DNA of 64,000 bases from Verrucomicrobiota bacterium. GTDB lineage: Bacteria; Verrucomicrobiota; Verrucomicrobiia; Palsa-1439. Shown piece by piece: positions 1 through 64,000 of this stretch; positions within the stretch are counted from its first letter, which is position 1, and every line of letters starts with the position of its first letter. The notes beneath the pieces are model-generated. The model did no database searches. It was given only the letters and a program-made list of their open reading frames with translations, and was not told the origin of the DNA. The stretch is from the NCBI GenBank assembly GCA_003152315.1, contig PLZV01000051.1, positions 1 to 64,000 on the forward strand, written 5' to 3'. The translations under genes and the position numbers were made by a program.

Positions 1-246
1 GGCTTCGATATGGAGCATGCCCAAAAAATATTCACGCCCTTCCAGCGTCTGCATAAAGCCAGTGACTTTCAGGGAACCGGCATCGGTCTGGCGACGGTCC
101 AGCGCGTCATCGCGCGGCATGGGGGCAAAATTTGGGCGTCGGCCGCTGTCGATCATGGCGCAACGTTTTGTTTCACACTGGCGGTGGTGAACAAAGTTGG
201 GGCATTGGCCACCGTCTCCGATCTGGCCGCAGGAGAAAATGATTGA
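1..246 (+). CDS. sensor histidine kinase, C-terminal fragment (cut by window start)
   Basis: Only the end of the ATP-binding (HATPase_c) domain lies in the window. The reading frame is open from base 1 and starts at GFDMEHA. The fragment shows the F-box/G2-box pattern of bacteriophytochrome- and PAS-type kinases: FTPFQRLH, then [11 protein letters not shown], then RHGGKIWA. It ends [10 protein letters not shown] followed by a short unconserved tail. The TGA stop directly abuts the ATG of the next gene (TGAATG), so the two are almost certainly co-transcribed and probably act in one phosphorelay. The sensory input domain and the phosphoacceptor histidine are outside the window. Confidence 0.9.
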
Positions 247-1902
247 ATGAGCGAACCCCTGCGAGTTCTATTCGTAGACGATTCGGAGAAAGACGTTTTC
301 CTTCTGTTGCGCCAACTCAGGAAAGGCGGCTTTGAACCACAGCACAAGCGCGTGGAGGACGCCGCCAGCCTGCGAACCATACTTCAGAGCGAGGAATGGC
401 AGATCGTCATCAGCGACTTCCATATGTCGGACTTCGACGGGCTAATGGCGCTACAGGTTTTCAAGGAGGCCGGGCTCGATATTCCCTTTATTTTGGTGTC
501 CGCAGTAGTCGGCGAGGAGACTGCGGTCCTGGCCATGAAACAGGGAGCTCATGATTACGTCATGAAAGGCAACCTGACGCGCCTTGTTCCAGTGGTCCAG
601 CGAGAGTTGCGCGAAGCGGAAATGCGCGCCCAACAACGTCGCACCCAGCTGGCATTACAACAACGGGAGGAACAGCTACGGCAGTCGCAAAAAATGGAAG
701 CGATTGGCCGCCTGGCTGCGGGCGCCGCCCATGATTTCAAAAACGTCCTGACTGTCATCCTTGGTCAATCCCAGTTGCTGATGAGGGAGAAGGACTTGAG
801 TGCGTCGCAACGATCGAAACTCGAACATATTCAAAATGCCACCGACAAGGCGTGTGCTCTCATTGTTCGCCTCCTGGCCTTCAGTCGCAAACAGGAACTG
901 AAACCGGAAGCTCTGAATCTTGGCACCGCAGTCAACGCGATGAAGTCGATGCTGACGCCATTGCTGGGCAATAGTATTCGACTTGTTGTGCTTCCGGAAC
1001 CCAATCTTGGATTGTGTGAGGTAGACGCTAACAGTCTGGAACAGGTCATCATCAACCTTGTTATTAATGCGCGCGATGCCATGCCCAACGGGGGGACCGT
1101 CACTGTCGGCACGGCCAACCTGGCCGTAATCGAAGAAAATGCCATCCACCATGCCGGAGTCCCGCAGGGCGATTACATACTGCTCACGGTCACTGACTCG
1201 GGTACGGGTATGACGGAGGAAACGCGCAAACACCTGTTCGAGCCGTTCTTTACCACAAAAGAATCCGGTAAGGGCACCGGTCTGGGATTATCCACCTGTT
1301 ACGGAACCATCCACCAAAGCGGCGGCCACATCGTAGTTCACAGTGAACTGGGCAAGGGCTCTTCGTTCGGGGTTTACCTACCTCGAATAAAGTCCCATGC
1401 GGTAAATCAATCGACTGACACCGACCCTGCTGTCAGTGGGGAGCGCCAGGAAGAAGCCTCTTTGGAAACTCTGACTCCCGAGTCATCCGATCCTTCTGGG
1501 AGCTCTGGAACAGTGCTCCTGGCGGAAGACGAGCTGGTGATCCGAGAGCTCATGGCTTCGGTACTGCGGGACATGGGCTGCACCGTTCTTGAGGCGGGAA
1601 ACGGTGAGCAAGCTCTTCGCATCTTGGAGAATTCCAATGGGCAAGGAATCGATTTGCTTTTGACCGACATTGTAATGCCAGTGATGGGAGGCAAGGAATT
1701 GGCTTACAAGGTTGGATCGCGCTTCCCCGCGACTAAGATCCTGTTCTGTTCCGCTTACCCTGAGAAGTTGGGGATTCGCAATGGGATGTTCGACAAGCAG
1801 ATTCCTTTTCTCCAAAAGCCGGTGACTGCTGACGCGCTAAAATTTAAGGTGCGAGAAGTTCTGGGCGATGCACAGGCCGCAGCAGTGACAGGACAGAACT
1901 AG
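247..1902 (+). CDS. hybrid histidine kinase with N- and C-terminal receiver domains
   Basis: This is a 551-residue cytoplasmic protein with the order REC - HisKA - HATPase_c - REC. The first receiver (about 5-122) has the acidic pair D11/D12, phosphoacceptor D57 in ISDFHM, and K107. A short coiled linker leads to the dimerisation helix with H162 in AAHDFKN. The ATP-binding domain has NLVINARDAM (N box), DSGTGM (G1), FEPFFTTK (F) and GTGLGLSTCYG (G2). The second receiver begins GTVLLAEDE and has LLTDIVMP and FLQKP. No PAS or membrane segment is present, so phosphate probably arrives at D57 from the kinase encoded just upstream. This is an internal kinase in a multistep relay. The output is not encoded nearby. 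Confidence 0.93.
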   Translation: MSEPLRVLFVDDSEKDVFLLLRQLRKGGFEPQHKRVEDAASLRTILQSEEWQIVISDFHMSDFDGLMALQVFKEAGLDIPFILVSAVVGEETAVLAMKQGAHDYVMKGNLTRLVPVVQRELREAEMRAQQRRTQLALQQREEQLRQSQKMEAIGRLAAGAAHDFKNVLTVILGQSQLLMREKDLSASQRSKLEHIQNATDKACALIVRLLAFSRKQELKPEALNLGTAVNAMKSMLTPLLGNSIRLVVLPEPNLGLCEVDANSLEQVIINLVINARDAMPNGGTVTVGTANLAVIEENAIHHAGVPQGDYILLTVTDSGTGMTEETRKHLFEPFFTTKESGKGTGLGLSTCYGTIHQSGGHIVVHSELGKGSSFGVYLPRIKSHAVNQSTDTDPAVSGERQEEASLETLTPESSDPSGSSGTVLLAEDELVIRELMASVLRDMGCTVLEAGNGEQALRILENSNGQGIDLLLTDIVMPVMGGKELAYKVGSRFPATKILFCSAYPEKLGIRNGMFDKQIPFLQKPVTADALKFKVREVLGDAQAAAVTGQN

Positions 1903-1984
1903 CACTGTCAGACCTGATCGCGATCCCTGCCCGATTCTCCCTAACGGCTCACCATTGACACTGCCTGTAAGCGCGAAATAGTGT

Positions 1985-2039
1985 CCGGTAAAGTCCCCGT
2001 TCACTTTCGCATCGTAGGGCGAATACAGGCTCTTCTGCG
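1985..2039. repeat. 55-bp copy of the 3' end of the beta-propeller gene
   Basis: These 55 bases match 4292-4346, inside the 3' end of the propeller gene, at 51 of 55 positions. In the minus-strand frame they encode QKSLYSPYDAKVNGDFTG; the intact gene has QKGLYSPYDAKVNGDFTG. The copy lies in the 259-bp gap between the hybrid kinase and the alpha/beta hydrolase, with no recognisable propeller sequence on either side. It is therefore a gene-end remnant or a mobile C-terminal cassette, not a functional gene. Confidence 0.8.
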
Positions 2040-2161
2040 CCGGAGTTGCCCGCCTCCCTTTTGTTCGATAAAAATAAATTTGCAACCTTCGTGGAGTTGG
2101 GGAATCCTGCTGACTGAGGCGTTGGCAGGAGCGAAAAAGTTTAACTTAAGGAGAACACGTC

Positions 2162-2983
2162 ATGGCTACGATTACCACCAAGGACGGAACGCAGATCTAT
2201 TACAAAGACTGGGGCAACGGACAACCCGTCGTATTCAGCCATGGCTGGCCCCTCAGCTCACTGGACTGGGACGCGCAGATGTTGTTCTTCGGTCAGCATG
2301 GCTATCGAGTCATCGCGCACGACCGGCGCGGGCACGGCCTTTCCACCCAGACCTGGGATGGCAATGACATGGATACCTACGCCGACGACCTCGCGGCACT
2401 CACCGAAGCACTCGACCTGAAAAAAGCCGTCCACGTCGGCCACTCCACCGGCGGCGGCGAAGTCGCCCGCTACATCGGTCGCCATGGCACGAAACGCGTC
2501 GCCAAGGCTGTGCTCATCAGCGCGGTGCCACCGTTGATGCTGAAGACGGACACGAATCCCGGCGGCCTCCCCCTCTCGGTCTTCGACGGCCTCCGAGCCG
2601 CACTTACGCAAGATCGGGCGCAGTTTTACAAGGACATTACGCTCCCGTTCTACGGCTACAACCGGCCCGACGCCAAAATTTCAGAAGGCATCCGCGAACG
2701 TTGGTGGTTGCAAGGAATGTTGGGCGGTGTAAAGCCCCACTACGACTGCATCAAGGCTTTCTCGGAGACGGATTTTACGGAGGACCTCAAGAAGTTCGAC
2801 GTGCCAACCCTCATCCTGCATGGCGACGATGACCAAATCGTCCCGATCGGCGCGGCAGGTCTGAAGTCCGCGAAGATCGTCAAGAATGCCAAGCTGAAGG
2901 TCTATCCAGATTTCCCGCACGGCATGTGCACCACCAAGGCGGACCAAATCAACACCGACCTGCTCGCGTTCCTCAAGACGTAG
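2162..2983 (+). CDS. alpha/beta hydrolase of the cofactor-free haloperoxidase/esterase type
   Basis: At 273 residues this is the usual length for non-heme chloroperoxidase-like hydrolases. The catalytic triad is visible: nucleophile S95 in GHSTGG, acid D224 in HGDDDQIVP, and H253 in FPHGM. The oxyanion-hole motif SHGWPLSS lies near residue 26, and HDRRGHGLS is typical of the family. There is no signal peptide, so the protein is cytoplasmic. AAGGAG sits about 9 bases before the ATG and supports this start. Relatives can halogenate through a peracid in vitro, but physiologically they are usually esterases or perhydrolases. The substrate is not predictable from the neighbours. Confidence 0.92.
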
Positions 2984-3379
2984 CGAATCCGAGCCACGCC
3001 TCGCCGTATTTCACGCTGCTCCGGGAACCGGCACCCGGTCAATCGCATTTCCGGGCGAACGTCTACCGACAGAGGACGGTCTCCTTTTATCTTGACCCCG
3101 GAATGCGCTAGTGATTATTTTCACAAGCGCTGATGGAGAGGTAGGCACATCGTCCGCGCCTCTTTAAGTCTTGGGTCCGGGTGAAGGAGAGACACTGGAC
3201 TTATTCGAACATCGGCCGTACTCGCCGGATTTGGCATCCAATCCCGATGGAAGTCCTGTTGCCGCTCGCTTTTCAGTCCCTCCACGCAGCCGATGGGTAG
3301 TTCCTTCAGTAGTTCCGAGCCAGCCGATTGTGTTGTCGTCCAAATTGGTAGAACAACAATGAAAGAGGAGAGCGTCCGA
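2984..3379. other. 396-bp intergenic stretch, no gene seen
   Basis: It separates the hydrolase from the frameshifted secreted protein. Open frames here are short, carry no recognisable motif and overlap each other on both strands. A TTGACC hexamer at 3092-3097 has no convincing -10 partner. I see no tRNA, riboswitch or strong hairpin. Confidence 0.5.
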
Positions 3380-4131
3380 ATGAAAAATATGAAACGTCTA
3401 CTTGTATTCCTGATCGCACTCGGTTCGATTTCAGCCAACGCCCAGGTGCCCACCGGCACGTTTACCTACGTGTTCACGAACGAACCTCTCTGGGATGTGA
3501 CCGGCAGCTACACCCTCACGGCTCCAGCAACGGCGTCACCGATAACGCCACTTTCGTGATCACCAACGCCGCCAGCGGTAAAATCACTGGCACCCAAACG
3601 GAAATCATTAACGATGGCAGCCTTGTCGCCAATGTCCATAGCATTGTCACCGGAAAAATCTCCGTCAGGGCCGGGGAAACTGTCGCCAGCCTCAAGTCGT
3701 CCGGCACCTTCAGCGGTTCCTTCACCGGAACTGCCAGGGGCAAAAGCACGGAGACAGTCGTTTCGTCCAATCTAACCATCGTCGCCAACGTCTCGGAATC
3801 GCTGAGCGCTCGTGGCCATAACAAGAAGTTTTCCGCAACCACCTCAGCCCCCTTGCCGGCCGGGATGGACGGAGATTGGCAGTTGGACACTGACATTACC
3901 AATGCCGTCAACAAGCTGTCAGGTACCGGCACATTGACTCTGTCCAACGGTCGCGACTTCACCTACCAGATCACCGGCAACTACAGCACCAGGACCGAAG
4001 ATGCCAAGCTGAGACTGAAGGGTGAAGGTGCTGCCCTCGGAACGGGTTTTTCACTGACCACCCAAGACACGAACATGGATTTGACCGTGCTAAAGGGCAA
4101 AGTCCTGGGTCAGAAGCCGACGGTTCCGTAA
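3380..4131 (+). pseudogene. secreted protein of unknown function, interrupted by a 1-base frameshift
   Basis: The start at 3380 (MKNMKRLLVFLIALG) follows GAGGAG at 3365-3370 with good spacing. It begins a clear Sec signal peptide with probable cleavage after SANA. The frame runs to WDVTGSYTLT and then ends after an unrelated tail (stop at 3557-3559). The frame one base away continues from GSSNGVTDNATFVITN to the stop at 4131. Adding one G in the ACGGCT at about 3518-3523 joins the two frames as SYTLTGSSNGVTDNATF, giving a single protein of about 250 residues rich in Thr, Ser and Gly with repeated beta-strand-like segments. No domain was recognised. It may be a genuine pseudogene, a phase-variable frame or a sequencing error. 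Confidence 0.7.
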
Positions 4132-4160
4132 TAGATTCGCTCCACGAAATCCGGCCTGCA

Positions 4161-4191
4161 GCAGCGGGCATCCATCAGCGATGCCCGCTGC
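4161..4191. terminator. 11-bp perfect hairpin between convergent genes
   Basis: GCAGCGGGCAT (4161-4171) and ATGCCCGCTGC (4181-4191) are perfectly complementary around a 9-base loop. The hairpin lies between the 3' ends of the frameshifted secreted protein (+) and the propeller gene (-), where a bidirectional terminator is expected. No T-run follows on either strand, so it may act with Rho or as an mRNA 3' stabiliser. Confidence 0.55.
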
Positions 4192-4245
4192 GCTCACCAT
4201 GATTACTTTCCGCTCGCCATGGCTGGTCCGGTTACCGGCGCATGA

Positions 4246-5361
4246 TCAGTCGCCGTCACCGTCATCGTCGATGCCGAACGGCGGAGTCAAACCGGTGAAG
4301 TCCCCGTTCACTTTCGCATCGTACGGCGAATACAGCCCCTTCTGCGTGGTGTGAAGATTGTAGCCGACGTTGTCCCCGATGGCGCCCGACCCGCCCGCGA
4401 GGGGCAGCCCGTAACTGGCGACGATGTGCTTGAAGGGACTGACCCGGATCACGCGATTGTTGAACTGGTCGCTGATCAACGTGTCGCCGCCCCGCAGTCG
4501 CACCGCCCGGGTTGGCAGGGGCGCTGCGATGCTGAGCGAGCCGGTGTTCGTGACGTATTGCCACACCACATGATCGTTGGCATCGACCTCGACAGCGCGG
4601 GAGTTGCCCGCATCGGTCAGGAGCGTGTTCCCATTCTCGAGGCGGCTGGCGAACGCGACCGTATTGGCCGTGCCACCGACAGTGAAAGTCTTGACGATAT
4701 GATCGCCGCGCGTGACCTCAATCGCCCGGTTGTTGCCCTGGTCAGCGATGAGAATATGCCCGTTTTCAAGTAACTCTGCCGAGTTCGGGCCGTTAAGCTG
4801 GTCGTCGGGGTTGTTATTTGAACCGGGATACTGCCAGACGATCTTCTTGTCCAGCGTCACCTCGATGATCCGGTTGTTGGCCTGGTCGGTGATGAGGATG
4901 TGCGCATCCGGAAGCCACGTGCATTGCACCGGCGTATCCAGCCGGTCGGGACCCGTGCCGTTTTGCCCAAACTTGCCGTATTGCCAGACGATCTTGCCGA
5001 ACGGATCCACCAGCAGAACGCGGTTGTCCGCCACGCCGTCAGGGGCCTGCGGAATCACGCCCGCGGGTGTGCCTGTGCCCGCCATCAGGGTAAACGCCCC
5101 AACCCGCTGGGCGTCGTTGACGCCGACGATCCCCTTGGGCGAAAAGTCGGTTGGCCCACGCCCGAACGACCAGAGAATGTTACCGGCCGGGTCAATCTCG
5201 ATCACGCGATTGTTGAACTGATCAGAGATCAGGATGTTGCCCGGACGATTGAATCCGCCGGCCGCCAGCACCGGCAAGGCCCCCAGCAACACCGAAAGTG
5301 AAACCATCAAAGCCGTCCGCAGACCACCCAGAAAACGCCCTAAAGATACTTGCTTCTTCAT
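4246..5361 (-). CDS. secreted NHL/PQQ-like beta-propeller protein with Asp-rich C-terminus
   Basis: The start at 5361 (MKKQVSLGRF) is preceded by GGAAGGAG six bases upstream and gives a signal peptide ending near LPVLA. Of the two earlier in-frame ATGs, one sits directly on that ribosome site. The mature protein is a series of repeats of about 45 residues built on HILI(T/A)DQxNNRxIEV and KIVWQYG, for example ISDQFNNRVIEI, ITDQANNRIIEV and ISDQFNNRVIRV. This is typical of NHL-type propellers. It ends YSPYDAKVNGDFTG..., then FGIDDDGDGD, which could bind calcium. No catalytic residues of aryl-sulfotransferases were recognised. It is probably an extracellular or periplasmic binding protein. Its 3' end is duplicated at 1985-2039. 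Confidence 0.8.
   Translation of the reverse strand: MKKQVSLGRFLGGLRTALMVSLSVLLGALPVLAAGGFNRPGNILISDQFNNRVIEIDPAGNILWSFGRGPTDFSPKGIVGVNDAQRVGAFTLMAGTGTPAGVIPQAPDGVADNRVLLVDPFGKIVWQYGKFGQNGTGPDRLDTPVQCTWLPDAHILITDQANNRIIEVTLDKKIVWQYPGSNNNPDDQLNGPNSAELLENGHILIADQGNNRAIEVTRGDHIVKTFTVGGTANTVAFASRLENGNTLLTDAGNSRAVEVDANDHVVWQYVTNTGSLSIAAPLPTRAVRLRGGDTLISDQFNNRVIRVSPFKHIVASYGLPLAGGSGAIGDNVGYNLHTTQKGLYSPYDAKVNGDFTGLTPPFGIDDDGDGD
4292..4346. repeat. source copy of the 55-bp propeller 3'-end repeat
   Basis: This is the partner of 1985-2039 (51/55 identical). It encodes the C-terminal YSPYDAKVNGDFTG segment of the propeller protein, so this copy is probably ancestral and the other derived. Confidence 0.8.
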
Positions 5362-5483
5362 AGCCATCTCCTTCCCCCGCACACACCCGTTTGCCCGTTG
5401 GGCAAGTTGGTTGTTGGTTAACTCCGGCACGCCCCTCGGAGGCTCGCCGCCTTTTACGAACGCTTCCGCATACCCATACTTCG

Positions 5484-5499
5484 CCTATACCCTTATAGG
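5484..5499. repeat. small inverted repeat upstream of the propeller gene
   Basis: CCTATA and TATAGG flank a CCCT loop about 120 bp upstream of the propeller start. It may be an operator or part of the promoter. The arms are short and nothing else supports a role. Confidence 0.25.
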
Positions 5500-5606
5500 T
5501 GCGACGCACGAACAACGGTTTTGTTCCCGATGAATGGCCGTGGGGGATAACCAGCAGGGGTGGACTAGCCATCGCTCAGAAAACTGGTTCTAAAGCACTA
5601 CAACCG

Positions 5607-6116
5607 TTAGAGATCTGGAGCCGGCGGATGTGCGCGGCAAAGAAATTTCAGGTCTTCAAGATCCCGAGGACGACCCGAGGCTTGCTTGTTCTTGGCCAAA
5701 TCAGCGAGGCCGATCAGGAATACTTCAACATCTTTGTTACCAACGGACATCGTCACGGTGAGCCGGCCGGGCCACGCGTCGGCAAACTTCACGCCGTCGA
5801 TGTCATTAATCAAATCAATGCGATTGGGCGGGACACCGAATTGCAAGATCATGTCCGGTTTGGTAAGTTCCTCCCAGCGATCCAGGTCCGGAATATGGCC
5901 GTCCCAAAACTCGTCAAGCGCGGCAAAACAATGTTGCGCATTCTCATCGCTGGAGTCGTAGAAAAAATCCACGTCACCGGTCGTGCGGATATGACCGTAG
6001 TAAATCACCGCCCGTCCGCCAACCAATAAATAGCGGACACGGTGTTTGTGAAGCAGGACGATGAATTCGCGGGTGTCCGGCGAGAACAATGACGGGTCTA
6101 GCGCTTGGCGTGGCAC
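5607..6116 (-). CDS. nucleotidyltransferase-fold protein (AbiEii/DUF6036-like)
   Basis: The protein is about 169 residues and holds the minimal nucleotidyltransferase core: YLLVGGRAVIYYG, then TTGDVDFFYD (catalytic Asp pair), then PPNRIDLINDI. This layout is shared by antitoxin- and toxin-like nucleotidyltransferases of the AbiEii and MNT groups, which transfer nucleotides to proteins or tRNA. A GTG at 6116 preceded by AAGGA with 9-base spacing is the best start; an upstream TTG at 6158 is possible. The gene overlaps the end of the small upstream gene by 19 bases, so the two form one unit and probably a toxin-antitoxin-like pair. Activity is inferred from family only. Confidence 0.75.
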   Translation of the reverse strand: MPRQALDPSLFSPDTREFIVLLHKHRVRYLLVGGRAVIYYGHIRTTGDVDFFYDSSDENAQHCFAALDEFWDGHIPDLDRWEELTKPDMILQFGVPPNRIDLINDIDGVKFADAWPGRLTVTMSVGNKDVEVFLIGLADLAKNKQASGRPRDLEDLKFLCRAHPPAPDL

Positions 6117-6268
6117 GCTCGGACATCCTTGGCGTTGGCGGGATAGAACCGATCGCAAAGTTCCTTCGCGGCCCGGAGCCGTTGCTCAGGCGTCATGGAA
6201 ACCTGCTGCTCGATGTCCCACTCCTCGGCCTCCTTGAACCCCTTCGCCTTGTGGACCACTCGTTCCAT
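6098..6268 (-). CDS. small partner protein of the nucleotidyltransferase
   Basis: This 56-residue protein contains EEWDIEQQ and MTPEQRLRAAKELCDRFY, a pattern seen in short proteins encoded just upstream of DUF6036/nucleotidyltransferase genes. The open frame could begin at 6427. However, the ATG at 6268 (MERVVHK) has CATAAT ending 7 bases upstream and TTGCTT 17 bases before that, which fits a leaderless start. It overlaps the next gene by 19 bases. It probably acts with that gene, perhaps as its antitoxin or adaptor. No structure-based function can be assigned. Confidence 0.55.
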   Translation of the reverse strand: MERVVHKAKGFKEAEEWDIEQQVSMTPEQRLRAAKELCDRFYPANAKDVRACHAKR

Positions 6269-6417
6269 ACCGCGAATTATGCCTGAAATCTGACCGACAA
6301 GCAAGCCGCGAAGCAATCCCGAATTACTGGTCTTCAAAGCATCTTGCTCCATCGGCACTAAAACCATGGGGCAGTCACGAAATCCGGTAAGGAATATGCT
6401 TCTAAGTTGATTCCAAG

Positions 6418-6654
6418 ATGACGACATATCTGAAGATCTTTCGCCTTGTGTTCCTATTTGTGGGGACTATCACCATAATGAAAGCGCTCGTCACCGGACG
6501 GATTCCCATTAAGGGTGGTAAATGGATCGTCACCAAGAGCATGCCCAACAACCCTATTCTTCGCTTGGAAACCCCACGCGACTATTGGTTCGCGTTTTGT
6601 TTCATCTTATTCGTCTTCGTGGTCCTGAGCTGCGTGTTCTTCACGGTATTCTGA
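6418..6654 (+). CDS. small two-helix membrane protein, unknown function
   Basis: The 78 residues have a hydrophobic N-terminal helix (about 5-24, IFRLVFLFVGTITI) and a C-terminal helix (about 56-78, FAFCFILFVFVVLSCVFF). They are separated by a basic loop holding GKWIVTKSMP. It is divergent from the nucleotidyltransferase pair. No strong ribosome site is visible, and no family was recognised. Confidence 0.45.
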   Translation: MTTYLKIFRLVFLFVGTITIMKALVTGRIPIKGGKWIVTKSMPNNPILRLETPRDYWFAFCFILFVFVVLSCVFFTVF

Positions 6655-6677
6655 AAGCCCCCGCTCCTCGATCCTAA

Positions 6678-6971
6678 TCAAACCACTTCCCCGTACTTCA
6701 CGCTCGTCCGTGGCTCGGCCATCATCGGGGCGACGGTATCACGCCATTTGGCGTAGTGCGCGGTTTCCTTGTGTTTCGCGGGCGCGTCGGCCGTGCGGTA
6801 AACTTCCACCAACACGAAGCGCGTGGGATCGTCGGACTGTTGCACCACGTCGAAACGGGCGATGCCCGGCTCCTTCACGCTCTCACGCGCGTTTTCGACG
6901 CACGCTTGCTTGAAAGCCTCCAGGCTTTCAGGCTTCACATGGACGTGGACGTGGACGTGAACGATTAGCAT
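6678..6971 (-). CDS. antibiotic biosynthesis monooxygenase (ABM) domain protein, YgiN-like
   Basis: The 97-residue protein has a single ABM ferredoxin-like fold. It starts [20 protein letters not shown] and continues [34 protein letters not shown] and TSVKYGEV. The His pair around HKETAHY and the order of strands match putative quinol monooxygenases. The start at 6971 is preferred because it begins the first strand; the longer frame adds seven unconserved residues. It lies 17 bases after the TrpB2 stop on the same strand, so it is probably co-transcribed. The first strand is encoded by tandem hexamers (ACGTGG on the + strand) at about 6941-6961. Confidence 0.85.
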
Positions 6972-6988
6972 GACGCTAGCATATTGGG

Positions 6989-8296
6989 TCAACCGTCGTG
7001 CAGTTTGCCGGAGAAGAACGCTTCGTACGACGGCAGGTCGAGTAGCCCGTGGCCGGACAAGTTGAACAGGATCACGCGCTTCTTGCCTTCCTCGCGTGCC
7101 GCAATCGCTTCGTCAATCGCCGCGCGGATGGCGTGCGCCGATTCGGGCGCGGGCACGATCCCTTCGTTTTGGGCAAACAGCACCGCCGCCTCGAACACCT
7201 TCGATTGTTCGTAGGCGACCGCGTCGATCAGGCCGAGTTTGCGCAGGTGGCTGACCGTTGGCGCCATGCCGTGATACCGCAGCCCCCCCGCGTGGATTTG
7301 CGGCGGGATGAAATCGTGGCCGAGCGTGTACATCCACAACAGCGGCGTTGTCATCGCCGTGTCGCCGAAGTCATAGCGGAGTTCACCCTTGGTGAGCGTG
7401 GCGCACACGGACGGTTCCACGGCGACGATGCGGGTCTTCTTTTTCTCCACCAGCTTGCCGCGCACGAAGGGGAACGAGATGCCGGAGAAATTGCTGCCGC
7501 CACCGACGCAACCGATCACCACATCCGGCTCTTCACCGGCGTTCGCCATCTGCTTAATGGCTTCCTGCCCGATAACGGTCTGGTGCATGCACACGTGGTT
7601 GAGCACGCTGCCCAACGAATACTTCGTGCCGGGGTGTTTGACGGTGTCCTCGATCGCCTCGCTGATCGCCATGCCGAGGCTGCCGGGGCATTCGGGGTCT
7701 TCCTTGAGCACTTTCCTGCCGTAGTCGGTGTAGCCGCTCGGGCTGCCGTGAACCGTCGCGCCCCACGTATGCATCAGCAGCCGCCGATACGGCTTCTGAT
7801 GGTAACTGACCTTGACCATGTACACACAGCATTCCAGCCCGAATAACTTGCACGCCATCGACAACGCTGAGCCCCATTGTCCTGCGCCGGTTTCCGTCGC
7901 GATTCGCTTCGTGCCCGCCTCCTTGTTGTAGTACGCCTGCGGCACCGCCGTGTTCGGCTTGTGGCTGCCCGCCGGATTGTCGCCTTCGTACTTGAAATAG
8001 ATATGAGCCGGCGTCTGCAACGCTTTCTCCAATCGCACCGCGCGCAGCAGCGGCGTTGGCCGCCACATCGCGTAAATCTCGCGGACGGGTTCGGGGATTT
8101 CCACCCAGCGCTCGGTGGTCATTTCCTGGGCGACGAGGTTCTCGGGGAAAATCGCCGTCATGTCCTGCAATGTGATCGGTTGTTTCGTGCCCGGATGCAA
8201 CGGCGGCGGCAGCGGCTCGGGAACATCAGACAAAACGTTGTACCAGTGCGTCGGGATGTCGGCTTGCGTCAGTGTAAATCGTGTCGGCGTGCTCAT
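6989..8296 (-). CDS. trpB: tryptophan synthase beta chain-like protein, TrpB2 type
   Basis: The 435 residues belong to the TrpB2 branch of PLP-dependent tryptophan synthase beta subunits, which carry an extended N-terminus. The PLP lysine is K113 in GSHKPNT. The phosphate-binding loop is [11 protein letters not shown], and PESAHAIRA and LSGHGLLD are present. The start at 8296 (MSTPTRF) follows GGAGAG; the open frame extends upstream without conserved sequence. TrpB2 condenses indole with serine, often without an alpha subunit, and may salvage indole or use other nucleophiles. No trpA or other tryptophan genes are nearby. The only neighbour on the strand is the ABM-domain gene. Part of its 5' end is echoed at 11437-11481. 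Confidence 0.93.
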
Positions 8297-8589
8297 GGTC
8301 CTCTCCAGCACAAACGGGACTGCCAGCGTACAATATCGCGGTGCCAAACGTCAAACATCCACCATTCGGGGTAGTGTCCCGATTTGAAGAATGGCTGGGG
8401 GTGTCCGGATGCTGAATGGTGGCGCACGGAACTCTGGATCCTGGCCACCGAACAGAGCGGGGAAGTTAGCCCCAAGCCGCGTTATCGGGCGAGTGCAAGT
8501 TTTTGCGCGGTTCGTGTGTCACTGCCGCAGCGAAGTAATTATCGACAAAGGAAGCGCTTTGGCCGAATGTTGGGTATACTGAAGTGTGT

Positions 8590-9564
8590 ATGAGAACAGG
8601 AAAAGAACTCATATTGGCAACCAAGCCCTACGCGGCGGATTCCCCGGGACGGAGTTGGTGGTATGTTCTTTCCACGGCGTTTCTCTTGGCGGTTTCCCTG
8701 GCGGGGACGCTTTGGAATTTTCATTGGGTCGGCAAGATGGTCTGCAGTTTTTTCGCCGGGCTGCTCATTCTCCGGTTGTTTGTGATTTATCACGATCAAC
8801 AGCATCAGGCGATCTTGCCCCATTCCCGCCTCGCCGCGGGCTTGATGAAAATCTTTGGGATTCTGGTCCTCAGCCCCAGCAGCATCTGGCAAAGCTCGCA
8901 CAACCATCATCACACCCACAACTCCAAGCTCCGCGGGTCTCACATTGGCTCCTTTCCCATCATGACCAAAGCCCAGTATTTGAAGTCGTCGAAGACCAGG
9001 CGCTTTGAGTACCTGTTTATGCGTCATCCATTGACCATCTTGTTCGGGTATCCTGTCGTGTTTCTTTACGGGATGTGTCTTTCTCCGTTCGTCAATAATC
9101 CCCGGGAACATTATGATTCCCTCATCGCCTTCGTGTTACACGTCGGGATCGCGGTGATGCTGACTTGGTTCCTTGGCTGGCCGGCGCTGTTGTTGACGCA
9201 GGCCATTCCTCACTTCATCGCCAGCGCCATTGGCACGTATCTGTTTTACGCCCAGCACAACTTTCCCGGCGTTTCTTTCAACGACAATGCGGGTTGGACT
9301 TACGAGAAAGCCGCGATGGAATCCTCCAGTTACATAAAAACCGGCCCGCTCTGGGCCTGGTTCACAGCCAATATCGGCTATCATCACATCCATCACTTAA
9401 ATGCCCGCATCCCCTTCTACCGATTGCCGGAGGTCTTCACCAAGATACCCGAATTGAAAACGCCCAAAACCACTTCGCTCCATCCGTTGGAAATCATCCG
9501 CTGTCTGCGCTTGAAGGTCTGGGATGTTGAAGCGCAACGGATGGTAAATCTCCGGAATGTCTAA
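8590..9564 (+). CDS. membrane fatty acid desaturase
   Basis: The 324-residue integral membrane protein has the three histidine boxes of acyl desaturases that bind the di-iron centre: HDQQH (68-72), HNHHHTH (104-110) and HHIHH (265-269). Four or more hydrophobic segments surround them. The ATG at 8590 lies 9 bases after TATACT (8575-8580) with no ribosome site, so the mRNA may be leaderless. It probably introduces double bonds into membrane acyl chains. The regiospecificity and the electron donor are not evident. lpxD follows after 30 bases, suggesting a shared envelope-lipid role. Confidence 0.9.
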   Translation: MRTGKELILATKPYAADSPGRSWWYVLSTAFLLAVSLAGTLWNFHWVGKMVCSFFAGLLILRLFVIYHDQQHQAILPHSRLAAGLMKIFGILVLSPSSIWQSSHNHHHTHNSKLRGSHIGSFPIMTKAQYLKSSKTRRFEYLFMRHPLTILFGYPVVFLYGMCLSPFVNNPREHYDSLIAFVLHVGIAVMLTWFLGWPALLLTQAIPHFIASAIGTYLFYAQHNFPGVSFNDNAGWTYEKAAMESSSYIKTGPLWAWFTANIGYHHIHHLNARIPFYRLPEVFTKIPELKTPKTTSLHPLEIIRCLRLKVWDVEAQRMVNLRNV

Positions 9565-9594
9565 GCGAAACCAAAACCCCAACCCCATCACACC

Positions 9595-10626
9595 ATGCCT
9601 TTCACGGTTTCTCAAATTGCGGAACAACTACGGGGCGAAGTCCTTGGCGACGGCTCGATTGAATTGACCGGCTTCGCGTCGGCCGACCACGCCAGAAATG
9701 GCGATCTCACTTTCGCCGAAAAAGAAGCCTACTTCGCCGCCGCCGAGCAAAGCCAGGCCGCCGCCATCATTGTGACGGGCGAGTTTACCTCGGCAAAGAA
9801 AGTCCTCATCCGCGTGCCGAATGCGCGAGTGGCGGTGGCGCGGGTGCTGCCGGTCTTTTTCCCGCCGGACCAATACCCACTCGGCATTCATCCGAGCGCG
9901 ATCATCGCCGACTCGGCGCAGATTGATCCCACGGCGCACATCGGGCCGAGCTGCGTGGTGGGCGCCCGCGTGCGATTGGGTGCGCGCTCCGTGCTCATGG
10001 GCGGCAACCATGTCGGTCGCGACTGTCGGATCGGCGACGACGTATGTCTGTTCCCGAACGTCGTCATCTACGCGCAGTCCCAGATTGGCCACCGCGTCAC
10101 CATCCACGCCAGCACGGTCATCGGCTCGGACGGCTACGGCTACGTGTTTGACGAGGGCCGTCACCGCAAGATGTTGCAGGTCGGCAACGTGATCATCCAC
10201 GACGACGTGGAGATCGGCGCTAACGCGGCCATTGACCGCGGCGCGCTCGGCGCCACCATCATCGGGCAGGGCACCAAGATTGATAATCTCGTGCATATCG
10301 CGCACAACGTAACCATTGGCCGGCATTGCCTCATCATGGGTCAGGTGGGTTTCGCCGGCAGCACGCGCCTGGGAGATTATTGCGTGATCGCTTCGCAGTC
10401 GGGAATTGCGGGACATCTCACGCTTGGCAATCAGGCCACGGTCGGAGCGAAGTCGGGCGTCATGCGTGACATTCCTGACAAGGGAACAGTGCTCGGCATC
10501 CCGGCCGCCCCGGACAAACAGGCCAAGCGGCAGATGATCGCGTTACAGCAGTTGCCGGAGTTAATCCGCCGCACGCGCGAACTGGAAAAGCAGGTCGCGG
10601 AACTCAAGGCCGCGGCCGGCGGCTAA
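9595..10626 (+). CDS. lpxD: UDP-3-O-acylglucosamine N-acyltransferase
   Basis: LpxD adds the second 3-hydroxyacyl chain to UDP-3-O-acylglucosamine in lipid A synthesis, using acyl-ACP in the cytoplasm. The 343 residues match the usual length. An N-terminal uridine-binding domain (about 1-100, with GFASADHARNGDLTF) is followed by a left-handed beta-helix of hexapeptide repeats (about 100-300). The catalytic base H237 is in HIAHNVTIG, and a C-terminal helix completes the protein. Finding it alone, without lpxA, lpxB or fabZ, is common outside the Proteobacteria. It shows that this is a lipid A-containing diderm. Confidence 0.96.
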   Translation: MPFTVSQIAEQLRGEVLGDGSIELTGFASADHARNGDLTFAEKEAYFAAAEQSQAAAIIVTGEFTSAKKVLIRVPNARVAVARVLPVFFPPDQYPLGIHPSAIIADSAQIDPTAHIGPSCVVGARVRLGARSVLMGGNHVGRDCRIGDDVCLFPNVVIYAQSQIGHRVTIHASTVIGSDGYGYVFDEGRHRKMLQVGNVIIHDDVEIGANAAIDRGALGATIIGQGTKIDNLVHIAHNVTIGRHCLIMGQVGFAGSTRLGDYCVIASQSGIAGHLTLGNQATVGAKSGVMRDIPDKGTVLGIPAAPDKQAKRQMIALQQLPELIRRTRELEKQVAELKAAAGG

Positions 10627-10710
10627 GAGACGCCCAATGAGCAGCCGCGGTCAACTCGGCGCTCGTGACAAAATTCTTTATTGGTCCCAAATTAGACGCT
10701 ACCGCATCGG

Positions 10711-10777
10711 ATGAACGTTCGGTTTGACAATCAATTGGCCGTCATCCATCCTGCGCGCGAGGGCGCAGAACGTTCAT
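10711..10777 (+). promoter_or_regulatory. candidate operator/promoter of the AlbA_2 gene
   Basis: ATGAACGTTC (10711-10720) and its exact inverted copy GAACGTTCAT (10768-10777) flank a TTGACA hexamer at 10724-10729. The second copy overlaps the start codon at 10776. A -10 at 17-base spacing is weak (CATCCT). Each arm holds the palindrome GAACGTTC. The layout suggests a dimeric repressor site, possibly autoregulatory. Confidence 0.5.
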
Positions 10778-11360
10778 GGCGTACACCGAGCAAGAGGTCC
10801 GTGACATCATTAAGCGCGGCGAAACCGACCAGGTGGAACTGAAAGCCGAGGTCCGCGACGCCGGCCTGCTCTCCCGCATCATCTCCGGCTTCGCCAACGG
10901 CAGCGGCGGCGTGATCGTGATCGGCGCACAATCCCCCGGCCATATCGTCGGCTGCGACCGCAAACAACTGGCTCCCGTGTACGACGGCGCGCGGAAGCAG
11001 TTGAACCAAACGCAGGTCGGCTCGCTGGAGTTCGTCCAACTCGACGGCAAGGAAGTCGCCCTGATCAAAGTCGCCAAGTCCGAAAAACTGGTGGCTTCCA
11101 CCAGCGGCGCCTACGTGCGCAAAGGCAGCGGCACCCTGTCGATGACCGCCGACCAAATCTTTGGCAAAGCCGCCGCCAGCGGCGAGCACTCCCTCCGCGG
11201 CCTGTCCAACCTGATCTACGACCAGATGGTCACGATCGACAAACTTCGCCGCACCCTGGAAGAAAAACACTCCTGGAAGTCGAAGGCCACGGACTTCGCC
11301 ATCTCCGGCATCATCGGCGCCGTCCTCGGCGTCGCCCTCTCCAAAATCTTCCTGAAGTGA
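10776..11360 (+). CDS. AlbA_2 (Schlafen-type) DNA-binding protein with C-terminal membrane anchor
   Basis: Residues about 5-125 form an AlbA_2 domain, recognised by GETDQVELKAE and FANGSGGVIVIG, then YVRKGSGTLSMTADQI. This domain is shared by Schlafen proteins and bacterial transcription factors or nucleases. A helical stretch follows, and the last about 20 residues (ISGIIGAVLGVALSKIF) form a membrane helix, which is unusual for a DNA-binding protein. Inverted repeats overlap its promoter and start codon. It lies at the edge of the methyltransferase/ATPase block and could be its regulator or a stand-alone membrane-tethered factor. Confidence 0.75.
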   Translation: MAYTEQEVRDIIKRGETDQVELKAEVRDAGLLSRIISGFANGSGGVIVIGAQSPGHIVGCDRKQLAPVYDGARKQLNQTQVGSLEFVQLDGKEVALIKVAKSEKLVASTSGAYVRKGSGTLSMTADQIFGKAAASGEHSLRGLSNLIYDQMVTIDKLRRTLEEKHSWKSKATDFAISGIIGAVLGVALSKIFLK

Positions 11361-11389
11361 CAGGCCCGAGCGTGCAATCCTGAGTTTAA

Positions 11390-11407
11390 CCCCGAACCCT
11401 TTCGGGG
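11390..11407. repeat. CCCCGAA/TTCGGGG hairpin
   Basis: CCCCGAA and TTCGGGG are separated by CCCT, just after the AlbA_2 gene. The same 7-base arms with 4-base loops recur at 44357-44376 and 44417-44434, so it belongs to a small repeat family. Here it could also act as a terminator stem. Confidence 0.6.
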
Positions 11408-11436
11408 CGCAGCGAAGGATCTCCTCGCAACCGCAA

Positions 11437-11481
11437 CGGCTCGGGAATATCGGCCAGAACGTTGTACCAGCGTGTCGAGAT
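11437..11481 (-). pseudogene. 45-bp relic of a trpB2 5' region
   Basis: The segment matches 8213-8257 of trpB2 at 38 of 45 positions. On the minus strand it reads STRWYNVLADIPEPL; TrpB2 has [15 protein letters not shown]. Sequence on either side does not continue as TrpB2. It is too short to function and marks an old duplication, or a deleted gene, at the edge of the accessory block. Confidence 0.7.
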
Positions 11482-11611
11482 TCATTGACTGCTCGTGGAC
11501 GAGGATGTCGAGGTAGCAACCTTGCTGGCGGGGTGGGTAGCGTCGAAATTTGGCGGGCCTTCCCGGCTCAGCCCGGTCGGTACGACTCGGAGCGGGCGCA
11601 GTTGACACTTG

Positions 11612-11635
11612 TGGTATAATGTTTGCTTAAGGAGG
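11612..11635 (+). promoter_or_regulatory. extended -10 promoter and ribosome site of the methyltransferase gene
   Basis: TGGTATAAT (11612-11620) is a consensus extended -10 element. AAGGAGG (11629-11635) follows at correct spacing to the ATG at 11642. The TTGACA at 11602 is too close to serve as the -35. Confidence 0.65.
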
Positions 11636-11641
11636 TCGTAG

Positions 11642-12835
11642 ATGGGGGGGGTTGAGTTGAATACACGCGTTCATGCCGAGTTTATTACGGCTGTTCACAC
11701 GCGCAAGCCGGTAACAGGTCTATCTCACGGTTTCTACCGGTATCCTGCTAGATTCTCGCCGCTGTTTCCGCGCGCTGCCATTGAGGCTTTCACAAAACCC
11801 GGCGATTTGGTGTTTGACCCCTTCATGGGTGGGGGCACGACGATTGTCGAGGCGAGTGCCGCCGGAAGAATGGCGCTTGGTACGGACATCAACGCTCTGG
11901 CAGTCTTCGTCACCCAGGCGAAGACGACGCTACTTTCCGAAGCTGAACTCTTGGAAGTCCGCGTTTGGGGTTGCGCCCTGTTGCCTGAACTCAATCTTCG
12001 CCTACCCTCCGTACGGGCAACTGACTGGGCAGAACGGGGGTATCACCGAAATATATGTGGCAAGAGGACGTGGCCAATTCGCAAGACGCTCGAATTGGCT
12101 ATCGCACGGTTGGGAGACTTAGGAACAGCACGGCAGCGTCGCTTCGCACGTTGCTCCTTGTTAAGAACCGCACAGTGGGCATTGGACTGCCGTAAACAAG
12201 TTCCGAGCGCCGTTGAGTTTCGCCAGAAGTTTCTGGTTTGCCTGAGCGAGATGGATAATGGGGCGCGAGCCTACGCGAACGCGATTAGACAATGCGGACG
12301 CGCACAACAGAAGCCGCTCTGCCTCCTGCGGTCAGTTGTTGGCGTCGAGTGTGACCCAGTTGTTGCGCGGCAGCGTCCGCCCAAACTCGTTCTGACTTCT
12401 CCCCCCTACCCGGGCGTGCATGTGCTTTATCACCGGTGGCAGATACGAGGCCGACGAGAAACGCCTGCCCCTTATTGGATCGCAAACGGAAAAGACGGCA
12501 GCGGCACGTCATTCTATACGTTTGGCGACCGGCATGAACCCGGCCTGCTAACCTACTTTGAACAGTTACGCGCTTCATTCAAGTCGATAGCGCGAATCAT
12601 CAACAGAGACACGATGGTCGTGCAGATGGTTGCCTTTCCTGACCCCACTTGGCAGTTGCCACAGTACCTCGATGTGATGCAAGACGCCGGCTTTGCGGAG
12701 ACGATCATCCCCGCCTTTGCCAACTCAGACGACGGAAGAATGTGGCGCTGTGTTCCAAACCGGAAATGGTACGCCGATCAGAAAGGCGCAATCGGAAGCA
12801 GCAAGGAAGTCGTGTTATTTCACCGACTTGCCTAG
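11642..12835 (+). CDS. DNA methyltransferase of the TSPPY class
   Basis: The 397-residue protein has the S-adenosylmethionine-binding motif DPFMGGGTT (59-67), preceded by FYRYPARFSP, and the catalytic motif TSPPY (252-256). Motif I precedes motif IV, as in alpha-type amino-methyltransferases of the N6-adenine/N4-cytosine family; TSPPY favours N4-cytosine. The roughly 190 residues between the motifs probably hold the target recognition region. The start at 11642 is fixed by AAGGAGG. The stop TAG is immediately followed by the complement of the next gene's stop (TAGCTA), so it converges on the GHKL ATPase gene with no gap. No restriction nuclease is adjacent. Together they suggest a modification-dependent defence or silencing unit (inference). 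Confidence 0.88.
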   Translation: MGGVELNTRVHAEFITAVHTRKPVTGLSHGFYRYPARFSPLFPRAAIEAFTKPGDLVFDPFMGGGTTIVEASAAGRMALGTDINALAVFVTQAKTTLLSEAELLEVRVWGCALLPELNLRLPSVRATDWAERGYHRNICGKRTWPIRKTLELAIARLGDLGTARQRRFARCSLLRTAQWALDCRKQVPSAVEFRQKFLVCLSEMDNGARAYANAIRQCGRAQQKPLCLLRSVVGVECDPVVARQRPPKLVLTSPPYPGVHVLYHRWQIRGRRETPAPYWIANGKDGSGTSFYTFGDRHEPGLLTYFEQLRASFKSIARIINRDTMVVQMVAFPDPTWQLPQYLDVMQDAGFAETIIPAFANSDDGRMWRCVPNRKWYADQKGAIGSSKEVVLFHRLA

Positions 12836-15289
12836 CTACTCAGGGAGTTGGTCGCGCATTGCTCGTTGCGTTAGTTCAGCCGTCCGCATTGCTTGTTTGA
12901 CCTGCATCTGAGCAACTCTAATCCGGTCAACTTCGAGCAATCGATCTAGGATCTCGTCTGCGATTTCGGCCTTCGCCATGTTGCGGGTGTTTTCTTGCAG
13001 GATGGCGTGATAGCCGATCCAGATTTCGTAGTTCGTGCGAAACAGGTCTGCCATGGCTGGACTTTCCGATTTGAGCTTTTCCACCTGATCCTTGAATGGC
13101 GAAAATATTGTGGAGTAATAAACATTTATTCCGTGGCCCACTTTAAGAGGACGGTACGCCACCGAGGCTTGCTCTTCCATTCCGGCCTCGTCGCCAAGGT
13201 CTGGCCACACGCCGACCCATTGTTCAGCATCGTCGATCGGATTGATGGGGATAATCTCAAACGGAGGAATCAGCCCCTTCGCTTTTTTTGTCTTTTCCTC
13301 CAAAGCTGGGAGAACCTCGAACTCAGTTGTGTCACTGATCTGACTCCCGTCCGGTTTCGTCAATGTTGCAACTATTCTCCCTGCGTCCCCAACCTTGGCC
13401 GTCTCCCGCGGCCGAAGCCGCCAACGAATGCGGCCACCACGGAGTGCAGACTTTGTAGCCAGTTCCATGCAATCCGGTTCCGATCTAATAGCAACGAGTC
13501 GTCGTCGATCAAATTCGGCATCACCGTCTGTCTCAGCAAGCAGGACCTCAATGTCGTTGAGGCGAACAGTCATTTTCGGCTTTGGATACACGATCACAAA
13601 CTTCGTAACCTCCGGGAATGGCAGTGTCGGCAGCGGTTCATAGATCGTGGGTTTTCCTGTGCGCTGCTTTCGAACTGGCTGGAGTTCACCAGCGCCAGCT
13701 GTGACCGATGGCCCCTCCTTTTCTACCTGCAAGCCAGCTTCCAGAAGAAGCCGCGTTACCTGTCGCTTGACTTCTTCGCTAGTTGTTTGGGTTTCATGCT
13801 TCACAAGTTTTTCGGTTAACTCCCGCTCGATTGCATACAGGTTTTCGTCTTCTTCGAGCATCTTTCTTAGTACCCGTGTCAGTTCCGTCAATATTGGACC
13901 ATTCTTGAATCCCTCTCTTGTGGTCGCAAATAATTGACGGCGCACGAGGCTGTTTGCATTCGTCGAGTCGATATGAATTATGACATGTCTTGCAACCATC
14001 CCCAGACCGATGTCCCGGAGCATTTGGGCCGTTATCTCGCCCTGATTCTGACCATTCAGCGTCCCAATGATGGGATGGCCAGTTTGCACGTACAACACAT
14101 TCGACTGCGGTCGTAAAACCAACTCTTCGCGCTTTGCGCCGGTGCCTTTCCGATAGTTGAACACAACCCAATATTCGATGCCGATGCATGGATCTTGCGT
14201 CCCGGGAGGTACGATGTACTCCATCTGTCTATGATGCTTCACATCGGAGCCCTTCTCCTCTTCGGTCGGCTGAGGCTCTTTCGTCTTAACCAGTCTCATC
14301 AAGCGATTGCGGCTGCCAGTGATTAGTTCGTCGCGCGCGCGATCTGCGTCGCGCAAATCAAACAGCCGGAACGGAAACAGCGGGTCAAACATAGAGCAGT
14401 GGAGAAAGTGGTATAGATTCCCAGGGGTCGGACTTAGGCTGCCTTCTAGATAAGGCAACTGATACGCGATGTGGCGGACAAGGGTTCCTTGTGCAAGCGT
14501 CGGCAGCTTCAACCCCTTCTGTGGTTGATATAACGACAGGGGGCCAAGTTCCAGTTCACACGATGGAACAGTCAGATTGCCCGCAGCATCCTTTAGCGCC
14601 AGATATGCATACGTGTCCTCTTTGTACTGCTCATTAAGGGCTAGAACCTTGATGATTGTGAATCCGGCAACTTTCGGATTGTCTTTGTGGCGCGAGACGA
14701 TGAAAGCGTATTCACAGAACGAAAGTGCGGAGGCACCACCTTGGCCAAAAGCTCCGATCAAGTACCACTTTTGTATCTTGTTTCCCGACTGAAGACTGAG
14801 AATCGTCCCGGGAAACTGCTCGGGACTCAGCCCAATGCCCGCATCCACAACATCTATAGTCGGTGCCGTTTCAACGCCGCTGGAGTTTACAACCACCGCA
14901 ATGCGTCGGTCATAGCCGTGATCTGAAAACGACCACTTAAAAAGTCCTTCGTCTGGTCCGGTAATGGGACGCCCAAACCACTGTTTCGCTGCTTCTCTTG
15001 CTGATCGCGGCGTTGGAACATTTACGGGCACGCGATCTTCGAGTATTGCATCCATTGCATTCGTTAGACGCTCAGTTAAGCTGCGACCTGGCTTCGTACC
15101 CAGGTTAATCGTTGAGATGTTTGATGGGTTGTTTCCAAATGCGTGCCACACTAGGTGAAATGGACCAAACGGTTGATCAAGCCCCAAATCTGCGTGGTCG
15201 CCTATATCTTGAAGGACAACTCGAATGCTCGCGCCAGATGTTGTAGCGAGCAACGCATTCAGCATTTCATTGTAGTTTGTATAATTCAC
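12836..15289 (-). CDS. large GHKL ATPase (MORC/MutL/Hsp90-like), putative defence protein
   Basis: The 817-residue protein has an N-terminal GHKL ATPase fold: SLTERLTNAMD (E73, N77), DVVDAGIGL (D149xGxG) and lid motif GAFGQGGAS (179-185). The following about 150 residues resemble a transducer (S5-like) domain. The rest is helical and beta-rich with no recognised nuclease motif. The GTG at 15289 is preceded by GGGAG at 6 bases. The gene lies 40 bases after vapC on the same strand and ends abutting the convergent methyltransferase. Prokaryotic MORC/MutL-like ATPases are known neighbours of restriction-modification genes. Base composition is visibly lower in GC than the flanks. The role in DNA surveillance is inferred. 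Confidence 0.85.
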   Translation of the reverse strand: MNYTNYNEMLNALLATTSGASIRVVLQDIGDHADLGLDQPFGPFHLVWHAFGNNPSNISTINLGTKPGRSLTERLTNAMDAILEDRVPVNVPTPRSAREAAKQWFGRPITGPDEGLFKWSFSDHGYDRRIAVVVNSSGVETAPTIDVVDAGIGLSPEQFPGTILSLQSGNKIQKWYLIGAFGQGGASALSFCEYAFIVSRHKDNPKVAGFTIIKVLALNEQYKEDTYAYLALKDAAGNLTVPSCELELGPLSLYQPQKGLKLPTLAQGTLVRHIAYQLPYLEGSLSPTPGNLYHFLHCSMFDPLFPFRLFDLRDADRARDELITGSRNRLMRLVKTKEPQPTEEEKGSDVKHHRQMEYIVPPGTQDPCIGIEYWVVFNYRKGTGAKREELVLRPQSNVLYVQTGHPIIGTLNGQNQGEITAQMLRDIGLGMVARHVIIHIDSTNANSLVRRQLFATTREGFKNGPILTELTRVLRKMLEEDENLYAIERELTEKLVKHETQTTSEEVKRQVTRLLLEAGLQVEKEGPSVTAGAGELQPVRKQRTGKPTIYEPLPTLPFPEVTKFVIVYPKPKMTVRLNDIEVLLAETDGDAEFDRRRLVAIRSEPDCMELATKSALRGGRIRWRLRPRETAKVGDAGRIVATLTKPDGSQISDTTEFEVLPALEEKTKKAKGLIPPFEIIPINPIDDAEQWVGVWPDLGDEAGMEEQASVAYRPLKVGHGINVYYSTIFSPFKDQVEKLKSESPAMADLFRTNYEIWIGYHAILQENTRNMAKAEIADEILDRLLEVDRIRVAQMQVKQAMRTAELTQRAMRDQLPE

Positions 15290-15329
15290 GATTCACTCCC
15301 ATGTCTCTCCTTCAACACACAGTCGTCGG

Positions 15330-15746
15330 TCATTTTGCCTGTAGCCAGCCGATTTTGATTTCGCTCTCGACCTCTTTGAATTCCAGATCGCCGGTGACCA
15401 GTTCGGCATTTCGGAGCTTCGCAAGGGCGGCGGCGAAAGCATCGGCGTATGAGAGTTTTTTCGTGGCCTTGTAGATGGCGGCCTGACGCACCAAATCCAT
15501 GTTCTTCTCGTCCACGCCCACCATTTCTATCGTCAAACCCGCAAGTTCCTTTGCTTTCTGCTCCGCGACTTCCTGCGACACCTTGCGCATGGTGCTGTAG
15601 TAAATCTCACCCCAATTGACCACGCACAGGAGTAGTTTGTGCGTGCCGGCCTCAGCCTTAACCAGAAGTTTTTCCACCTCTTCCGCGGCAGGCTCGTCCT
15701 CGAAGAAAGCGATCAGCGCCCAGCTATCCAATACCTTGGTGGCCAT
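15330..15746 (-). CDS. vapC: VapC-type PIN domain toxin
   Basis: This 138-residue PIN ribonuclease carries the acidic quartet that binds the metal ion: D7 in VLDSWAL, E47 in NWGEIYY, D102 in SYADAFAAAL and D120 in VTGDLEF. Such toxins cleave tRNA or rRNA when their antitoxin is degraded. Its ATG follows the antitoxin stop by one base, so the two are translationally coupled. The GHKL ATPase gene follows 40 bases downstream on the same strand, so all three may share the vapB promoter. Confidence 0.92.
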   Translation of the reverse strand: MATKVLDSWALIAFFEDEPAAEEVEKLLVKAEAGTHKLLLCVVNWGEIYYSTMRKVSQEVAEQKAKELAGLTIEMVGVDEKNMDLVRQAAIYKATKKLSYADAFAAALAKLRNAELVTGDLEFKEVESEIKIGWLQAK

Positions 15747-15747
15747 G

Positions 15748-15993
15748 TCAGAGCTCTCGCTCGCGCTTGCGGTCGTCCATCAGCGCCTTCAACACGCCCG
15801 AGCCTTTCAACGAGCCGCGCAGGTTCTTGATGTGTTGGGTTGTGATCGGTTTGAGCACAATCGCGTCCGCCTCCTGGTACACCAGGGCGCGTGTGCCCTC
15901 TTCGATCTCGAACTCCTTGCGTAGCCAGCGGGGAATCACCACTTGGCCCTTAACGGTAAACCGAATCGTGTCGGTCTTGTGTGTTGTCTTCAT
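15748..15993 (-). CDS. vapB: AbrB/SpoVT-type antitoxin (VapB)
   Basis: The 81-residue protein has a swapped-hairpin AbrB DNA-binding domain at its N-terminus (RFTVKGQVVIPRWLRKEF, then EEGTRALVYQ) and a basic helical tail that probably occupies the VapC active site. The ATG at 15993 is preferred over a TTG three codons earlier. TATGAT ends 8 bases before it, consistent with a leaderless message. Antitoxins of this type repress their own promoter, and an inverted repeat (ATCAT/ATGAT) overlaps the -10. Confidence 0.9.
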   Translation of the reverse strand: MKTTHKTDTIRFTVKGQVVIPRWLRKEFEIEEGTRALVYQEADAIVLKPITTQHIKNLRGSLKGSGVLKALMDDRKREREL

Positions 15994-16001
15994 AGTTCGC
16001 A

Positions 16002-16067
16002 ATCATACTCGATGATATGAAGTAAGTAAACAACTATTTTGTAGGAATGTTTTATCCATGTTATACT
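16002..16067. promoter_or_regulatory. divergent promoters: vapBC (-) and ABC permeases (+), with candidate VapB operator
   Basis: On the minus strand TATGAT (16007-16002) is the vapB -10. ATCAT ACTCG ATGAT (16002-16016) is a small inverted repeat over it, a likely antitoxin operator. On the plus strand TTGTAG (16039-16044), 17 bases, then TATACT (16062-16067) forms a promoter 124 bp before the permease ATG. Confidence 0.5.
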
Positions 16068-16190
16068 GTTCGGATGTTATCCCCTATAAATACGATGGGT
16101 ATGGCTAGCCTTCTCATGTGAGAAACGCACCCCAGCCCCGACAGGCTCCGGGCTTGCGGCGCGCCCGCGTGACAAACTATTGTCTGCACC

Positions 16191-17108
16191 ATGCACGTGT
16201 TCCTGCTACGGCGGATCGGGTCGCTGGTGGTGGCGCTGTTTGTCGCCAGCATCGCGGTCTTCCTGCTCGTGCGCGCGGTGCCGGGCGATCCGGCGCGGCT
16301 GCTTCTCAAAAATCCGACCCCGGAACGGATCGCGGCGATTCGCCAAAGACTCTCCCTGGATCGGCCCCTGCCGCTGCAATACTGGATCTGGCTCAAGAAC
16401 GCGCTCGGTCGCGGGAGTTTTGGCGAGTCGATTGTCACGGGCCGCGATGTGAAGGAAGACCTGGCGCGGACGTGGCCCGCGACGATTGAACTGTCCGTCG
16501 TGGCTTTGCTGATCGCCACCGCCGCCGGTGTGTGGCTCGGGATTTTTTGCGCGCGCCATGTGGGCACGTGGAAAGACGCGCTGGGGACAACGGTGAGTCT
16601 CGTGGGTCTCAGTGTGCCGGTCTTCTGGTTGGGACTGCTCGCGATGTTGCTCTTCTCGCTGGAACTCGGCTGGCTGCCGGCGGGCGAACGCGGCGGCCTC
16701 GATCATCTCATTTTACCAGCGCTCGTCCTGGCAACCATCCCGGCGGCCTTTATCGCGCGGGTGGCGCGGACCGCCGTGCTGGAGACGTTGGGTCAGGATT
16801 TTATCCGCACCGCCCGCGCCAAGGGCGTGAGCGAGCGAACGGTTCTCTATCGCCACGCATTGCGTGCAGCATTGGTTCCTATCGTCACCATGATCGGCGT
16901 CGAGTTCGCGTATCTACTTGGTGGCGCGGTATTAACGGAAACAGTGTTTGCGTGGCCGGGCATCGGGCGCTACATCGCCACCGCCGTGCTGGCGCGGGAT
17001 TACCCGGCGATCCAAGGCGCGCTGCTCGTGCTGGTGGCCATGGTCATGATCGCGAATTTCGCGGTGGACATCGCGCACCACGCGCTCGACCCGAAACTAC
17101 GGCGATGA
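16191..17108 (+). CDS. ABC transporter permease, DppB/OppB family
   Basis: The 305 residues have six membrane helices. The first (about 5-28) precedes the conserved VRAVPGDPA, typical of the first peptide/nickel permease. The EAA-type cytoplasmic loop reads FIRTARAKGVSERTVLYRHALR. TETVFAWPGIG is the family signature near the last helices. It overlaps the next gene by ATGA. It would form the inner-membrane channel with that gene. No ATPase or binding-protein gene is within reach on either side, so those partners must be encoded elsewhere. The substrate is unknown; peptides or nickel are the family norms. Confidence 0.92.
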   Translation: MHVFLLRRIGSLVVALFVASIAVFLLVRAVPGDPARLLLKNPTPERIAAIRQRLSLDRPLPLQYWIWLKNALGRGSFGESIVTGRDVKEDLARTWPATIELSVVALLIATAAGVWLGIFCARHVGTWKDALGTTVSLVGLSVPVFWLGLLAMLLFSLELGWLPAGERGGLDHLILPALVLATIPAAFIARVARTAVLETLGQDFIRTARAKGVSERTVLYRHALRAALVPIVTMIGVEFAYLLGGAVLTETVFAWPGIGRYIATAVLARDYPAIQGALLVLVAMVMIANFAVDIAHHALDPKLRR

Positions 17109-17905
17109 AGCACAGGAACTCACTGCTCTGGGTCGGTTCCACAATGCTCACCGTGGTGATTCTCGCCGCAGCACTGGCGGGCGCGATCTCCCCCCATGGG
17201 CCGACGGAACAAATCTATCGCGACTTCGCCCTCGCGCCGCCGTCGTGGACACACTGGGTGGGCGTGGACGGAGTGGGGCGCGATGTGCTAACGAGGCTCC
17301 TGTATGGTGCGCGGGCGACACTCGGCATTGCGTTGGGTGCCACGGCGATTGCGGTCGTGCTGGGAACCGTGCTGGGAGCAGCGGCGGGTGTGCTGAAAGG
17401 TTGGTTCGACGCGGCCATCAGCCCCGCGACGGATTTCCTATTGGCGTTCCCCTCAATCCTCCTCGGGTTGGTCGCATTGACAATCCTCTCGCCGTCGCCC
17501 ACGAGCGTCGCCATCGCGGTCGGCATCGCGAGTCTGCCAACCGTCGTCCGACAAGTCCGGGCGGCCTTCGTGTCGGAAAGCGCGAAGGAATACGTGTTGG
17601 CGGCACGGGCCACCGGCGCGGGTCAGTGGCGTATCGCCGCCCTGGAAATTCTGCCGAACTGCGCGGGACTGATTCTCGTGCTGACCACACTTACGCTCGG
17701 CAGTGCCGTGCTCGAAGCCGCCGGGCTGGCTTTTCTCGGGTTGACGGGTCAACCCGATGTCCCGGAGTGGGGCATGATGCTCCGTGAGGAACGGAGCACC
17801 TTCCGCATCGCTCCCTGGCTCTGTGTCGCGCCCGGCCTGGCAATCACCTGGACGGTCCTCTCCTTCAATCTCCTCAGCGACGGCCTGCGCCAGCGCTGGC
17901 GGTGA
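17105..17905 (+). CDS. ABC transporter permease, DppC/OppC family
   Basis: The 266-residue second permease starts within the stop of the first (ATGA overlap). It has the expected N-terminal helix, then HWVGVDGVGRDVLTRLLYGAR, which is diagnostic of DppC/OppC proteins. The EAA loop is YVLAARATGAGQWRIAALEILPN, and GLAFLGLTGQPDVPEWG lies near the end. The pair forms a heterodimeric channel. It is followed by a new promoter, so the operon probably has just these two genes. Confidence 0.93.
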   Translation: MKHRNSLLWVGSTMLTVVILAAALAGAISPHGPTEQIYRDFALAPPSWTHWVGVDGVGRDVLTRLLYGARATLGIALGATAIAVVLGTVLGAAAGVLKGWFDAAISPATDFLLAFPSILLGLVALTILSPSPTSVAIAVGIASLPTVVRQVRAAFVSESAKEYVLAARATGAGQWRIAALEILPNCAGLILVLTTLTLGSAVLEAAGLAFLGLTGQPDVPEWGMMLREERSTFRIAPWLCVAPGLAITWTVLSFNLLSDGLRQRWR

Positions 17906-17936
17906 ACGGTTGTATGGGTACGATTGTCTAATCCTA

Positions 17937-17964
17937 TTGTAAAACCTGACTGCTGAATTATAGT
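17937..17964 (+). promoter_or_regulatory. sigma-70-type promoter for the DUF2092/DUF6515 pair
   Basis: TTGTAA (17937-17942), 16-base spacer, TATAGT (17959-17964). It lies 40 bp before the ATG at 18005, which has GGAG upstream. Confidence 0.55.
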
Positions 17965-18004
17965 GGGTCCTGACGTGTACGCATGTCAGCCGACGGAGAA
18001 ATCT

Positions 18005-18832
18005 ATGAAAGAACCAAGCCGAACGATCCATCTCACCGCCCAAAGGCTGCGCCCGTTTTTCGCCACTTGCGCACTGGCAGGTCTTTGGGCCCTGTCCGTC
18101 CGAGCGGCGGACGTGAAGCCGACAGATGCCAAGCCCGTCATTGATCCGTCAGCGGACAAAGTGCTGAAGCGCATGGGCGATTACCTGGCGCAAGCTCCCT
18201 TCTTCTCGGTGAATGCGGAAATCTGGCAGGATGTGCAACTGGGCTCCGGCCAGCAAGTCCAGGCCGGCCGAACCGTTGACCTACAAGTCCGCCGTCCCGA
18301 CCGCTTCCACGCCGAGGTGCGTTCCACCCCCCGCAATCGCGGGCTGTTTTATGACGGCAAGTCGATCACCCTCCTCAACCGCGTCCAGAATTTCTACGGC
18401 AGCATTCCCGCGCCAGCTACGCTCGACCAGGCGCTGGATACCGCCAGCGATCGCTTCGGAATCGCCATGCCGCTGGAGGACCTGGTCGTCAGCGATCCCT
18501 ACCAAAGCGCCATGCAGAAGATCGTTTCGGGACGCGACATTGGGCCGGTGACGGTCCTGGGTACTCCTTGCGAACACCTCGCCTTCTCCCTGGGCGCAGT
18601 CGATTGGCAAATCTGGATCGAGGATGGCGTGAAGCCAGTCCCCCGCAAAATCGTCATCACCTACAAGGATGAGGAGGGCACGCCGGAATACACGGCGATT
18701 TTCTCCAACTGGGATTTCCAAACGAAGCTGCCGGACTTCCTGTTCACTTTCGAACCGCCAGCCGGGGCCTCAAAGATCGACGTGAACGAGATCAAAGCCG
18801 AAAACCAAACGCATAAGAAAGAGGGCAAATAA
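18005..18832 (+). CDS. periplasmic/outer-membrane-associated DUF2092 family protein
   Basis: The 275 residues begin with a signal peptide (hydrophobic CALAGLWALSVRA). The mature part resembles DUF2092 proteins, which have a LolA/LppX-like beta-fold. Segments seen are ADKVLKRMGDYLAQAPFFSVNAE, FYDGKSITLLN, YGSIPAP and a C-terminal PDFLFTFEPPAGA. The start at 18005 follows GGAGAAA. It is two bases from the next gene and shares its promoter. LolA-like folds carry lipids or lipoproteins, so a role in envelope lipid handling is possible but unproven. Confidence 0.75.
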   Translation: MKEPSRTIHLTAQRLRPFFATCALAGLWALSVRAADVKPTDAKPVIDPSADKVLKRMGDYLAQAPFFSVNAEIWQDVQLGSGQQVQAGRTVDLQVRRPDRFHAEVRSTPRNRGLFYDGKSITLLNRVQNFYGSIPAPATLDQALDTASDRFGIAMPLEDLVVSDPYQSAMQKIVSGRDIGPVTVLGTPCEHLAFSLGAVDWQIWIEDGVKPVPRKIVITYKDEEGTPEYTAIFSNWDFQTKLPDFLFTFEPPAGASKIDVNEIKAENQTHKKEGK

Positions 18833-18834
18833 CC

Positions 18835-19596
18835 ATGAGATTTGCCAATTCTATTTCGTGCCGGAAAATCGGTGTCTGCCTCGCGGCGCTTTTGCTTGCG
18901 GTACCACTCTTGTACGCCCAGCAGCGTCAGCAACAGGGCGGTCGTCCGGAGCCCGCGCAGCGCAGCGAACCAGCGGCCCGTCCTGAACCCGCACGCGCAC
19001 CCGTGCAACGCAGCCAACCCACAGTCGTTGACCGTTCCAATCACGGAAGCGTCCGCCACGTGGATGCACATCCCGCACCCCGTCCTATCCAGCGACCCAT
19101 CGAAGGGCCTCACAATTTCAACATGCACCACGATGTCTACGTGCATCACGATGTCGATGTGGACTTCCGCCACGACCGATTCTGGCACGGTTTTCGGTAC
19201 GGCGCGCGCTTCAACGTCCTGCCCGTGGGCTATGTTTCGATCATGGTAGGGGGTTCACCCTACTACTACGACGATGGCCTCTACTACCAACAAGCGGCTG
19301 ATGGCTATCAGGAAGTCTACCCGCCAGTCGGCGCGGATGTCCCGGAATTGCCGGATGGCGCGGTTGCCATCGAGGCTGGAAACATCACCTACTATTACGC
19401 TGGCGGCGCGTTTTATGCACAACAGGACAACGGATACAACGTCGCGCCGACACCCATCGGGGTGACAGTGCCAGAATTGCCCCCGGGGGCTGTGCAGGTG
19501 TCAGTCAACGGCGGCATCGCGTACCAATTCAACGGGATTTACTATCGACCCGTGTTCGTGGATGGCGTGACCCAGTACATGACCTTCATGCCGTGA
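18835..19596 (+). CDS. secreted protein with His-rich segment and two C-terminal YYxxGxxY repeats (DUF6515-like)
   Basis: The 253-residue protein has a signal peptide (LAALLLAVPLLYA), then a low-complexity Gln/Arg/Pro region (about 30-85). A His/Asp-rich stretch follows (MHHDVYVHHDVDVDFRHD) that could bind metal. The C-terminal half has two related segments with ISIMVGG/ITYYYAGGAFYAQQ and VPELPPGAVQVSVNGG, as in DUF6515 proteins. It is translated with the DUF2092 gene (2-base gap). Both products are exported and probably act together in the envelope. Confidence 0.7.
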   Translation: MRFANSISCRKIGVCLAALLLAVPLLYAQQRQQQGGRPEPAQRSEPAARPEPARAPVQRSQPTVVDRSNHGSVRHVDAHPAPRPIQRPIEGPHNFNMHHDVYVHHDVDVDFRHDRFWHGFRYGARFNVLPVGYVSIMVGGSPYYYDDGLYYQQAADGYQEVYPPVGADVPELPDGAVAIEAGNITYYYAGGAFYAQQDNGYNVAPTPIGVTVPELPPGAVQVSVNGGIAYQFNGIYYRPVFVDGVTQYMTFMP

Positions 19597-19630
19597 TTGC
19601 ATCGTTCTGAGAACAGGTCCGCCGGATATA

Positions 19631-20290
19631 ATGAACGAACACAAACCCGGGCGGGGACTTCTTCAACGCCGCGAGTGCCTGCTTCCGACCTGGCGAGGGT
19701 GGTTGGTGCTGTTTTTCGTCGCCGCGACTCTGGTGGTGTTCAGCATCCGGGGAGCCTACTCGTTTCTGGCAGTCAATGATCCCGTCGACAACGGCGCGCT
19801 CGTGGTGGAAGGCTGGCTGCCGGATTATGCGCTCCAGGAAGCGATCATGGAATTCGGGAGAGGTCATCACAGCCGAGTTCTCGTGACCGGTGGACCGCTG
19901 GAAAGTGGGGCGCCGCTCTCCGAATACAGGACCTTTGCCGAACTTGGCGCGGCCACCTTGCTGCGCCTCGGTCTGAACACCAATGATGTCCAAGCGGTGC
20001 CTGCACCTAGGGTCCGATTGGATCGCACCTACGCATCCGCGCTGGCCTTGAAGAACTGGTTGGGTTCGCATGGGACTGTGGAAACCAACCTCAATGTCAT
20101 CTCTCTTGGCCCTCATTCACGGCGGAGTCGACTCCTCTTCGAGAAGGCTCTGGGAAAGGACTACAAGGTCGGCATCATCGCCATCGAGAATCAGGAATAC
20201 GATGCTAGGCAGTGGTGGGCGTCGAGCGCCGGTATGCGAAGCATGTTGGACGAGATCATTGCCTACGTCTACGCCCGCTTATCGTTCTAA
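19631..20290 (+). CDS. YdcF/SanA-like DUF218 family protein
   Basis: The 219 residues have one N-terminal membrane helix (about 24-45). A DUF218-type domain follows: GALVVEGWLPDYALQEAI, RVLVTGGPLESG, RTYASALALKNWL and VISLGPHSRRSRLLFEKAL. Relatives (ElyC, SanA, YdcF) influence peptidoglycan precursor handling and envelope barrier function; the biochemical activity is not established. No strong ribosome site precedes the ATG. The protein is anchored with its domain probably in the periplasm. Confidence 0.75.
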   Translation: MNEHKPGRGLLQRRECLLPTWRGWLVLFFVAATLVVFSIRGAYSFLAVNDPVDNGALVVEGWLPDYALQEAIMEFGRGHHSRVLVTGGPLESGAPLSEYRTFAELGAATLLRLGLNTNDVQAVPAPRVRLDRTYASALALKNWLGSHGTVETNLNVISLGPHSRRSRLLFEKALGKDYKVGIIAIENQEYDARQWWASSAGMRSMLDEIIAYVYARLSF

Positions 20291-20346
20291 ACCCCCTCCA
20301 CCAACGTCCCGCCAGCCGTTACTGCGGCTGCCATTGCCATGATAAT

Positions 20347-20375
20347 TTGACCATCGGGCAGTCTTCGGGTATAAA
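20347..20375 (+). promoter_or_regulatory. strong sigma-70-type promoter of the tRNA-Ser locus
   Basis: TTGACC (20347-20352), 17-base spacer, TATAAA (20370-20375). It faces the broken tRNA-Ser 5' half at 20428, and read-through would cover the GIY-YIG gene and the intact tRNA-Ser. Confidence 0.65.
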
Positions 20376-20382
20376 TCGCAAT

Positions 20383-20399
20383 GCCGCCCTTTTGGCGGC
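20383..20399. repeat. 6-bp hairpin GCCGCC/GGCGGC ahead of the tRNA remnant
   Basis: The perfect arms at 20383-20388 and 20394-20399 have a CTTTT loop. It would lie at the start of the transcript from the promoter at 20347-20375. Confidence 0.4.
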
Positions 20400-20427
20400 C
20401 CCGTAACACTTTGCAAACAAAGTAATT

Positions 20428-20458
20428 GGAGGGGTGCCAGAGTGGTTGAACGGGCTGG
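20428..20458 (+). pseudogene. tRNA-Ser 5' half (truncated tRNA)
   Basis: The 31 bases from GGAGGGGTGCC to GGGCTGG match the acceptor 5' strand, D arm and start of the anticodon stem of a tRNA-Ser, closely resembling the intact gene at 20768. After CTGG the sequence collapses to CGCCAG, making the palindrome GGCTGGCGCCAGCC with no anticodon loop. No proper variable or T arm follows. It is therefore a tRNA remnant broken at the anticodon. Confidence 0.75.
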
Positions 20459-20528
20459 CGCCAGCCACGTTGCGGCGCAGCCGCTCACGTAGTCTCGAAC
20501 ACCCGCGCGAAAAACCATTGAAGACACA

Positions 20529-20789
20529 ATGTATTACGTTTACGTTCTGCGCAGCCTGAAATCGGGACGGTTGTACATTGGCAGCAGCGGTGATCCAGAA
20601 GCGCGGCTGGACGCTCATAATTCGGGACGGAGTCGTTGGAGCCGCAATCATCGCCCGTGGGTGAGGGTCTTGCTGGAGGAGCACACGGATTGTCCAACCG
20701 CCCAGAGGCGAGAGCGATACCTGAAGTCAGGCTGGGGACGTCGAACGCTGAAGAAGAAGATCGATGCGGAGGGGTGTCCGAGTGGTTGA
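20529..20789 (+). CDS. small GIY-YIG nuclease-domain protein ending inside tRNA-Ser
   Basis: The 86 residues are one GIY-YIG domain: YYVYVLRS and GRLYIGSS form the two GIY/YIG strands. R25 follows in DPEARLDAHNSG, and the catalytic Glu is in QRRERYLKSGWGRR. This matches the short stand-alone GIY-YIG family (COG2827 type). The last codons (GCPSG, TGA at 20787-20789) are the first 22 bases of tRNA-Ser(CGA). It therefore overlaps a structural RNA and sits between a broken and a whole copy of that tRNA, an arrangement expected of a selfish or site-specific element. Confidence 0.8.
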   Translation: MYYVYVLRSLKSGRLYIGSSGDPEARLDAHNSGRSRWSRNHRPWVRVLLEEHTDCPTAQRRERYLKSGWGRRTLKKKIDAEGCPSG

Positions 20790-20857
20790 AGGAGCTGGTC
20801 TCGAAAACCAGTAATGCCGTAAGGCATTCGTGGGTTCGAATCCCACCCCCTCCGCCA
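20768..20857 (+). tRNA. tRNA-Ser (anticodon CGA)
   Basis: Acceptor strands GGAGGGG and CCCCTCC pair fully, followed by discriminator G and an encoded CCA (20855-20857). The anticodon arm is CTGGT-CTCGAAA-ACCAG, giving anticodon CGA (serine, UCG). A long variable arm (AATGCC/GGCATT) is typical of type II tRNAs, and the T loop is GGGTTCGAATCCC. The first 22 bases also encode the end of the GIY-YIG protein. Confidence 0.97.
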
Positions 20858-20865
20858 AATTTCGC

Positions 20866-22143
20866 CTATAATTCCCCGCGATACGCGCGCGCCAACAGTG
20901 TGATGGGATGCACGACCTTGATGTCCAAGCCGGATTTCTGCGCCCCATAACGAATCTGGCCAATGCAACCGGGATTTCCGGTCGCGACGATCAACGCGTC
21001 GGTCGCGGCAATATGTTTCACTTTGCGTTCCAACAGCGCCTGGCTCATCTCGGGCTGGGTGATGTTGTATATGCCCGCCGACCCGCAGCACCATGTGGCT
21101 TCGGGTAACTCCACCAGTTCCACGCCGGGAATCGCGCGCAGCAATTCGCGTGGCTGTTGCGAGATCTTCTGCCCATGCACGAGATGACACGCCTCGTGAT
21201 ACGTGACGCGAGTTGTCGGCTGCGCACTCTCGCGCGGTGCCTGAATTCCAATTCTCACCAGCCACTCATGGATGTCGTGGACTTTCTCATCCCAGAGCTT
21301 CACGCGCGGATCATCCGGCAGCAAATGCCGGTAGCGTTTCATAAAGGAACCGCAACCGGCGCTGTTGACGATGATTGCGTCCAGTCTTCCCAACGGGAAG
21401 GCGTCGAGGTTTTGTCGCGCCAGTTTTCTCGCCAGCTCGAGTTCACCGTTATGCCCCATCAAGGAACCACAACAGGACTGGCCGCGCGGTGTGAAGACTT
21501 CGCACCCGTTCGCCAACAACACGTCCACTGTGTCGCGATTCACGTCCGAGTACGCGACATCCTGCACACAGCCCACCAGCAAGCCGACACGATAGCGATG
21601 AGGAGTCCTGGGTGATTCGGTCTCCCGGATCAAATCGAAGGAGAACTTGTCGCAAATCTTCGGCTGCTGCGCGCGTAGATCCCGTAGGCGCCTCGGAAGA
21701 AGCAACACGAACGCCCGGGAAAAACCAGCGGCTTCATCGACACGGAGAAATCTCGCGATCCAGCGCAGCCGGTGGGGCTTGGCGAACAACCACCGCAGCG
21801 CGAACGCTCGAATCAAGCCCCGCTGCGCGCCGGCTTTCGCTCCGCCGGATTCCACTTCAGCGCGGGCGTACTCAATCATCTCCGCGTAGTTCACGCCTGC
21901 GGGACAAACGGTTTCGCACGCCAGGCAACCCAGGCAGAAATACATTTCGTCGGCAAACTGCGGGGAATTCGGCGCGAGCCGGCCGTCCGCCACCGCGCGC
22001 ATCAACGCAATGCGCCCCCGCGGGCTGCTGGTCTCGTGCTTCGTCGCCTCGTAAGTGGGGCACGTCGGTAAACACATCCCGCAATGGATGCATTGTTGCA
22101 GGACAGAGTAGTCGAGCTGCTGGAGGAGATTCGGTCCGCTCAT
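20866..22143 (-). CDS. glcF: glycolate oxidase iron-sulfur subunit
   Basis: The 425 residues have two N-terminal 4Fe-4S ferredoxin clusters: CIHCGMCLPTCP (C18, C21, C24, C28) and CLGCLACETVCP (C70-C80). Two CCG domains follow: GCVQDVAY...SCCGSLMGHNG and CHLVHG...WCCGSAGIYN. This is the GlcF pattern. It passes electrons from the FAD subunit (GlcD, 22792-24174) to the quinone pool as glycolate or a related 2-hydroxyacid is oxidised to glyoxylate. The gene is separated from glcD by a small YCII-domain gene on the same strand. No glcE is seen, so GlcD-GlcF may work as a two-subunit enzyme. Confidence 0.93.
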   Translation of the reverse strand: MSGPNLLQQLDYSVLQQCIHCGMCLPTCPTYEATKHETSSPRGRIALMRAVADGRLAPNSPQFADEMYFCLGCLACETVCPAGVNYAEMIEYARAEVESGGAKAGAQRGLIRAFALRWLFAKPHRLRWIARFLRVDEAAGFSRAFVLLLPRRLRDLRAQQPKICDKFSFDLIRETESPRTPHRYRVGLLVGCVQDVAYSDVNRDTVDVLLANGCEVFTPRGQSCCGSLMGHNGELELARKLARQNLDAFPLGRLDAIIVNSAGCGSFMKRYRHLLPDDPRVKLWDEKVHDIHEWLVRIGIQAPRESAQPTTRVTYHEACHLVHGQKISQQPRELLRAIPGVELVELPEATWCCGSAGIYNITQPEMSQALLERKVKHIAATDALIVATGNPGCIGQIRYGAQKSGLDIKVVHPITLLARAYRGEL

Positions 22144-22296
22144 GCGGCTGGCAGCTTAACCAGAGATAGACGCGGATGGAACAGGGATTGTTGCATGCTG
22201 AATGGGTGTTCGGCTTACCACACGACGCAATCATCTCGTCTGGGCTGACGCGTGGCGCGAATAACTTCCATCAGCCAACTCACAAAGCGTTTGCGG

Positions 22297-22725
22297 TCAG
22301 TCGCCGTGGGCGCTGACAGTGTTCTTATCGAAGACAACAAGCCACGGGTGAATTTCTCCATGAAACACCCTTTGAACAATTGCGGGGTCATGCTGCAATA
22401 TGTCAGCAGCTTCCCTTTCGCCATCGACCTCGATCACCGCCATACCACCCGAACTGTCAGAGAACGGTCCAGCCATAACAAGCTTTTTTTCCTTAAGCAG
22501 TTTCGCCATGTACTTCCCGTGCTCCATCAATGGTTGCTCGTAAATGGAATGGCCCTTCTGCCATGCCTCGCCCGGCCGATAGAGAATGACAAAACGACTT
22601 GTCTTGATAGCGCGGGTTTCCCCGGGTGAAGAATTACTCGGCTCCTCTGCCGCCATGATCCAAGCGGAGCGAAACTGCGTCGACGCAACGACCACCAAAA
22701 CGACCCATATACGCAATGTGTTCAT
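22297..22725 (-). CDS. exported YCII-domain protein
   Basis: The 142 residues start with a signal peptide (LRIWVVLVVVASTQF). A YCII-related ferredoxin-like domain follows: FVILYRPGEAWQ, LMEHGKYMAKLLKEKKLVMAGPF, GGMAVIEVDG and DPAIVQRVFHGEIHPWLV. The His of LMEHG and Asp of DPAI form the conserved pair of the family. Most YCII proteins are cytoplasmic, so the export signal is unusual. It lies between glcD and glcF on the same strand; its function is unknown. Confidence 0.8.
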   Translation of the reverse strand: MNTLRIWVVLVVVASTQFRSAWIMAAEEPSNSSPGETRAIKTSRFVILYRPGEAWQKGHSIYEQPLMEHGKYMAKLLKEKKLVMAGPFSDSSGGMAVIEVDGEREAADILQHDPAIVQRVFHGEIHPWLVVFDKNTVSAHGD

Positions 22726-22791
22726 ATCATCTCCTGAAGCGTCCCGGTTCGATATCAGCCATTCACGGTATCCACGAACGGATACGCAGGT

Positions 22792-24174
22792 CTAATCAAA
22801 TATCTTCCCCGGATTAAGCACGTTGCCGGGGTCAAAGGTGTGCTTGAGAGAGCGCATCACATCCAGGCCGGCCTTCCCGGCAAAATCCTCCAAAAACCCT
22901 TTCTTCGCCAGGCCGACGCCGTGTTCGCCGGTGATGGTGCCGCCCAGGGCGATGGCCTTCTGAAAGATCTCACCAAAAGCGGTATGGACGCGCTTGATTT
23001 CCTCCGGATTGCGCTCGTCGCAGAGGAATGTCGGATGCAGATTGCCGTCGCCGAAATGACCGAAGATGCCGATGCGCAGTTGGTATTTCTCGGCAGTCTG
23101 TTGGATGAAAGCGATCATGGCGCCCAACTCACTGCGCGGGACCGTGGCATCTTCCAGAATCGTTGTCGGCGACATGCGTGCCAGCGCGCTAAACGCGGCC
23201 CGGCGGGCCGAGGCGAGCCCCTCTGCTTCGGCTGCATCCTTCGCGATGCGCACGTCGCGGGCGTGGTGGGCGTGCGCCAATTCAATCATCCGCGCGGATT
23301 CTTCCTCGACGACAACCGGGTGACCATCGGTTTCCATCAGCAGGATGGCTTCGGCGTCGAGCGGCAATCCGATCTTCGCGTAGTCTTCGACACAACGAAT
23401 CGTCGTCCGGTCGAGAAACTCCAGCGTGCAGGGGATGATCTTGTGGGCGATGATATCGGAGACGGTCTCGGCAGCGTCGGTCATCGCCTCGAACGTGGCG
23501 AGCATCGTCCGGCGCGCGGCGGGACGCGGAAGAAGTTTCAGCAGAATCTGGGTGACAACACCGAGTGTGCCCTCGCTACCGATGAACAGGTCCTTGAGGG
23601 AATAACCCGCGACGTCCTTGACGCATTTCGTGCCGCACCGCAGCAGTTCACCGGTCGGCAGGATGACCTCCAAACCGAGCACGTAATCGCGGGTAACGCC
23701 GTATTTAAGCCCGCGCAACCCGCCGGAGTTTTCAGCGACGTTGCCGCCGATGGTCGAAATCTTGATCGAGCCGGGGTCGGGCGGATAAAACAGCCCGTGG
23801 GCGCCCGCGGCTTCGTCAATGCGCGCGGTCAGGACGCCGGGCTCGACGAGGGCGGTAAGATTGCGCGGATCGATCTCCAGGATCTTGTCCATCTTCACCG
23901 TGACGAGCACGACACAGTTCTCCATCGGAATCGTCCCGCCACTGAGATTCGTGCCGCTCCCGCGTGGGACGACTTTGAAACTTTCGGCATTCGCCAGTTT
24001 CAACACGTCAGAGATCTGCGGCGAGGACTCGACAAAGATAATGGCTTCCGGCAGGCGCGCCAGCATGGGTGTCGCGTCGTAACTGTACGCAATCCGCTCT
24101 TCGGGAGAATGTTGGACGTTGGCAGGGCCAACAATCTCCACGAGACGGCGCCAAGCGGTGGCCGAGAGACTCAT
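22792..24174 (-). CDS. glcD: glycolate oxidase FAD subunit (GlcD/LDH type)
   Basis: The 460 residues have an FAD-binding domain of the PCMH type (VVPRGSGTNLSGG, GSIKISTIGGNVAENSGG, GSEGTLGVVTQ) and the C-terminal FAD-oxidase cap (GIFGHFGDGNLHPTF, GTITGEHGVGLAKK). It oxidises glycolate or D-lactate with electrons passing to GlcF. Its ATG overlaps the stop of the upstream O-antigen-ligase gene by four bases (ATGA), so expression is coupled to the exopolysaccharide genes, an unexpected association. Confidence 0.93.
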   Translation of the reverse strand: MSLSATAWRRLVEIVGPANVQHSPEERIAYSYDATPMLARLPEAIIFVESSPQISDVLKLANAESFKVVPRGSGTNLSGGTIPMENCVVLVTVKMDKILEIDPRNLTALVEPGVLTARIDEAAGAHGLFYPPDPGSIKISTIGGNVAENSGGLRGLKYGVTRDYVLGLEVILPTGELLRCGTKCVKDVAGYSLKDLFIGSEGTLGVVTQILLKLLPRPAARRTMLATFEAMTDAAETVSDIIAHKIIPCTLEFLDRTTIRCVEDYAKIGLPLDAEAILLMETDGHPVVVEEESARMIELAHAHHARDVRIAKDAAEAEGLASARRAAFSALARMSPTTILEDATVPRSELGAMIAFIQQTAEKYQLRIGIFGHFGDGNLHPTFLCDERNPEEIKRVHTAFGEIFQKAIALGGTITGEHGVGLAKKGFLEDFAGKAGLDVMRSLKHTFDPGNVLNPGKIFD

Positions 24175-26090
24175 GAATCCAGCTTGCCGAGCTGCCGCAA
24201 CTCAATTTCCGGCAGCGGGTCGTCGCCACCCAGTTCATACGCTCGCGCGAAGCTGGCGACGGCGTCTTCCATTTCACTCCAGCGCTGATAGTGCAAGGCA
24301 AGTTGAGCGTGATAGGTGGCGTTTTGCGGATCGGCCTGGATGGCGCGCTGGTAGCGTTCGCCGGCGAGTTCGCTTTTGCCGAGCGCGTCGTAGGCGCGCC
24401 CCATCTTAACAAACACATCCGCGTCGTGCGGATTGGCGGTAAGGGCGCGGTCGTACCACATGAGCGCCTCTTCCATGAGCCGGTCGCGCCGCGCGATGTC
24501 CCACGTGGCGCGGGCACTGAAGAAATCGCCGATAGCGCTGGTAACATCGAAATTGCGTCGGTCAAAATTCCAGGCCTGCCGATAATGTCCTTCCGCGGCC
24601 TGCCAATCGCAGCGGTTCCGATCGCGTTCCGCCAGCCGCAAACAAACATCCGCCGGATAGCTCTTGCTCAACCGCGACGCCAGCAGCAGGATGACACTCG
24701 CCACCGCCGCGACCAGCGCCAGCTTGTTCAGTCCCTTCAGTGAGCGGGGCGTATAACGGCCCGGCAACTCCTCATCGTCATCCACCTTGCCGTCCGGGTG
24801 GACGCCGCACGTGAGCGTGGTCGCCATGATGGCGACCACGGTGAACAGGTTCGCCGGCGCATGCAAGCTGGAATCGAACACTGATCCGACAGCCAGGGCC
24901 GCAACCGCGGCAAGGCCGCCGACAGTGAAGGCGTAGCGATTTGACAGCGTGGACGCGGAGTATCGGGCGGCGCGCACGGAGAGGATCTGGGTGGCACCCA
25001 TAACAAACACCACCAGCACCCAGAGCACCAGCGCGAAACCAATCACGCCATATTCTGTGAACACATTCAGGTATTCATTCTGGGTGGAGTCCAGCACTCC
25101 CTGTAGTGTGCGCTGCGCGGGATACAGCCAGCGGAACATACCGGGCCCCGCCCCAAGCAAGACGTTACCCCGCGCGATCTCCCAGGCACTGCGCCACAAT
25201 ATCGGCCGAGATTGCCTCTCCGCGGAGGTAAAATCATGTCCCGTGTCGCTTCCCGCCAACAGCCCAATGGTCGCCGCGATGAGCAACAACCCCAACAGCC
25301 CCACCCCGACCATCAGCCAGCGCGACTTCTTGTCGCCGCGCTTGATGATGTAAACGAGGAGGACGATGACGCTGGCCAGCCAGCCCAGCCAGCCATTCGG
25401 CGCCGCCGTCAGCAATAGCGCCGCGACGATCAGTAGACAGGCGATCCCCATCACGACCTTCTGTTCCATGCTTCGCCGGGAAAACAGAAAGTTGGCGGCC
25501 GCGATCGGGAATACCATCTGCAGGTACGCGGCGCAGTGGTAGGGACTCACGAACGTACCGCTGGCGCTGCCGAGATACTGGTCATACTGCGGAAAGGCCC
25601 ACACCCAGGTTCCGCCCAGCAACACCTGCCACAACGCGTACGCGGCCACGAGCGCCCCCGTACCAACCAGCGCCCAGGCGAACACGGTAACGTGCCAGCG
25701 GTGGCGCAAGTTGTTGAGGATCAGAAAAAAGAGCAGTGCCGCACCGAGCGCCTGCATCATCGCCCCGCAGGCGATCGGCTCGATCTCGCTCAAGCCATAG
25801 CGAATGACACCGTACGCGGCGAGGGCGATGACCGGGGGGCCGAGCGCCGAGAAGACCACCGGTATCTCACGGGTCGAGAGAACCCGAACAATCCACAGCA
25901 CACCTGCCAGCCCGATGACCATCAGGATCGGCCCCAAGGCCCAGAACCGTACCGCCCCAAACGCCAGCGTAGCAAATACCAGAATCAAGGCGCAGAGGAC
26001 GACGACGGCGGTCTGGCAGACATGCCCGACGGGGGATTGTGGGCCCGTCCAGACGCTGCGGATTCTCCGATTGGTGGGATGGTGATTCAC
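24171..26090 (-). CDS. O-antigen ligase/polymerase-like membrane protein with C-terminal TPRs
   Basis: The 639 residues have about 12 membrane helices over 1-470, with a Wzy_C/ligase-type periplasmic loop (RPILWRSAWEIARGNVLLGAGPGMF and TQNEYLNVFTEYGVIG). A last helix near 480 leads to tetratricopeptide repeats (about 505-630, e.g. ALMWYDRALTANPHDADVFVKMGRAYDALGK). It joins or polymerises lipid-linked glycans in the periplasm. With the Wza and Wzc genes just upstream it forms a Wzx/Wzy-type exopolysaccharide set. No glycosyltransferases or flippase are in this stretch. Confidence 0.88.
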   Translation of the reverse strand: MNHHPTNRRIRSVWTGPQSPVGHVCQTAVVVLCALILVFATLAFGAVRFWALGPILMVIGLAGVLWIVRVLSTREIPVVFSALGPPVIALAAYGVIRYGLSEIEPIACGAMMQALGAALLFFLILNNLRHRWHVTVFAWALVGTGALVAAYALWQVLLGGTWVWAFPQYDQYLGSASGTFVSPYHCAAYLQMVFPIAAANFLFSRRSMEQKVVMGIACLLIVAALLLTAAPNGWLGWLASVIVLLVYIIKRGDKKSRWLMVGVGLLGLLLIAATIGLLAGSDTGHDFTSAERQSRPILWRSAWEIARGNVLLGAGPGMFRWLYPAQRTLQGVLDSTQNEYLNVFTEYGVIGFALVLWVLVVFVMGATQILSVRAARYSASTLSNRYAFTVGGLAAVAALAVGSVFDSSLHAPANLFTVVAIMATTLTCGVHPDGKVDDDEELPGRYTPRSLKGLNKLALVAAVASVILLLASRLSKSYPADVCLRLAERDRNRCDWQAAEGHYRQAWNFDRRNFDVTSAIGDFFSARATWDIARRDRLMEEALMWYDRALTANPHDADVFVKMGRAYDALGKSELAGERYQRAIQADPQNATYHAQLALHYQRWSEMEDAVASFARAYELGGDDPLPEIELRQLGKLDS

Positions 26091-26148
26091 GATTGGTCAC
26101 ACATCGCGTGACCCCTCCTGCTGGCGGACTGACTCCTGTGCCGATCGG

Positions 26149-26793
26149 CTAAAAGATGGTGCGCGGAACCGTAATTGTGTCGCCGGGTCGGATCGGCGGA
26201 TCCTTGGCCGGGTTCCGTTGCAGATCCTCACAGTTGTAAACATCCACCTTCCCGCCGCGGGTCAACTGCACTTTCTGACGGTTTGCGTAATCCGTAAAAC
26301 CGCTGGCGGTGTTGATGGCCTTCATCAAGGTCGTGTCGTCGCTCCAGGGAAAACGGCCGGGATTGCGCACTTCGCCACCAACGTAAAAGAACCGCTGCGC
26401 CACGAGCACGGTCGCGTTGCAACGCACGTAATAACGCGGCACGTAATTGGCCTGGATGCGTTCCGCCAGTTCGCTCGTGGTGAGTCCTGCGGCCTTGATC
26501 GACCCCACCAGTGGCAGCGAGATATTGCCGTCCTCGTCAACGCTGAGATCCGATGCGGGCGGGGTTGTCGGCTGTGCACCGCCGGTATCAATGCGGACCG
26601 TCATCATATCACCCGTGCGCAGTCGTCCGGCAACCTCATCGCCGGTCGTGGCGGCAGGATTCGGCTTGGGAGGAGACGACTTGCCAAACAGGTTGTGAAT
26701 GGTGCTGCACCCCGGCAGCAGGCTGAGAGCGGCCACCATCACGAACAGCCCGGCAAGTGAAACGCAGCGATTGATCAGTCGGATCGAGATCAT
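26149..26793 (-). CDS. polysaccharide export lipoprotein, Wza/BexD type
   Basis: The 214 residues have a signal peptide with lipobox LLPGC. A Poly_export domain follows (LRTGDMMTVRIDTGG, DLSVDEDGNISLPLVGSIKAAG, ELAERIQANYVPRYY) and then an SLBB domain (FYVGGEVRNPGRFPWSDDTTLMKAINTASG). It is much shorter than Escherichia coli Wza (about 380 residues) and lacks the C-terminal barrel helix. The separate beta-barrel encoded at 29232-30566 may supply the outer-membrane exit. It is co-directional with Wzc, 68 bases downstream of it. Confidence 0.9.
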   Translation of the reverse strand: MISIRLINRCVSLAGLFVMVAALSLLPGCSTIHNLFGKSSPPKPNPAATTGDEVAGRLRTGDMMTVRIDTGGAQPTTPPASDLSVDEDGNISLPLVGSIKAAGLTTSELAERIQANYVPRYYVRCNATVLVAQRFFYVGGEVRNPGRFPWSDDTTLMKAINTASGFTDYANRQKVQLTRGGKVDVYNCEDLQRNPAKDPPIRPGDTITVPRTIF

Positions 26794-26861
26794 GAAGTCA
26801 GTTTATCCGCAAGGCGGTGAATGATTTTAGGCTAACGCGTGTGGCAATGAGCCGGCCACAC

Positions 26862-28988
26862 TCAGTATTTTCCAGACAAGTCGATCTCATCACTGTCCAA
26901 TGGCTTGGCCGCCGCAACGGGCTGCGTCGGGCGCGACGGCGCGGGTTGATAGTGCTCCACCTGGTCATGATAGTAGTAGTAGGTTTCGTCATGGCCAAGC
27001 TGCACATTGTTGACAACAACGCCAAGGAGTTTCCCGCCCGCGTTCTGCACCACCTGCACCGCACGCCGCGCCATGTTGCGGGGATAACGGCGATGCTGGA
27101 TCACGAAAACAGAGAAGCCAACTTCGCGGGCCATAATGGCGGCATCACTGACGCCGAGGATTGGCGGCGTGTCGTACAGGACGACATCAAATTGTCGTCC
27201 CACCTGCTCAATTAGATCCGCCATTCGACGCGACGTCAATAACGGTAGTGCGTCCTTCGCGGTGCCGCCGCTGCCCCCGGCGATGGCCGAGACATTGGGG
27301 ATCTCGGTCGGCTGGATGATCTCCGTGACGGTCTTCTGGCCGCTGAGGTAATCGGCCAGGCCGATGGTGTTGGAAATCCGCAAGTCCTCGTGGATGTTGG
27401 GGCGACGCAGGTCGCTGTCGACAACGAGCACGCGGGCGCCGTGTTGCGCGTAGACGAAGGCGAGGTTGACGATGGTGAAGGACTTGCCTTCCCCCGCGCC
27501 TGCGCTGAGCACGCACAGGGAGGTCGCCGCGCCTTTCGGCTTGGCGAACTCAATGTTCGTACGCAACATGCGATAAGCCTCAAGGTGGGCCATGGAAACG
27601 CTGCCCCGGTGGAGCAACCCCGCCTGCTGTCCGACGACGCCGAGGACCGGCAATTCAAAATACTTCTCAATGTCTTCGATCTTCTTGATGCTGGTATCGA
27701 GGAATTCGATGAAGAACGCCAGCGCCACACCCAGTATCAAGCCGGCGACGCACCCCATCACCGTGTTGCTGACAATCGCGGGACTAACATAGGATTGCGG
27801 CAGGGGCACCTGGGCGTAATCGATTACTTCCACGGGATTGCGGGGCAAATCCATTTCAATCTTCGCCTGCTGGAGACGGGAACTCACGGCATCCTCAAGC
27901 TTCATCTCCAGATCTTCCTCACGCTGCGCATTCCGGAAGGGAAGATACTTGTCGCTCTCCAGCGCGTAACTGGCATTCTTGGCCTCGTCGTATTGCTTCT
28001 GCAGATCGTCAACGCGGGCCCTGGAGACCGCGTATTCAACCTCAAAGCCCTTCTTGATTCCCTCCAGACGCTCGTTGAGCTGGTCAGACAGCTTGTCGTG
28101 CTGGGCGATCATCGCGAGGACCGTGGGGTGTTCCGGACCAAAATCCTGCTTCAGGATTTCCAAGCTCGTTTCGGCGTCCGTCAGTCGCTGCAAGAGCGAC
28201 TGAACGGTGGCATCGCTGGTGAGCGTGTTGATGGCGTTCCGCAATTGCAGGGGAGTGAGTTTTCTGACTTCGTTGAGGCGCGCCTCGGTCGTGATGGCCA
28301 GGTTGCGCGCATCGGATAACTGGCTCTCCAAATGTTGCATGGTAATATCGGTCATCTTGACGGTTCCCATAACGGGAACGCCCAACTCCTTGCGGAGCCG
28401 CTCAATCTTATCCTGCACAGCGTGGACCCGCTCCTCCTGCTGGGTCAGATCCTCACGGAGCTTGTCGATTCCCTTTTGGGTCTGTTGTCGTTTGACGTCC
28501 AGCCGGTCGCTTTCAAAAACTTCCGCAATCTTGTTGGCGACATCGGCTGCCAGACGACCGTCGTGGTCAATCATCCCGATTTCGATGAGCGACGTATCCG
28601 GATACTGACGGACAAAAAGCTGGCCCTTCAATCGCCTCATGGCGATGTCGATAGGCAGACCCCACGTCTGCTGCAGTTTGAAGTATTCAATGACCGGATA
28701 GAGGATCTTCTGCGACTGGATGATTTGATACTGAGTCCGGAGGAAGTACGGGTCATACCCGGGAGCCTGTGATGCCGAAAAAATATCCACGGTCGGCTTC
28801 TCGGCCTCGACTTTAATGCGCGCCGACGCCGAGTATTTCTTCGGTAGGGACAGCGAAACGGTGAAAGCAGTCAAACCGGCCAGCAAAAAGAGCAGCAAAA
28901 CAATCACTTTGCGGGTCTTAATGACCCGCCAGTAGTCGAGAAACTGCAGTCTCGATTCCTGTGATGGCTTGGCGACGGTTTGCTCCAT
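26862..28988 (-). CDS. polysaccharide co-polymerase / BY-kinase, Wzc type
   Basis: The 708 residues run as follows: Wzz domain with first membrane helix (KVIVLLLFLLAGLTAF, about 30-50), a long periplasmic coiled coil (about 150-400), second helix (VMGCVAGLILGVALAFF), and a cytoplasmic tyrosine kinase with Walker A GAGEGKS (K502), A' LVVDSDLRRP and Walker B VVLYDTPP. A tyrosine cluster ETYYYYHDQVEHY near residue 670 is the autophosphorylation tail. It controls chain length and export with the Wza-type lipoprotein and the ligase-like protein. No dedicated phosphatase (Wzb) is visible nearby. Confidence 0.93.
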   Translation of the reverse strand: MEQTVAKPSQESRLQFLDYWRVIKTRKVIVLLLFLLAGLTAFTVSLSLPKKYSASARIKVEAEKPTVDIFSASQAPGYDPYFLRTQYQIIQSQKILYPVIEYFKLQQTWGLPIDIAMRRLKGQLFVRQYPDTSLIEIGMIDHDGRLAADVANKIAEVFESDRLDVKRQQTQKGIDKLREDLTQQEERVHAVQDKIERLRKELGVPVMGTVKMTDITMQHLESQLSDARNLAITTEARLNEVRKLTPLQLRNAINTLTSDATVQSLLQRLTDAETSLEILKQDFGPEHPTVLAMIAQHDKLSDQLNERLEGIKKGFEVEYAVSRARVDDLQKQYDEAKNASYALESDKYLPFRNAQREEDLEMKLEDAVSSRLQQAKIEMDLPRNPVEVIDYAQVPLPQSYVSPAIVSNTVMGCVAGLILGVALAFFIEFLDTSIKKIEDIEKYFELPVLGVVGQQAGLLHRGSVSMAHLEAYRMLRTNIEFAKPKGAATSLCVLSAGAGEGKSFTIVNLAFVYAQHGARVLVVDSDLRRPNIHEDLRISNTIGLADYLSGQKTVTEIIQPTEIPNVSAIAGGSGGTAKDALPLLTSRRMADLIEQVGRQFDVVLYDTPPILGVSDAAIMAREVGFSVFVIQHRRYPRNMARRAVQVVQNAGGKLLGVVVNNVQLGHDETYYYYHDQVEHYQPAPSRPTQPVAAAKPLDSDEIDLSGKY

Positions 28989-29231
28989 AAATCCGCTTAA
29001 GTCTGCCTATCGGAGGCTGGACAATACACACCATGTTCTGTGCCAACGCAAGTAAAAAGTCGGGCCAACCCCATGGCGGAGAGCGGCTAATGTAGTTGTG
29101 TACCAGATATCTTCCACTATGACACGGCTTGGTTCCCTCACGTTCATTTGGCGCTGAATCCCTAAAGCACTCCCAACGACACGCCCGTCAAGGGGTGTCA
29201 CGGCCTTGCCGGATGGATTTCGTGCTCGTTA

Positions 29232-30566
29232 TCAATAGGTCAAGCTGATTCCCGCGTTGATCTGGTTGCGGGTATAGGGTTGAATCAAAAGCACGTCGGA
29301 TGAAACCAGGTCGGTGTAAGAATAATCCAGGACCGCCGATACCCAGTCCCTAAAGGCGTAGTTCAGGCCAAGATGGCCCGTCAATGCCTGATCGTTTGGC
29401 GATACCGTGCTCCCAGGCGGAGGTCCGACAGGTGTCGGGTTCCCAAAACCACCGACCGGTATCGGCCCTGTCGTCGTCGCGGTAGCACCCAGCGGCTGTG
29501 TGAAAGAGCCGTAGACATACGTGATGTCGCCGATGGCACGCAGCCTGGTGGTGAGCCGGTGACTGATTTGCACAACGAAACTTGTGTTTTGCTGGGCACT
29601 GAATTGTCGGTTGACTCCCAAAGTGGCTTCATTCAGGGATTGGGCAAGAGTGAGCGTAATTGCACTGGCGGGTCCAAAATTGTAAACGAGCGATCCATAA
29701 GCTGATGGGGATGTGCTTTGGGTCCCGTCCTGCGAGTCACGAACCGTATAGCCACCGTTGAGGGACAGGGACAGGCGTGGGTTGAACCTCCGCACGACGG
29801 ATAGATACAACGTGTGTGAGACTGCGTTCAGGCCGTTGTTGGGGCCGGCATCGACGAAAACGTCTTGACCGTACTGGTAGTTCAGCCCGACCGTGGTGCG
29901 TGTGTCCAAAAGATAGAGCGCGGACAACGTTGCCGAGTAATCCTGATGATTGCCGTTACTGGCGATCAATGATGACTGATATTCCCAAATGTCCCAAGAT
30001 CCATTGACCGACACGTTCCACCTGGGCGCCACTGAGTAGATCAGGCCAACTCCCACGGTGTCGTAAATGTACGTGCCCGCCTGCAATACCGTGACGGGCG
30101 CACCAGCAACGTCTTGCACAAGTTCTGGTTGGAGGGAATTGATAAAACTCTCGGTGAGATTGAGGGCCAGCCGCGGGCTGATGGTGCAATTGGCGGAGAG
30201 ATTGAGATTGTGTGTTTCATCGACGCCACCGAACTTGATATCTTGTGGGTAAACGACTCCGTAGTCATATTGCATCCCCACAAAAAAACGTTCGAGCGGA
30301 ACATTCGCGCGGAGCCTAACGTCGGAGCTGATCCTGGCGCCAGCCTGTGGATTCTTCTCGGTTCCGTTGAAGTTATCATCGTACCCCACAGTCTCCGTGG
30401 CAGAGGCGCCCCAATTTCGCTTTGGGTCACCGGCATGGGTGAAGTCCCATTGGGCGAGGGAGATGCGAGTTGTCAGGAGGACCAGTAAGAGCGGCACCAG
30501 CCATTGGAGAAGAACTCGCCAGCTTCGTTTTGCGCCCCGCGCCCTTCGTTGCCGGCGGCGCACCAT
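29232..30566 (-). CDS. outer-membrane beta-barrel protein of the exopolysaccharide cluster
   Basis: The 444-residue protein starts at the ATG of 30566-30564 (MVRRRQRRARG), which overlaps the mqnD stop as TAATG. The longer open frame upstream is only a shadow of mqnD. A basic N-terminus and one hydrophobic helix (LLQWLVPLLLVLLTTRISLA) act as signal peptide. The rest alternates short amphipathic strands ending in an aromatic residue (SLTY at the C-terminus), typical of EpsL-like barrels of about 18 strands. It lies 243 bases upstream of Wzc and probably forms or supports the polysaccharide exit pore. Confidence 0.85.
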   Translation of the reverse strand: MVRRRQRRARGAKRSWRVLLQWLVPLLLVLLTTRISLAQWDFTHAGDPKRNWGASATETVGYDDNFNGTEKNPQAGARISSDVRLRANVPLERFFVGMQYDYGVVYPQDIKFGGVDETHNLNLSANCTISPRLALNLTESFINSLQPELVQDVAGAPVTVLQAGTYIYDTVGVGLIYSVAPRWNVSVNGSWDIWEYQSSLIASNGNHQDYSATLSALYLLDTRTTVGLNYQYGQDVFVDAGPNNGLNAVSHTLYLSVVRRFNPRLSLSLNGGYTVRDSQDGTQSTSPSAYGSLVYNFGPASAITLTLAQSLNEATLGVNRQFSAQQNTSFVVQISHRLTTRLRAIGDITYVYGSFTQPLGATATTTGPIPVGGFGNPTPVGPPPGSTVSPNDQALTGHLGLNYAFRDWVSAVLDYSYTDLVSSDVLLIQPYTRNQINAGISLTY

Positions 30567-31402
30567 TATTCGACGAACTCCAAATTCACCGGCCGCGGCA
30601 CCAGCGCCGCATGGTAGGCACGGGTCAGCAGGCGCGCGATGGCTTCGCGCCCCTTCGGCCCCATGTCCAATGTCAGCGAATTTACGTACATTCCCACAAA
30701 CCGATCCGTAGTAGCAGCGTCCATGCCGCGTCCGAACTCCCGGGCGTACGCGACGGCTTCCTCGCGATGGTCCAGCGCGTAGCGAATACTGGCCGTCAAC
30801 AACTCCGAAATCTTCTGCATCAACTGTTTGCCCAGGTCCTTGCGCACGCCGTTCACACCCAGCGGCACCGGCAACCCCGTGTCCGCATACCACCACTCGC
30901 CAAGATCGACAATTTTGTGCAGCCCCATCTTCTCGTACGTGAGCTGCCCCTCGTGGATGAGCAATCCGGCGTCGACTTCGCCAGCCTTGACCACATCCAT
31001 GATCTTGTCGAAGGGCACGACCTCGAACTTGAAATTCATCAGCAACAGTTTCAATAGAAGGTACGCGCTGGTCATTGTGCCGGGCACCGCGATTCGGTCG
31101 TCGGCCAGTTCTCCCACGTCCATCGGCTTGCGCGCCACGACGATCGGCCCGCACTTGTCTCCAAAACTTCCGCCGCTCGCCAGCAATGCGTATTTGTCCA
31201 TCACGTACCCGTAGGCGTGCACGCTCAGCGCCGTGACCTCCAGCTCGCCCTCGACCGCCAGATGGTTCAGACTCTCAATGTCTTTGATCACGTGGGTGAA
31301 CGTCAAGCCGGCGGTGTCCAGCTTGCCGTGCGTCAAGGCGTAAAACATAAATGCGTCATCCGGGTCAGGACTATGGCCGATACGAATCTCTCGTGGCTCC
31401 AT
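30566..31402 (-). CDS. mqnD: 1,4-dihydroxy-6-naphthoate synthase (futalosine menaquinone pathway)
   Basis: The 278 residues match the periplasmic-binding-protein fold of MqnD. Visible segments are IGHSPDPDDAFMFYALTHGK (the family signature, usually SPCPNDTF), IKDIESLNHLAVEG, SGGSFGDKCGPIVVA, and LLIHEGQLTY with the catalytic His. MqnD converts cyclic de-hypoxanthine futalosine to 1,4-dihydroxy-6-naphthoate, so this organism makes menaquinone by the futalosine route. AGGAGAAC precedes the ATG. The other mqn genes are not in the window. The beta-barrel gene overlaps its stop. Confidence 0.87.
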   Translation of the reverse strand: MEPREIRIGHSPDPDDAFMFYALTHGKLDTAGLTFTHVIKDIESLNHLAVEGELEVTALSVHAYGYVMDKYALLASGGSFGDKCGPIVVARKPMDVGELADDRIAVPGTMTSAYLLLKLLLMNFKFEVVPFDKIMDVVKAGEVDAGLLIHEGQLTYEKMGLHKIVDLGEWWYADTGLPVPLGVNGVRKDLGKQLMQKISELLTASIRYALDHREEAVAYAREFGRGMDAATTDRFVGMYVNSLTLDMGPKGREAIARLLTRAYHAALVPRPVNLEFVE

Positions 31403-31497
31403 GGGATAAGTTCTCCTAAATAGGTTGCCAAAAGTTTAAGCGGTTGTTAATTCTAGGGTCTCACTCGGCCGTTTGCACGAAGAAAAATCTCGACCCC

Positions 31498-32613
31498 ATG
31501 AAAAACTCCAACAAATTCCGCCGCTTCTCCCGTCTCGATCCCCAACCGATCAGCAAGGGGATGAAAGCGTCGCTCCTCGTCGCCGACACATTCCAGGCCT
31601 ACAACGCCGCCCGCCTCCGCGAAGGCTGCGAACTGTTCGCGGGCAAGATGCTGCCGCGCAACGGTCTCATTGGGGTCAGCCTCACGGGTGCCCTCGTGCC
31701 CGCCGGGCTTGGCAAGTCCTGCCTCATTCCTCTTATCAAGGCCGGCTTCATCGACTGGATAATCACCACGGGCGCCAACCTTTACCACGACATCCATTAC
31801 GGGCTCGACATGAAGCTGTATCGCGGTTCGCCGTTTCTTGACGACGTCGAACTGCGTAAACGCCAGATCATCCGCATTTACGACATCTTGTTCGACTACC
31901 GCGTCCTGCTCGACACCGATGCGTTCATCCGTCAGGTGATCAACGGCCCGGAGTTCCAGCGATCCATGGGTACGGACGAATTTCATTACCTCCTCGGCAA
32001 ATACGTCTACCGGCGCGAAAAGAAGCTTGGCCTCAAGGATACCTCGCTCATTTCCGTCGCCTACCAGTACGGCGTGCCGTGTTTCACCAGCAGCCCCGGG
32101 GATAGCTCCATTGGCATGAACGTCGCCGCCATGAGCCTGGCCGGCAATAAACTCCAATTCGACGTGAACCGCGATGTCAACCAGACCGCCGGCATCGTTT
32201 ATGACGCCAAGCGCAACGGTCGCAACTCCAGTGTGTTCATCCTCGGCGGTGGGTCACCCAAGAATTTCATGCTGCAAACCGAGCCGCAAATTCAGGAAGT
32301 TCTCGGCCTCGACGAGAAAGGCCATGATTACTTTCTCCAGATCACCGATGCGCGTCCCGACACCGGCGGCCTCTCGGGGGCCACGCCCGCCGAAGCCGTC
32401 AGTTGGGGCAAGGTCGATCCCAAGAAGCTCCCCGACGCCGTCGTTTGCTACATGGATAGCACCGTCGCCCTGCCGCTGATCACTTCGTACGCCATCGACA
32501 AGGTCAAGCCGCGGAAACCGAAACGCCTCATCGACCACCGCGACCGCATCATTCAACGGGTCGCGAGCGATTACAAAAAATCGCCCTTCTATAAGAAATT
32601 CCTGGATAAATAA
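31498..32613 (+). CDS. deoxyhypusine synthase-like protein
   Basis: The 371-residue protein has the Rossmann-type fold of deoxyhypusine synthase: [39 protein letters not shown] and the active-site lysine K305 in [12 protein letters not shown]. Eukaryal and archaeal enzymes move an aminobutyl group from spermidine to eIF5A. Bacteria have no eIF5A, and some bacterial homologues make homospermidine instead. The start at 31498 is favoured over an upstream ATG whose codons look unconserved. metF follows after 41 bases. Either a polyamine enzyme or a protein modifier is possible. Confidence 0.85.
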
Positions 32614-32654
32614 ATGTCGGGCACGGGGCCTGCAGGGCTTTACGCCGCCACTAA

Positions 32655-33542
32655 ATGAAAATCAGCGACATCCTCAAGACCACGCGGCCCACGATCTCGT
32701 TTGAATTCTTCCCGCCGAAGAACGACGAGGCGATGGTCAACCTGCTGGAGACACTCGGCCACCTGCACGAGTTACGCCCGTCGTTCGCCACTTGCACCTA
32801 CGGGGCCGGCGGCAGCACTCGCGCGCGGACGCTGGAGGTGACGCTGAAGATCAAAGAACAATTCGGCCTCGAAGCGATGGCGCATTTCACCTGTATCGGC
32901 CAGACGCTCAAGGACATCGACGGCGTGCTGGAGAATTTTGCCGCGCACGGCATCGAAAACGTCCTCGCCCTTCGCGGGGACCGGCCGGCCAACCAGCCCG
33001 AACCGAACGAAGGCTGGTTTCCGGATTTCAAGAATGCCGTGGACTTGCTGCGCCACTTGCGGAAGCAATTTGGCGACACGTTCAGCCTCGGCTGCGCGGG
33101 TTACCCGGAGAAACATCCCGAAGCGCCCGATTTCGAGACCGATTTGCGCCGGCTCAAGGACAAGGTGGAGGCGGGCGCCGATTTCATCATCACGCAGCTT
33201 TACTTCGACAATGAACACTTCTTCCACTTCGTGAAACGCTGCCGCGAAATCGGCATCACCGTGCCCATCATCGCCGGGATTATGCCGGTGACGAACGTGG
33301 CGCAGATCAAGAAATTCACCGCCATGTGCGGCTCGAGCATCCCCAAAAAAATGCTCGCCGATCTCGACGGGATTGCCGACAACCCCGAACTCGTCGCGCA
33401 ATACGGCATCGATTGGTCCACTCGCCAATGCCGCGAACTCCTCGCCGCGAAGGTTGATGGCCTGCATTTCTACACCCTCAACAAATCCAAAGCCACCCGC
33501 CAAATTGTCCAAAACCTCCGCCACGGCGGCGCGCTCCCGTAG
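32655..33542 (+). CDS. metF: methylenetetrahydrofolate reductase
   Basis: The 295 residues form one TIM barrel with bound FAD. Conserved features are SFEFFPPK (N-terminal Glu of the active site), FATCTYGAGGSTR, HFTCIGQT, VLALRGDRP, GCAGYPEKHPEAP, ITQLYFDNEHF and PIIAGIMPV. It reduces 5,10-methylene- to 5-methyl-tetrahydrofolate for methionine synthesis. The length is that of the bacterial enzyme with no regulatory domain. It is probably co-transcribed with the deoxyhypusine synthase-like gene. Confidence 0.95.
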   Translation: MKISDILKTTRPTISFEFFPPKNDEAMVNLLETLGHLHELRPSFATCTYGAGGSTRARTLEVTLKIKEQFGLEAMAHFTCIGQTLKDIDGVLENFAAHGIENVLALRGDRPANQPEPNEGWFPDFKNAVDLLRHLRKQFGDTFSLGCAGYPEKHPEAPDFETDLRRLKDKVEAGADFIITQLYFDNEHFFHFVKRCREIGITVPIIAGIMPVTNVAQIKKFTAMCGSSIPKKMLADLDGIADNPELVAQYGIDWSTRQCRELLAAKVDGLHFYTLNKSKATRQIVQNLRHGGALP

Positions 33543-33556
33543 TGGCAGTTTGCCAC
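33542..33556. terminator. short hairpin at the metF stop
   Basis: GTGGCA and TGCCAC flank a GTT loop, starting on the last base of the metF stop, between convergent metF and the sirtuin gene. No T-run follows. Confidence 0.35.
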
Positions 33557-33598
33557 CTTGACCCTCGGCCTCTCCCTGAGTCGAGTGCGACCGCCATC

Positions 33599-34360
33599 TC
33601 AAATCCCGAACGCCCGCCTGACCAATTCAGGCAAAACTTCACCCGCTTTGCCGAGCAGCGACCAATCGACCACCCGCGAAATGGGCGTGGCGTCGCGATT
33701 GATCTCCACAGTCTTCGCGCCGCGATGGCGCACACTGTAGATGAAGTTCGCCGCCGGCTCGACCACCGCGCTTGTGCCGACGGAGAAAAAGAAATCGCAG
33801 GTTGCGAGAGCGTCATGGGCTTGTTTGAGCGCCTGCTCCGGCAGCATTTCGCCGAACCAGACCACCGCCGGTCTTCGCGCCCCACCGCACGCGCAGCGCG
33901 GCGGGTACTCTTGGAACGGCACTGTGCGCTCCTCGCGTTCGATGCCGCACCGGGTGCAGCGCCACACCCACAGCGTCCCGTGCAATTCGACCACATTTCG
34001 GCTGCCCGCCGCTTGGTGAAGCCGATCAACGTTCTGCGTCAAAAGCGTGAAGCCACGTTCCGGCGTTGCGAGATGTTCCTCCAACCTCGCCAGAGCCAGA
34101 TGTGCCGGGTTCGGCTTTGCTGTTGCACATTTCTCGCGTCGCCAATCGTACCACCGCGTCACAATCTCGGAATCGCGGTCAAACGCTTCGGGTGTGGCCA
34201 GTTGACTCGGATCGTACTTGGCCCACAGTCCTTCCATCGCATCGCGGAACGTCGGAATGCCGCTCTCCGCCGACACACCCGCTCCGGTCAGCACCACCAC
34301 TGCCCGCGCCTCGCGGAGCTCACCCACAAGGTTGTCAAGGATGACAGGTTGCATTTGCAC
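33599..34360 (-). CDS. cobB: NAD-dependent protein deacylase (sirtuin)
   Basis: The 253 residues contain all sirtuin motifs: VLTGAGVSAESGIPTFRD (NAD binding), LLTQNVDRLH, catalytic His in VELHGTLW, and a zinc site of four Cys (CTRC and CACG). VGTSAVVEPAA is present in the C-terminal Rossmann part. YDWRR at about 71-75 resembles the YxxR pocket of class III desuccinylases. It removes acyl groups from lysines and releases nicotinamide. It converges on metF. Confidence 0.93.
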   Translation of the reverse strand: MQMQPVILDNLVGELREARAVVVLTGAGVSAESGIPTFRDAMEGLWAKYDPSQLATPEAFDRDSEIVTRWYDWRREKCATAKPNPAHLALARLEEHLATPERGFTLLTQNVDRLHQAAGSRNVVELHGTLWVWRCTRCGIEREERTVPFQEYPPRCACGGARRPAVVWFGEMLPEQALKQAHDALATCDFFFSVGTSAVVEPAANFIYSVRHRGAKTVEINRDATPISRVVDWSLLGKAGEVLPELVRRAFGI

Positions 34361-34518
34361 TGCGAGAGTTTACCGCACCGTGCCGTCGAAAACGATTACT
34401 GGGCACGGCGCGTCAGGCGGTTATGACCGGGCCTCGTGCGCGGTCAAGAAGCGACACCTTCGTGCCCTTCGTGACTTCGAGGTGAATCTCCGAGGACGTG
34501 GCCATCTGATCCCAACAC

Positions 34519-36261
34519 TCAGGATTTCTCGAAGAATCTCAGAAACAGTAGCGCGACACCGTTGTTCAGGACGTGAATGAGGATCGGCAGGCCGAGCGAG
34601 TTGGCTTTCCAGCGTGCCCAACCCAGCACGAGGCCCAGACAGAAAATCGGGATGAAATACACCACCTGGAGATGCACCAGGGCAAAGAGAAACGAACTGA
34701 CCAGGATTGCTCCGGAAACACGGAGGCGCTTTTCCAGCGCCCCATAGATTAGGCCGCGAAACAGAATCTCTTCAACAATCGGCCCGACAATGACGACGGA
34801 CAAGAACGCCGCCACTGGATTGGCGATCAGCGCGTATTTGACGAGCGGAATCGCTTCTTGAATTGTCACCGGCCAGTGCAGCACACGCTCGACCCAGTGC
34901 GCGCTCCAGGAACTGAGTCCTGACGCCAGCACCAGGCCGAGCAGCGAGAGTCCCATCACCTTCGCTGTCCCCAGCCGCGGTGGCAAGGAAAAGGGTTGGC
35001 CCCAAGGTTGTCGCGTGAATGCCTGCGTGGCGGCAAAGATGACCGGGATTCCCGCCAACGTAATGCCGAACAGCAAATTCTCGGAGATCTTGATCCACGA
35101 CAACAAGGCCAGGCAAAAGATCATCGCGATTTGTCCCTGGAAGAATACCACCAGCCACCCCAACGAAAATCCGAGCCGGGGAGAAGGATTGCGGGAAATC
35201 TTGAAACTGGAACGCAGGAGAGCGGCCAACCCAATGAGGTAGGAAAGTAAGAGTGCGCTGCCCCCGAGAGTAAAGATTATCGGGTACAGCCGGTAAGCCT
35301 TTTCGTATTGCGACGACAGCAGGTAGCAACAAAACAGGGACCGGCGTATCGTCTTGTCATCGCGCCCAACCTCAGAGGCCTTCTCAAAGGTTGCCGCGGC
35401 TTCGTCAAATTGCCCCATCCGCAGCAGGCTTACGCCGCGCCACTCATAAGCTTGAATATCGTCAGGCTCGATTTGTACCACTTCCTGAAAGGCCCTGGCC
35501 GCGTCTTCGTAACGGTTAAGCGCGGCGAAACTGCGACCCAGCCAGAAATCGCCATCGCTATTGGTTGGCTGCAGCGAAAGGCTTTTTTGAAGCGAAGTGA
35601 TCGCTTCTTGGTACGCCTTCTCGTGGTAGCGACTAATCCCCAGCCAATAATGTGCTTGTGGGTCTTGCGGATCCAGTGACAGTGCTTTTTCCAGAATCCT
35701 GTCGGCTTCGCGGTAATGCCCGAGATTCTCCAGGCAATAACCCAGACCGACGTAATAAACCGCATTGGTCGGATTGATGGCGATTGCCTGACGACACGCT
35801 TTCTCCGCCTCCCCATAGCGTCCCACCCGACCTAGTGAACGGTAAAACCAATAGTAGGCCTGGTCGTTTGTCGGATTCAGCGAGACGTAATTCTGGTACG
35901 CACCGGCAGCCTTGGCATATCTTCCCAACGAAAAGTAAGTGCCGCCGAGGTAAAACCAGGTGTTCGTCCTCTGGGGATCGAGCTCCACGGCCCTCTCGTA
36001 CGCAACAAGGGCCTCCTGCCGCCGATTCAATACAGCCAACGCGTGTCCCCATCCCGCGTAAGCCGTGGCGTTGGTTGGTTCGGCCTCCGTTGCGAGCCGA
36101 AACGAATTCTCCGCCGCGTTGCAGTCGTTGGAGGACAGCTCGGCGCGTCCGCGTTGGATCAGTTCTGTCGCCGAGATCGTGCCGATTTCATCGCTGAAGA
36201 CCGGCCCCGCGAGGAGCGCCAGGAAGAGCAGAATGGATCCATAGGGGAAAAATCTCTTCAT
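34519..36261 (-). CDS. TPR repeat protein fused to a CPBP (CAAX-type) membrane protease
   Basis: The 580 residues start with a signal-type helix (YGSILLFLALLAG). About nine tetratricopeptide repeats follow (30-310). The C-terminal half is polytopic, ending in the CPBP/Abi core with E497-E498xxxR502 (EEILFRGLIYG), FALVHLQVVY and HVLNNGVALLF. The TPRs are expected in the periplasm and would bind partners for the intramembrane glutamic protease. The fusion is uncommon. The start at 36261 (MKRFFPYG) is preferred because it begins the signal helix. The substrate is unknown. Confidence 0.85.
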   Translation of the reverse strand: MKRFFPYGSILLFLALLAGPVFSDEIGTISATELIQRGRAELSSNDCNAAENSFRLATEAEPTNATAYAGWGHALAVLNRRQEALVAYERAVELDPQRTNTWFYLGGTYFSLGRYAKAAGAYQNYVSLNPTNDQAYYWFYRSLGRVGRYGEAEKACRQAIAINPTNAVYYVGLGYCLENLGHYREADRILEKALSLDPQDPQAHYWLGISRYHEKAYQEAITSLQKSLSLQPTNSDGDFWLGRSFAALNRYEDAARAFQEVVQIEPDDIQAYEWRGVSLLRMGQFDEAAATFEKASEVGRDDKTIRRSLFCCYLLSSQYEKAYRLYPIIFTLGGSALLLSYLIGLAALLRSSFKISRNPSPRLGFSLGWLVVFFQGQIAMIFCLALLSWIKISENLLFGITLAGIPVIFAATQAFTRQPWGQPFSLPPRLGTAKVMGLSLLGLVLASGLSSWSAHWVERVLHWPVTIQEAIPLVKYALIANPVAAFLSVVIVGPIVEEILFRGLIYGALEKRLRVSGAILVSSFLFALVHLQVVYFIPIFCLGLVLGWARWKANSLGLPILIHVLNNGVALLFLRFFEKS

Positions 36262-36316
36262 GGCAACCCAAAGTACACCCATTCATGCCAAATATTGCAA
36301 GGGATTCGTGGCCACC

Positions 36317-36820
36317 CTATTCAACCGTCAAGGCCACAATCTTCTCGCAAAACTGCGGGTGGCTCCTGGTCAGGTCTTCCCTTCGTCCGTGCTCGTAATC
36401 GGCAAAGTCGAACCCGGGGGCAACGGTGCAGCCGAGCAATGCAAACTTGCCGCCGGCAACCAATCGCGAGCCCTGCCAAACACCCCGCGGCGCGACGACT
36501 TGCGGCTGCATTCCCGCCGTCAGATCAATCCCCAGTACAACCGATTTGCCGCTGCCGTCGGGCGAAAGTTGCAGCATCTCGACGGGATCGCCGAGGTAGA
36601 AATGAAAGATTTCGTCGCTTTGCAGCCGGTGCATCGCCGAGAACGTCGCGGGTGTCAGCAAATAGTAAATGCACGTGCCGAAGGCACGCGGTCCCGTATA
36701 ACGCACTGGCAGAACACCCCGAGCGATCTCCTCCCCCGCACGATAGGTTTCCGCGAAGAAGCCACCTTCTTTCGGATGCGGCTTCAGCTTCAGCAGCGTG
36801 ATGATTTCCTCCGCGGTCAT
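36317..36820 (-). CDS. cupin-fold protein, DUF985 family
   Basis: The 167-residue cupin starts at MTAEEIITLLKLKPHPKEGG, the usual N-terminus of the family; the open frame extends 19 codons further without conserved sequence. Other signature segments are GGFFAETYR, TCIYYLLTPATFSAMHRLQSDEIFHFY (metal-site His and Glu), QVVAPRGVWQGSRL and GCTVAPGFDFADYE. Structures of relatives show sugar- or metal-binding pockets, but no reaction is firmly assigned. Confidence 0.88.
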   Translation of the reverse strand: MTAEEIITLLKLKPHPKEGGFFAETYRAGEEIARGVLPVRYTGPRAFGTCIYYLLTPATFSAMHRLQSDEIFHFYLGDPVEMLQLSPDGSGKSVVLGIDLTAGMQPQVVAPRGVWQGSRLVAGGKFALLGCTVAPGFDFADYEHGRREDLTRSHPQFCEKIVALTVE

Positions 36821-37037
36821 CCCGCGCTCGTTTACACGAGCCGACCCGCTGCCGCAAGCCGTTTTATAGGCTACCATCCAGAAAAACCTTTACACACCGC
36901 CGCCAATGAGTACACTTACCGGCAACTGAAATAAACACGCGCGCGGGGCGCAACGCTGGAGTCGGCCCTCGACCCACTCGGAATTCGAAGTTCGACTCAA
37001 GCAGTGCTCCCCGGCGAATATCCATTAAGGAAGTCTT

Positions 37038-38054
37038 ATGTCCCAATCCAATCCGGACCAACCTCTCATTGAGCAACTCATCCAACAACATGGCGGCTCC
37101 GACAATGCCGACCTCGTGGAAGACATCATCGAGACCGCGCTGCGCCTCGCCGACGACAAGGCGGACCGTCTCGATGTCAAAGTCATCAATTCGGCGTTGA
37201 AGGAATTGCGCTACGCCTCAAAGATTTTTGCGCCATTTCGCGGCCAGCGCAAAGTCACCGTGTTCGGCTCGGCGCGCACCAAACCCGAGTCACCTGAGTA
37301 CCAGCAGGCGGTCGCCTTCGGCAAGGCGATTGTCGAGCACGGCTTCATGGTGATCACTGGTGGCGGGGAAGGCATCATGGGCGCCGCCCAGCGTGGCGCG
37401 GGCCGCGACAAGAGCTTCGGCCTGAACATCCGCCTGCCCTTCGAACAGGAACCGAACATCGAGATCGCCGGCGACCGCAAGTTGATCAACTTCAAGTATT
37501 TTTTCACGCGCAAACTCTGCTTCATCAAGGAGAGCGACGCCATCGTGTTGTTTCCCGGCGGCTTCGGCACGCATGACGAAGGGTTCGAGGCGCTGACGCT
37601 GATGCAGACGGGCAAGAGCCAGCCCAAGCCGCTGGTGTTCGTCGATCGACCGCACGGCAACTACTGGAAAACGTGGTGGCGGTTCGTCGAGGACCAGCTC
37701 CTGGATGAGGCGTTGATCAGCAAGGAGGACCTCTCACTGTTCAAGGTTTGCGACGATGTCGAAGAGGCCTGCAAAGAGATTACGCAGTTCTATAGCAACT
37801 ACCACTCGTGCCGCTACGTGAAGGACGCAATGGTGTTGCGCGTGAAGTATGCGGTTACGGAAAATCTGCTGCGCACGCTCAACGCTCGTTTCTCCGATAT
37901 TTGCCTCAATGGCGGACAGTACCGTGCGGCCGGCCCGCTGCCCGAAGAGGAAAACGAACCGGAGTTGAAGGACTTGCACCGCATCGTCTTCCCGTTCAAC
38001 CGCACAAACTTCGGCCGACTCCGGTCCTTAATCGACGTCGTAAACCATCACTAA
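37038..38054 (+). CDS. LOG-family Rossmann protein with N- and C-terminal extensions
   Basis: The 338 residues include a lysine-decarboxylase-like (LOG) core: VTVFGSARTKPESPEY, VITGGGEGIMGAAQRGA and PGGFGTHDEGFEALTLMQTG. The PGGxGTxxE motif marks nucleotide 5'-monophosphate phosphoribohydrolases. Unlike plant-type LOG proteins of about 190 residues, it has about 70 extra N-terminal residues and a C-terminal region of about 100. It most likely cleaves purine nucleotide monophosphates. AAGGAAG precedes the ATG. Confidence 0.88.
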   Translation: MSQSNPDQPLIEQLIQQHGGSDNADLVEDIIETALRLADDKADRLDVKVINSALKELRYASKIFAPFRGQRKVTVFGSARTKPESPEYQQAVAFGKAIVEHGFMVITGGGEGIMGAAQRGAGRDKSFGLNIRLPFEQEPNIEIAGDRKLINFKYFFTRKLCFIKESDAIVLFPGGFGTHDEGFEALTLMQTGKSQPKPLVFVDRPHGNYWKTWWRFVEDQLLDEALISKEDLSLFKVCDDVEEACKEITQFYSNYHSCRYVKDAMVLRVKYAVTENLLRTLNARFSDICLNGGQYRAAGPLPEEENEPELKDLHRIVFPFNRTNFGRLRSLIDVVNHH

Positions 38055-38116
38055 GTCGGTTCGGGAAGTCCACTGCGGCCAGAGACAACGATCGGACAAA
38101 GGCCCGACCCTCCCAA

Positions 38117-38866
38117 TTAGGTCCGCTCTTGCAGGCTCTTTTGGTTGGGCGGGATCAATTCGCTCTTGTCACGGCGCGGTTTGCCGGGAATGAGCCAGCC
38201 ATCGTGGATGCGGCGAAGTTCGCGCGGTGGGACGCGCAAAATGAACAGCGCTGTCACCCACCAGTTCACCAGCGTGGTCCGCACCACGCCATGCGCGTTC
38301 CAGCGCTGACCGCTGGTGACCAACCCGGAACGGATAAAGGTGAGCCGCCCCGCGCGGCGGAGCCGCCGGGCAAAAGCGAAGTCTTCCATGATGGCGATCT
38401 CGGGGAATCCACCGAGGGCTTCAAAGACCTGACGCCACACGAAAATGCCCTGGTCGCCGTATGGCAAATGCAACCAGCGCGACCGCCGGCTGGCCACCCG
38501 GGCCAGGAATTTGCAAAGGCGACGGCGCGAATCAATGTGCAGATCAAACGCCCCGCCAACCGCTCCATCGCCAATGATGCGCCGCTGGATTTCATCCAAC
38601 GCCCCCGGCAGCAGAAAAGTGTCGGCATGCAGGAACAGGAGAATGTCGCCGGTGGCGTGGCGCGCGCCGATGTTCATTTGCTGGGCGCGGCCCGGTGTCG
38701 TGCGGAAAACATACGGGGTGAAACGCTGGGCGATTTCAATCGTGCGATCGGTCGAGCCGCCATCGACGACGATCAGCTCAACATCCGGATGGTCAGTAAG
38801 CTGGCGCAAAGTAACCGGGAGGTTTACTTCTTCGTTCAGAGTCGGAATGATGATGCTGATGACCAT
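38117..38866 (-). CDS. family 2 glycosyltransferase, TIGR04283-like
   Basis: The 249-residue GT-A glycosyltransferase has ISIIIPTLNEEVNLP, VELIVVDGGSTDRT, GRAQQMNIGARHATGDILLFLHADT (DxD-like HAD) and PYGDQGIFVWRQVFEALGGFPEIAIMEDFAFARRL. This set is diagnostic of the TIGR04283 group, often annotated with glycolipid or arsenosugar synthesis. There is no membrane helix beyond one hydrophobic stretch near VVRTTLVNWWVTALFIL. Acceptor and sugar are unknown. Confidence 0.9.
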   Translation of the reverse strand: MVISIIIPTLNEEVNLPVTLRQLTDHPDVELIVVDGGSTDRTIEIAQRFTPYVFRTTPGRAQQMNIGARHATGDILLFLHADTFLLPGALDEIQRRIIGDGAVGGAFDLHIDSRRRLCKFLARVASRRSRWLHLPYGDQGIFVWRQVFEALGGFPEIAIMEDFAFARRLRRAGRLTFIRSGLVTSGQRWNAHGVVRTTLVNWWVTALFILRVPPRELRRIHDGWLIPGKPRRDKSELIPPNQKSLQERT

Positions 38867-38987
38867 GAATCGCCTGCTTGAGCGTTTGTTTTTACCACAG
38901 TTTACGCAAAAAATCCAACCTTAAATCACGACAGGCTTGTTGCCCTGTATTCATTGGGCTTTCCTGCGCGCAACGCCGCAAACGAGG

Positions 38988-39764
38988 CTAATCTTTATCA
39001 ATACCGCGGTGCGTGATGTTATCCAACTCCAGCGTCACTGACGCGACAATGCCGTAGTCGGCCGCCGTGCGGGTGACGCCAATAGGGGCGGCAATCAGGA
39101 ACTGTAGCCTCGTTGTTGGTTTCCAGATTAACTCCGGCGTCACATAGTACGTCGTGAGTTCGTGGGTCGACGCACCGTTGCCTTCGAGCGCCAGAAACCA
39201 CTGATGGATCGGGTAGAGGATTGCGACATTGTACACGAAGTTGTCGCGCGGCTCTTCCCCCGAGTTCGAGACGGCGCGCTCCCAGGCGCAATTGAGCTGT
39301 GCGTTGACCGGCCCGGCCCATGTGCTTGCGGTAAAGAACGGCGCCAGAGTAAGTCGCCCTTCGCCGAGATCGTGAAGGCGGTCGCCCGTCGGAACTCCTA
39401 CCGTGAGGCCGACATTGAGGGCCATGGGCTGCTTGTCCATGGGGATGACGTTGTAACGTACCGCGGTTTCGACATCGCCAACGCCGTTGGCCGCGCGTGC
39501 TCCGTTCGGATTGACGAACTGGTAGGGCACCTCGGCGTCAAGTTCCCAACGGTCGGTCAAACCGTATTCGAATTCGGCCGCCGTGGTGATCTGTTTCTGG
39601 TCTCGGAACTTGAAGAAGTTGAAGCCAACGGTACTTTCCAACTCATCGGCGTCCTGCATGACAATGGAACGGGTGACGGCCAGTTCTTCCGGCAGGCGTT
39701 TTTCATCCTGTGCCCGGACACAGGAGAGCGGAACCAGCAACGCAGCGAACAGCAGTGTTTTCAC
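38988..39764 (-). CDS. outer-membrane beta-barrel protein coupled to hemQ
   Basis: The 258 residues have a signal peptide (LLFAALLVPLSCVRA). The rest is a barrel-like protein with alternating strands: YGLTDRWELDAEVPYQF, ALNVGLTVGVPTGDR and IVASVTLELDN. Its ATG overlaps the hemQ stop by four bases. It resembles transporter-type barrels of the phenol-degradation MetA/OMP group. A link to haem or porphyrin export is only suggested by coupling. Confidence 0.7.
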   Translation of the reverse strand: MKTLLFAALLVPLSCVRAQDEKRLPEELAVTRSIVMQDADELESTVGFNFFKFRDQKQITTAAEFEYGLTDRWELDAEVPYQFVNPNGARAANGVGDVETAVRYNVIPMDKQPMALNVGLTVGVPTGDRLHDLGEGRLTLAPFFTASTWAGPVNAQLNCAWERAVSNSGEEPRDNFVYNVAILYPIHQWFLALEGNGASTHELTTYYVTPELIWKPTTRLQFLIAAPIGVTRTAADYGIVASVTLELDNITHRGIDKD

Positions 39765-40456
39765 CCGAGCGACGCCAGTACTTCACCGATACTGCCTCGT
39801 ATACAGGTGAAAACTGGCGTGTCGCGCAGCGTGTACTTGCGGACCTCGTGTTCGCGCATCTCCATGACGAGATCGATGAAATCCTGTGGCTTGTCACCCT
39901 CGAACGCGACGACAAACTCCGGATCGTCGAGGCCAAAACAATAAATGGTGTTGATCTTGATGCTCGGGTACCGATGCCCGGTTTCGATGTGCACGTTCAT
40001 CATCCGCTGGCGCTCTTCCTTCGACTGCAAATACCATTCACTGGTTTTCCAGAAGGGATAGATGAAGATGTACTTGTTCTGTCCCGGGATGACACGACCC
40101 CGCCGGCCCTCGCTGCCTTCGTGTTCGTGATGGTCGACGTACATCGAGCGTTTCGTCATGCCGAGATAGCTGTAGGGGGTAGAACACCATTTGCCGAGGC
40201 TGGTGTTGAGCAACTGCGTGCTCATCTCGGTGAAATCCTCCAGCCGCTCGCTGATGCGCCAGAGCACGAAATCCGTGTCTGCGCGCGTCCCAACGGTGGT
40301 GAACGGAATGATCATGGCGCGACCTTTCCAGTCCTTCACCACGCCCTCGAATTCGCTCCGGCCACGGTCGCGTTCCTCGCGTGAGAGTCGCCTCCATGCG
40401 GGATCGGCTTTGAAGAAAAGGTAGTTAACGTACTGCCGTTTGATTTCGTCGCTCAT
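39761..40456 (-). CDS. hemQ: chlorite dismutase-family haem protein, probable coproheme decarboxylase
   Basis: The 231 residues match HemQ: YVNYLFFKADPAWRRLS, PFTTVGTRADTDFVLWRI, a conserved core PYSYLGMTKRSMY, and MNVHIETGHRYP, where the proximal haem His is expected. SFGLDDxE-type CFGLDDPEFVVAFE and RKYTLRDTPVFTCI follow. HemQ converts coproheme to protoheme b with peroxide in the coproporphyrin-dependent pathway. The distal Arg of true chlorite dismutases is not evident. The start at 40456 (MSDEIKRQ) is chosen because the longer frame runs into the divergent cbiX. Its presence in a diderm with LPS is notable. Confidence 0.88.
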   Translation of the reverse strand: MSDEIKRQYVNYLFFKADPAWRRLSREERDRGRSEFEGVVKDWKGRAMIIPFTTVGTRADTDFVLWRISERLEDFTEMSTQLLNTSLGKWCSTPYSYLGMTKRSMYVDHHEHEGSEGRRGRVIPGQNKYIFIYPFWKTSEWYLQSKEERQRMMNVHIETGHRYPSIKINTIYCFGLDDPEFVVAFEGDKPQDFIDLVMEMREHEVRKYTLRDTPVFTCIRGSIGEVLASLG

Positions 40457-40458
40457 GG

Positions 40459-40486
40459 TTGTCGTGAACACATTTAATGCTATACT
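40459..40486 (+). promoter_or_regulatory. promoter of cbiX, leaderless-type
   Basis: TTGTCG (40459-40464), 16-base spacer, TATACT (40481-40486). The ATG at 40496 begins 9 bases after the -10, and no ribosome site fits between them. Confidence 0.55.
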
Positions 40487-40495
40487 GCCCCTGCG

Positions 40496-40915
40496 ATGCA
40501 ACGGAAAACAGGTGTCCTGATCTTCACCCACGGCTCACGGCTTAAGGAAGGCAACGAGATCATGGTCAAGCTCGTCGACCAGGTCCGCGAGCAACTCGGC
40601 TACGACCTCATCGAACCGTGTTTCATGGAACTCGGCAAACCCCTCATCCCCGTCGCCATTCGCAAGCTAGTCCAACGTGGCGCCACCCACATTTTTGGTT
40701 ACGCCTTCTTCCTCGTCCCCGGTTCGCACCTCCGCGAAGACATCCCGTTCATCTTCGAGCAAACGCTGAAGAAATTCCCCGGCGTCACCTTCGAGATCAG
40801 CCCGCCGATGATGTCGGACCCGACCATGATCGACTTCGTCGCCAAACACGTCAAGAGCGCGCTGGCTGGATCGAACAATAGAACTCAGGACCGAGTTCCT
40901 GATAATGAGACCTAA
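40496..40915 (+). CDS. cbiX: CbiX/SirB-type sirohydrochlorin chelatase
   Basis: The 139-residue short-form chelatase has a first metal-binding motif at LIFTHGSRLKEGNEI and a second at LVPGSHLREDIPFIFEQ, with GATHIFGYAFF between them. Short CbiX proteins work as homodimers and insert cobalt (B12) or iron (siroheme) into sirohydrochlorin. The upstream promoter places transcription start next to the ATG. It is divergent from hemQ, so the intergenic 40 bp holds promoters for two tetrapyrrole genes. A cobalamin riboswitch lies 3.4 kb downstream. Confidence 0.9.
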   Translation: MQRKTGVLIFTHGSRLKEGNEIMVKLVDQVREQLGYDLIEPCFMELGKPLIPVAIRKLVQRGATHIFGYAFFLVPGSHLREDIPFIFEQTLKKFPGVTFEISPPMMSDPTMIDFVAKHVKSALAGSNNRTQDRVPDNET

Positions 40916-41474
40916 CCCTGTTTTCGCGTCTGCCTCAATGAGCTTTCTTGGAAATAGAGAAAAGATAGATGCTGTTGAAAAAGAGGGGTTGCTGGCGCTT
41001 GGCAAGATCGTCTATTTCTTCCAGCAGCTTGAAGATGACATTCGGCGAGTGGTCTCGTTTCTGATCGATCCGGAAGATTCAACAACGGCTGACATCGTCG
41101 TCTATCAGCAATCTTTTAGGCAACTTGTAGACCTCGCCGATTCTCTGTTCGCGCAGTATCCCGAAGCCAAGCACAAAAAACGGGTTAAGGAATGGCGGCT
41201 ATTGCTGCAACGTGCCCGTAACGCCGGGCAAGCCCGGAACAGAATCCTCCACTCCACCTTCGGCGTCTCGATTGATGAACCCATCGTTTTCAGCCGCTCA
41301 AAAGCCACAAAAGATTCTAAAATAGGATTCAAGGAGCAAATTGAGGCTCTCGACCCGGAAACCGTGGACACTTACCTTGAGACAATCGCGACAGTCGGTA
41401 TCGACATCACGGGTTTTATGGGGTGCGTCTTCCCGAAATGGAATGAGCGTGGATGGAAGCGAGAACAAACGTAA
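40905..41474 (+). CDS. HEPN-like protein of unknown function
   Basis: The 189 residues are largely helical and cytoplasmic. They contain ARNRILHSTFG, an RxxxxH arrangement (R-N-R-I-L-H) typical of HEPN ribonuclease or nucleic-acid-binding domains. Upstream helices read LLALGKIVYFFQQLEDDIRRVVSFL. The ATG at 40905 overlaps the end of cbiX by 11 bases; an inner ATG at 40938 (MSFLGNR) is also possible. Composition is lower in GC than the flanks. HEPN genes are often toxin or defence components, but no nucleotidyltransferase partner is adjacent. Confidence 0.6.
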   Translation: MRPNPVFASASMSFLGNREKIDAVEKEGLLALGKIVYFFQQLEDDIRRVVSFLIDPEDSTTADIVVYQQSFRQLVDLADSLFAQYPEAKHKKRVKEWRLLLQRARNAGQARNRILHSTFGVSIDEPIVFSRSKATKDSKIGFKEQIEALDPETVDTYLETIATVGIDITGFMGCVFPKWNERGWKREQT

Positions 41475-41596
41475 TAGACACTAAAGCCTAAGGGAGTGGC
41501 CGGTTCAATTGTTCATAATCAACGAGGTCAACGCCATACAGGACACAGTTGTGCGTTGCGTGGCGTTCGACGCCCGTCACCTCAAAGGCGCACATC

Positions 41597-42319
41597 ATGG
41601 ACATTGAATTCGATTGCGATAAGTGCGGGCAGCATATCGTGATTGACGGAGCGGGCGCGGGGGTAAGTGTGCCGTGTCCAAAGTGCCAAGCTCAATTGAT
41701 GGTTCCACAAGCAGAGCCGGACTCTAAAAACGAAAGCGTCAAGCAGCCGTCTTCCGGACATTCACCACCGCCGCCGCGACCGGATTCAACCGCTACACCA
41801 CCACTGTTTTCGCAGCCAGCTGCAAACAAGCGCAAGGTCGCTGGCTGGAAAATCTGTCTCGGTGCTTCCGCGATCCTGATTCTACTTGCTGTGTTCGTTA
41901 CTTTCTTGTCGCAGCAGGCATCGGCACCTTCCAAGCCCATAATAATACACGATCTGGAAAAGACACCATCATTTACCCCATCAGCACAAGTTGAGAAGTA
42001 CGCGGAAGAACGTCATAGCATCAGTAATCCGAATTACGCTCGGTACATGTCTGAATTGTATAACACCAGCACTCTGATGGAAACCGTTAGAGCAAGTCAA
42101 CGATACAACCAAGAAGAAGCAAACACCTTTATCGGAATAAGCGAGGAGGAACTAATTCGTAGACTTGGGCGGCCGTGTGTGATCAGGATTGCGGAAACAG
42201 GCGAAGGCGAACGTTACAGGTGTCTTGATTACGGCAACTCCACTTTGTTCAATGTTTTTGAAAAGGATGGCACAGTCTGGAGCGGCTACTACCGTAACTG
42301 TGAGTTCTCACATAGATAG
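41597..42319 (+). CDS. zinc-ribbon membrane protein, unknown function
   Basis: The 240 residues begin with a zinc ribbon (FDCDKCGQHIVID and VPCPKCQAQLMVP). A Pro/Ser-rich linker and one membrane helix (ICLGASAILILLAVFVTFL, about 95-115) follow. The C-terminal domain (GISEEELIRRLGRPCVIR, YRCLDYGNSTLFNVFEKDG) resembles the BamE/SmpA fold of lipoprotein-like domains. The ATG at 41597 begins the ribbon; the earlier frame is unconserved. Proteins with this N-terminal ribbon (MDIxFxCxxCGQ) recur in Verrucomicrobiota. Topology would place the C-terminal domain in the periplasm. Confidence 0.65.
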   Translation: MDIEFDCDKCGQHIVIDGAGAGVSVPCPKCQAQLMVPQAEPDSKNESVKQPSSGHSPPPPRPDSTATPPLFSQPAANKRKVAGWKICLGASAILILLAVFVTFLSQQASAPSKPIIIHDLEKTPSFTPSAQVEKYAEERHSISNPNYARYMSELYNTSTLMETVRASQRYNQEEANTFIGISEEELIRRLGRPCVIRIAETGEGERYRCLDYGNSTLFNVFEKDGTVWSGYYRNCEFSHR

Positions 42320-42414
42320 TGAAACCGAAACCATGGCGACAGGGTCGGCGCTTTACAATTTACGGAATGTTAATATTGTCGTATAGGGTTCATAGAAAAC
42401 AATTTGGTAGCCCT

Positions 42415-43647
42415 ATGAAGAAAAAGGTTGTTCTTGGATTCTCGGGAGGGTTGGACACCACATTTTGTGTCCTGTGGCTCCGCGACAATGGGTTTGAGCC
42501 GGTCTGTGTCTGTCTGGACATCGGCCAGAGCGCCGATCTTGCCGAGGTGAACCGTTCGGCGAAGTTGCTGGGTGTAAGCAACGTTAAGATAATTGATGGC
42601 AAAGAGAATTTCGCGAATATGTTCATCGCGCCCGCCCTCAAAGCGAACGCTCTTTACCAGAGTGTCTATCCGCTGGCGACCGCCCTGAGCCGGCCTTACA
42701 TCGCTAAAATACTCGTCGATGCGGCTCGGGAGGAGGGAACCAATTATATTGCTCATGGAAGTACTGGCAAAGGAAATGACCAGGTCCGCATTGAAATGGG
42801 GGTTCGCGCCTTGCTGCCCGATGCTGAAATCGTCGATCCGATCCGGGACAACAGCCTCAACCGGGACTATGAAATTGATTTTCTCCTGAAACGAGGGATT
42901 GACCTGGGTTATACGCGGCAAAAACCCTTCAGTGTCGATCAGAATATTTGGGGCAGAAGCATCTGTGCCGGCATCCTCGAAGATCTTCACGTTCCGCCGC
43001 CAGAAGCGGTTTTCGAATGGACGAAATCGCCGGAAAACTGTTCCAATGAGCCGAGAACCGTTGCCATTGAATTTGAAAGCGGACTGCCGGTTGCCCTGGA
43101 CGGCGTACGGACTTCGTTTATTGATCTCATCAACCAGTTGAACAAAATCGGCGGCGAACACGGGATTGGCCGGATTGACCATATTGAAGACCGCCTGGTA
43201 GGTCTCAAATCGCGCGAGTTGTACGAAGCACCCGCCGCAATCATTCTGATCAAAGCACACAAACTGCTGGAGTCGCTCACGCTGTCGAAATCCTCACTCG
43301 ATTTCAAACAAACGGTCGATGAGAAATACGCCGAGATGATTTACCTGGGCAACTGGTTCTCCCTGCACCACATGGACCTGCTTGCGTACCTGCAGCAAAA
43401 TCAATCCATGGTGAGCGGGACGATCCAACTCAAATTGTACAAAGGGAATTGCACGGTGATGAGCCGTGAGTCCGCCAACTCTCTGTACAAGCCAAACCTG
43501 ATCACTTACGGTGAAAAGAGTGAGTTTGATCAAAGGAACGGCGCTGCGTTTTTCCGTATGCTCGGAATGGAAAGCTTTGTGCAAGCCTCCGTCCAGATTT
43601 CCAGTATCGGGAACAAGATTGAACGGCTAATCGGCCCTGCGCCGTAG
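42415..43647 (+). CDS. argG: argininosuccinate synthase
   Basis: The 410 residues match ArgG: P-loop-like VVLGFSGGLDTTFCVLWL, CVCLDIGQ, HGSTGKGNDQVRIEMG (usually HGATGKGNDQ), SVDQNIWGRSI and GIGRIDHIEDRLVGLKSRELYEAP. It ligates citrulline and aspartate using ATP. The ATG at 42415 directly precedes the first strand. No argH or other arginine gene is nearby and the gene lies in an AT-richer stretch, so it may be a transferred or second copy. Family membership is firm. Confidence 0.93.
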   Translation: MKKKVVLGFSGGLDTTFCVLWLRDNGFEPVCVCLDIGQSADLAEVNRSAKLLGVSNVKIIDGKENFANMFIAPALKANALYQSVYPLATALSRPYIAKILVDAAREEGTNYIAHGSTGKGNDQVRIEMGVRALLPDAEIVDPIRDNSLNRDYEIDFLLKRGIDLGYTRQKPFSVDQNIWGRSICAGILEDLHVPPPEAVFEWTKSPENCSNEPRTVAIEFESGLPVALDGVRTSFIDLINQLNKIGGEHGIGRIDHIEDRLVGLKSRELYEAPAAIILIKAHKLLESLTLSKSSLDFKQTVDEKYAEMIYLGNWFSLHHMDLLAYLQQNQSMVSGTIQLKLYKGNCTVMSRESANSLYKPNLITYGEKSEFDQRNGAAFFRMLGMESFVQASVQISSIGNKIERLIGPAP

Positions 43648-43735
43648 GTTTTCGAAGACACATCTCAGGCAGGCGTTGGAAAATCCTGAATTCTCGCCAC
43701 GTGCCGTACAATTCCAATGAAAAGATACTTTCCTC

Positions 43736-43764
43736 TGGACATCGTATTCCGATAGTTGTATAAT
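43736..43764 (+). promoter_or_regulatory. near-consensus sigma-70 promoter
   Basis: TGGACA (43736-43741), exactly 17 bases, TATAAT (43759-43764). It points into the repeat cluster and towards the riboswitch. A GTG at 43772 opens an 87-codon frame that soon runs into the repeats and is probably not a gene. Confidence 0.65.
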
Positions 43765-43902
43765 CCCAACTGTGAGTATTAGGACAGGCTACTTCGCCAA
43801 GGCTTCCGTGGTCGCTCTTCGTGCCATGGTGAGACAGGATGACGCGAGTCTGATTCGTGAGTGCACTGTGAAGGCCAAGCAAGGACCCCTATATACGTTT
43901 CT

Positions 43903-44072
43903 GCGAAACGAACCCACCGTTTTTTCGATATTTTTTCGATGCAACCTCCAGTGCATATGGGACTTATGGCGGAAATGTGCGAAGAAATTCGGTGGGTTCG
44001 TTTTGGAAAACGAACCCACTTTCGGGGGGTTTTGAGGGGTGAAAACACGCATTTCTAGCGAAACGAACCCAC
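43903..44072. repeat. cluster of four GTGGGTTCG/CGAACCCAC repeats, one pair a perfect palindrome
   Basis: GCGAAACGAACCCAC occurs at 43903-43917 and 44058-44072, each preceded by TTTCT or TTTCTA. Between them GTGGGTTCGTTTT (43992-44004) and AAAACGAACCCAC (44007-44019) form a perfect 13-bp inverted repeat with a 2-base centre. The whole region has no credible gene and lies between argG and the riboswitch. It looks like part of a dispersed repeat family. Confidence 0.75.
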
Positions 44073-44237
44073 TTTTTAGATGGAGACCGATGACGGTGCG
44101 ACGTGACGAACGCAGGCTGAAGTTGCGCCTGCGGCAAACATTAGGCGCGTCTCGTCTGACTCGGCTTGCGACTACAACGACCGTGGATAATGAACTGCAT
44201 GTTGGCAGTCATGGCCGGAATTCTCTTGAAGTCGCAG

Positions 44238-44478
44238 CGGGTTCTGCTTACGCTCCGGGCAGTTCTTTGAGACGTTTTTGTCTCAACCACGTCGGCGCAG
44301 GGAATGCCGTGAAATTCGGCGACAGTGGCGCTGCTGTAACTGGCTACGAAAGCCCAACCCCGAAAATATTCGGGGTGAACAGCCATCCAAACGGAGAAGG
44401 CGGGCGAGTAGGTTTGCCCCGAAATACTTCGGGGTAAAAACCCAGAAGTCAGAACAACGGCCGACGTGTCATCCAACA
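44238..44478 (+). ncRNA. cobalamin riboswitch
   Basis: The core is closed by a perfect 9-bp stem, CACGTCGGC (44288-44296) with GCCGACGTG (44460-44468). Inside are the conserved elements of the cobalamin family in order: GCAGGGAA (44297-44304), hairpin GCCG-TGAAATT-CGGC (44306-44320), hairpin ACAG-TGGCGCTG-CTGT (44322-44337) followed by AA, and the 3' box GAAGTCAGAACAACGGCC (44445-44462). An upstream hairpin GAGAC/GTCTC is at 44269-44284. Two CCCCGAA/TTCGGGG hairpins sit in the variable arms. TCCTT (44480-44484) can pair with AAGGA (44492-44496) of the ribosome site, so control is probably translational. Confidence 0.88.
44357..44434. repeat. two CCCCGAA/TTCGGGG hairpins in the riboswitch periphery
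   Basis: ACCCCGAA-AATA-TTCGGGGT (44357-44376) and CCCCGAA-ATAC-TTCGGGG (44417-44434) are near-identical stems. A third copy is at 11390-11407. Their presence in variable arms of the riboswitch suggests that insertion there is tolerated. Confidence 0.7.
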
Positions 44479-44479
44479 A

Positions 44480-44504
44480 TCCTTCGAACCAAAGGAGTCG
44501 TGTC
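44480..44504 (+). promoter_or_regulatory. Shine-Dalgarno-sequestering helix of the cobalamin riboswitch
   Basis: TCCTT (44480-44484) is complementary to AAGGA (44492-44496) across a 7-base loop. AAAGGAG is the ribosome site for the ATG at 44505. Formation of this helix when ligand is bound would block translation. Confidence 0.65.
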
Positions 44505-45626
44505 ATGTTCCGCTTCAAGTTTGTCGTCGTGCTCGGCCTAGCCTTCACACTGGGCCGTTCCTCAATCGCTTCCACCAACTTCACGGAAACCTTTTCCGAC
44601 AATCCGTTTGCGCCGACAGGAAATTGGTTGTTTGGAATCGGTGACAACAGCAATCACCAGTATACCTGGACCAATACGCCAGCTATTTATACCGGGGACT
44701 CGACCGGCGAACTCGACGTGCACCTGAATTCATCATTGCCGACCGCGCGGTTCCAGCGACCGCTCGGTGTGACGCTCACCGATACAAACAGCTTTACGCT
44801 GTCCGTGCTCTTTAGCTTCAACATCACCAGTGCTCCCGACGATCAACTGATGCAGATCGCCTTTGGACTCGTTAATCATTCCGCAACCGGGGGTGACCGC
44901 ACCGGTTCCCCAAACAACTACTCCAGCGATAACGTGTATAGCACGGTCGAATTTAATTACTTCCCAAATGTCTCGGCGATCTATGGCGGACCGGATCTCA
45001 CCCCAAGCGTGTTCGGCGCGCAAGCGGGCGCGGATGCCGATGCTTTTAGCAACTTTGCCGCTGAGGAAGCCTCAAATCTGGGCGAACATACCAAGGGGAT
45101 CTCGTCTCTCCCACAGAATGTAACGTTGCAGGCTGTGCTCAATTACGACGGCAGCTGCAAGACGATTACGCTTACAATGGGCCAGGTGAATCCCGATGGC
45201 TCGGTCACGTACCTCGACACGGAATTGCCCCCTTTGAATTTGGTCGCGGCAGGTTACGACACGAACTTTCCCTTCGTTGTCGATTCGCTCGCAATCATCG
45301 CTTACCATGATGCGTTTACCACCCCGGACAGCCCGTCACTTGTGGCGGACCTGAAATTCCAGCGGTTCTCGTTCTGGACGCCGGCGCTCCGGCCGCCAAA
45401 CCATGTCTCGGTCAACGTCCTGCGCACAAATGTTATTCTGACGTTCCCCACGCTATCCAACTTCAATTATGACGTTCAGAGCACAACGGGCCTCGTCTCG
45501 TGTTCCTGGAGCACCATCGCCAGCAACATTCCCGGCACGGGTCTCATCGTAACGAACCTGGATGTCGGAGGGGCGGCGGTTCCCAAGAAGTTTTATCGCG
45601 TCGGGTTAATCGTGCCGGTACGATGA
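44505..45626 (+). CDS. secreted lectin-like protein under cobalamin riboswitch control
   Basis: The 373 residues start at MFRFKFVVVLGLAFTLG with a signal peptide (cleavage near SIAS). The body is beta-rich, with TETFSDNPFAPTGNWLFG, TARFQRPLGVTLTDTNSFTLSVLFSF and VEFNYFPNVSAIYG, resembling concanavalin A-like jelly rolls. The C-terminal about 75 residues (TNVILTFPTLSNFNYDVQST, then SWSTIASNIPGTG and KKFYRVGL) match a small beta-domain common on exported Verrucomicrobiota proteins. AAAGGAG precedes the ATG and is sequestered by the riboswitch helix. The prepilin-like gene follows 3 bases after the stop. No known B12 domain is recognised; surface capture of corrinoids or their carriers is a hypothesis. 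Confidence 0.75.
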   Translation: MFRFKFVVVLGLAFTLGRSSIASTNFTETFSDNPFAPTGNWLFGIGDNSNHQYTWTNTPAIYTGDSTGELDVHLNSSLPTARFQRPLGVTLTDTNSFTLSVLFSFNITSAPDDQLMQIAFGLVNHSATGGDRTGSPNNYSSDNVYSTVEFNYFPNVSAIYGGPDLTPSVFGAQAGADADAFSNFAAEEASNLGEHTKGISSLPQNVTLQAVLNYDGSCKTITLTMGQVNPDGSVTYLDTELPPLNLVAAGYDTNFPFVVDSLAIIAYHDAFTTPDSPSLVADLKFQRFSFWTPALRPPNHVSVNVLRTNVILTFPTLSNFNYDVQSTTGLVSCSWSTIASNIPGTGLIVTNLDVGGAAVPKKFYRVGLIVPVR

Positions 45627-45629
45627 GGA

Positions 45630-46391
45630 GTGTGTGAAATCAACAAGCGCTGCGGTTTTTCATTAATTGAGTTACTGGTGGTCATCAGCATCGTCGGTCT
45701 GTTGGCGGCGATGTTGGTGCCCGCGCTCAAGCAGGCCCGCGAATCGGCGCGTGCCGCCGCCTGCGCGTCGAACCTGCGCCAGATGGGGTTGGCAACACAG
45801 ATGTACCTTGACGACTACGGGCGGTACTTCACCTATTTCACGACGCAGGGCCCAAATCGATTATGGTACTTCGGCTTGGAATCCCCCTACAGCCCCAGCG
45901 GCGCCCCCGGCACACGCCACATCGACCTGACAAAGGCAAAACTCTACCCGTACATCCAGTCGCTGCACGGGGTCGAGGTCTGTCCGAGCTACGATTATTA
46001 CTCGCCATTGTGGCGACAGAAGTTCGACCAAATTACGTACGGGTACGGCTTCAACATCTACGGCCTCATCACCAACAACGTGGGGAAGACACTGGCTGAT
46101 CTCCACGATCCATCGCGCATCATCTGTTTTGCCGACACCGCACAGGTCAACACGTTTCAACCGCCCGCCTCATCTTCTCATCCGATGCTCGAGGAATGGT
46201 ACTATGTGAGTTATACAAGCTTCGGTGACCTGCCCGATGTTCACTTCCGCCACAACGGTTTCGCCAATGTACTGTTCTGTGACGGCCACGTCGCCTCCAT
46301 GGGCATGGCCCGGGGTACACTCGACACACGCTTGCCACAGCAAAAAATCGGCCGCCTCAATCCAAACGGGGAGACGAGCTTTTTTTGGTAG
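45630..46391 (+). CDS. prepilin-like protein with N-methylation signal (DUF1559-like)
   Basis: The 253 residues have the type IV prepilin signal CGFSLIELLVVISIVGLLAAML (cut after G9, Phe, Glu at +5). The conserved ACASNLRQMGLATQMYLDDYG follows, and the C-terminal RHNGFANVLFCDGHVASM is seen in PVC-group prepilin-like proteins. The GTG at 45630 lies 3 bases after the preceding stop, with GAGGAG just upstream, so it shares the riboswitch-controlled message. Such proteins assemble into type II secretion-like pseudopili or decorate the surface. No other secretion gene is nearby. Confidence 0.85.
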   Translation: MCEINKRCGFSLIELLVVISIVGLLAAMLVPALKQARESARAAACASNLRQMGLATQMYLDDYGRYFTYFTTQGPNRLWYFGLESPYSPSGAPGTRHIDLTKAKLYPYIQSLHGVEVCPSYDYYSPLWRQKFDQITYGYGFNIYGLITNNVGKTLADLHDPSRIICFADTAQVNTFQPPASSSHPMLEEWYYVSYTSFGDLPDVHFRHNGFANVLFCDGHVASMGMARGTLDTRLPQQKIGRLNPNGETSFFW

Positions 46392-46421
46392 GTACGCCAC
46401 ATGGGAACGCAACTGATCCGA

Positions 46422-47801
46422 TTACACTCCAATCCGCTCTCTGATCCGTCCCGCGATTTCGTCAGCAAACAATTTGATCTGGTCGCCGTCAGGGCCTTCG
46501 ATGAGGAGCCGGGCTTTGGGTTCGGTGCCGGAATAACGGAGCAGCACGCGCCCCTCGCCGTTGAGTTTGGCCTCGACTTCTTTGACGAGCTGCATCACAT
46601 CGGGAAGCGTGTCCCAGGCGGGTTTGTCCTTCACCCGCACATTCACGACGATCTGCGGGAATTTTGTGCAGACCTGGCGCAGTTCGCTCAGCGTCTTGCC
46701 AGTGTCCATCATAATACGCAGCACCTGCAGCGCGCTGACGATGCCGTCGCCGGTGGTCGTGAAGTCGCGAAAGATCATGTGACCAGATTGCTCGCCGCCG
46801 ACGTTCAGGTCGTCCTGTAGCATCTTCTCGATGACGTAACGGTCGCCGACCTGCGTCCGCACGACTTTCCCGCCGGCCTGGTGAATTGCGTGGTCGAGCC
46901 CGAGGTTGCTCATCACGGTGGCCACAAGCGTGCTCTTCTTGAGCGCCCCGCGCGCGAGCCAATCCAAGGCCGTGATCGCCAAAGCGTCGTCGCCGTCAAC
47001 GAGATTTCCCGCTTCATCGCACAGTTGGACGCGGTCGCCATCGCCGTCGTGCGAGAGTCCGATGTCGGCGCCGTGTTCCCGCACTGCGCGGCAAACCACA
47101 TCCGGATAGGTGCTACCGCATTCCTTGTTGATATTCGTGCCGTCGGGTACGTCGTTCAGCACGGTGACCTTGGCGCCCAACTCGCGCAACACACACGGCG
47201 TGCTCTTATAGGTCGCCCCGTTGCCCACATCCACCACGACGCGCAGGCCCTCCAGTGTCATCCCTTTGGGAAAGGCCGCCTTCACAGACTCGACATATCG
47301 GCCGAGTGCGTCGTCAATACGCATCGCCTTGCCGATGGCATCGGCTGTCGGGCGGATCTTCTCGATCTCGCCGCTAAAAACCAAATCCTCAATTTGTTTC
47401 TCGATGGCGTCATCGAGTTTATAACCGTCGTCGCGAAAAAACTTGATCCCGTTGTCCTCGTAAGGATTGTGCGAGGCGGTAAGCACGATCCCCGCGTCGG
47501 CGCGCAGGGAGCGCGTCGTGTACGCGACGCCGGGAGTTGGCAGCGGACCGATGAGCAGTACGTCCACTCCCATCGAAAGGATGCCGGCAGAGATCGCATT
47601 CTCCATCATGTAACCGCTCAACCGCGTGTCCTTGCCGACAACGATCTTATGGCGACCATGTCCCTTGGCCACGGGTGCGCGCGTTTTAAAAACATGCGCT
47701 GCCGCCCGGCCCAGTTTCAGGGCCGTTTCTGAGGTGACCGGCTCGACGTTGGCCACGCCGCGTACCCCATCCGTCCCGAACAGCTTCTTGGAAGTCCCCA
47801 T
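46422..47801 (-). CDS. glmM: phosphoglucosamine mutase
   Basis: The 459 residues form four alpha-D-phosphohexomutase domains: FGTDGVRGVAN at the N-terminus, catalytic S110 in TASHNPYEDNGIKFF, metal loop SHDGDGDRVQL, sugar loop GGEQSGHMIF and phosphate loop RYSGTEPKARLL. It interconverts glucosamine 6- and 1-phosphate for UDP-GlcNAc, peptidoglycan and lipid A. It lies last in folP-cdaA-cdaR-glmM, the conserved arrangement that couples cell wall precursors to cyclic di-AMP; CdaA and GlmM interact in other bacteria. Confidence 0.95.
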   Translation of the reverse strand: MGTSKKLFGTDGVRGVANVEPVTSETALKLGRAAAHVFKTRAPVAKGHGRHKIVVGKDTRLSGYMMENAISAGILSMGVDVLLIGPLPTPGVAYTTRSLRADAGIVLTASHNPYEDNGIKFFRDDGYKLDDAIEKQIEDLVFSGEIEKIRPTADAIGKAMRIDDALGRYVESVKAAFPKGMTLEGLRVVVDVGNGATYKSTPCVLRELGAKVTVLNDVPDGTNINKECGSTYPDVVCRAVREHGADIGLSHDGDGDRVQLCDEAGNLVDGDDALAITALDWLARGALKKSTLVATVMSNLGLDHAIHQAGGKVVRTQVGDRYVIEKMLQDDLNVGGEQSGHMIFRDFTTTGDGIVSALQVLRIMMDTGKTLSELRQVCTKFPQIVVNVRVKDKPAWDTLPDVMQLVKEVEAKLNGEGRVLLRYSGTEPKARLLIEGPDGDQIKLFADEIAGRIRERIGV

Positions 47802-47806
47802 AGATT

Positions 47807-48496
47807 CTACGGCCTTTGTTCTACACCCCGCGCCGGCGCGGTGTCAACCGAGCGTCCCGCCCCGATCCGCACGTCCACTTCCACCCAATGCCGCTGCGCC
47901 AGTCCTTCGGGAACCGCCAGCGGCGTCAACTCGACGCGCTCGCGAAATGATGTGCGCCGTCCGGTTACATCGATGGGCAGCGTGGCGATATTGGTCATTC
48001 CGTTCAGGAGTGTTTTCGGCCCTCTCACTTTTACGCTCTCTGGCTGGGTGATCACGCGTTCAACCGATAAATTAGAAGGTAGTTCGCCACCAAATTGCGG
48101 CTGCACCGGCAAGTCGCGCTCAACCATCTCATCGACGTTGACGGTCACTTCCGTCGGATCCACTTCCGTCACCTGCACGCGCCGTGAATGCCTGACCGAG
48201 GACGGTGAGAGCCTGACGGTGATCGGCCCGCGGCGATCATCGCCTGTCAAATCCACGACCGCGGACAAATCCTGTCGCGAAACCTGCCGCACGTCTTCGC
48301 GCGTGCCGCGTACGGTCACATTGACCGTCGCGGCGCTGGTTGCCAGCACGGTCAATCCCGGTTTCGCCTTGATCTCCAACGGCACACCGTTAATCGGACG
48401 CCAGTCACTGGTAATGCCCTTGACGAAAAACCACGCGCATGTCGCCAATACCAACGATACGATTTTGAGACCCGCGTTATGGGAGATCCAGCCCAT
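47807..48496 (-). CDS. cdaR: YbbR-domain regulator of diadenylate cyclase
   Basis: The 229 residues have an N-terminal membrane helix (LKIVSLVLATCAWFFVKG) and two YbbR domains: PLEIKAKPGLTVLA, TVNVTVRGTREDVRQ, and a second with QFGGELPSNLSVERV and VKVRGPKTLL. CdaR proteins bind CdaA from outside the membrane and modulate it. The gene overlaps cdaA by one base and is five bases from glmM. Two YbbR copies instead of the four in Bacillus is normal for diderms. Confidence 0.9.
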   Translation of the reverse strand: MGWISHNAGLKIVSLVLATCAWFFVKGITSDWRPINGVPLEIKAKPGLTVLATSAATVNVTVRGTREDVRQVSRQDLSAVVDLTGDDRRGPITVRLSPSSVRHSRRVQVTEVDPTEVTVNVDEMVERDLPVQPQFGGELPSNLSVERVITQPESVKVRGPKTLLNGMTNIATLPIDVTGRRTSFRERVELTPLAVPEGLAQRHWVEVDVRIGAGRSVDTAPARGVEQRP

Positions 48497-49428
48497 TAAC
48501 GCCGGGCCTCCCCGTGCCGCTCTTCGCTTTGCTCCGCTTCCGTGTCCGCGGGGCCCGCAAATCCTTCGGCTGGATTATCAATTGTTTCCCCGGTTCCTGA
48601 CGGCGTCTCACGGACCACCAAACTGCCAAACACACGCCGTCCCAGTTCCGCAAGCCAGTTGCTGCGACGAGGAACGGAGGTCAACGTCGTCGTGAGGAAC
48701 GCCCGCAACCCGTCGGGATCCAGTCCCTGCACCAAATGGCCGCGGTGGGCGACGGAGATTTCGCCGGTCTCTTCACTGACAACCACGACGACGGCATCCG
48801 AGTCCTCCGTCAACCCCATTGCCGCACGGTGCCGCATTCCCGTGCTGGCGCTCAATCCCTGCCGTTGCGTCAGCGGGAACACGCACGCCGCCGCGACAAT
48901 CTGATCGCCGCGCAATACCACGCCGCCGTCGTGCAAAGGCGTGTTCGGAAAAAATATTGTCGTGAGCAACTCGGGGGTGGCTTTCGCGCCAATCGGCACG
49001 CCGGTTTCGGAAACACCCCGAAACCCAATTTCGCGTTCGACCGCCATCAGGCCACCGCAGCGTTTCTGCGACAGCGAACGCGCGGTCTCCACCAAGACGT
49101 CAATCATCTCTCCCCGTTGCCGGGGACTCGAGAACAATTGGCGGCTGCCGACCTCCGCGAGAGCCCGCCGCCACTCGGGTTGAAAGATGACCAGCACCGC
49201 GATGGCCAGGAAGGTGAAGAAGCGGCCGAGAATCCAACTGATCACATCCAGCTGGAACAGTTGCGTCAGGCCCACGATGACGAGCAGGACGATGATAAAC
49301 CCGGTGAGCACCGCCGCCCCGCGCGTGCCGCGGAACAGTAAAAACATGTAGTAAATAAATGCCGTCAGCAGCGCGATCTCAAAGACCGGCTTCCAGTAGG
49401 CGGCGATGAATTCCAGAATAATTTCCAT
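48496..49428 (-). CDS. cdaA: membrane diadenylate cyclase
   Basis: The 310-residue protein has three N-terminal membrane helices (about 10-90), a short coil and a DAC domain with PLHDGGVVLRGD and GMRHRAAMGLTEDSDAVVVVVSEETGEI. It makes cyclic di-AMP from two ATP. The usual DGA motif reads DGG here, while RHR is intact; the Ala-to-Gly change is conservative. A Pro/Glu-rich tail of about 50 residues follows the domain. It is translationally coupled to cdaR and shares a short gap with folP. Confidence 0.92.
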   Translation of the reverse strand: MEIILEFIAAYWKPVFEIALLTAFIYYMFLLFRGTRGAAVLTGFIIVLLVIVGLTQLFQLDVISWILGRFFTFLAIAVLVIFQPEWRRALAEVGSRQLFSSPRQRGEMIDVLVETARSLSQKRCGGLMAVEREIGFRGVSETGVPIGAKATPELLTTIFFPNTPLHDGGVVLRGDQIVAAACVFPLTQRQGLSASTGMRHRAAMGLTEDSDAVVVVVSEETGEISVAHRGHLVQGLDPDGLRAFLTTTLTSVPRRSNWLAELGRRVFGSLVVRETPSGTGETIDNPAEGFAGPADTEAEQSEERHGEARR

Positions 49429-49434
49429 TGATTG

Positions 49435-50271
49435 CTATCGGGCCTGCTGCACGGCCTCCACCATCCGCACCACGTCGGACATCTCAGCCACATCGTGCAC
49501 ACGCAGGATGCGTGCCCCGTGCGCCACGGCCCATGCGACGGTGGCGGCTGTTCCCCAAAGCCGCCCATCCACCTCGCGCGCCGACCCAGCTCCGTCCGGG
49601 GCGAGCAGCTTGCCAATGAATGACTTGCGCGATGTGCCGACCAGCAACGGACAGCCCAGCGAGTTGAATTCGTCCAAGTGCGCGAGCAACCGCAAGTTAT
49701 CCTCGACAGTCTTGCCGAAGCCGATACCGGGGTCAACGGCGATCTGCGTTTTTTTTAGCCCCCGCGCCTCGGCAAACGCGATTCGCTCCGCCAAAAAAGA
49801 CCTTACTTCCACGACCACGTCATCGTAGCGAGGCTCTTGCTGCATCGTTTGTGGCGTGCCTTGCATATGCATTAACACCGTGCCGGCGCCCGTGTCTCGC
49901 ACCACATCCACCATTCGCGGATCGAACCGCAGCGCGCTAATGTCGTTTACGATGCGCGCGCCCGCCGCGAGCGCCTTCCCCGCAACCACGCTTTTCGTCG
50001 TGTCCACGGAGACAACCAAATCCCGCAAACGTTCGACCACCGGCAGGACGCGGCCCAACTCCTCCTCCGCGCTCACGGGCGGCGCGCCTGGCCGCGAGCT
50101 TTCCCCGCCCACGTCGATGATGTCAGCACCCGCTTGCGCCATTTCCCGCGCGTGCGCAGCAGCGCGGTCCACATCGAGAAACTTCCCGCCGTCGGAGAAC
50201 GAGTCGGGTGTCACATTCAGCGCGCCCATGATGAGAGTGCGCGAGGTGTCCCAATGAAATTGCCTGACCAT
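49435..50271 (-). CDS. folP: dihydropteroate synthase
   Basis: The 278 residues form a TIM barrel with MGALNVTPDSFSDGG (pyrophosphate loop), DIIDVGGESSRPGA, VSVDTTKSVVA, IVNDISALRFDP, MHMQGTP, DPGIGFGKT, GTSRKSFIG and ILRVHDVAEM. It condenses p-aminobenzoate with dihydropterin pyrophosphate in folate synthesis. It is first of the folP-cdaA-cdaR-glmM run with 6-base spacing to cdaA. Confidence 0.96.
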   Translation of the reverse strand: MVRQFHWDTSRTLIMGALNVTPDSFSDGGKFLDVDRAAAHAREMAQAGADIIDVGGESSRPGAPPVSAEEELGRVLPVVERLRDLVVSVDTTKSVVAGKALAAGARIVNDISALRFDPRMVDVVRDTGAGTVLMHMQGTPQTMQQEPRYDDVVVEVRSFLAERIAFAEARGLKKTQIAVDPGIGFGKTVEDNLRLLAHLDEFNSLGCPLLVGTSRKSFIGKLLAPDGAGSAREVDGRLWGTAATVAWAVAHGARILRVHDVAEMSDVVRMVEAVQQAR

Positions 50272-50353
50272 GCCCTGAGTTTACGCCGCCGTGCAGGAGA
50301 AACAACCGTGAAAGAACACGCCCTGCCTCTGCGCCGCGCTGTCGACGGCCTGA

Positions 50354-51085
50354 TTACGGAAGCTTCTCAAGGACCGCCACATAAAGGAAACCAGCGGACT
50401 TCAGGAACCGCTTCACGTGCCAGCCCGTCCCGGAGAGAATCGCCTTCATCTCCTCGGGCGACACAATCAGGTAGTCGAACCACGGTGTGCAACACCGCCG
50501 GTAATGCACCCGGAGCCGCAACTGCCCACTCATCCGGCCCCGACGACGATTGAACCGCTGATAGCGCAAATGGTCCGGATCTTTCGTCTGATAGACGTTG
50601 ACCGACTCCGCCACGATGCGCGCGTCCGGCGACGTGAGCGCGTGCAGCCGTCGCAGTAACCACCGTGCCCGCAACCGGCCGCCGAACAGCCCAAAGTTGT
50701 TGCCCATCATCAAAATCGTGTCGAACCGACCGAGAGCGCGGCTCACTCGCGTGATGGAAAGGACGCGTGCATCCTTCACACCGCGTCGCCGGCAGGTTTT
50801 GACCGCCAGTGGCGACGCATCAATTCCCACGACCTGATGCCCATGCTTCTGCAAGTGCAGACAACACCGGCCCGCGCCGCAGCCAACATCGAGCACCCGT
50901 CCGCGCACAAACTGCATCGCCATCTGCTGATGCCGTGGCCAGTCCTTGAACTCCGCGAAGTAGTTGGGCGCCCCGCCCGACACCGCAAACCACCCGTCGT
51001 CGCGCTCAATAATTTCCGTGCTCGGTTTATCATGCAGGTGATCCCAAACGATGCGACCATAGGCATCTTGCTGTTCCGATAGCAT
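50354..51085 (-). CDS. class I SAM-dependent methyltransferase
   Basis: The 243 residues have motif I VLDVGCGAGRCCLHL, motif II VVGIDASPLAV, motif III-like RFDTILMMGNNFGLFGG and a basic C-terminal half. The N-terminus (YGRIVWDHLHDKPSTEIIERDDGW) resembles small-molecule methyltransferases of the Methyltransf_25/11 group. The substrate is not apparent. It is divergent from the AcuI-like gene and separated from folP by 82 bases. Confidence 0.85.
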   Translation of the reverse strand: MLSEQQDAYGRIVWDHLHDKPSTEIIERDDGWFAVSGGAPNYFAEFKDWPRHQQMAMQFVRGRVLDVGCGAGRCCLHLQKHGHQVVGIDASPLAVKTCRRRGVKDARVLSITRVSRALGRFDTILMMGNNFGLFGGRLRARWLLRRLHALTSPDARIVAESVNVYQTKDPDHLRYQRFNRRRGRMSGQLRLRVHYRRCCTPWFDYLIVSPEEMKAILSGTGWHVKRFLKSAGFLYVAVLEKLP

Positions 51086-51182
51086 GTTGTTTTCCTCTTA
51101 TGCGCCAAGTTTACGCCAACCATGCGCCGACATAAACGGGAAAAACCTTGCTGAGCCATCGTGTCTTGCTAACGTGGAAGGC

Positions 51183-52184
51183 ATGGCCCTTCCCGACCCG
51201 TTCCAAGCCCTGGTCCTTGAGAACCCAAATGGGACCATCCGGACCACGGTCAAGAAACTCCCGGTCGGTTCCCTGCCGGAGGGAGATGTTCTCGTTTCTG
51301 TCGCGTATTCGAGCCTGAACTACAAGGATGCGCTCGCTGTCACCAACCGTGGCAAGATCGTACGCCGCTTCCCGATGGTACCGGGCATCGATTTCTCTGG
51401 CGTGGTGGCGGAGTCAACGTCGGGCCCGTTCAAACCCGGCGATCCAGTCGTACTCACCGGCTGGGGCGTGGGCGAAGAACATTGGGGCGGTTTCGCGCAA
51501 CTCGCGCGCGTGAAATCCGAGTGGCTGTTGCCGTTGCCCCAGGGATTGACATTAAAATGGGCCATGCAGATCGGCACCGCTGGCCTGACGGCGATGTTCT
51601 GCGTGATGGCGCTGGAGGAACACGGAGTGCGACCCGACAAAGGCGAGATCATTGTCACGGGTGCGACAGGCGGCGTGGGCTGCGTTGCGGTGATGTTACT
51701 GGCAAAACTAGGCTATCGCGTCGTGGCCTCAACCGGTAAAGCCGATGGACACGAGTTCCTGAAGTCTCTCGGCGCTCACGAGGTGATCGACCGCAATAAG
51801 TTGGCTGTGCGGAGTGACAAACCGCTGGAGCGGGGGCGCTGGGCGGGCGCCGTGGACTCGGTCGGCGGGGAAACGCTCGCCGCGCTGCTGCGACAGATGG
51901 AGCGCGAGGGCTGCGTAACGGCCGTCGGCCTGGCCGGCGGCGCTGAGCTTCACGCGACCGTTTACCCGTTCATTTTGCGAGCGGTGAGCCTGGTCGGCAT
52001 TTCGTCCGTGTACATGGCGACGGAACGGCGGCGTACGGCGTGGACACGGCTGGCGGGCGAATTACCGATGGATACGCTGGATCGCCTGACCCAGACAGCG
52101 CGATTGTCCGATGTGCCCGCGCTGGGTGAGCAGATGATCGACGGAAAGCTTCGCGGTCGCGTGGTGATCGACGTAAACGCGTGA
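51183..52184 (+). CDS. acuI: MDR-family NADPH oxidoreductase, AcuI/YhdH type
   Basis: The 333 residues match acryloyl-CoA reductase-type MDR proteins: SSLNYKDALAVTNRGKIV, PGIDFSGVV, GWGVGEEHWGGFAQLARV, AMQIGTAGLTAMFCVMALE, then the NADPH loop VTGATGGVGCVAV and AVDSVGGETLAALLRQ. AcuI reduces acrylyl-CoA to propionyl-CoA and protects against acrylate toxicity. The ATG at 51183 (MALPDPFQ) follows GGAAGG and begins the conserved domain. It is convergent with ftsH. The substrate is inferred from subfamily. Confidence 0.85.
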   Translation: MALPDPFQALVLENPNGTIRTTVKKLPVGSLPEGDVLVSVAYSSLNYKDALAVTNRGKIVRRFPMVPGIDFSGVVAESTSGPFKPGDPVVLTGWGVGEEHWGGFAQLARVKSEWLLPLPQGLTLKWAMQIGTAGLTAMFCVMALEEHGVRPDKGEIIVTGATGGVGCVAVMLLAKLGYRVVASTGKADGHEFLKSLGAHEVIDRNKLAVRSDKPLERGRWAGAVDSVGGETLAALLRQMEREGCVTAVGLAGGAELHATVYPFILRAVSLVGISSVYMATERRRTAWTRLAGELPMDTLDRLTQTARLSDVPALGEQMIDGKLRGRVVIDVNA

Positions 52185-52200
52185 ACTGGCCGCGGAACGC

Positions 52201-54234
52201 TCAGGCATTCGCCGGCGACGTCCCAATGCCGGGCGTGGGGAAAGGTTCGGGCTTCGTCTCTCCCTTGGCCTTCTCCGCCTGAGGCGCTGCCGGGACCGAC
52301 GACGAGAGTCCCGGAGGACGGGTCGGCGGGTTCTGGAGTTTGCCGGTGTCGATGATTTCGGTGATCTCCGCCGCGTCGAGCGTCTCGTACTCGAGCAAGG
52401 CCTCAGCCAACGCGATGAGCTTGTCCTTGTTGGACACGAGAATCTCCTTGGCGCGGGAATAAGCCTCGTCGATGATCCGACGCACTTCTCCATCGATGTC
52501 GCGGGCGGTTTGTTCGCTGACCTCGCGGCCCTTGAAAAGGTCGCGACCCAGGAACATGTGCTCTTCGTGTTCGCTGACGTTGACCATGCCGATCTTCTCG
52601 CTCATACCCCATTCGGTGACCATCTTGCGAGCGATGTGCGTGGCTTGCTTGATGTCGCCCGCGGCGCCACTCGTGGAATCACCGAAAGTCAATTCCTCTG
52701 CAATGCGACCGCCCATGATACCCGCGACTTCATCGAGCAACTGTTTCTTGCTTTCGTGATATTTGTCCTTCACCGGCAAGGAGAACGTGGCGCCCAGGTA
52801 CATGCCGCGCGGGATGATGGTGACTTTGTGCAGCGGCTCGGTGAAATCGAGCTTGAACATTACCAAGGCGTGACCCGCTTCGTGATAGGCCGTGACCTTC
52901 TTGTCCTTCTCGTCCATCACGCGGCTGCGGCGCTCGCGACCCCAGCGCACCTTGTCGCGGGCTTCTTCGAGCTCTTCCATCCCAACGCCCTTCTTGTCGT
53001 TGCGGGCACCCAGTAGCGCTGCCTCATTGATGAGGTTGGCAAGGTCGGCACCGGAGAAACCGGGCGTCCCGCGGGCGATAACGGTGAAGTCAACGTCCTT
53101 CGAGAGTTTCACGGCCCGAGCATGAACTTTCAAAATCTCTTCGCGGCCCACGAGGTCGGGCATGTCGATGACAATCTGGCGGTCGAAACGTCCGGGGCGC
53201 AGCAACGCCGAGTCCAGCACGTCGGGGCGGTTCGTGGCCGCAATGATGATAACGCCTTCCTGAGTGTCGAATCCATCCATCTCGACGAGCAACGCATTGA
53301 GCGTCTGCTCGCGTTCATCGTGGCCACCGCCGATGCCGCTGAAACGCGAGCGGCCGACCGCGTCGATTTCGTCGATGAAAATGAGGCAGGGTGCATTCTT
53401 CTTGCCCTGCTCGAACATGTCACGGACACGGCTCGCGCCCACACCGACGAACATTTCCACGAAATCCGAGCCGCTAATGCTGAAGAACGGCACGTCAGCT
53501 TCGCCCGCGATGGCTTTTGCCAGGAGCGTCTTGCCCGTTCCCGGCGGGCCAACCATCAACACGCCTTTCGGGATGCGACCACCGAGCCGCTGGAATTTCT
53601 TCGGGTCTTTGAGGAATTGGATGATCTCCTCGACTTCTTCCTTGGCTTCCGCCATGCCGGCGACTTCCTTGAACGTGACTTTGTTCTTGTCGCGGTTGAG
53701 CATGCGGGCTCGTGACTTGCCAAAACTCATGGCTCCTTTCCCGGCGAGCTTGATTTGGCGGATAAAAACGAAATAGATGACTGCGAAAATCAAAATGAGC
53801 GGCAACAATCCCGACGACATAAACGCCATCCACCACTGGTTCGCCTCGGTGTACTCAAACGAGATGTTGTGTTCCTTGAAGAATTTGCGGATGTCGTCGC
53901 TGTATTTGACCTTGGCGGCGAAATTGACGCTCTTTGGTTCAACGCCGTTCTTGGCCGGTACCTCGTAGACGCCTTTAATCGTGTCCAGCATACCGACGCC
54001 AGCAACGACCGTGGCCTTCTTGACCACGCCTTCCTCAACCTTCTGTTCCAGCTGGCCGTAGGTGAGTTCTTCGACGTTGTCCTGCTGGAACTGGCGGAAC
54101 TTCCAAAACAACGGCACCATGATTAGGACGACCACCCAAATGAGGATCACCCGATATGGGAACCGAGGATCGCGGTTGTCGCCAGGTCGTTTCAGACGGG
54201 GTAACCGCCCCTTTTTATTGTCGTTATCTTCCAT
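52201..54234 (-). CDS. ftsH: ATP-dependent membrane zinc metalloprotease
   Basis: The 677 residues have two membrane helices ([13 protein letters not shown] and [17 protein letters not shown]) around a periplasmic domain. The AAA+ module has Walker A GPPGTGKT (229-236), Walker [12 protein letters not shown] and the pore motif FVEMFVG. The peptidase has the zinc site H451EAGH. The C-terminal tail is Pro/Glu-rich. FtsH degrades membrane and regulatory proteins such as LpxC, relevant to the lipid A pathway here. It is divergent from the HDAC-like gene across 143 bases. Confidence 0.97.
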
Positions 54235-54377
54235 TGTGATAAATCCAGCCTAATTTACTTCACCGGAGGTCAAAGCGCCACGGCAAAAAACTTGTGGCAA
54301 CCTAGCACACGCCTCCGACCAATGCAACAGGATAGGTTTGCGCGATCGCAGCGCGCTGCTATGATACTGGCTCGACC

Positions 54378-55259
54378 ATGGTTATTCTCTACTCCTCTCG
54401 TTGCCTCGATTATGCCGCCCCCGGCCATCCCGAAAGCCCGGAACGCGTCCGTTCTGCGGTCGCTCAACTACAGAAGGACTTTCACACGTGGTTGCTGCCC
54501 ACGCCTTGCACCGATGAAGATATTCTCCGCGTCCACACCCGCGAACTCCTCGAAGCCGTGCGCCTGGGCACATTCGCGGATGCAGACACGCCGTTCTTCC
54601 CGGGAATCCTCGACCTCGCGAAACTCTCGGCGGGCGCCGCCATCCTCGCCGCTGAACATGCGCTCGCCGGCCGACCCGCTTTTTCACTGATGCGTCCGCC
54701 CGGCCATCATGCAGAACGCAACCGCGTAATGGGCTTCTGTTATCTCAATAACATCGCCATCGCGGTCGCCAGGGCTCTCCATTCCTCCTCCCACGTCCGT
54801 CGCATCGCCATTTTCGATTTCGACTGCCACCACGGAAACGGCACCGAAGATATTTTCCGGGACGACAAGCGTGTGTTATTCGTCTCGGTGCACCAATCCC
54901 CGTGCTATCCCGGCACCGGCCTCACCGCGCAAGGCAATTGCCTCAACTATCCACTGCCGCCGAACACCCGGCCCGCGCAATTTCTGGCGGCCTTGGACGA
55001 AGGTCTCAAGCGTATCCGTGACTTCCAGCCGGATCTGCTCGCGGTCTCGGCAGGATTTGATGCCTATAAGAGCGATCCAATCACCAATATGGATTTGGAA
55101 ATCGAAACCTTCCGCGAAATCGGTCACCGCATTGCGGCGGTTACGCAATCGGCACCGGACGCGCCTGCGCTGCCCTGTTTTGCCGTTCTGGAGGGCGGTT
55201 ACTCCCGCGATTTCGCGCGGTGCGTGGAGGCATTCGCGAGCGGATGGGAGCGACACTGA
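54378..55259 (+). CDS. histone deacetylase-family amidohydrolase
   Basis: The 293-residue HDAC-fold hydrolase has RPPGHHAERN (catalytic His pair), FCYLNNIAIA, IFDFDCHHGNGTEDIF (zinc Asp and His), HQSPCYPGTG and SAGFDAYKSDP (second zinc Asp). The family (acetoin utilisation proteins, acetylpolyamine hydrolases, HDAC-like) removes acetyl groups from lysine or polyamines. A polyamine substrate would connect with the deoxyhypusine synthase-like protein, but nothing here proves it. The ATG at 54378 starts the first strand. Confidence 0.93.
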   Translation: MVILYSSRCLDYAAPGHPESPERVRSAVAQLQKDFHTWLLPTPCTDEDILRVHTRELLEAVRLGTFADADTPFFPGILDLAKLSAGAAILAAEHALAGRPAFSLMRPPGHHAERNRVMGFCYLNNIAIAVARALHSSSHVRRIAIFDFDCHHGNGTEDIFRDDKRVLFVSVHQSPCYPGTGLTAQGNCLNYPLPPNTRPAQFLAALDEGLKRIRDFQPDLLAVSAGFDAYKSDPITNMDLEIETFREIGHRIAAVTQSAPDAPALPCFAVLEGGYSRDFARCVEAFASGWERH

Positions 55260-55296
55260 GATTCCGTCTCGACGCCGGTAAATCCGCTGTGCGAAA

Positions 55297-56871
55297 ATGT
55301 CTCATGCTGCAGCTACCCTGACAATGTCCGTGCCAACCGAAAATACCTCAGCCACGCCGCGTCCGTTCGATAAGGGTCTGTGGCTGGCCGTCATCTGCAT
55401 GGTCGCAGTGCTGACCGTATTGCGCTTCTCACTCTGCGGCATCGTCGAACTGCTCCCCGAAGAAACGTACTACTGGACCTACGCGCAACATCCGGCCTTC
55501 GGCTATTTCGACCATCCGCCCATGGTGGCCTGGATCATTACGGTCGGGACGACTTTGTTTGGCGACACGGCGCTGGGTGTGCGCATCGTGACGTTTGTAC
55601 TCTGGATGGCATCCGCCGGTCTGCTGTTTCTGACGGGACGGATGTGGTTTGGGCGACGAACGGCGCTGGCGGCGACGTTGTTCTTCACCCTGCTGCCGAT
55701 TTACGTCGGGATGGGACTGATCGTAACCCCGGACGCGCCGCTCGTGTTCTTCTGGGTGGCGACGTTATATGTGATATCGAAGGCGCTACATACTGGCCGT
55801 GGTGGCTACTGGCTGCTGGCGGGCGTGACGTTCGGCGGTGCGCTGCTCTCCAAGTACTACGCGCTCCTGCTCGCGCCGTCACTGTTGTGGTTCCTGTTGC
55901 TGTCGCCGAATCATCGCCACTGGCTCCGTCGCCCGCAACCGTGGCTGGCCTTGCCGATTGCGCTGGCGGTATTCAGTCCCGTGATCATTTGGAACGCGCA
56001 ACACCAGTGGACCTCGTTCCTCTTTCAGTCCACGCGCACGGTGGGACCGCAGAAGAACACCTTGCGCAATGTGTCTTTATTCTGGCTTGTGCAACTCGCC
56101 ATGCTCACACCGCCTTTCTTCGCCTTGTTCACGGGCGCAGCGGCGCGGGGAATTCGCCGCGGCTGGCTACAGCATGACGACCGTTGGAACTTCGTCGCCT
56201 CGTTTTCGCTGCCGCTGTTTTTCCTGTTCGCCGCCGCCAGTTTCAAGACGGAGATCCATGTAAACTGGACCGCCCCGGCGTTCCTGTCGTTGATGCTCGG
56301 CGGGGCGGCGATTCTCCTGGAAGGTCTCGATGCCGCGGAGCCGTCGCGGGCAAAACGTTGGCGCGTAGGCGCGTGGGTGACGATCGCGCTGTGTGCACTG
56401 GCTATCGTGTTTGGACATACGAGCCTCGCGTGGGGATTTCCCAGGTTCCTGGCGTACACGCATGCGGGCGGCTGGCAGGCGACCGCGCAGCAGGTGGATG
56501 CCATGCGCACGCGGACTCGAAATGAAACCAGCCAGGAGCCGTTCGTACTCGGGATGGAGAAATATAGCGCCGCCGAAATCGGTTTCCACCTGCATCAGCC
56601 CTATGAATGTGTCAATGCCTATGCGGTCGGCGCGCAAGGGCTAAGCTATCGTTATTGGACGGACCTGGGTAAGTTCGAAGGCCGACCCGCTGTGGTCGTG
56701 TTTCCCAAACCCCCCGGCAATATGCTGGACCAACTTCGCCTGCATTTCGACCAGGTCGGTGAACCAGAGTATTCGCAGGTGCGGGCAGGTGGAACACGAC
56801 AGCGCCACATGTACCTCGTCATCTGCACCGGCTACCACGCCAAGGAACAATCGCCTTCGAGTCCACATTGA
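55297..56871 (+). CDS. PMT/ArnT-family membrane glycosyltransferase
   Basis: The 524 residues have about 12 membrane helices. The first loop holds the PMT_2 signature EETYYWTYAQHPAFGYFDHPP, where the acidic pair is EE rather than DE. Such GT-C enzymes use polyprenyl-phosphate sugars to modify lipid A, proteins or glycans on the periplasmic side. The C-terminal soluble domain is about 130 residues. It follows the HDAC-like gene by 37 bases. Whether it transfers aminoarabinose or another sugar is undetermined. Confidence 0.88.
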   Translation: MSHAAATLTMSVPTENTSATPRPFDKGLWLAVICMVAVLTVLRFSLCGIVELLPEETYYWTYAQHPAFGYFDHPPMVAWIITVGTTLFGDTALGVRIVTFVLWMASAGLLFLTGRMWFGRRTALAATLFFTLLPIYVGMGLIVTPDAPLVFFWVATLYVISKALHTGRGGYWLLAGVTFGGALLSKYYALLLAPSLLWFLLLSPNHRHWLRRPQPWLALPIALAVFSPVIIWNAQHQWTSFLFQSTRTVGPQKNTLRNVSLFWLVQLAMLTPPFFALFTGAAARGIRRGWLQHDDRWNFVASFSLPLFFLFAAASFKTEIHVNWTAPAFLSLMLGGAAILLEGLDAAEPSRAKRWRVGAWVTIALCALAIVFGHTSLAWGFPRFLAYTHAGGWQATAQQVDAMRTRTRNETSQEPFVLGMEKYSAAEIGFHLHQPYECVNAYAVGAQGLSYRYWTDLGKFEGRPAVVVFPKPPGNMLDQLRLHFDQVGEPEYSQVRAGGTRQRHMYLVICTGYHAKEQSPSSPH

Positions 56872-56975
56872 GGTGGACAGGGATCCCTAATAAGCGGGCC
56901 GAGGAGGCAAAATCGCGCTTTCGTTTCCGCGCGTTTCGTTGTATCGTTTTACGGTGAAATTGTGGGGGTTGCATC

Positions 56976-57527
56976 ATGGGTGAGTTGTCCAAAGGGATTT
57001 CTGTCGGCTGCGTGAACAATCGGGTCTATGCCCGCGTGGTGGGTCGCGGAACATTCCAGAACAGCCAACCGCTGCGCCAGTTCGCTCTGGAGAAGATCGA
57101 CCAGGGGCAGGGACAATTCATTATCGATCTCGGCCCTTGTCAAGGTATGGACAGCACCTTTCTCGGCATGTTGGCGGGTATTGGACTGCGGCTGCGGCAA
57201 AACGGTCCGACAGCCTCCATCCACATCGTCAACATCAATGCTCGCAACATGGACCTACTTCAGACACTTGGGCTGGATCGGCTTTTCCTCATCAATGCCG
57301 ACGCACCCGCGTTCCCGTCGGACGCCGAGTATCACCAACTGCCGGACACCGACATCACCCAACTCAAGCATCCGCTGAACAAGGACGAGACCGCCGACCT
57401 GATGATCGAGGCACACGACAATCTCGCTCGTATCGACCAGCGTAACACGCCGAGGTTCAAAGAGCTGGCCCGGTTCCTGCGCGAAACTGTCGAGCGTCGT
57501 CACCCCAACGGCAAGGAGAAAAAATAG
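56976..57527 (+). CDS. STAS domain protein with C-terminal extension
   Basis: The 183 residues start with a STAS fold (about 5-115): VYARVVGRGTFQNS, FIIDLGPCQGMDSTFLGMLAGIG with S60 at the usual phosphoacceptor place, and IHIVNINARNMDLLQTLGL. A 65-residue helical extension follows (DETADLMIEAHDNLARI). It opens a STAS-STAS-HATPase set, so it is likely an anti-anti-sigma-like partner in a phosphorylation switch. Its C-terminus may bind another partner. Confidence 0.85.
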   Translation: MGELSKGISVGCVNNRVYARVVGRGTFQNSQPLRQFALEKIDQGQGQFIIDLGPCQGMDSTFLGMLAGIGLRLRQNGPTASIHIVNINARNMDLLQTLGLDRLFLINADAPAFPSDAEYHQLPDTDITQLKHPLNKDETADLMIEAHDNLARIDQRNTPRFKELARFLRETVERRHPNGKEKK

Positions 57528-57605
57528 ACCCACAGATATGCGAAGCGAACAGGTCATCACCTCCCACGGCGACGTTCCACTGACAATCAGGAGGACGCAA
57601 TACCC

Positions 57606-57956
57606 ATGAAGGATTTTCGGATCGATCACGAGTCTCGCGGCCCCGTACAACTCATCCGCCTGGTCGGCTCGCTGGATATGTATTCGTTCCCACGGCTGGA
57701 GTCCCAGCTCAATGCCCTTTTCCAGCAGGGCCGTTATTCCCTGGTTCTGGATTGTCGCGATCTTGATTATATCGGCAGTGCGGGGCTCGGCGCGCTCATC
57801 GGGTTTGCCAAACAGGCTCGCGAGCACAACGGCGATCTCCGGCTGCTCAACGTGCCCGAACGCATTTACAAAATCATCGAGCTTCTCGGCTTCACGAAGG
57901 TTCTCCAGGTCCATCAAACCGAGGACGACGCGGTCGGCAGTTTTCAAGCGAAGTGA
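57606..57956 (+). CDS. anti-anti-sigma factor-like STAS protein
   Basis: The 116-residue single STAS domain has LVGSLDMYSFPRLESQLNAL, then DCRDLDYIGSAGLGALIGFAK with S58 as the conserved phosphoserine, and LRLLNVPERIYKIIELLG. AGGAGG precedes the ATG. Directly downstream is its expected kinase. In the partner-switch model the unphosphorylated form binds the kinase and frees its target. Confidence 0.92.
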   Translation: MKDFRIDHESRGPVQLIRLVGSLDMYSFPRLESQLNALFQQGRYSLVLDCRDLDYIGSAGLGALIGFAKQAREHNGDLRLLNVPERIYKIIELLGFTKVLQVHQTEDDAVGSFQAK

Positions 57957-57978
57957 GTCATAACTGATGTAAGGCCGC

Positions 57979-58458
57979 ATGGAGTTACCCGAAAACATTC
58001 ACCGCAAGGAATCAGCGGACAAACTTCTCATCCAGACGCCGGGCCATGGTAGTTATCTCGCCTATATCCGCGCGATCGTCGGCGACCTCGCCCGCAAGGT
58101 CGGGTTTGACGAGGGCGAAGTTGCCAAGATCGAAATGGCCGTGGACGAAGCCTGCTCCAACGTCGTCCGTCATGCCTACTCGCCGGACAAGGAATGGTGC
58201 TGGCAGCAACGTGACCCAGAGATTCGCCTCGATATCCGCATCGAAGGCAGTCGCCTGATCATCGAGATTAACGACCACGGCCAGCGTTTCGACTTCGCCA
58301 ACTACCGTCCCGCCAGGATGGAGGATCACCTGCGGGAAATGAAGCCGGGTGGCTACGGCATCCCGATCATGCGCAATTTCATGGACGAAGTGCAGTACAG
58401 TTCCAACGACCAAACCGGCAATACCCTGCGGATGGTCAAATACTTGAAAAAACCCTAG
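57979..58458 (+). CDS. RsbW-like serine kinase / anti-sigma factor
   Basis: The 159-residue GHKL ATPase has the N box MAVDEACSNVVRHAY (57-65), INDHGQRFD (G1, D99-G101) and PGGYGIPIMRN (G2). This layout is that of RsbW/SpoIIAB kinases that phosphorylate STAS proteins and hold a sigma factor or response partner. It lies 22 bases after the STAS gene. No sigma factor or phosphatase is in the window, so the target is unknown. The grpE-dnaJ genes follow by 31 bases, which may place stress genes under the same promoter. Confidence 0.92.
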   Translation: MELPENIHRKESADKLLIQTPGHGSYLAYIRAIVGDLARKVGFDEGEVAKIEMAVDEACSNVVRHAYSPDKEWCWQQRDPEIRLDIRIEGSRLIIEINDHGQRFDFANYRPARMEDHLREMKPGGYGIPIMRNFMDEVQYSSNDQTGNTLRMVKYLKKP

Positions 58459-58489
58459 CTCTCCCCCATTGTAGTTCCAGAAGTTCCTT

Positions 58490-59107
58490 ATGAGTAAAAA
58501 AGATAAACACACAAAACCTGCGCCGCTGACCGCCACGGACGAAAGTATACCTGCGGCGGAGGACGAGACGTCTGCGGAGATTCAGCCCGATTCCATTTCC
58601 GTGGAGGAGTTGCAAGAATTGAAGACCAAGGCGGCGAAGGCCGACGAGAACTGGGACAAATACCTCCGCACCGTCGCCGACCTCGACAACTACCGCAAGC
58701 GCGTGGCTCGCGAGAAGGAGGAACTCGCCCGCTTCACCTCCGAACGCGTCGTCGCCGCGCTGTTACCTGCGCTCGACAACCTTGAGCGGGCCATTGAATC
58801 CGCGCAGGCGCACGGCGCCGAGAACTCTTCGCTTCTGGAAGGCCTCACTCAGGTCTACAACCAATTCCGCCGCACGCTCCTGGAATTTGGCCTCCAGGAA
58901 ATCATCGCCGGCGCGGGCCAGCCATTCGACCCGAATCTCCACGAAGCCGTCGGCCAGGTCGACTCCGCCGCACACGCGGAAGGCCACGTCATTGAGCAGC
59001 TTCAGCGCGGCTACAAACTCGCCGACCGTCTGCTGCGTCCGGCGCGCGTGGTCGTCAGTAAAGGCTTGCCCGACCCGGCCGATCCCGCTCCCGAGACTTC
59101 CGAATGA
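58490..59107 (+). CDS. grpE: nucleotide exchange factor of DnaK
   Basis: The 205 residues have an acidic, disordered N-terminus, a long coiled coil (about 40-110, with [20 protein letters not shown]) and a beta-wing domain with [23 protein letters not shown]. GrpE releases ADP from DnaK. It overlaps dnaJ by four bases (ATGA). dnaK itself is not in the window. Confidence 0.95.
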
Positions 59108-60273
59108 CCAAGCGCGATTACTATGAGGTGATCGGAGTTGCGCGGGAGGCTTCGGACGAGGAACTCAAGAAGTCCTACCGCAAGCTCGCGCTCAAGTACC
59201 ATCCCGACAAGAATCCGGGCAACAAGGAAGCCGAGGAAAAATTCAAGGAACTCGGGGAAGCGTACGAGGTGCTGAGCGATCCACAAAAACGCGCTGCGTA
59301 CGACCGTTTCGGCCACGCCGCCTTCGCGCCTGGTGGCGGCGCCCGTGGTCCACAAGCCGGCGGTGGATTCCACGATCCATTCGAGATATTCCGCGACGTC
59401 TTCGGTGGCGGTGCAGGTGGTAGCGGCATCTTTGACGATTTTATTGAGCAAGCTTTTGGGGGAGGCGGTGGTCGCACTTCCCGCGGGGGGGGACAGCGCG
59501 GCAACGATTTGCGGTATGACCTGGAGATCGAACTTGAGGATACCGTCGCCGGGCTGGAAAAAGAGATTACCTTTACCAAACTTGATACATGCACGGAATG
59601 CCACGGTCGGGGTGCGTCGGAAGGCTCCAAGGCCGAGACTTGCCCAACGTGTCGCGGCCAGGGACAGGTGGCCCATTCACGTGGTTTTTTCACCGTCGCG
59701 TCGACCTGCCCGCGTTGCAACGGCGCCGGCCAGATTGTGAAAAATCCGTGCAAGCGCTGCGGTGGCGAAGGACGGATGCAGAATCGCACGAAATTGAAGG
59801 TCCGCATTCCCGCCGGCATTGAAGATGGTTCGCGTCTCCGCAGTTCGGGCCACGGCGAAGCCGGGGTGCGCGGTGGCCAATCCGGTGACCTGTACGTTGT
59901 CATCCACATCCGGCCGCATGACATTTTTTCACGCCATGGTGACGACCTGCTGTGCGAAGTCCCGATCAGTTTCCCCACGGCGGCCCTGGGCGGCGAGATC
60001 GAAGTCCCAACGCTCAGCGGCGCTGCCCGCCTGAAAATTCCGCCCGGCACACAGGGTGCCACGCTCTTCCGCCTGCGCGGGAAGGGCCTGCCCAACGTGC
60101 ACGGCCGCGGTCATGGCGACCAGCACATCCGGGTCCTCGTCGAAGTGCCGTCCCGGCTCTCCCGTGTCCAACGTGAAAAACTCGACGAGTTCGCCGCCAT
60201 CGCGAGCGAAGATTCCTATCCGCAACTCAAGACCTTCCTGGAAAAGGCCAAGCGCTTCTTCGGCGGGAAATAA
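59104..60273 (+). CDS. dnaJ: chaperone DnaJ
   Basis: The 389 residues form a canonical type I DnaJ: J domain with KYHPDKNPG, a Gly-rich linker ([22 protein letters not shown]), four zinc motifs ([32 protein letters not shown]), then substrate-binding C-terminal domains. It stimulates DnaK ATPase. It is co-transcribed with grpE and probably rsmE. Confidence 0.97.
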
Positions 60274-60359
60274 GGAAATGAGCGTCGAACCGCCAGCCAC
60301 AACCCGTTGCGACGCTTGTGGTGGCTGAACGTAGTCGTTAGAAGAAGCGCCATTTTATC

Positions 60360-61073
60360 ATGCACCGGTTTTACCTACCCAATCTCCAGCAAGCGACGCT
60401 CGGCGCGGAAGAGGCGCACCATGCGTTGAATGTGTTGCGGCTCAAAGCCGGTGACACGGTCAACGTGTTCGATGGACGCGGACACGAGGCGCAGGCCTCG
60501 ATCTCGCAAATCTCCAATCAATCCGTGCAACTGAAACTGCTCACGCAGTCCAACGCCGCGCCATTGCCGTGCCGCATCACACTGGCGCAGGCGATCCCGA
60601 AGAAGAGCATGGACCTGATTGTGCAGAAGGCGACGGAGTTGGGGGTCGCAACGATCGTGCCGTTGGTGTCGGAACGTTCCGTCGTAAAACTCGACGACGA
60701 TTCCAAGAAAACGGAGCGCTGGCGTGAAATTGCGCTCGAATCCTGCAAGCAATGCGGCAATAACTGGCTCCCGGAAATTCAATCCCAGCGCAAGGCGCAC
60801 GATTTTCTCGCGGCGCTGCCGCAGTACGATCTCAAGCTCATCGGCTCGCTGCAGCCTGACGCCAAACCGCTGAAGAAAATCCTTGGCGATTCCGTAAAAC
60901 CGTCGTCCATCCTGATATTGATTGGTCCCGAGGGCGATTTCACTCCCGCCGAACTCAACCTGGCAAAATCCGCCGGCTGCCTCCCACTTTCGCTGGGCCC
61001 GCTCGTGCTCCGGGCCGAGACCGCGGCGATTTACACACTCAGCATCCTCCATCACGAATTGCAGAATCGCTAG
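60360..61073 (+). CDS. rsmE: 16S rRNA (uracil1498-N3)-methyltransferase
   Basis: The 237-residue SPOUT-fold enzyme has MHRFYLPN, EAHHALNVLRLKAGD (PUA-like domain), ALPKK-type QAIPKKSMDLIVQKATELG, VPLVSERS, LESCKQCGNNWLPEI, LIGPEGDFTPAEL and LGPLVLRAETAAIYTLSIL (knot). It methylates U1498 in the ribosomal decoding region. Placement after dnaJ is common in bacteria. Confidence 0.95.
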   Translation: MHRFYLPNLQQATLGAEEAHHALNVLRLKAGDTVNVFDGRGHEAQASISQISNQSVQLKLLTQSNAAPLPCRITLAQAIPKKSMDLIVQKATELGVATIVPLVSERSVVKLDDDSKKTERWREIALESCKQCGNNWLPEIQSQRKAHDFLAALPQYDLKLIGSLQPDAKPLKKILGDSVKPSSILILIGPEGDFTPAELNLAKSAGCLPLSLGPLVLRAETAAIYTLSILHHELQNR

Positions 61074-61097
61074 TCGTGGTGCCGGGCCGGGGCCATT

Positions 61098-61910
61098 TTA
61101 CTTGTGGTCCACTTCGATGCGGACATCTGGTTTGGTGAGTGTGGCGTTGAAGGAAAGACCTTCGCGGACGAGGACTTTCTTCGACCATTTCTCATAGCCC
61201 GGAAGGCTGACGGTAATCAGGTGCAGGCCAGAAGGAATCTTGATATCACCGCCGGCGTTCCCATAAAACACCCCGTCGACTTCGACATCAGCATGATCCG
61301 GCTCCGACGTGATCTTGACCGGCAGCAGGGCGGCGGTCGACTCCTGCTTGTCTTTGAAAATATCGTCATCAAGCAACGCTTTCACCAGTTTGTCCGACAC
61401 TTCTTGCGCCAATTTCGAGTCCATGGTTGTGTCTGAAACAAACGTATTATTGCCTTCAGTCACCTGTTCCTCAGCGCTATCGTTTCTCGAAAAAAGCACC
61501 TTGCCCGTTTTGACGTCCAACACCTTGATCCCCGCCTTTAGCCGGTAGAAGCTCGTGCGGGTCCTGACGCCGTAGCCGGAGAAGTCCCGGATTTCCCGCC
61601 CGTAGTCAATGATCTGCCCGGTGAGGATGTAATGGACACCCGCCACTTTCCCGAGCGCCACGGCTGTTTGGGGATCAGCAAAACCCGAAGCCTGAAAGCC
61701 CTGCTCCTTCATGATGGTGTCAAGTTTTCCTCGCTCGTAGACATCAAAGCGTCTGGAATTGACGAGGGAATCCGCGACCATATCAGGCAACCCGTGTGTC
61801 AACGTGGTATGCAGATCTGACGTGAAATCAGCGACCGCAACGGAAGGAAGCTCCACGCCCCGGGCTGCCGAAAGGCTGAACATGAGCAAAATGACCGTCA
61901 GTCTCTTCAT
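61098..61910 (-). CDS. CsgG-like lipid-bilayer protein with PEGA domain
   Basis: The 270 residues start at MKRLTVILLMFSLSAARG with GGAGG upstream. A CsgG/TolB-N-like fold follows (SVAVADFTSDLHTTLTHGL, VYERGKLDTIMKEQG, ILTGQIIDYGRE, IKVLDVKTGKVLFSR). A C-terminal PEGA domain (VKITSEPDHADVEVDGVFYGN, IPSGLHLITVSLPGYEKW) completes it. It forms one end of a three-gene minus-strand set with a small lipoprotein and a second CsgG-like protein. Such sets are linked to outer-membrane assembly or export of adhesins, though no curlin-like subunit is seen. Confidence 0.8.
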   Translation of the reverse strand: MKRLTVILLMFSLSAARGVELPSVAVADFTSDLHTTLTHGLPDMVADSLVNSRRFDVYERGKLDTIMKEQGFQASGFADPQTAVALGKVAGVHYILTGQIIDYGREIRDFSGYGVRTRTSFYRLKAGIKVLDVKTGKVLFSRNDSAEEQVTEGNNTFVSDTTMDSKLAQEVSDKLVKALLDDDIFKDKQESTAALLPVKITSEPDHADVEVDGVFYGNAGGDIKIPSGLHLITVSLPGYEKWSKKVLVREGLSFNATLTKPDVRIEVDHK

Positions 61911-61964
61911 CGCATTCCTCCGTCGCGCGTTTTCGTGCAAACAATCGGCCGAGCCCAGACAGAT

Positions 61965-62168
61965 CTATCGTCCGTACGGATTCGCGTTCGGCTGGCCAGC
62001 CACGCCTTGGGCAGCGCCTTCACTGAACGAGTTGGGCACGCGACTGACACCGCCGACGCCCTGGCCGACCTGGTTCGCGCCCTGATTTGCGCTCTCTGTC
62101 GTGGATGCACAACCGCAGGCAAACAGCAGTGCAACTGCGGCCGTTGTTGAAATCAGCATTCTGATCAT
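61965..62168 (-). CDS. small lipoprotein
   Basis: The 67 residues have a lipobox (LLFACGC) and then a Gly/Gln/Asn-rich mature chain with NQGANQVGQGVGGV and a C-terminal NPYGR. AAAGGAG precedes the ATG. It lies between the two CsgG-like genes, as short lipoproteins often do in such sets. No fold is evident. Confidence 0.75.
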   Translation of the reverse strand: MIRMLISTTAAVALLFACGCASTTESANQGANQVGQGVGGVSRVPNSFSEGAAQGVAGQPNANPYGR

Positions 62169-62185
62169 GACAATTCTCCTTTAGG

Positions 62186-63112
62186 TTATTGAGCCCTGAC
62201 GATGTCACCGGCCTTGATGCCTTTCAAGGGGCTACCGGATACAGCCTTGGCATATTTCTCCTCGACCTTGGTGACCTTGACGGTGCCCTTCTTCTCCACC
62301 TCGGCCCCGAGTTGCTCGCCCGTGGCTGGATCCACCAGGCTTTCCCCGACGCTGTAGATGGTAAATACGTCACCCTCAGAAATGCCCGTCTTTCCGCCAC
62401 CGCTGATGAGCACGTTGTTGTCATCAGTGACCTTGATGATGCGCGCCTCAAACGGAACACCCTTCAGCTTGTCGGCGATCGTAGCGACGCACTTGTCGAT
62501 TGTCTCTTGCATCGCCTTGCCAAGCGGCGTTTTTGAGAAGCCCGAGCTGCCAAACCCAACACCCGCCACGTTTGCGCCGAACCCTACGCCCCCCGCAGTC
62601 GCCTTGCCCTCGGCGCGTTCTGAAGCCAAAACTTCGCCCGTTGTCGTATCAATTAGGCGGATGATCACCGCCATATGCGCTTCGGAGCGTTTGTTGGCGA
62701 TGCTGAATCCGCCGAAGCCGACACCGTTGGCGCTGCCGCTGCTGTTTTCTTGAAATTCCGTGACGGTGCCCTTGATGAGGATTTGCGCGTTCACGAGCTT
62801 GCCCGTTTGCGCCGATTGCGACTTCTGCGCTCGTCCGCTGTTGGCGAGGTCCTGTTCCGCCACCACGGCGCCGAGTTGCTGGCGTTCCATCACCGTAAAC
62901 TGGCCGCTTTGCATCAGTGCATCCGTCAATTGATCGGCCATGCCGTCGCCAAGATCAACCTGTCCCCGCCACGGGGTCTTGTTTTCAAAGCTCGACACGG
63001 CAACGATCTTTTTCAAGGTTGCGCCGTGCGCGGCGACTGCGAACGACAACGCCGCCAAGGTGAGTCCCAAAAGTTTACCAGTCATCCATCGGTTGGAAAT
63101 GCCTGCTCTCAT
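62186..63112 (-). CDS. CsgG/HfaB-family secreted protein
   Basis: The 308 residues begin at the ATG of 63112 with AGGAGG 6 bases upstream; the open frame runs 17 codons further without conserved sequence. The signal peptide (LLGLTLAALSFAVAAHG) lacks a lipobox Cys. The CsgG domain has KIVAVSSFENKTPWRG, GQFTVMERQQLGAVVAEQDLANSG, AQILIKGTVTEF and VIIRLIDTTTGEVLASERAEG. A C-terminal domain of about 70 residues is FlgT-like (ISEGDVFTIYS, GEQLGAEVEKKGTVKVTKV). It probably forms an outer-membrane-associated ring or assembly factor with the next two genes. Confidence 0.85.
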   Translation of the reverse strand: MRAGISNRWMTGKLLGLTLAALSFAVAAHGATLKKIVAVSSFENKTPWRGQVDLGDGMADQLTDALMQSGQFTVMERQQLGAVVAEQDLANSGRAQKSQSAQTGKLVNAQILIKGTVTEFQENSSGSANGVGFGGFSIANKRSEAHMAVIIRLIDTTTGEVLASERAEGKATAGGVGFGANVAGVGFGSSGFSKTPLGKAMQETIDKCVATIADKLKGVPFEARIIKVTDDNNVLISGGGKTGISEGDVFTIYSVGESLVDPATGEQLGAEVEKKGTVKVTKVEEKYAKAVSGSPLKGIKAGDIVRAQ

Positions 63113-63199
63113 GTATTGCCTCCTGATCAGTGGGTTGCCTCCGCCGCCGCCAGAGTGCGACAAGTAAATGGATTTTTCAACCTCATTTTATTCCATTAA

Positions 63200-64000
63200 T
63201 TACCCGCCGTCCGCAACCATGGCGCCAGTCAATAGGAACCTCTCCAGCACCTGCGTGGCGTGGAGAACTTCCTTGCACTCCACAAATTCGTTGGCGGTAT
63301 GGGCCTGAGCGATGCTGCCCGGACCGAAGGCGACGGCGGGAACGCCGTATTGCGCCAAAATCCCCGCATCACAAAACCACGGCGCACCAACGAGCGCGCT
63401 TTTTGGATCCTTTGTCGCCAGTGCCAGCTTCTGCACGAACGGGTTTTGCGGGTCCGTCCGCAACGGCGGGCAGTCGCTCAGGATTTCCGTCGTGATGGGA
63501 ATATGTCGGAGCGTCTCGCGCAGTGTCGCAAGGATATCTTCGTGGACCTCACCCGGTACCGTGCGGCGATCGACCTCGATCTCGCAGTAGTCCGGCACGA
63601 TGTTGTTTTGCGTGCCGCCGCGGATGGTACCCACGTTCACGGTGGGCGCGCCCAGAACCGGATCAGCCGTTTTCGCCAGCGCCCGCGTGTAATCGCCTAG
63701 TAAATACTGGACAACCTCCGCCATTTTACCGATCGCGTTGACTCCCTTCTCTGGCATCGAACCGTGAACACTTCGTCCGCGCGTGACAGCCTTGCACCAG
63801 AGCGCGCCCTTGTGGGTGTACACGATGCGGCCCTCCGTCGGCTCGCCTGCCACCGCGAAATCCACGTGGAACCCCGACTCGGCCAGCGCCTTGGCCCCAT
63901 GATTGCCGCTTTCTTCACCCATCAACGCGCAAAAGTACACATCGAGATCGCCTTCGCGGAATTCCTTTTGTCTCACCGCGTTGGCCAGCGCGGCAAGCAT
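63200..64000 (-). CDS. M20-family metallopeptidase, N-terminus cut by window end
   Basis: The C-terminal 266 residues have ALMGEESGNHGAKALAESG (catalytic Glu pair), FAVAGEPTEGRIVYTHKGAL, a dimerisation domain with RSVHGSMPEKGVNAIGKM and GTQNNIVPDYCEIEVDRR, and the last metal ligand in QAHTANEFVECKEV. It matches ArgE/DapE/CPG2-like amidohydrolases. The first zinc ligands (HxDT) lie beyond base 64000. The exact substrate cannot be set from this part. Confidence 0.9.
   Translation of the reverse strand: MLAALANAVRQKEFREGDLDVYFCALMGEESGNHGAKALAESGFHVDFAVAGEPTEGRIVYTHKGALWCKAVTRGRSVHGSMPEKGVNAIGKMAEVVQYLLGDYTRALAKTADPVLGAPTVNVGTIRGGTQNNIVPDYCEIEVDRRTVPGEVHEDILATLRETLRHIPITTEILSDCPPLRTDPQNPFVQKLALATKDPKSALVGAPWFCDAGILAQYGVPAVAFGPGSIAQAHTANEFVECKEVLHATQVLERFLLTGAMVADGG

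Follow-up and report, generated by a model that had tools for sequence, protein, structure and literature searches.

The 64,000-nucleotide stretch of Verrucomicrobiota DNA analyzed here (the window) carries a convergent pair of genes for a DNA methyltransferase and an ATPase. The methyltransferase (P0001, 397 residues, 11642-12835, plus strand) is of the N4/N6 type, matches the Pfam family N6_N4_Mtase (PF01555, E = 2.3e-13) and represents the modification half of the pair. Its SAM-binding motif I, DPFMGGGTT (residues 59-67, 11816-11842, plus strand), and its catalytic motif IV, TSPPY (residues 252-256, 12395-12409, plus strand), had been recognized in a preliminary description of the locus, and were confirmed together with the open reading frame. 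Residues D59, G63, G64 and T66 of motif I and the whole of motif IV are invariant in 13 members of the family.

The ATPase (P0002, 817 residues, 12836-15289, minus strand) has a GTG start codon and is the proposed sensor or effector of the pair. Its N-box ERLTNAMDA (15047-15073), G1 box D149-A-G-I-G (14831-14845) and ATP-lid motif GAFGQGG (residues 179-185, 14735-14755) are followed, in the S5 or transducer domain, by the tripeptide NGQ (residues 412-414, 14048-14056), all on the minus strand. The ATP-site motifs had been noted before, and were borne out by the sequence, by fold comparison (see below), and by conservation. In 29 aligned members of the family, E73, N77, D80, D149, G151, G153, K171, G179, G184 and NGQ were 100% conserved. 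Judged by sequence, the invariant ATP-site residues suggest that the protein should bind and hydrolyze ATP. The methyltransferase and ATPase genes meet tail to tail at TAGCTA (12833-12838), with zero bases between the stop codons, just as originally described.

Upstream of the ATPase gene, at a distance of 40 bases and on the same strand, lies a vapC-type PIN RNase gene (15330-15746, minus strand; PF01850, E = 3.7e-16), preceded by an AbrB/MazE-type antitoxin gene (15748-16002, minus strand; TIGR01439, E = 1.3e-7). On the other side of the pair, an SLFN_AlbA_2 domain protein is encoded (10776-11360, plus strand; PF04326, E = 1.6e-11). These profile matches agree with the earlier naming of all three neighbors. 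The genes flanking the unit are presumably lpxD (9595-10626) and a gene for a DppB-like permease (16191-17108). The GC content is 0.51-0.53 over the ATPase gene and about 0.60-0.65 in the flanks, a dip that fits an acquired insert. The ATPase gene is present as a single copy in the source genome. Terminator and promoter scans of the locus performed no better than on shuffled sequence.

The position of vapC had suggested that it might share a promoter with the ATPase gene, and that the ATPase may sense the modification while the co-transcribed VapC RNase acts as the effector. A PIN gene also lies between the two genes of the pair in one other locus (L025). However, homologues of the window VapC, its antitoxin and the AlbA_2 protein were absent from all 40 other related loci, and the slot upstream of the ATPase gene is held by different genes elsewhere. 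We therefore rejected VapBC and AlbA_2 as conserved partners and regard them as passengers outside the conserved unit. Neither a promoter shared with VapBC nor a partnership with AlbA_2 is supported, and VapC as the effector is strongly disfavored and very improbable.

Immediately upstream of the ATPase gene, the most frequent neighbor is a small gene of 75-108 codons, found in 17 of the 40 loci (including L018, L019, L020, L022, L030, L139, L140, L143, L145, L148, L152, L153 and L157), with both N4/N6 and C5 methyltransferases as partners. The window has vapBC there, and not the small gene. The encoded protein carries the motif KFVxLAExRTxxAIKAIRxIGKLGNKSxYEY, and the two sequences tested had no significant Pfam match. 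Larger genes hold the position in L021 and L151, and in L023, L024 and L150.

Occurrence of the methyltransferase-ATPase pair

A two-sequence methyltransferase alignment was used to scan 84,980 genomes, one per species. The scan identified 12 relatives, from Nitrospirales, Alphaproteobacteria, Roseobacter, Rhodobacter, Acidobacteria, Verrucomicrobia, Lysobacter, Latescibacterota, Gallionella, Thermoflexaceae, Planctomycetaceae and Dehalococcoidia, and a viral collection added one more (L030). Identity of the window methyltransferase to the 12 relatives is 41-50% over the full length, and the motifs TSPPYPG and HxLYHRWQ are invariant. A profile search for the ATPase family located an ATPase in the same cluster for 11 of the 12 genome relatives, or 12 of 13 with L030 counted. 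The exception, L026, retains the methyltransferase only as a 225-residue remnant. Far from almost never co-occurring, a possibility weighed in the preliminary description, the two genes belong together as that description had proposed, and the pair is present in at least seven bacterial phyla.

The arrangement of the pair is conserved as well. In loci reached via either gene, 18 of 20 pairs are tail to tail, and the stop codons are at most 18 bases apart in 13 of the 17 measurable pairs. The two other pairs are a tandem one (L154) and a rearranged one (L025), in which a DndB gene and the PIN gene mentioned above lie in between. The pair of L027 was originally convergent, but its ATPase gene is interrupted by a transposase-like gene. 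Defense and restriction-modification (R-M) genes generally cluster in islands, and the two genes of the convergent pair might travel together only through an accident of how islands are assembled, without being functionally linked. The geometry shared across phyla between flanking genes that are otherwise mostly unshared argues against this explanation, as does the retention of the layout where partners have been exchanged (L149 and L144, see below), and we consider such an accident scarcely credible.

A survey starting from the ATPase gave a similar picture. The family was present in 11 of 385 alphaproteobacterial genomes, which provided eight assessable loci. The partner was a window-type methyltransferase in three of the eight (L139, L140 and L141) and a C5 methyltransferase in two (L146 and L148). 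L149 has another N4/N6 methyltransferase, convergent with the ATPase with an overlap of 58 bases, L144 has SspABCD as the partner, and L143 has no obvious partner. Among loci from Verrucomicrobiota, two have a window-type methyltransferase (G000 and G289) and one a C5 methyltransferase with a four-base overlap (G046). In the viral collection, the ATPase occurs with a window-type methyltransferase in L150, L152, L153 and L154. In L157, its partner is a C5 methyltransferase, and a Vsr-like gene is also present. The immediate neighbor in L155 and L156 is not a methyltransferase, and L151 is cut by the contig end. Over genomes and viral collection together, a DNA methyltransferase is the immediate neighbor of the ATPase in 14 of 18 assessable loci, a count that includes L148 and L157, where the small accessory gene intervenes; one more ATPase adjoins SspABCD.

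In order to estimate how often this would happen by chance, we counted about 11 other places with N6_N4 methylases in the 4.9 Mb source genome, which corresponds to a chance adjacency of about 0.5% per gene for this class, and multiplied this value by three to account for all methyltransferases. The resulting chance of the observed adjacency is about 6e-23, a rough figure that ignores relatedness and clustering in islands. The adjacency of methyltransferase and ATPase is far above chance.

The ATPase family is patchy, being present in about 1-3% of the genomes sampled, and has no modification gene nearby in L143, L156, Pontibacillus and Haladaptatus. In the viral collection, a contig of 597 kb contains the L156 homologue (L156:7992-10412), which has no methyltransferase adjoining and is possibly a counter-defense or superinfection-exclusion protein. 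Viral-contig homologues such as those of L155 and L156 suggest that the ATPase family may have other roles.

A scan of the genome contigs with P0002 as a single sequence gave no match, because P0002 is too divergent, and the methyltransferase alignment served as the working bait. P0002 did not match the phage collection either. A weak match (G115, E = 6e-4) was rejected, since the frame is antisense to an unrelated transporter gene, and viral-scan matches L031-L108, which mainly covered the motif-I region, were excluded. We also rejected L015 and L016, which resembled a form of the system equipped with a nuclease. No ATPase accompanies their methyltransferases, whose identity is only 20-25% and which belong to a different family. 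These cassettes (L015:8902-12643 and L016:8869-12595), located on Methylobacterium and Roseibium plasmids, consist of overlapping or adjacent genes for two DNA methyltransferases and a phospholipase-D-like protein, and resemble a PLD-nuclease R-M system.

The ATPase family and its relation to known systems

The ATPase matched no Pfam, NCBIfam or PADLOC model. It had been asked earlier whether the ATPase is part of a well-described system; none of the families of PADLOC-DB 2.0.0 matched it at E values up to 1, and the methyltransferase matched only the generic MTase_II. A search of PHROGs yielded only a chance-level match (E = 0.21), and an ATPase profile compared with PDB sequences yielded two chance-level matches and no GHKL protein. 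Conserved residues and fold comparison identify the protein as a member of the GHKL superfamily, with a Bergerat ATP site followed by an S5-type transducer. Profile-profile comparison places it in its family with E = 3e-111 over 687 columns. For the window ATPase, AlphaFold2 produced a modest model (pLDDT 61, pTM 0.51), whose residues 53-495 match the N and M domains of Hsp90 with a Z score of 15.2. In the model of the L150 relative (pLDDT 78, pTM 0.59), residues 43-488 match the ATPase modules of Hsp90, MORC3, MORC4, MutL, SMCHD1 and topo VI-B with Z scores of 15-19. MORC2 is also among the fold matches, and topo VI-B is the top Foldseek match for the L150 relative. Topo VI-B, MutL and Hsp90 share the Bergerat ATP site and the S5-type transducer with the window family, but identity is only about 10-14%, and a Spo11-like cutting partner or a mismatch-repair or chaperone context is lacking.

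The preliminary description had called the protein MORC/MutL-like. This is correct for the fold, but not for MORC in the strict sense. The defining MORC motif of the S5 domain, GhXhhpXXRhl, is absent from all 36 sequences, 34 of which have the family-diagnostic NGQ in its place; the other two are the N-terminal halves of a split gene.

After residue 510, the ATPase continues with a beta-rich domain and a helical end. The beta-rich domain is probably Ig-like, judging from weak matches of the model to antibody-like viral and phage Ig-like proteins. Conservation in the 29 members reaches 80% at only 12 positions of this C-terminal region. Acidic residues account for just two of them, namely D588 and an aspartate at about position 728, where the window aligns as Ile. 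No D...ExK or HNH set was detected after residue 510 in the 29 aligned members, and no Pfam nuclease match in 11 ATPases, supporting the previous impression that no nuclease is recognizable. The lists of fold matches for the C-terminal part were filled by the ATPase domain, so that the lack of a nuclease match there proves nothing.

To our knowledge, R-M systems that act on DNA end in cleavage. The pair could thus be a conventional R-M system in which the last 300 residues of the ATPase conceal a nuclease, or in which the ATPase recruits an unlinked one in the style of MutL-MutH or Vsr. Precedent for a built-in nuclease is provided by paraMORC3, a GHKL-Shedu nuclease fusion in which both activities are needed (PMC12137116), and the Vsr-like gene beside the ATPase in the C5 locus L157 and a helicase beside an archaeal relative also speak for this reading. 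Set against this are the scarcity of conserved, and particularly acidic, C-terminal positions, the missing catalytic sets and Pfam matches, and the lack of any nuclease among the conserved neighbors of the pair. On this evidence, such a conventional R-M system is unlikely. Like a type II R-M system, the window has a methyltransferase that appears to be active, with motifs I and IV intact and conserved; unlike such a system, it lacks a cognate restriction endonuclease, both within the pair and among conserved neighbors, and VapC is a PIN RNase that other loci do not share.

As stated in the preliminary description, MORC-like ATPases are known neighbors of R-M genes. MORC and paraMORC1-5 ATPases were described in R-M clusters in 2008, mostly with helicases and nucleases, and a similar role, with DNA looping, was proposed for them (Iyer, Abhiman and Aravind 2008, PMC2292703). 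An SFII helicase is a neighbor in about 70% of MORC cases, and a minority of the neighborhoods have methylases or restriction enzymes and no helicase (PMC2292703). The window family resembles these proteins in combining GHKL and S5 domains in an ATPase whose gene accompanies DNA methylase genes in laterally mobile clusters. It differs in its fixed tail-to-tail layout and in the absence of a nuclease, TIR domain or helicase from the window-type pair. There is no SFII helicase beside the window pair, and an annotated helicase occurs only with archaeal relatives.

The individual paraMORC groups were compared in turn. The ExxxH that is conserved in the S5 domain of paraMORC2 is missing from P0002, and its place varies among the relatives. 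ParaMORC3 (VcSduA), a phage-defense protein with a required ATPase residue, shares the GHKL ATPase (PMC12137116). It brings a PD-(D/E)xK nuclease of its own at the C-terminus and is described without mention of a methyltransferase, whereas 11 members of the window family have no Pfam match to such a domain (DUF4263) and no conserved catalytic set. Unlike paraMORC4, the ATPases have no Pfam TIR match; the scan for neighboring TIR genes covered some of the loci. The window ATPase family is thus set apart from MORC and from paraMORC2, 3 and 4, the groups included in the comparison. ParaMORC1 and paraMORC5, which lie outside it, have family-specific C-terminal extensions, with an HxH in that of paraMORC5 (PMC2292703).

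Exchange of DNA-modification partners

Plasmid-borne relatives of the ATPase in Hymenobacter, Devosia and Ensifer are located near genes annotated as DUF4007 or PAPS reductase. DUF4007 corresponds to SspB (PMC12839542, 2026). PADLOC models identified the Devosia genes as SspA, SspB, SspC and SspD, the scored genes of L144 as SspA, SspC and SspD, and the Hymenobacter PAPS reductase as SspD, with scores of up to 1345 bits for SspC, 374 for SspB, 303-437 for SspD and 231-498 for SspA. ATPase relatives beside SspABCD were found in L007, L008, L009 and L144, and genes were scored for L007, L008 and L144. The ATPase and SspD genes of L144 converge in the same layout as the window pair, and no SspE-like gene was noticed there. 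The GHKL ATPase beside SspABCD is possibly an undescribed Ssp effector. In Hymenobacter (L007:11337-13215), SIR2-family and DUF262 genes separate the ATPase from SspD and may form an alternative Ssp effector pair, so the ATPase is perhaps not the sole effector there.

The known effector of this system, SspE, is a phosphorothioate-stimulated NTPase and nicking nuclease (e.g. PMC8092258, PMC9646914). The two systems are alike in combining modification genes with an NTPase as the known or candidate effector, which in the case of SspE senses the mark, and some relatives of the window ATPase adjoin SspABCD itself. They differ in that the effector candidate of the window is a GHKL ATPase, the mark would be base methylation, and SspABCD is absent from the window. 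A partnership with SspABCD is also missing from the description of MORC and paraMORC proteins (PMC2292703). HEF_HK and Response_reg_2 elements, GHKL proteins that occur near R-M genes, are linked to C5 methyltransferases and related to paraMORC (PMC8011034). HEF_HK-type proteins are absent from the window. They adjoin the Ssp-linked ATPase relatives of Devosia and, as judged by size and order, those of Ensifer. They differ from the window ATPase in having HATPase_c_3, HEF_HK and HATPase_c domains.

Other partners were also found. DndB-type genes directly adjoin the GHKL ATPase in Latescibacterota (L025:7658-8773) and Rhodococcus (L125:5595-6767), and haloarchaeal relatives are accompanied by C5 methyltransferases, in one case also by an annotated helicase.

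In the ATPase tree, the window protein groups with L149, L024, L030 and Rhodococcus, apart from the main methyltransferase-linked clade (support 99/98). It is a long-branch member, about 20-29% identical to the others, and its exact place is unsure because of long branches in its group. In L024 (11131-14069) and L030 (11208-14129), which come from independent sources, the ATPase is split at the same place into two adjacent genes of about 365 and 610 codons, separating the GHKL domain from the remainder. The second half matches window residues 407-765 (E = 2.6e-8). The two split ATPases form one group in the ATPase tree (100/100), whereas their methyltransferases fall into different supported groups, one with L023 and L028 (98/100), and the other with L140, L152 and L153 (96/96). 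The conflict between the trees indicates that partners were exchanged and pairs re-formed. The joining of one kind of ATPase to different methyltransferase lineages, with the layout kept, would be difficult to account for if the two genes were not functionally linked. L149 and L144 likewise have exchanged partners and retain the tail-to-tail layout. What is new is a strict tail-to-tail methyltransferase-ATPase unit that spans phyla and has no recognizable nuclease, with one ATPase family beside both base methylation and phosphorothioation. The open-access papers that we searched contained no description of a methyltransferase-GHKL ATPase unit, and an earlier one may exist elsewhere.

A possible role in self-versus-foreign DNA discrimination

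Conserved pairing, an intact ATP site, a transducer fold, the lack of a recognizable nuclease, and the exchange of modification partners point to a mobile, R-M-like two-gene module. With moderate confidence, we favor a module in which the methyltransferase marks self and the GHKL-S5 ATPase discriminates and enforces as a clamp. In an undescribed defense system that tells self DNA from foreign DNA, the ATPase would probably be the enforcing half. Here, as in the preliminary description, a defense role is what we infer for the pair.

The methyltransferase would mark host DNA at a specific site, as N4-methylcytosine or N6-methyladenine. The ATPase would act as a dimeric clamp gated by ATP, similar to MORC, MutL or topo VI-B, and load on DNA depending on the status of the mark, most likely on unmarked incoming DNA. 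The clamp itself might then be the effector and block the DNA by entrapment or looping, or it might recruit a nuclease encoded elsewhere. As the core pair has no nuclease, DNA destruction is unproven. The polarity could also be the opposite, with the mark activating the ATPase in the way that phosphorothioation stimulates SspE (PMC8092258).

Decayed loci bear on this proposal. A broken ATPase gene lies beside an intact methyltransferase gene in L141 and L027, and the reverse, an intact ATPase beside a broken methyltransferase of the family, was not seen among the loci examined. In R-M systems, the modification gene must outlive the restriction gene. The decay pattern, drawn from three loci only, fits this logic.

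Methylation could also be used for an epigenetic or chromosome-organizing purpose. The ATPase would then compact or silence DNA by methylation, like eukaryotic MORC, and would mainly serve mobile-element silencing or host-gene regulation, not protection from phages. The fold matches to the ATPase modules of MORC2, MORC3, MORC4 and SMCHD1 and the lack of a nuclease are consistent with such a device, and the small upstream gene present in many loci could encode a regulator. However, the patchy presence, the location in islands between housekeeping genes, and the carriage on plasmids and viral contigs look like defense, and the exchange with Ssp and C5 modification cassettes suggests defense rather than housekeeping. 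We therefore consider an epigenetic device improbable.

The defense reading can be tentatively extended to the whole family. The ATPases may form a modification-agnostic, nuclease-free group of GHKL clamps that read the absence or presence of N4/N6, C5 and phosphorothioate marks, block non-self DNA by ATP-driven entrapment instead of cutting, and are thus a prokaryotic functional counterpart of MORC silencing. This broader idea is possible, though on balance doubtful. If the system works as proposed, a DNA clamp that lacks a nuclease could enforce self/non-self discrimination of the R-M type, and a single effector family would serve three types of DNA mark. MORC chromatin silencing was proposed in 2008 to have its source in prokaryotic MORC-like ATPases, and this idea would become directly testable. 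On the ATPase side, the two-gene system is missed by the Pfam, NCBIfam and PADLOC models.

The junction of the two genes may also matter for their expression. In the window pair and in relatives across phyla, the stop codons abut or overlap (down to -95 bases), which leaves no space for a terminator between methyltransferase and ATPase. The two genes might exert antisense control on each other.

Follow-up and report, generated by a model that had tools for sequence, protein, structure and literature searches.

The only tRNA gene in the window, the 64,000-nt stretch of DNA analysed here, is a tRNA-Ser(CGA) (ARAGORN, Rfam) that carries a precise insertion containing a single-domain GIY-YIG nuclease gene and a foreign half-gene that restores the tRNA. 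Relatives of this nuclease gene lie beside tRNA genes across bacterial phyla, with empty sites in related genomes, a target tRNA that is inherited within clades and a palindrome at the break. The probable occupants of these loci are minimal elements of the homing type, which would cleave a tRNA gene and bring along half of it to restore the gene; in this reading we infer the cleavage, the strands involved and the repair route. The parts of the window locus are as follows.

20347 to 20375, + strand: promoter-like TTGACC-17 nt-TATAAA, 5' of the original tRNA; read by eye, a tentative assignment
20428 to 20458, + strand: native tRNA-Ser 5' part (positions 1-31), displaced and now a remnant; 31/31 bases identical to the tRNA of genome G002, 27/31 to the intact window copy
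20459 to 20798, + strand: 340-bp insert, made up of a hairpin region, the GIY-YIG gene and the element-borne tRNA 5' half; defined by excision and joining against G002
20465 to 20492, + strand: break-point hairpin CCACGT..ACGTAG, a relative of hairpin 1 in other tRNA-Ser elements (feet CCACGT..ACGTGG in L115, L118 and L119)
20510 to 20516, + strand: AAAAACC, probably a short tRNA continuation 3' of the break, by comparison with L115, L118 and L119
20529 to 20789, + strand: single-domain GIY-YIG nuclease gene, 86 residues; ORF list and Pfam
20768 to 20798, + strand: element-borne 5' half of the rebuilt tRNA-Ser(CGA); 4/31 bases differ from the native half, all in D-stem pairs
20768 to 20857, + strand: rebuilt intact tRNA-Ser(CGA); ARAGORN, Rfam 59 bits
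20799 to 20857, + strand: native 3' part of the rebuilt tRNA; 59/59 bases identical to G002

At the same locus, a genome of the same genus (G002) has a single uninterrupted tRNA-Ser(CGA) with the same genes on both sides and without the GIY-YIG gene, the arrangement that the earlier note on this DNA had proposed to look for in relatives. When positions 20459-20798 were removed from the window and the flanks joined, the result was identical to the G002 gene at 90/90 bases, so the pairing of tRNA and nuclease gene is not a chance arrangement. The ends of the insert may slide by up to 5 bases, because both half copies end in GCTGG. Within its 31 bases, the rebuilt 5' half departs from the native one only at positions 10, 12, 24 and 26. 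These changes are compensatory in the D stem, where C10-G26 is replaced by T10-A26 and an A12/C24 mismatch by C12-G24, which indicates that the insert brought in a foreign, independently evolved working half rather than a decayed duplicate. A crude pattern search among the surveyed loci found no donor for this half. The proposal of a small element that restores a functional tRNA was supported by the excision test and by the compensated 5' half.

The layout that had been read from the letters was also confirmed: the 86-residue gene ends inside the complete tRNA-Ser(CGA), with the last 22 bases of the ORF, stop codon included, forming the first 22 bases of the tRNA, and a 31-base partial tRNA-Ser precedes it. 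The promoter call stood in part, as TTGACC and TATAAA are visible by eye but were not listed by a stricter consensus scan. G002 is missing about 830 bp directly 5' of the tRNA locus (window 19597-20427, with a 219-residue ORF), so the promoter of the window locus has no comparable counterpart there.

Presence and absence at an otherwise identical site, as for a free-standing homing endonuclease element, was thus observed with G002, and again at a tRNA-Thr locus (L213) with clean empty sites in six relatives (G010, G002, G006, G003, G004 and G001). A search for the empty site of L209 returned no clean site.

The product of the 86-codon ORF matched the Pfam GIY-YIG family (PF01541, E=6e-14), and it has all of the residues that are invariant in 62 sequences (Y5, G18, R26, H30, G33, E62 and K66), of which the conserved Tyr, Arg and Glu presumably correspond to the superfamily active site. 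An AlphaFold2 model (pLDDT 88.7) consists of a bare GIY-YIG domain, with no further domain for binding DNA. By Pfam match, invariant residues and model, the protein belongs to the GIY-YIG nuclease superfamily. Foldseek with the model gave UPF0213, Slx1 and the I-TevI catalytic domain as nearest, and sequence comparison likewise gave UPF0213 and Slx1. These nearest solved relatives share the single-domain GIY-YIG fold, although to our knowledge neither UPF0213 nor Slx1 proteins are known as tRNA-tied mobile genes. No relative of the window protein was found in plasmid, phage or viral collections, and no vehicle was identified there.

In the genome from which the window comes, six of six close homologues lie within about 140 bp of a tRNA (Ser-CGA, Pro-CGG, Ser-GGA, Pro-GGG, Pro-TGG and Met), at a chance of approximately 0.6% per homologue given 44 tRNAs in 4.89 Mb. 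The five of these other than the window gene (L002-L006, genes or fragments on contigs C56, C23, C10, C48 and C10) are beside three tRNA-Pro genes, a tRNA-Ser and a tRNA-Met, with palindrome-interrupted tRNA remnants at three of them. The five other PF01541 matches of the genome, UvrC among them, have no tRNA within 1.5 kb. As an alignment, the six proteins were too diverse for profile scanning. In named genomes of many phyla, a tRNA was present within 500 bp of 40 of the 64 homologues.

We then pooled distinct loci of homologues with E<1e-12, with tRNAs called by ARAGORN. A tRNA lay within 300 bp in 104/164 homologues, compared with about 1.6% expected, and within 50 bp in 62 of the 164; because the loci are related, these counts are not independent, but relatedness could not come near to explaining so large an excess. 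Nuclease gene and tRNA were co-oriented at every adjacent locus (104/104), and the adjacent tRNAs covered 17 isotypes. The occurrence of tRNA-adjacent GIY-YIG relatives at most isotypes and in many bacterial phyla suggests that minimal mobile elements of this kind are widespread. Had the tRNA merely been duplicated in tandem, with an ORF between the copies by chance, a 31-base direct repeat would fit, but the adjacency and shared strand in this survey refute this explanation, as do the conserved nuclease residues, the empty sites and the foreign half, and we give it practically no credence.

About one third of the wider homologues had no ARAGORN tRNA nearby. T-arm repeats persist at three such loci (L100, L191 and L219), L129 has a tRNA interrupted by a group I intron, and other loci of this group show neither feature. 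The cases that the earlier note had named as evidence against its reading, a remnant without the nuclease gene or orthologues far from any tRNA, did not occur in the clade of the window protein; the wider homologues without a detected tRNA are the exception to that picture.

Two loci of the survey involve other RNA genes or introns. L129 (2440-3060) is a tRNA-Asn locus from an Omnitrophota genome. A group I intron occupies the anticodon loop of this tRNA, and a GIY-YIG element lies at a separate position, where the 5' remnant is broken at the D arm and contains a double hairpin. L165, from Parcubacteria, is a homologue inside a 23S rRNA gene; intron-borne endonucleases lie within 23S rRNA genes.

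We considered whether the GIY-YIG gene could have arrived with an anticodon-loop group I intron whose ribozyme later disappeared. Group I introns of anticodon loops can carry endonuclease genes, L129 combines an intron and an element in one tRNA, and L165 sits in 23S rRNA. Against this reading, the insert has just ~70 non-coding bases between the break and the ORF (20459-20528), neither the window nor any of 16 well-preserved loci gave an intron match in Rfam, the intron and element of L129 are at different positions, and an intron leaves the duplicated foreign tRNA half unexplained. We regard such a degenerate intron as highly improbable, and an extant group I intron with a homing endonuclease was rejected, as there is no ribozyme around the ORF and no Rfam match in the window or the 16 related loci. 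The element resembles tRNA group I intron endonucleases in its presumed homing to a tRNA anticodon region, but an intron is spliced at the RNA level, whereas the element rebuilds the tRNA at the DNA level with a carried half and has no intron. An endonuclease of a tRNA-fMet group I intron was reportedly described by Bonocora and Shub in 2001 (cited in PMC3984707).

An integrase-type tRNA island was also rejected, since the 340-bp insert leaves no room for a tyrosine or serine recombinase gene and its sole family-matched ORF is the GIY-YIG gene. Such islands are similar in that one tRNA end is rebuilt, the displaced end forms a direct repeat and the enzyme gene lies beside the tRNA. They differ from the element, which has no integrase and no cargo, encodes a GIY-YIG enzyme and inserts inside the D, anticodon or T arms.

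Half-tRNAs are a recurrent feature of these loci. A fragment of the adjacent tRNA was present on the far side of the nuclease gene from the intact copy at 61/104 adjacent loci, and when the remnant test was run over all 116 loci, 67 were positive on the far side compared with 22 on the outer side of the tRNA, a control that also scores neighbouring tRNAs. A nuclease gene upstream of its tRNA comes with a 5' remnant and a downstream gene with a 3' remnant. This amends the reading of the earlier note: the restored piece is a 5' half here but either half across the family, and the break is marked by a palindrome. Break points recur within subfamilies, at Ser 36 (anticodon loop), Arg 22 or 32, Met 42 or 48, Ile 17 and Leu 68 (T loop), with insertion points in the anticodon, T and D arms. 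Tandem units occur at single tRNAs, with two nuclease genes in L124, L214 and L220 and three in L215.

The displaced and restored halves are identical in 33/61 remnants, in contrast to the window, where they differ at 4/31 bases. This count rules out recoding as a general immunity device, and it implies that a rebuilt tRNA should stay cuttable unless the enzyme is kept in check. Free-standing GIY-YIG enzymes of phages have been reported to cut the donor allele to a limited extent (PMC13096335).

A factor acting at the RNA level, such as a host or selfish anticodon nuclease kept in a tRNA operon for co-expression, with the half-tRNAs as decoys or by-products, would accommodate the constant co-orientation, the frequent spacing of 10 bases or less between nuclease gene and tRNA, and the many insertion points within the anticodon arm. 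However, empty sites, precise joins, a foreign restored half and tandem copies are marks of DNA mobility. The nearest solved relatives are DNA nucleases, and the GIY-YIG enzymes known to us act on DNA. We therefore consider an RNA-level role very unlikely.

To ask how the target is chosen, we mapped tRNA isotype on a tree of 158 proteins, which has few alignment columns and many unresolved forks. Isotype required 55 changes compared with 78 when shuffled, and 0/200 shuffles were as low. The window protein falls in a nine-member clade (SH-aLRT 98) in which 9/9 members are at tRNA-Ser, although five restore 5' halves and four restore 3' halves, indicating that target choice is inherited while the restored half changes. 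The suggestion that related GIY-YIG genes adjoin tRNA-Ser thus holds throughout this clade, while the family as a whole adjoins tRNAs and hits tRNA genes generally, subfamily by subfamily, beyond Ser or the anticodon.

Most remnants have a short palindrome at the break that replaces or interrupts a tRNA arm, and a few more tRNA bases often resume past it on the nuclease side. A stem of at least 7 was found at the junction or within the remnant in 50/66 cases, and in the junction window alone in 39/66, compared with 5.4% of random windows. In the Ser clade the palindromes form a double hairpin, CCACGT-stem-ACGTGGT and CGCGTT-stem-TCACGCG, followed by AAAACC, with constant feet and variable apical stems, and it folds far better than shuffled sequences (L115, z -4.4; L118, z -7.4). 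The window locus retains a recognisable copy of the first hairpin only (20465-20492), which is decayed and folds no better than shuffles. We had considered TCTCGAA (20493-20499) as tRNA resuming past this hairpin but dropped this reading, because in the alignment these bases fall on TCGCGTT, the conserved foot of hairpin 2. The palindromes are not simply repeats that abound throughout a genome: in the genome of the window there are just 18 sites of TCCCGA..TCGGGA, 5 of them at nuclease-tRNA loci. In one Cytophagales genome, 3/3 exact copies of CCTGCCTGCCGGCAGGCAGG are at nuclease-tRNA-Arg loci; the same sequence is also dispersed in other genomes, with 43 near-exact copies in one Omnitrophota.

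These palindromes raise the possibility of hairpin-directed mobility, in which a structure-specific, Slx1-like enzyme would act on hairpins or cruciforms formed by tRNA arms and junction palindromes in single-stranded or extruded DNA, and the palindromes would be a component of what moves, as with REP or IS200-type elements. The excess of stems in the remnants, the conserved feet and freely variable apical stems of the Ser-clade hairpins, and the proximity of Slx1 and UPF0213 in sequence and fold are consistent with such a route, as are breaks in anticodon, T and D arms, all of which are inverted repeats in DNA. Conversely, inheritance of the target tRNA within clades suggests sequence recognition, and the window hairpin has decayed. 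This route is the main rival to the homing-type reading, although on balance we find it rather unlikely. The broader version, that bacteria harbour widespread mobile elements of ~300-450 bp whose single-domain GIY-YIG enzyme reads folded tRNA-gene arms and palindromic ends as hairpin or cruciform DNA, and which move by a hairpin-directed route unlike classical homing, introns or integrases, is similarly doubtful.

Under the homing-type reading, the single-domain GIY-YIG nuclease, as the element's only gene product, would recognise and cut the tRNA-Ser gene at the anticodon arm. The break would be repaired by recombination from an element-bearing copy, leaving the element in the gap. The tRNA half carried beside the nuclease gene would rebuild the cut gene as a chimeric tRNA, and the native half would stay behind as a remnant. 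Relatives would act in the same way on other tRNAs and arms, restoring the 5' half when the gene is upstream or the 3' half when it is downstream, with tandem build-up possible. Self-protection is the chief difficulty for this reading, given the identical halves in 33/61 remnants; the missing DNA-binding domain, the third or so of wider homologues with no ARAGORN tRNA nearby and the negative searches of plasmid, phage and viral collections also count against it.

The closest parallels come from outside bacterial chromosomes. Mobile ORFs of fungal mitochondria, in Allomyces atp6 and in Glomus atp6, atp9, cox2 and nad3, bring a foreign duplicated gene end and produce hybrid genes, and one of the four Glomus cases has a GIY-YIG endonuclease ORF (PMC3630166). 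As in these cases, an endonuclease ORF with a foreign gene end has been inserted here to give a chimeric gene with the native end displaced. The fungal ORFs are larger and occupy mitochondrial protein genes, whereas the bacterial element is in tRNA genes, has a single 80-residue domain and break palindromes, and restores either half. The free-standing GIY-YIG enzyme SegB of phages T4 and T6 cleaves within tRNA genes, causes tandem amplification of tRNA segments and is over-represented next to the tRNAs of phages (PMC13096335). The segB gene likewise adjoins tRNA genes, but SegB has 221 residues with a C-terminal region and belongs to a phage rather than a chromosome. Membership of the window protein in the SegB group was rejected, as only the first ~26 residues align, and weakly (26 columns, hhalign probability 49%), and the T4 segB locus has no half-tRNA remnant. 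Our search of open-access papers found no account of such elements in bacterial chromosomes.

If the homing-type reading is correct, few known autonomous mobile elements would be as small as these, which consist of a gene for one 80-residue nuclease plus half of the target, and they would occupy essential tRNA genes without destroying them. They would account for GIY-YIG genes at the side of tRNAs and for protein tails encoded by tRNA sequence. Their horizontal transfer would give rise to chimeric tRNAs, and their enzymes would be compact nucleases specific for tRNA genes. Since the target tRNA changes from clade to clade, target recognition would be open to direct tests.

A second arrangement also occurs. 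Many Verrucomicrobial members lie ~80-220 bp past the tRNA CCA, lack a clear half remnant and share a conserved spacer, GCCTTCGC..GCGAAGG; these may insert at the 3' end of the tRNA. In L089, L090, L096, L185, L193 and similar Verrucomicrobial loci, a conserved spacer starting with cCTTCGC follows directly after the tRNA CCA, before the GIY-YIG gene, and is sometimes repeated past the gene. The related GIY-YIG genes of L146 and L200, where no tRNA was found, are flanked by repeats of the hairpin CCGCGTAAAAGGCTTCGCCTCACGCGG, similar to hairpin 2 of the Ser elements. Elsewhere in the window, a cobalamin riboswitch (44276-44479), narrowly over the Rfam gathering score, holds two CCCCGAA..TTCGGGG palindromes (44358 and 44417). 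In the window's own genome, L037 and L040 represent a different GIY-YIG subfamily that is not near tRNAs and has the C-terminus DPSTSSG, which is possibly encoded by a dispersed palindromic repeat. There may be a wider tie between GIY-YIG genes and palindromic repeats.
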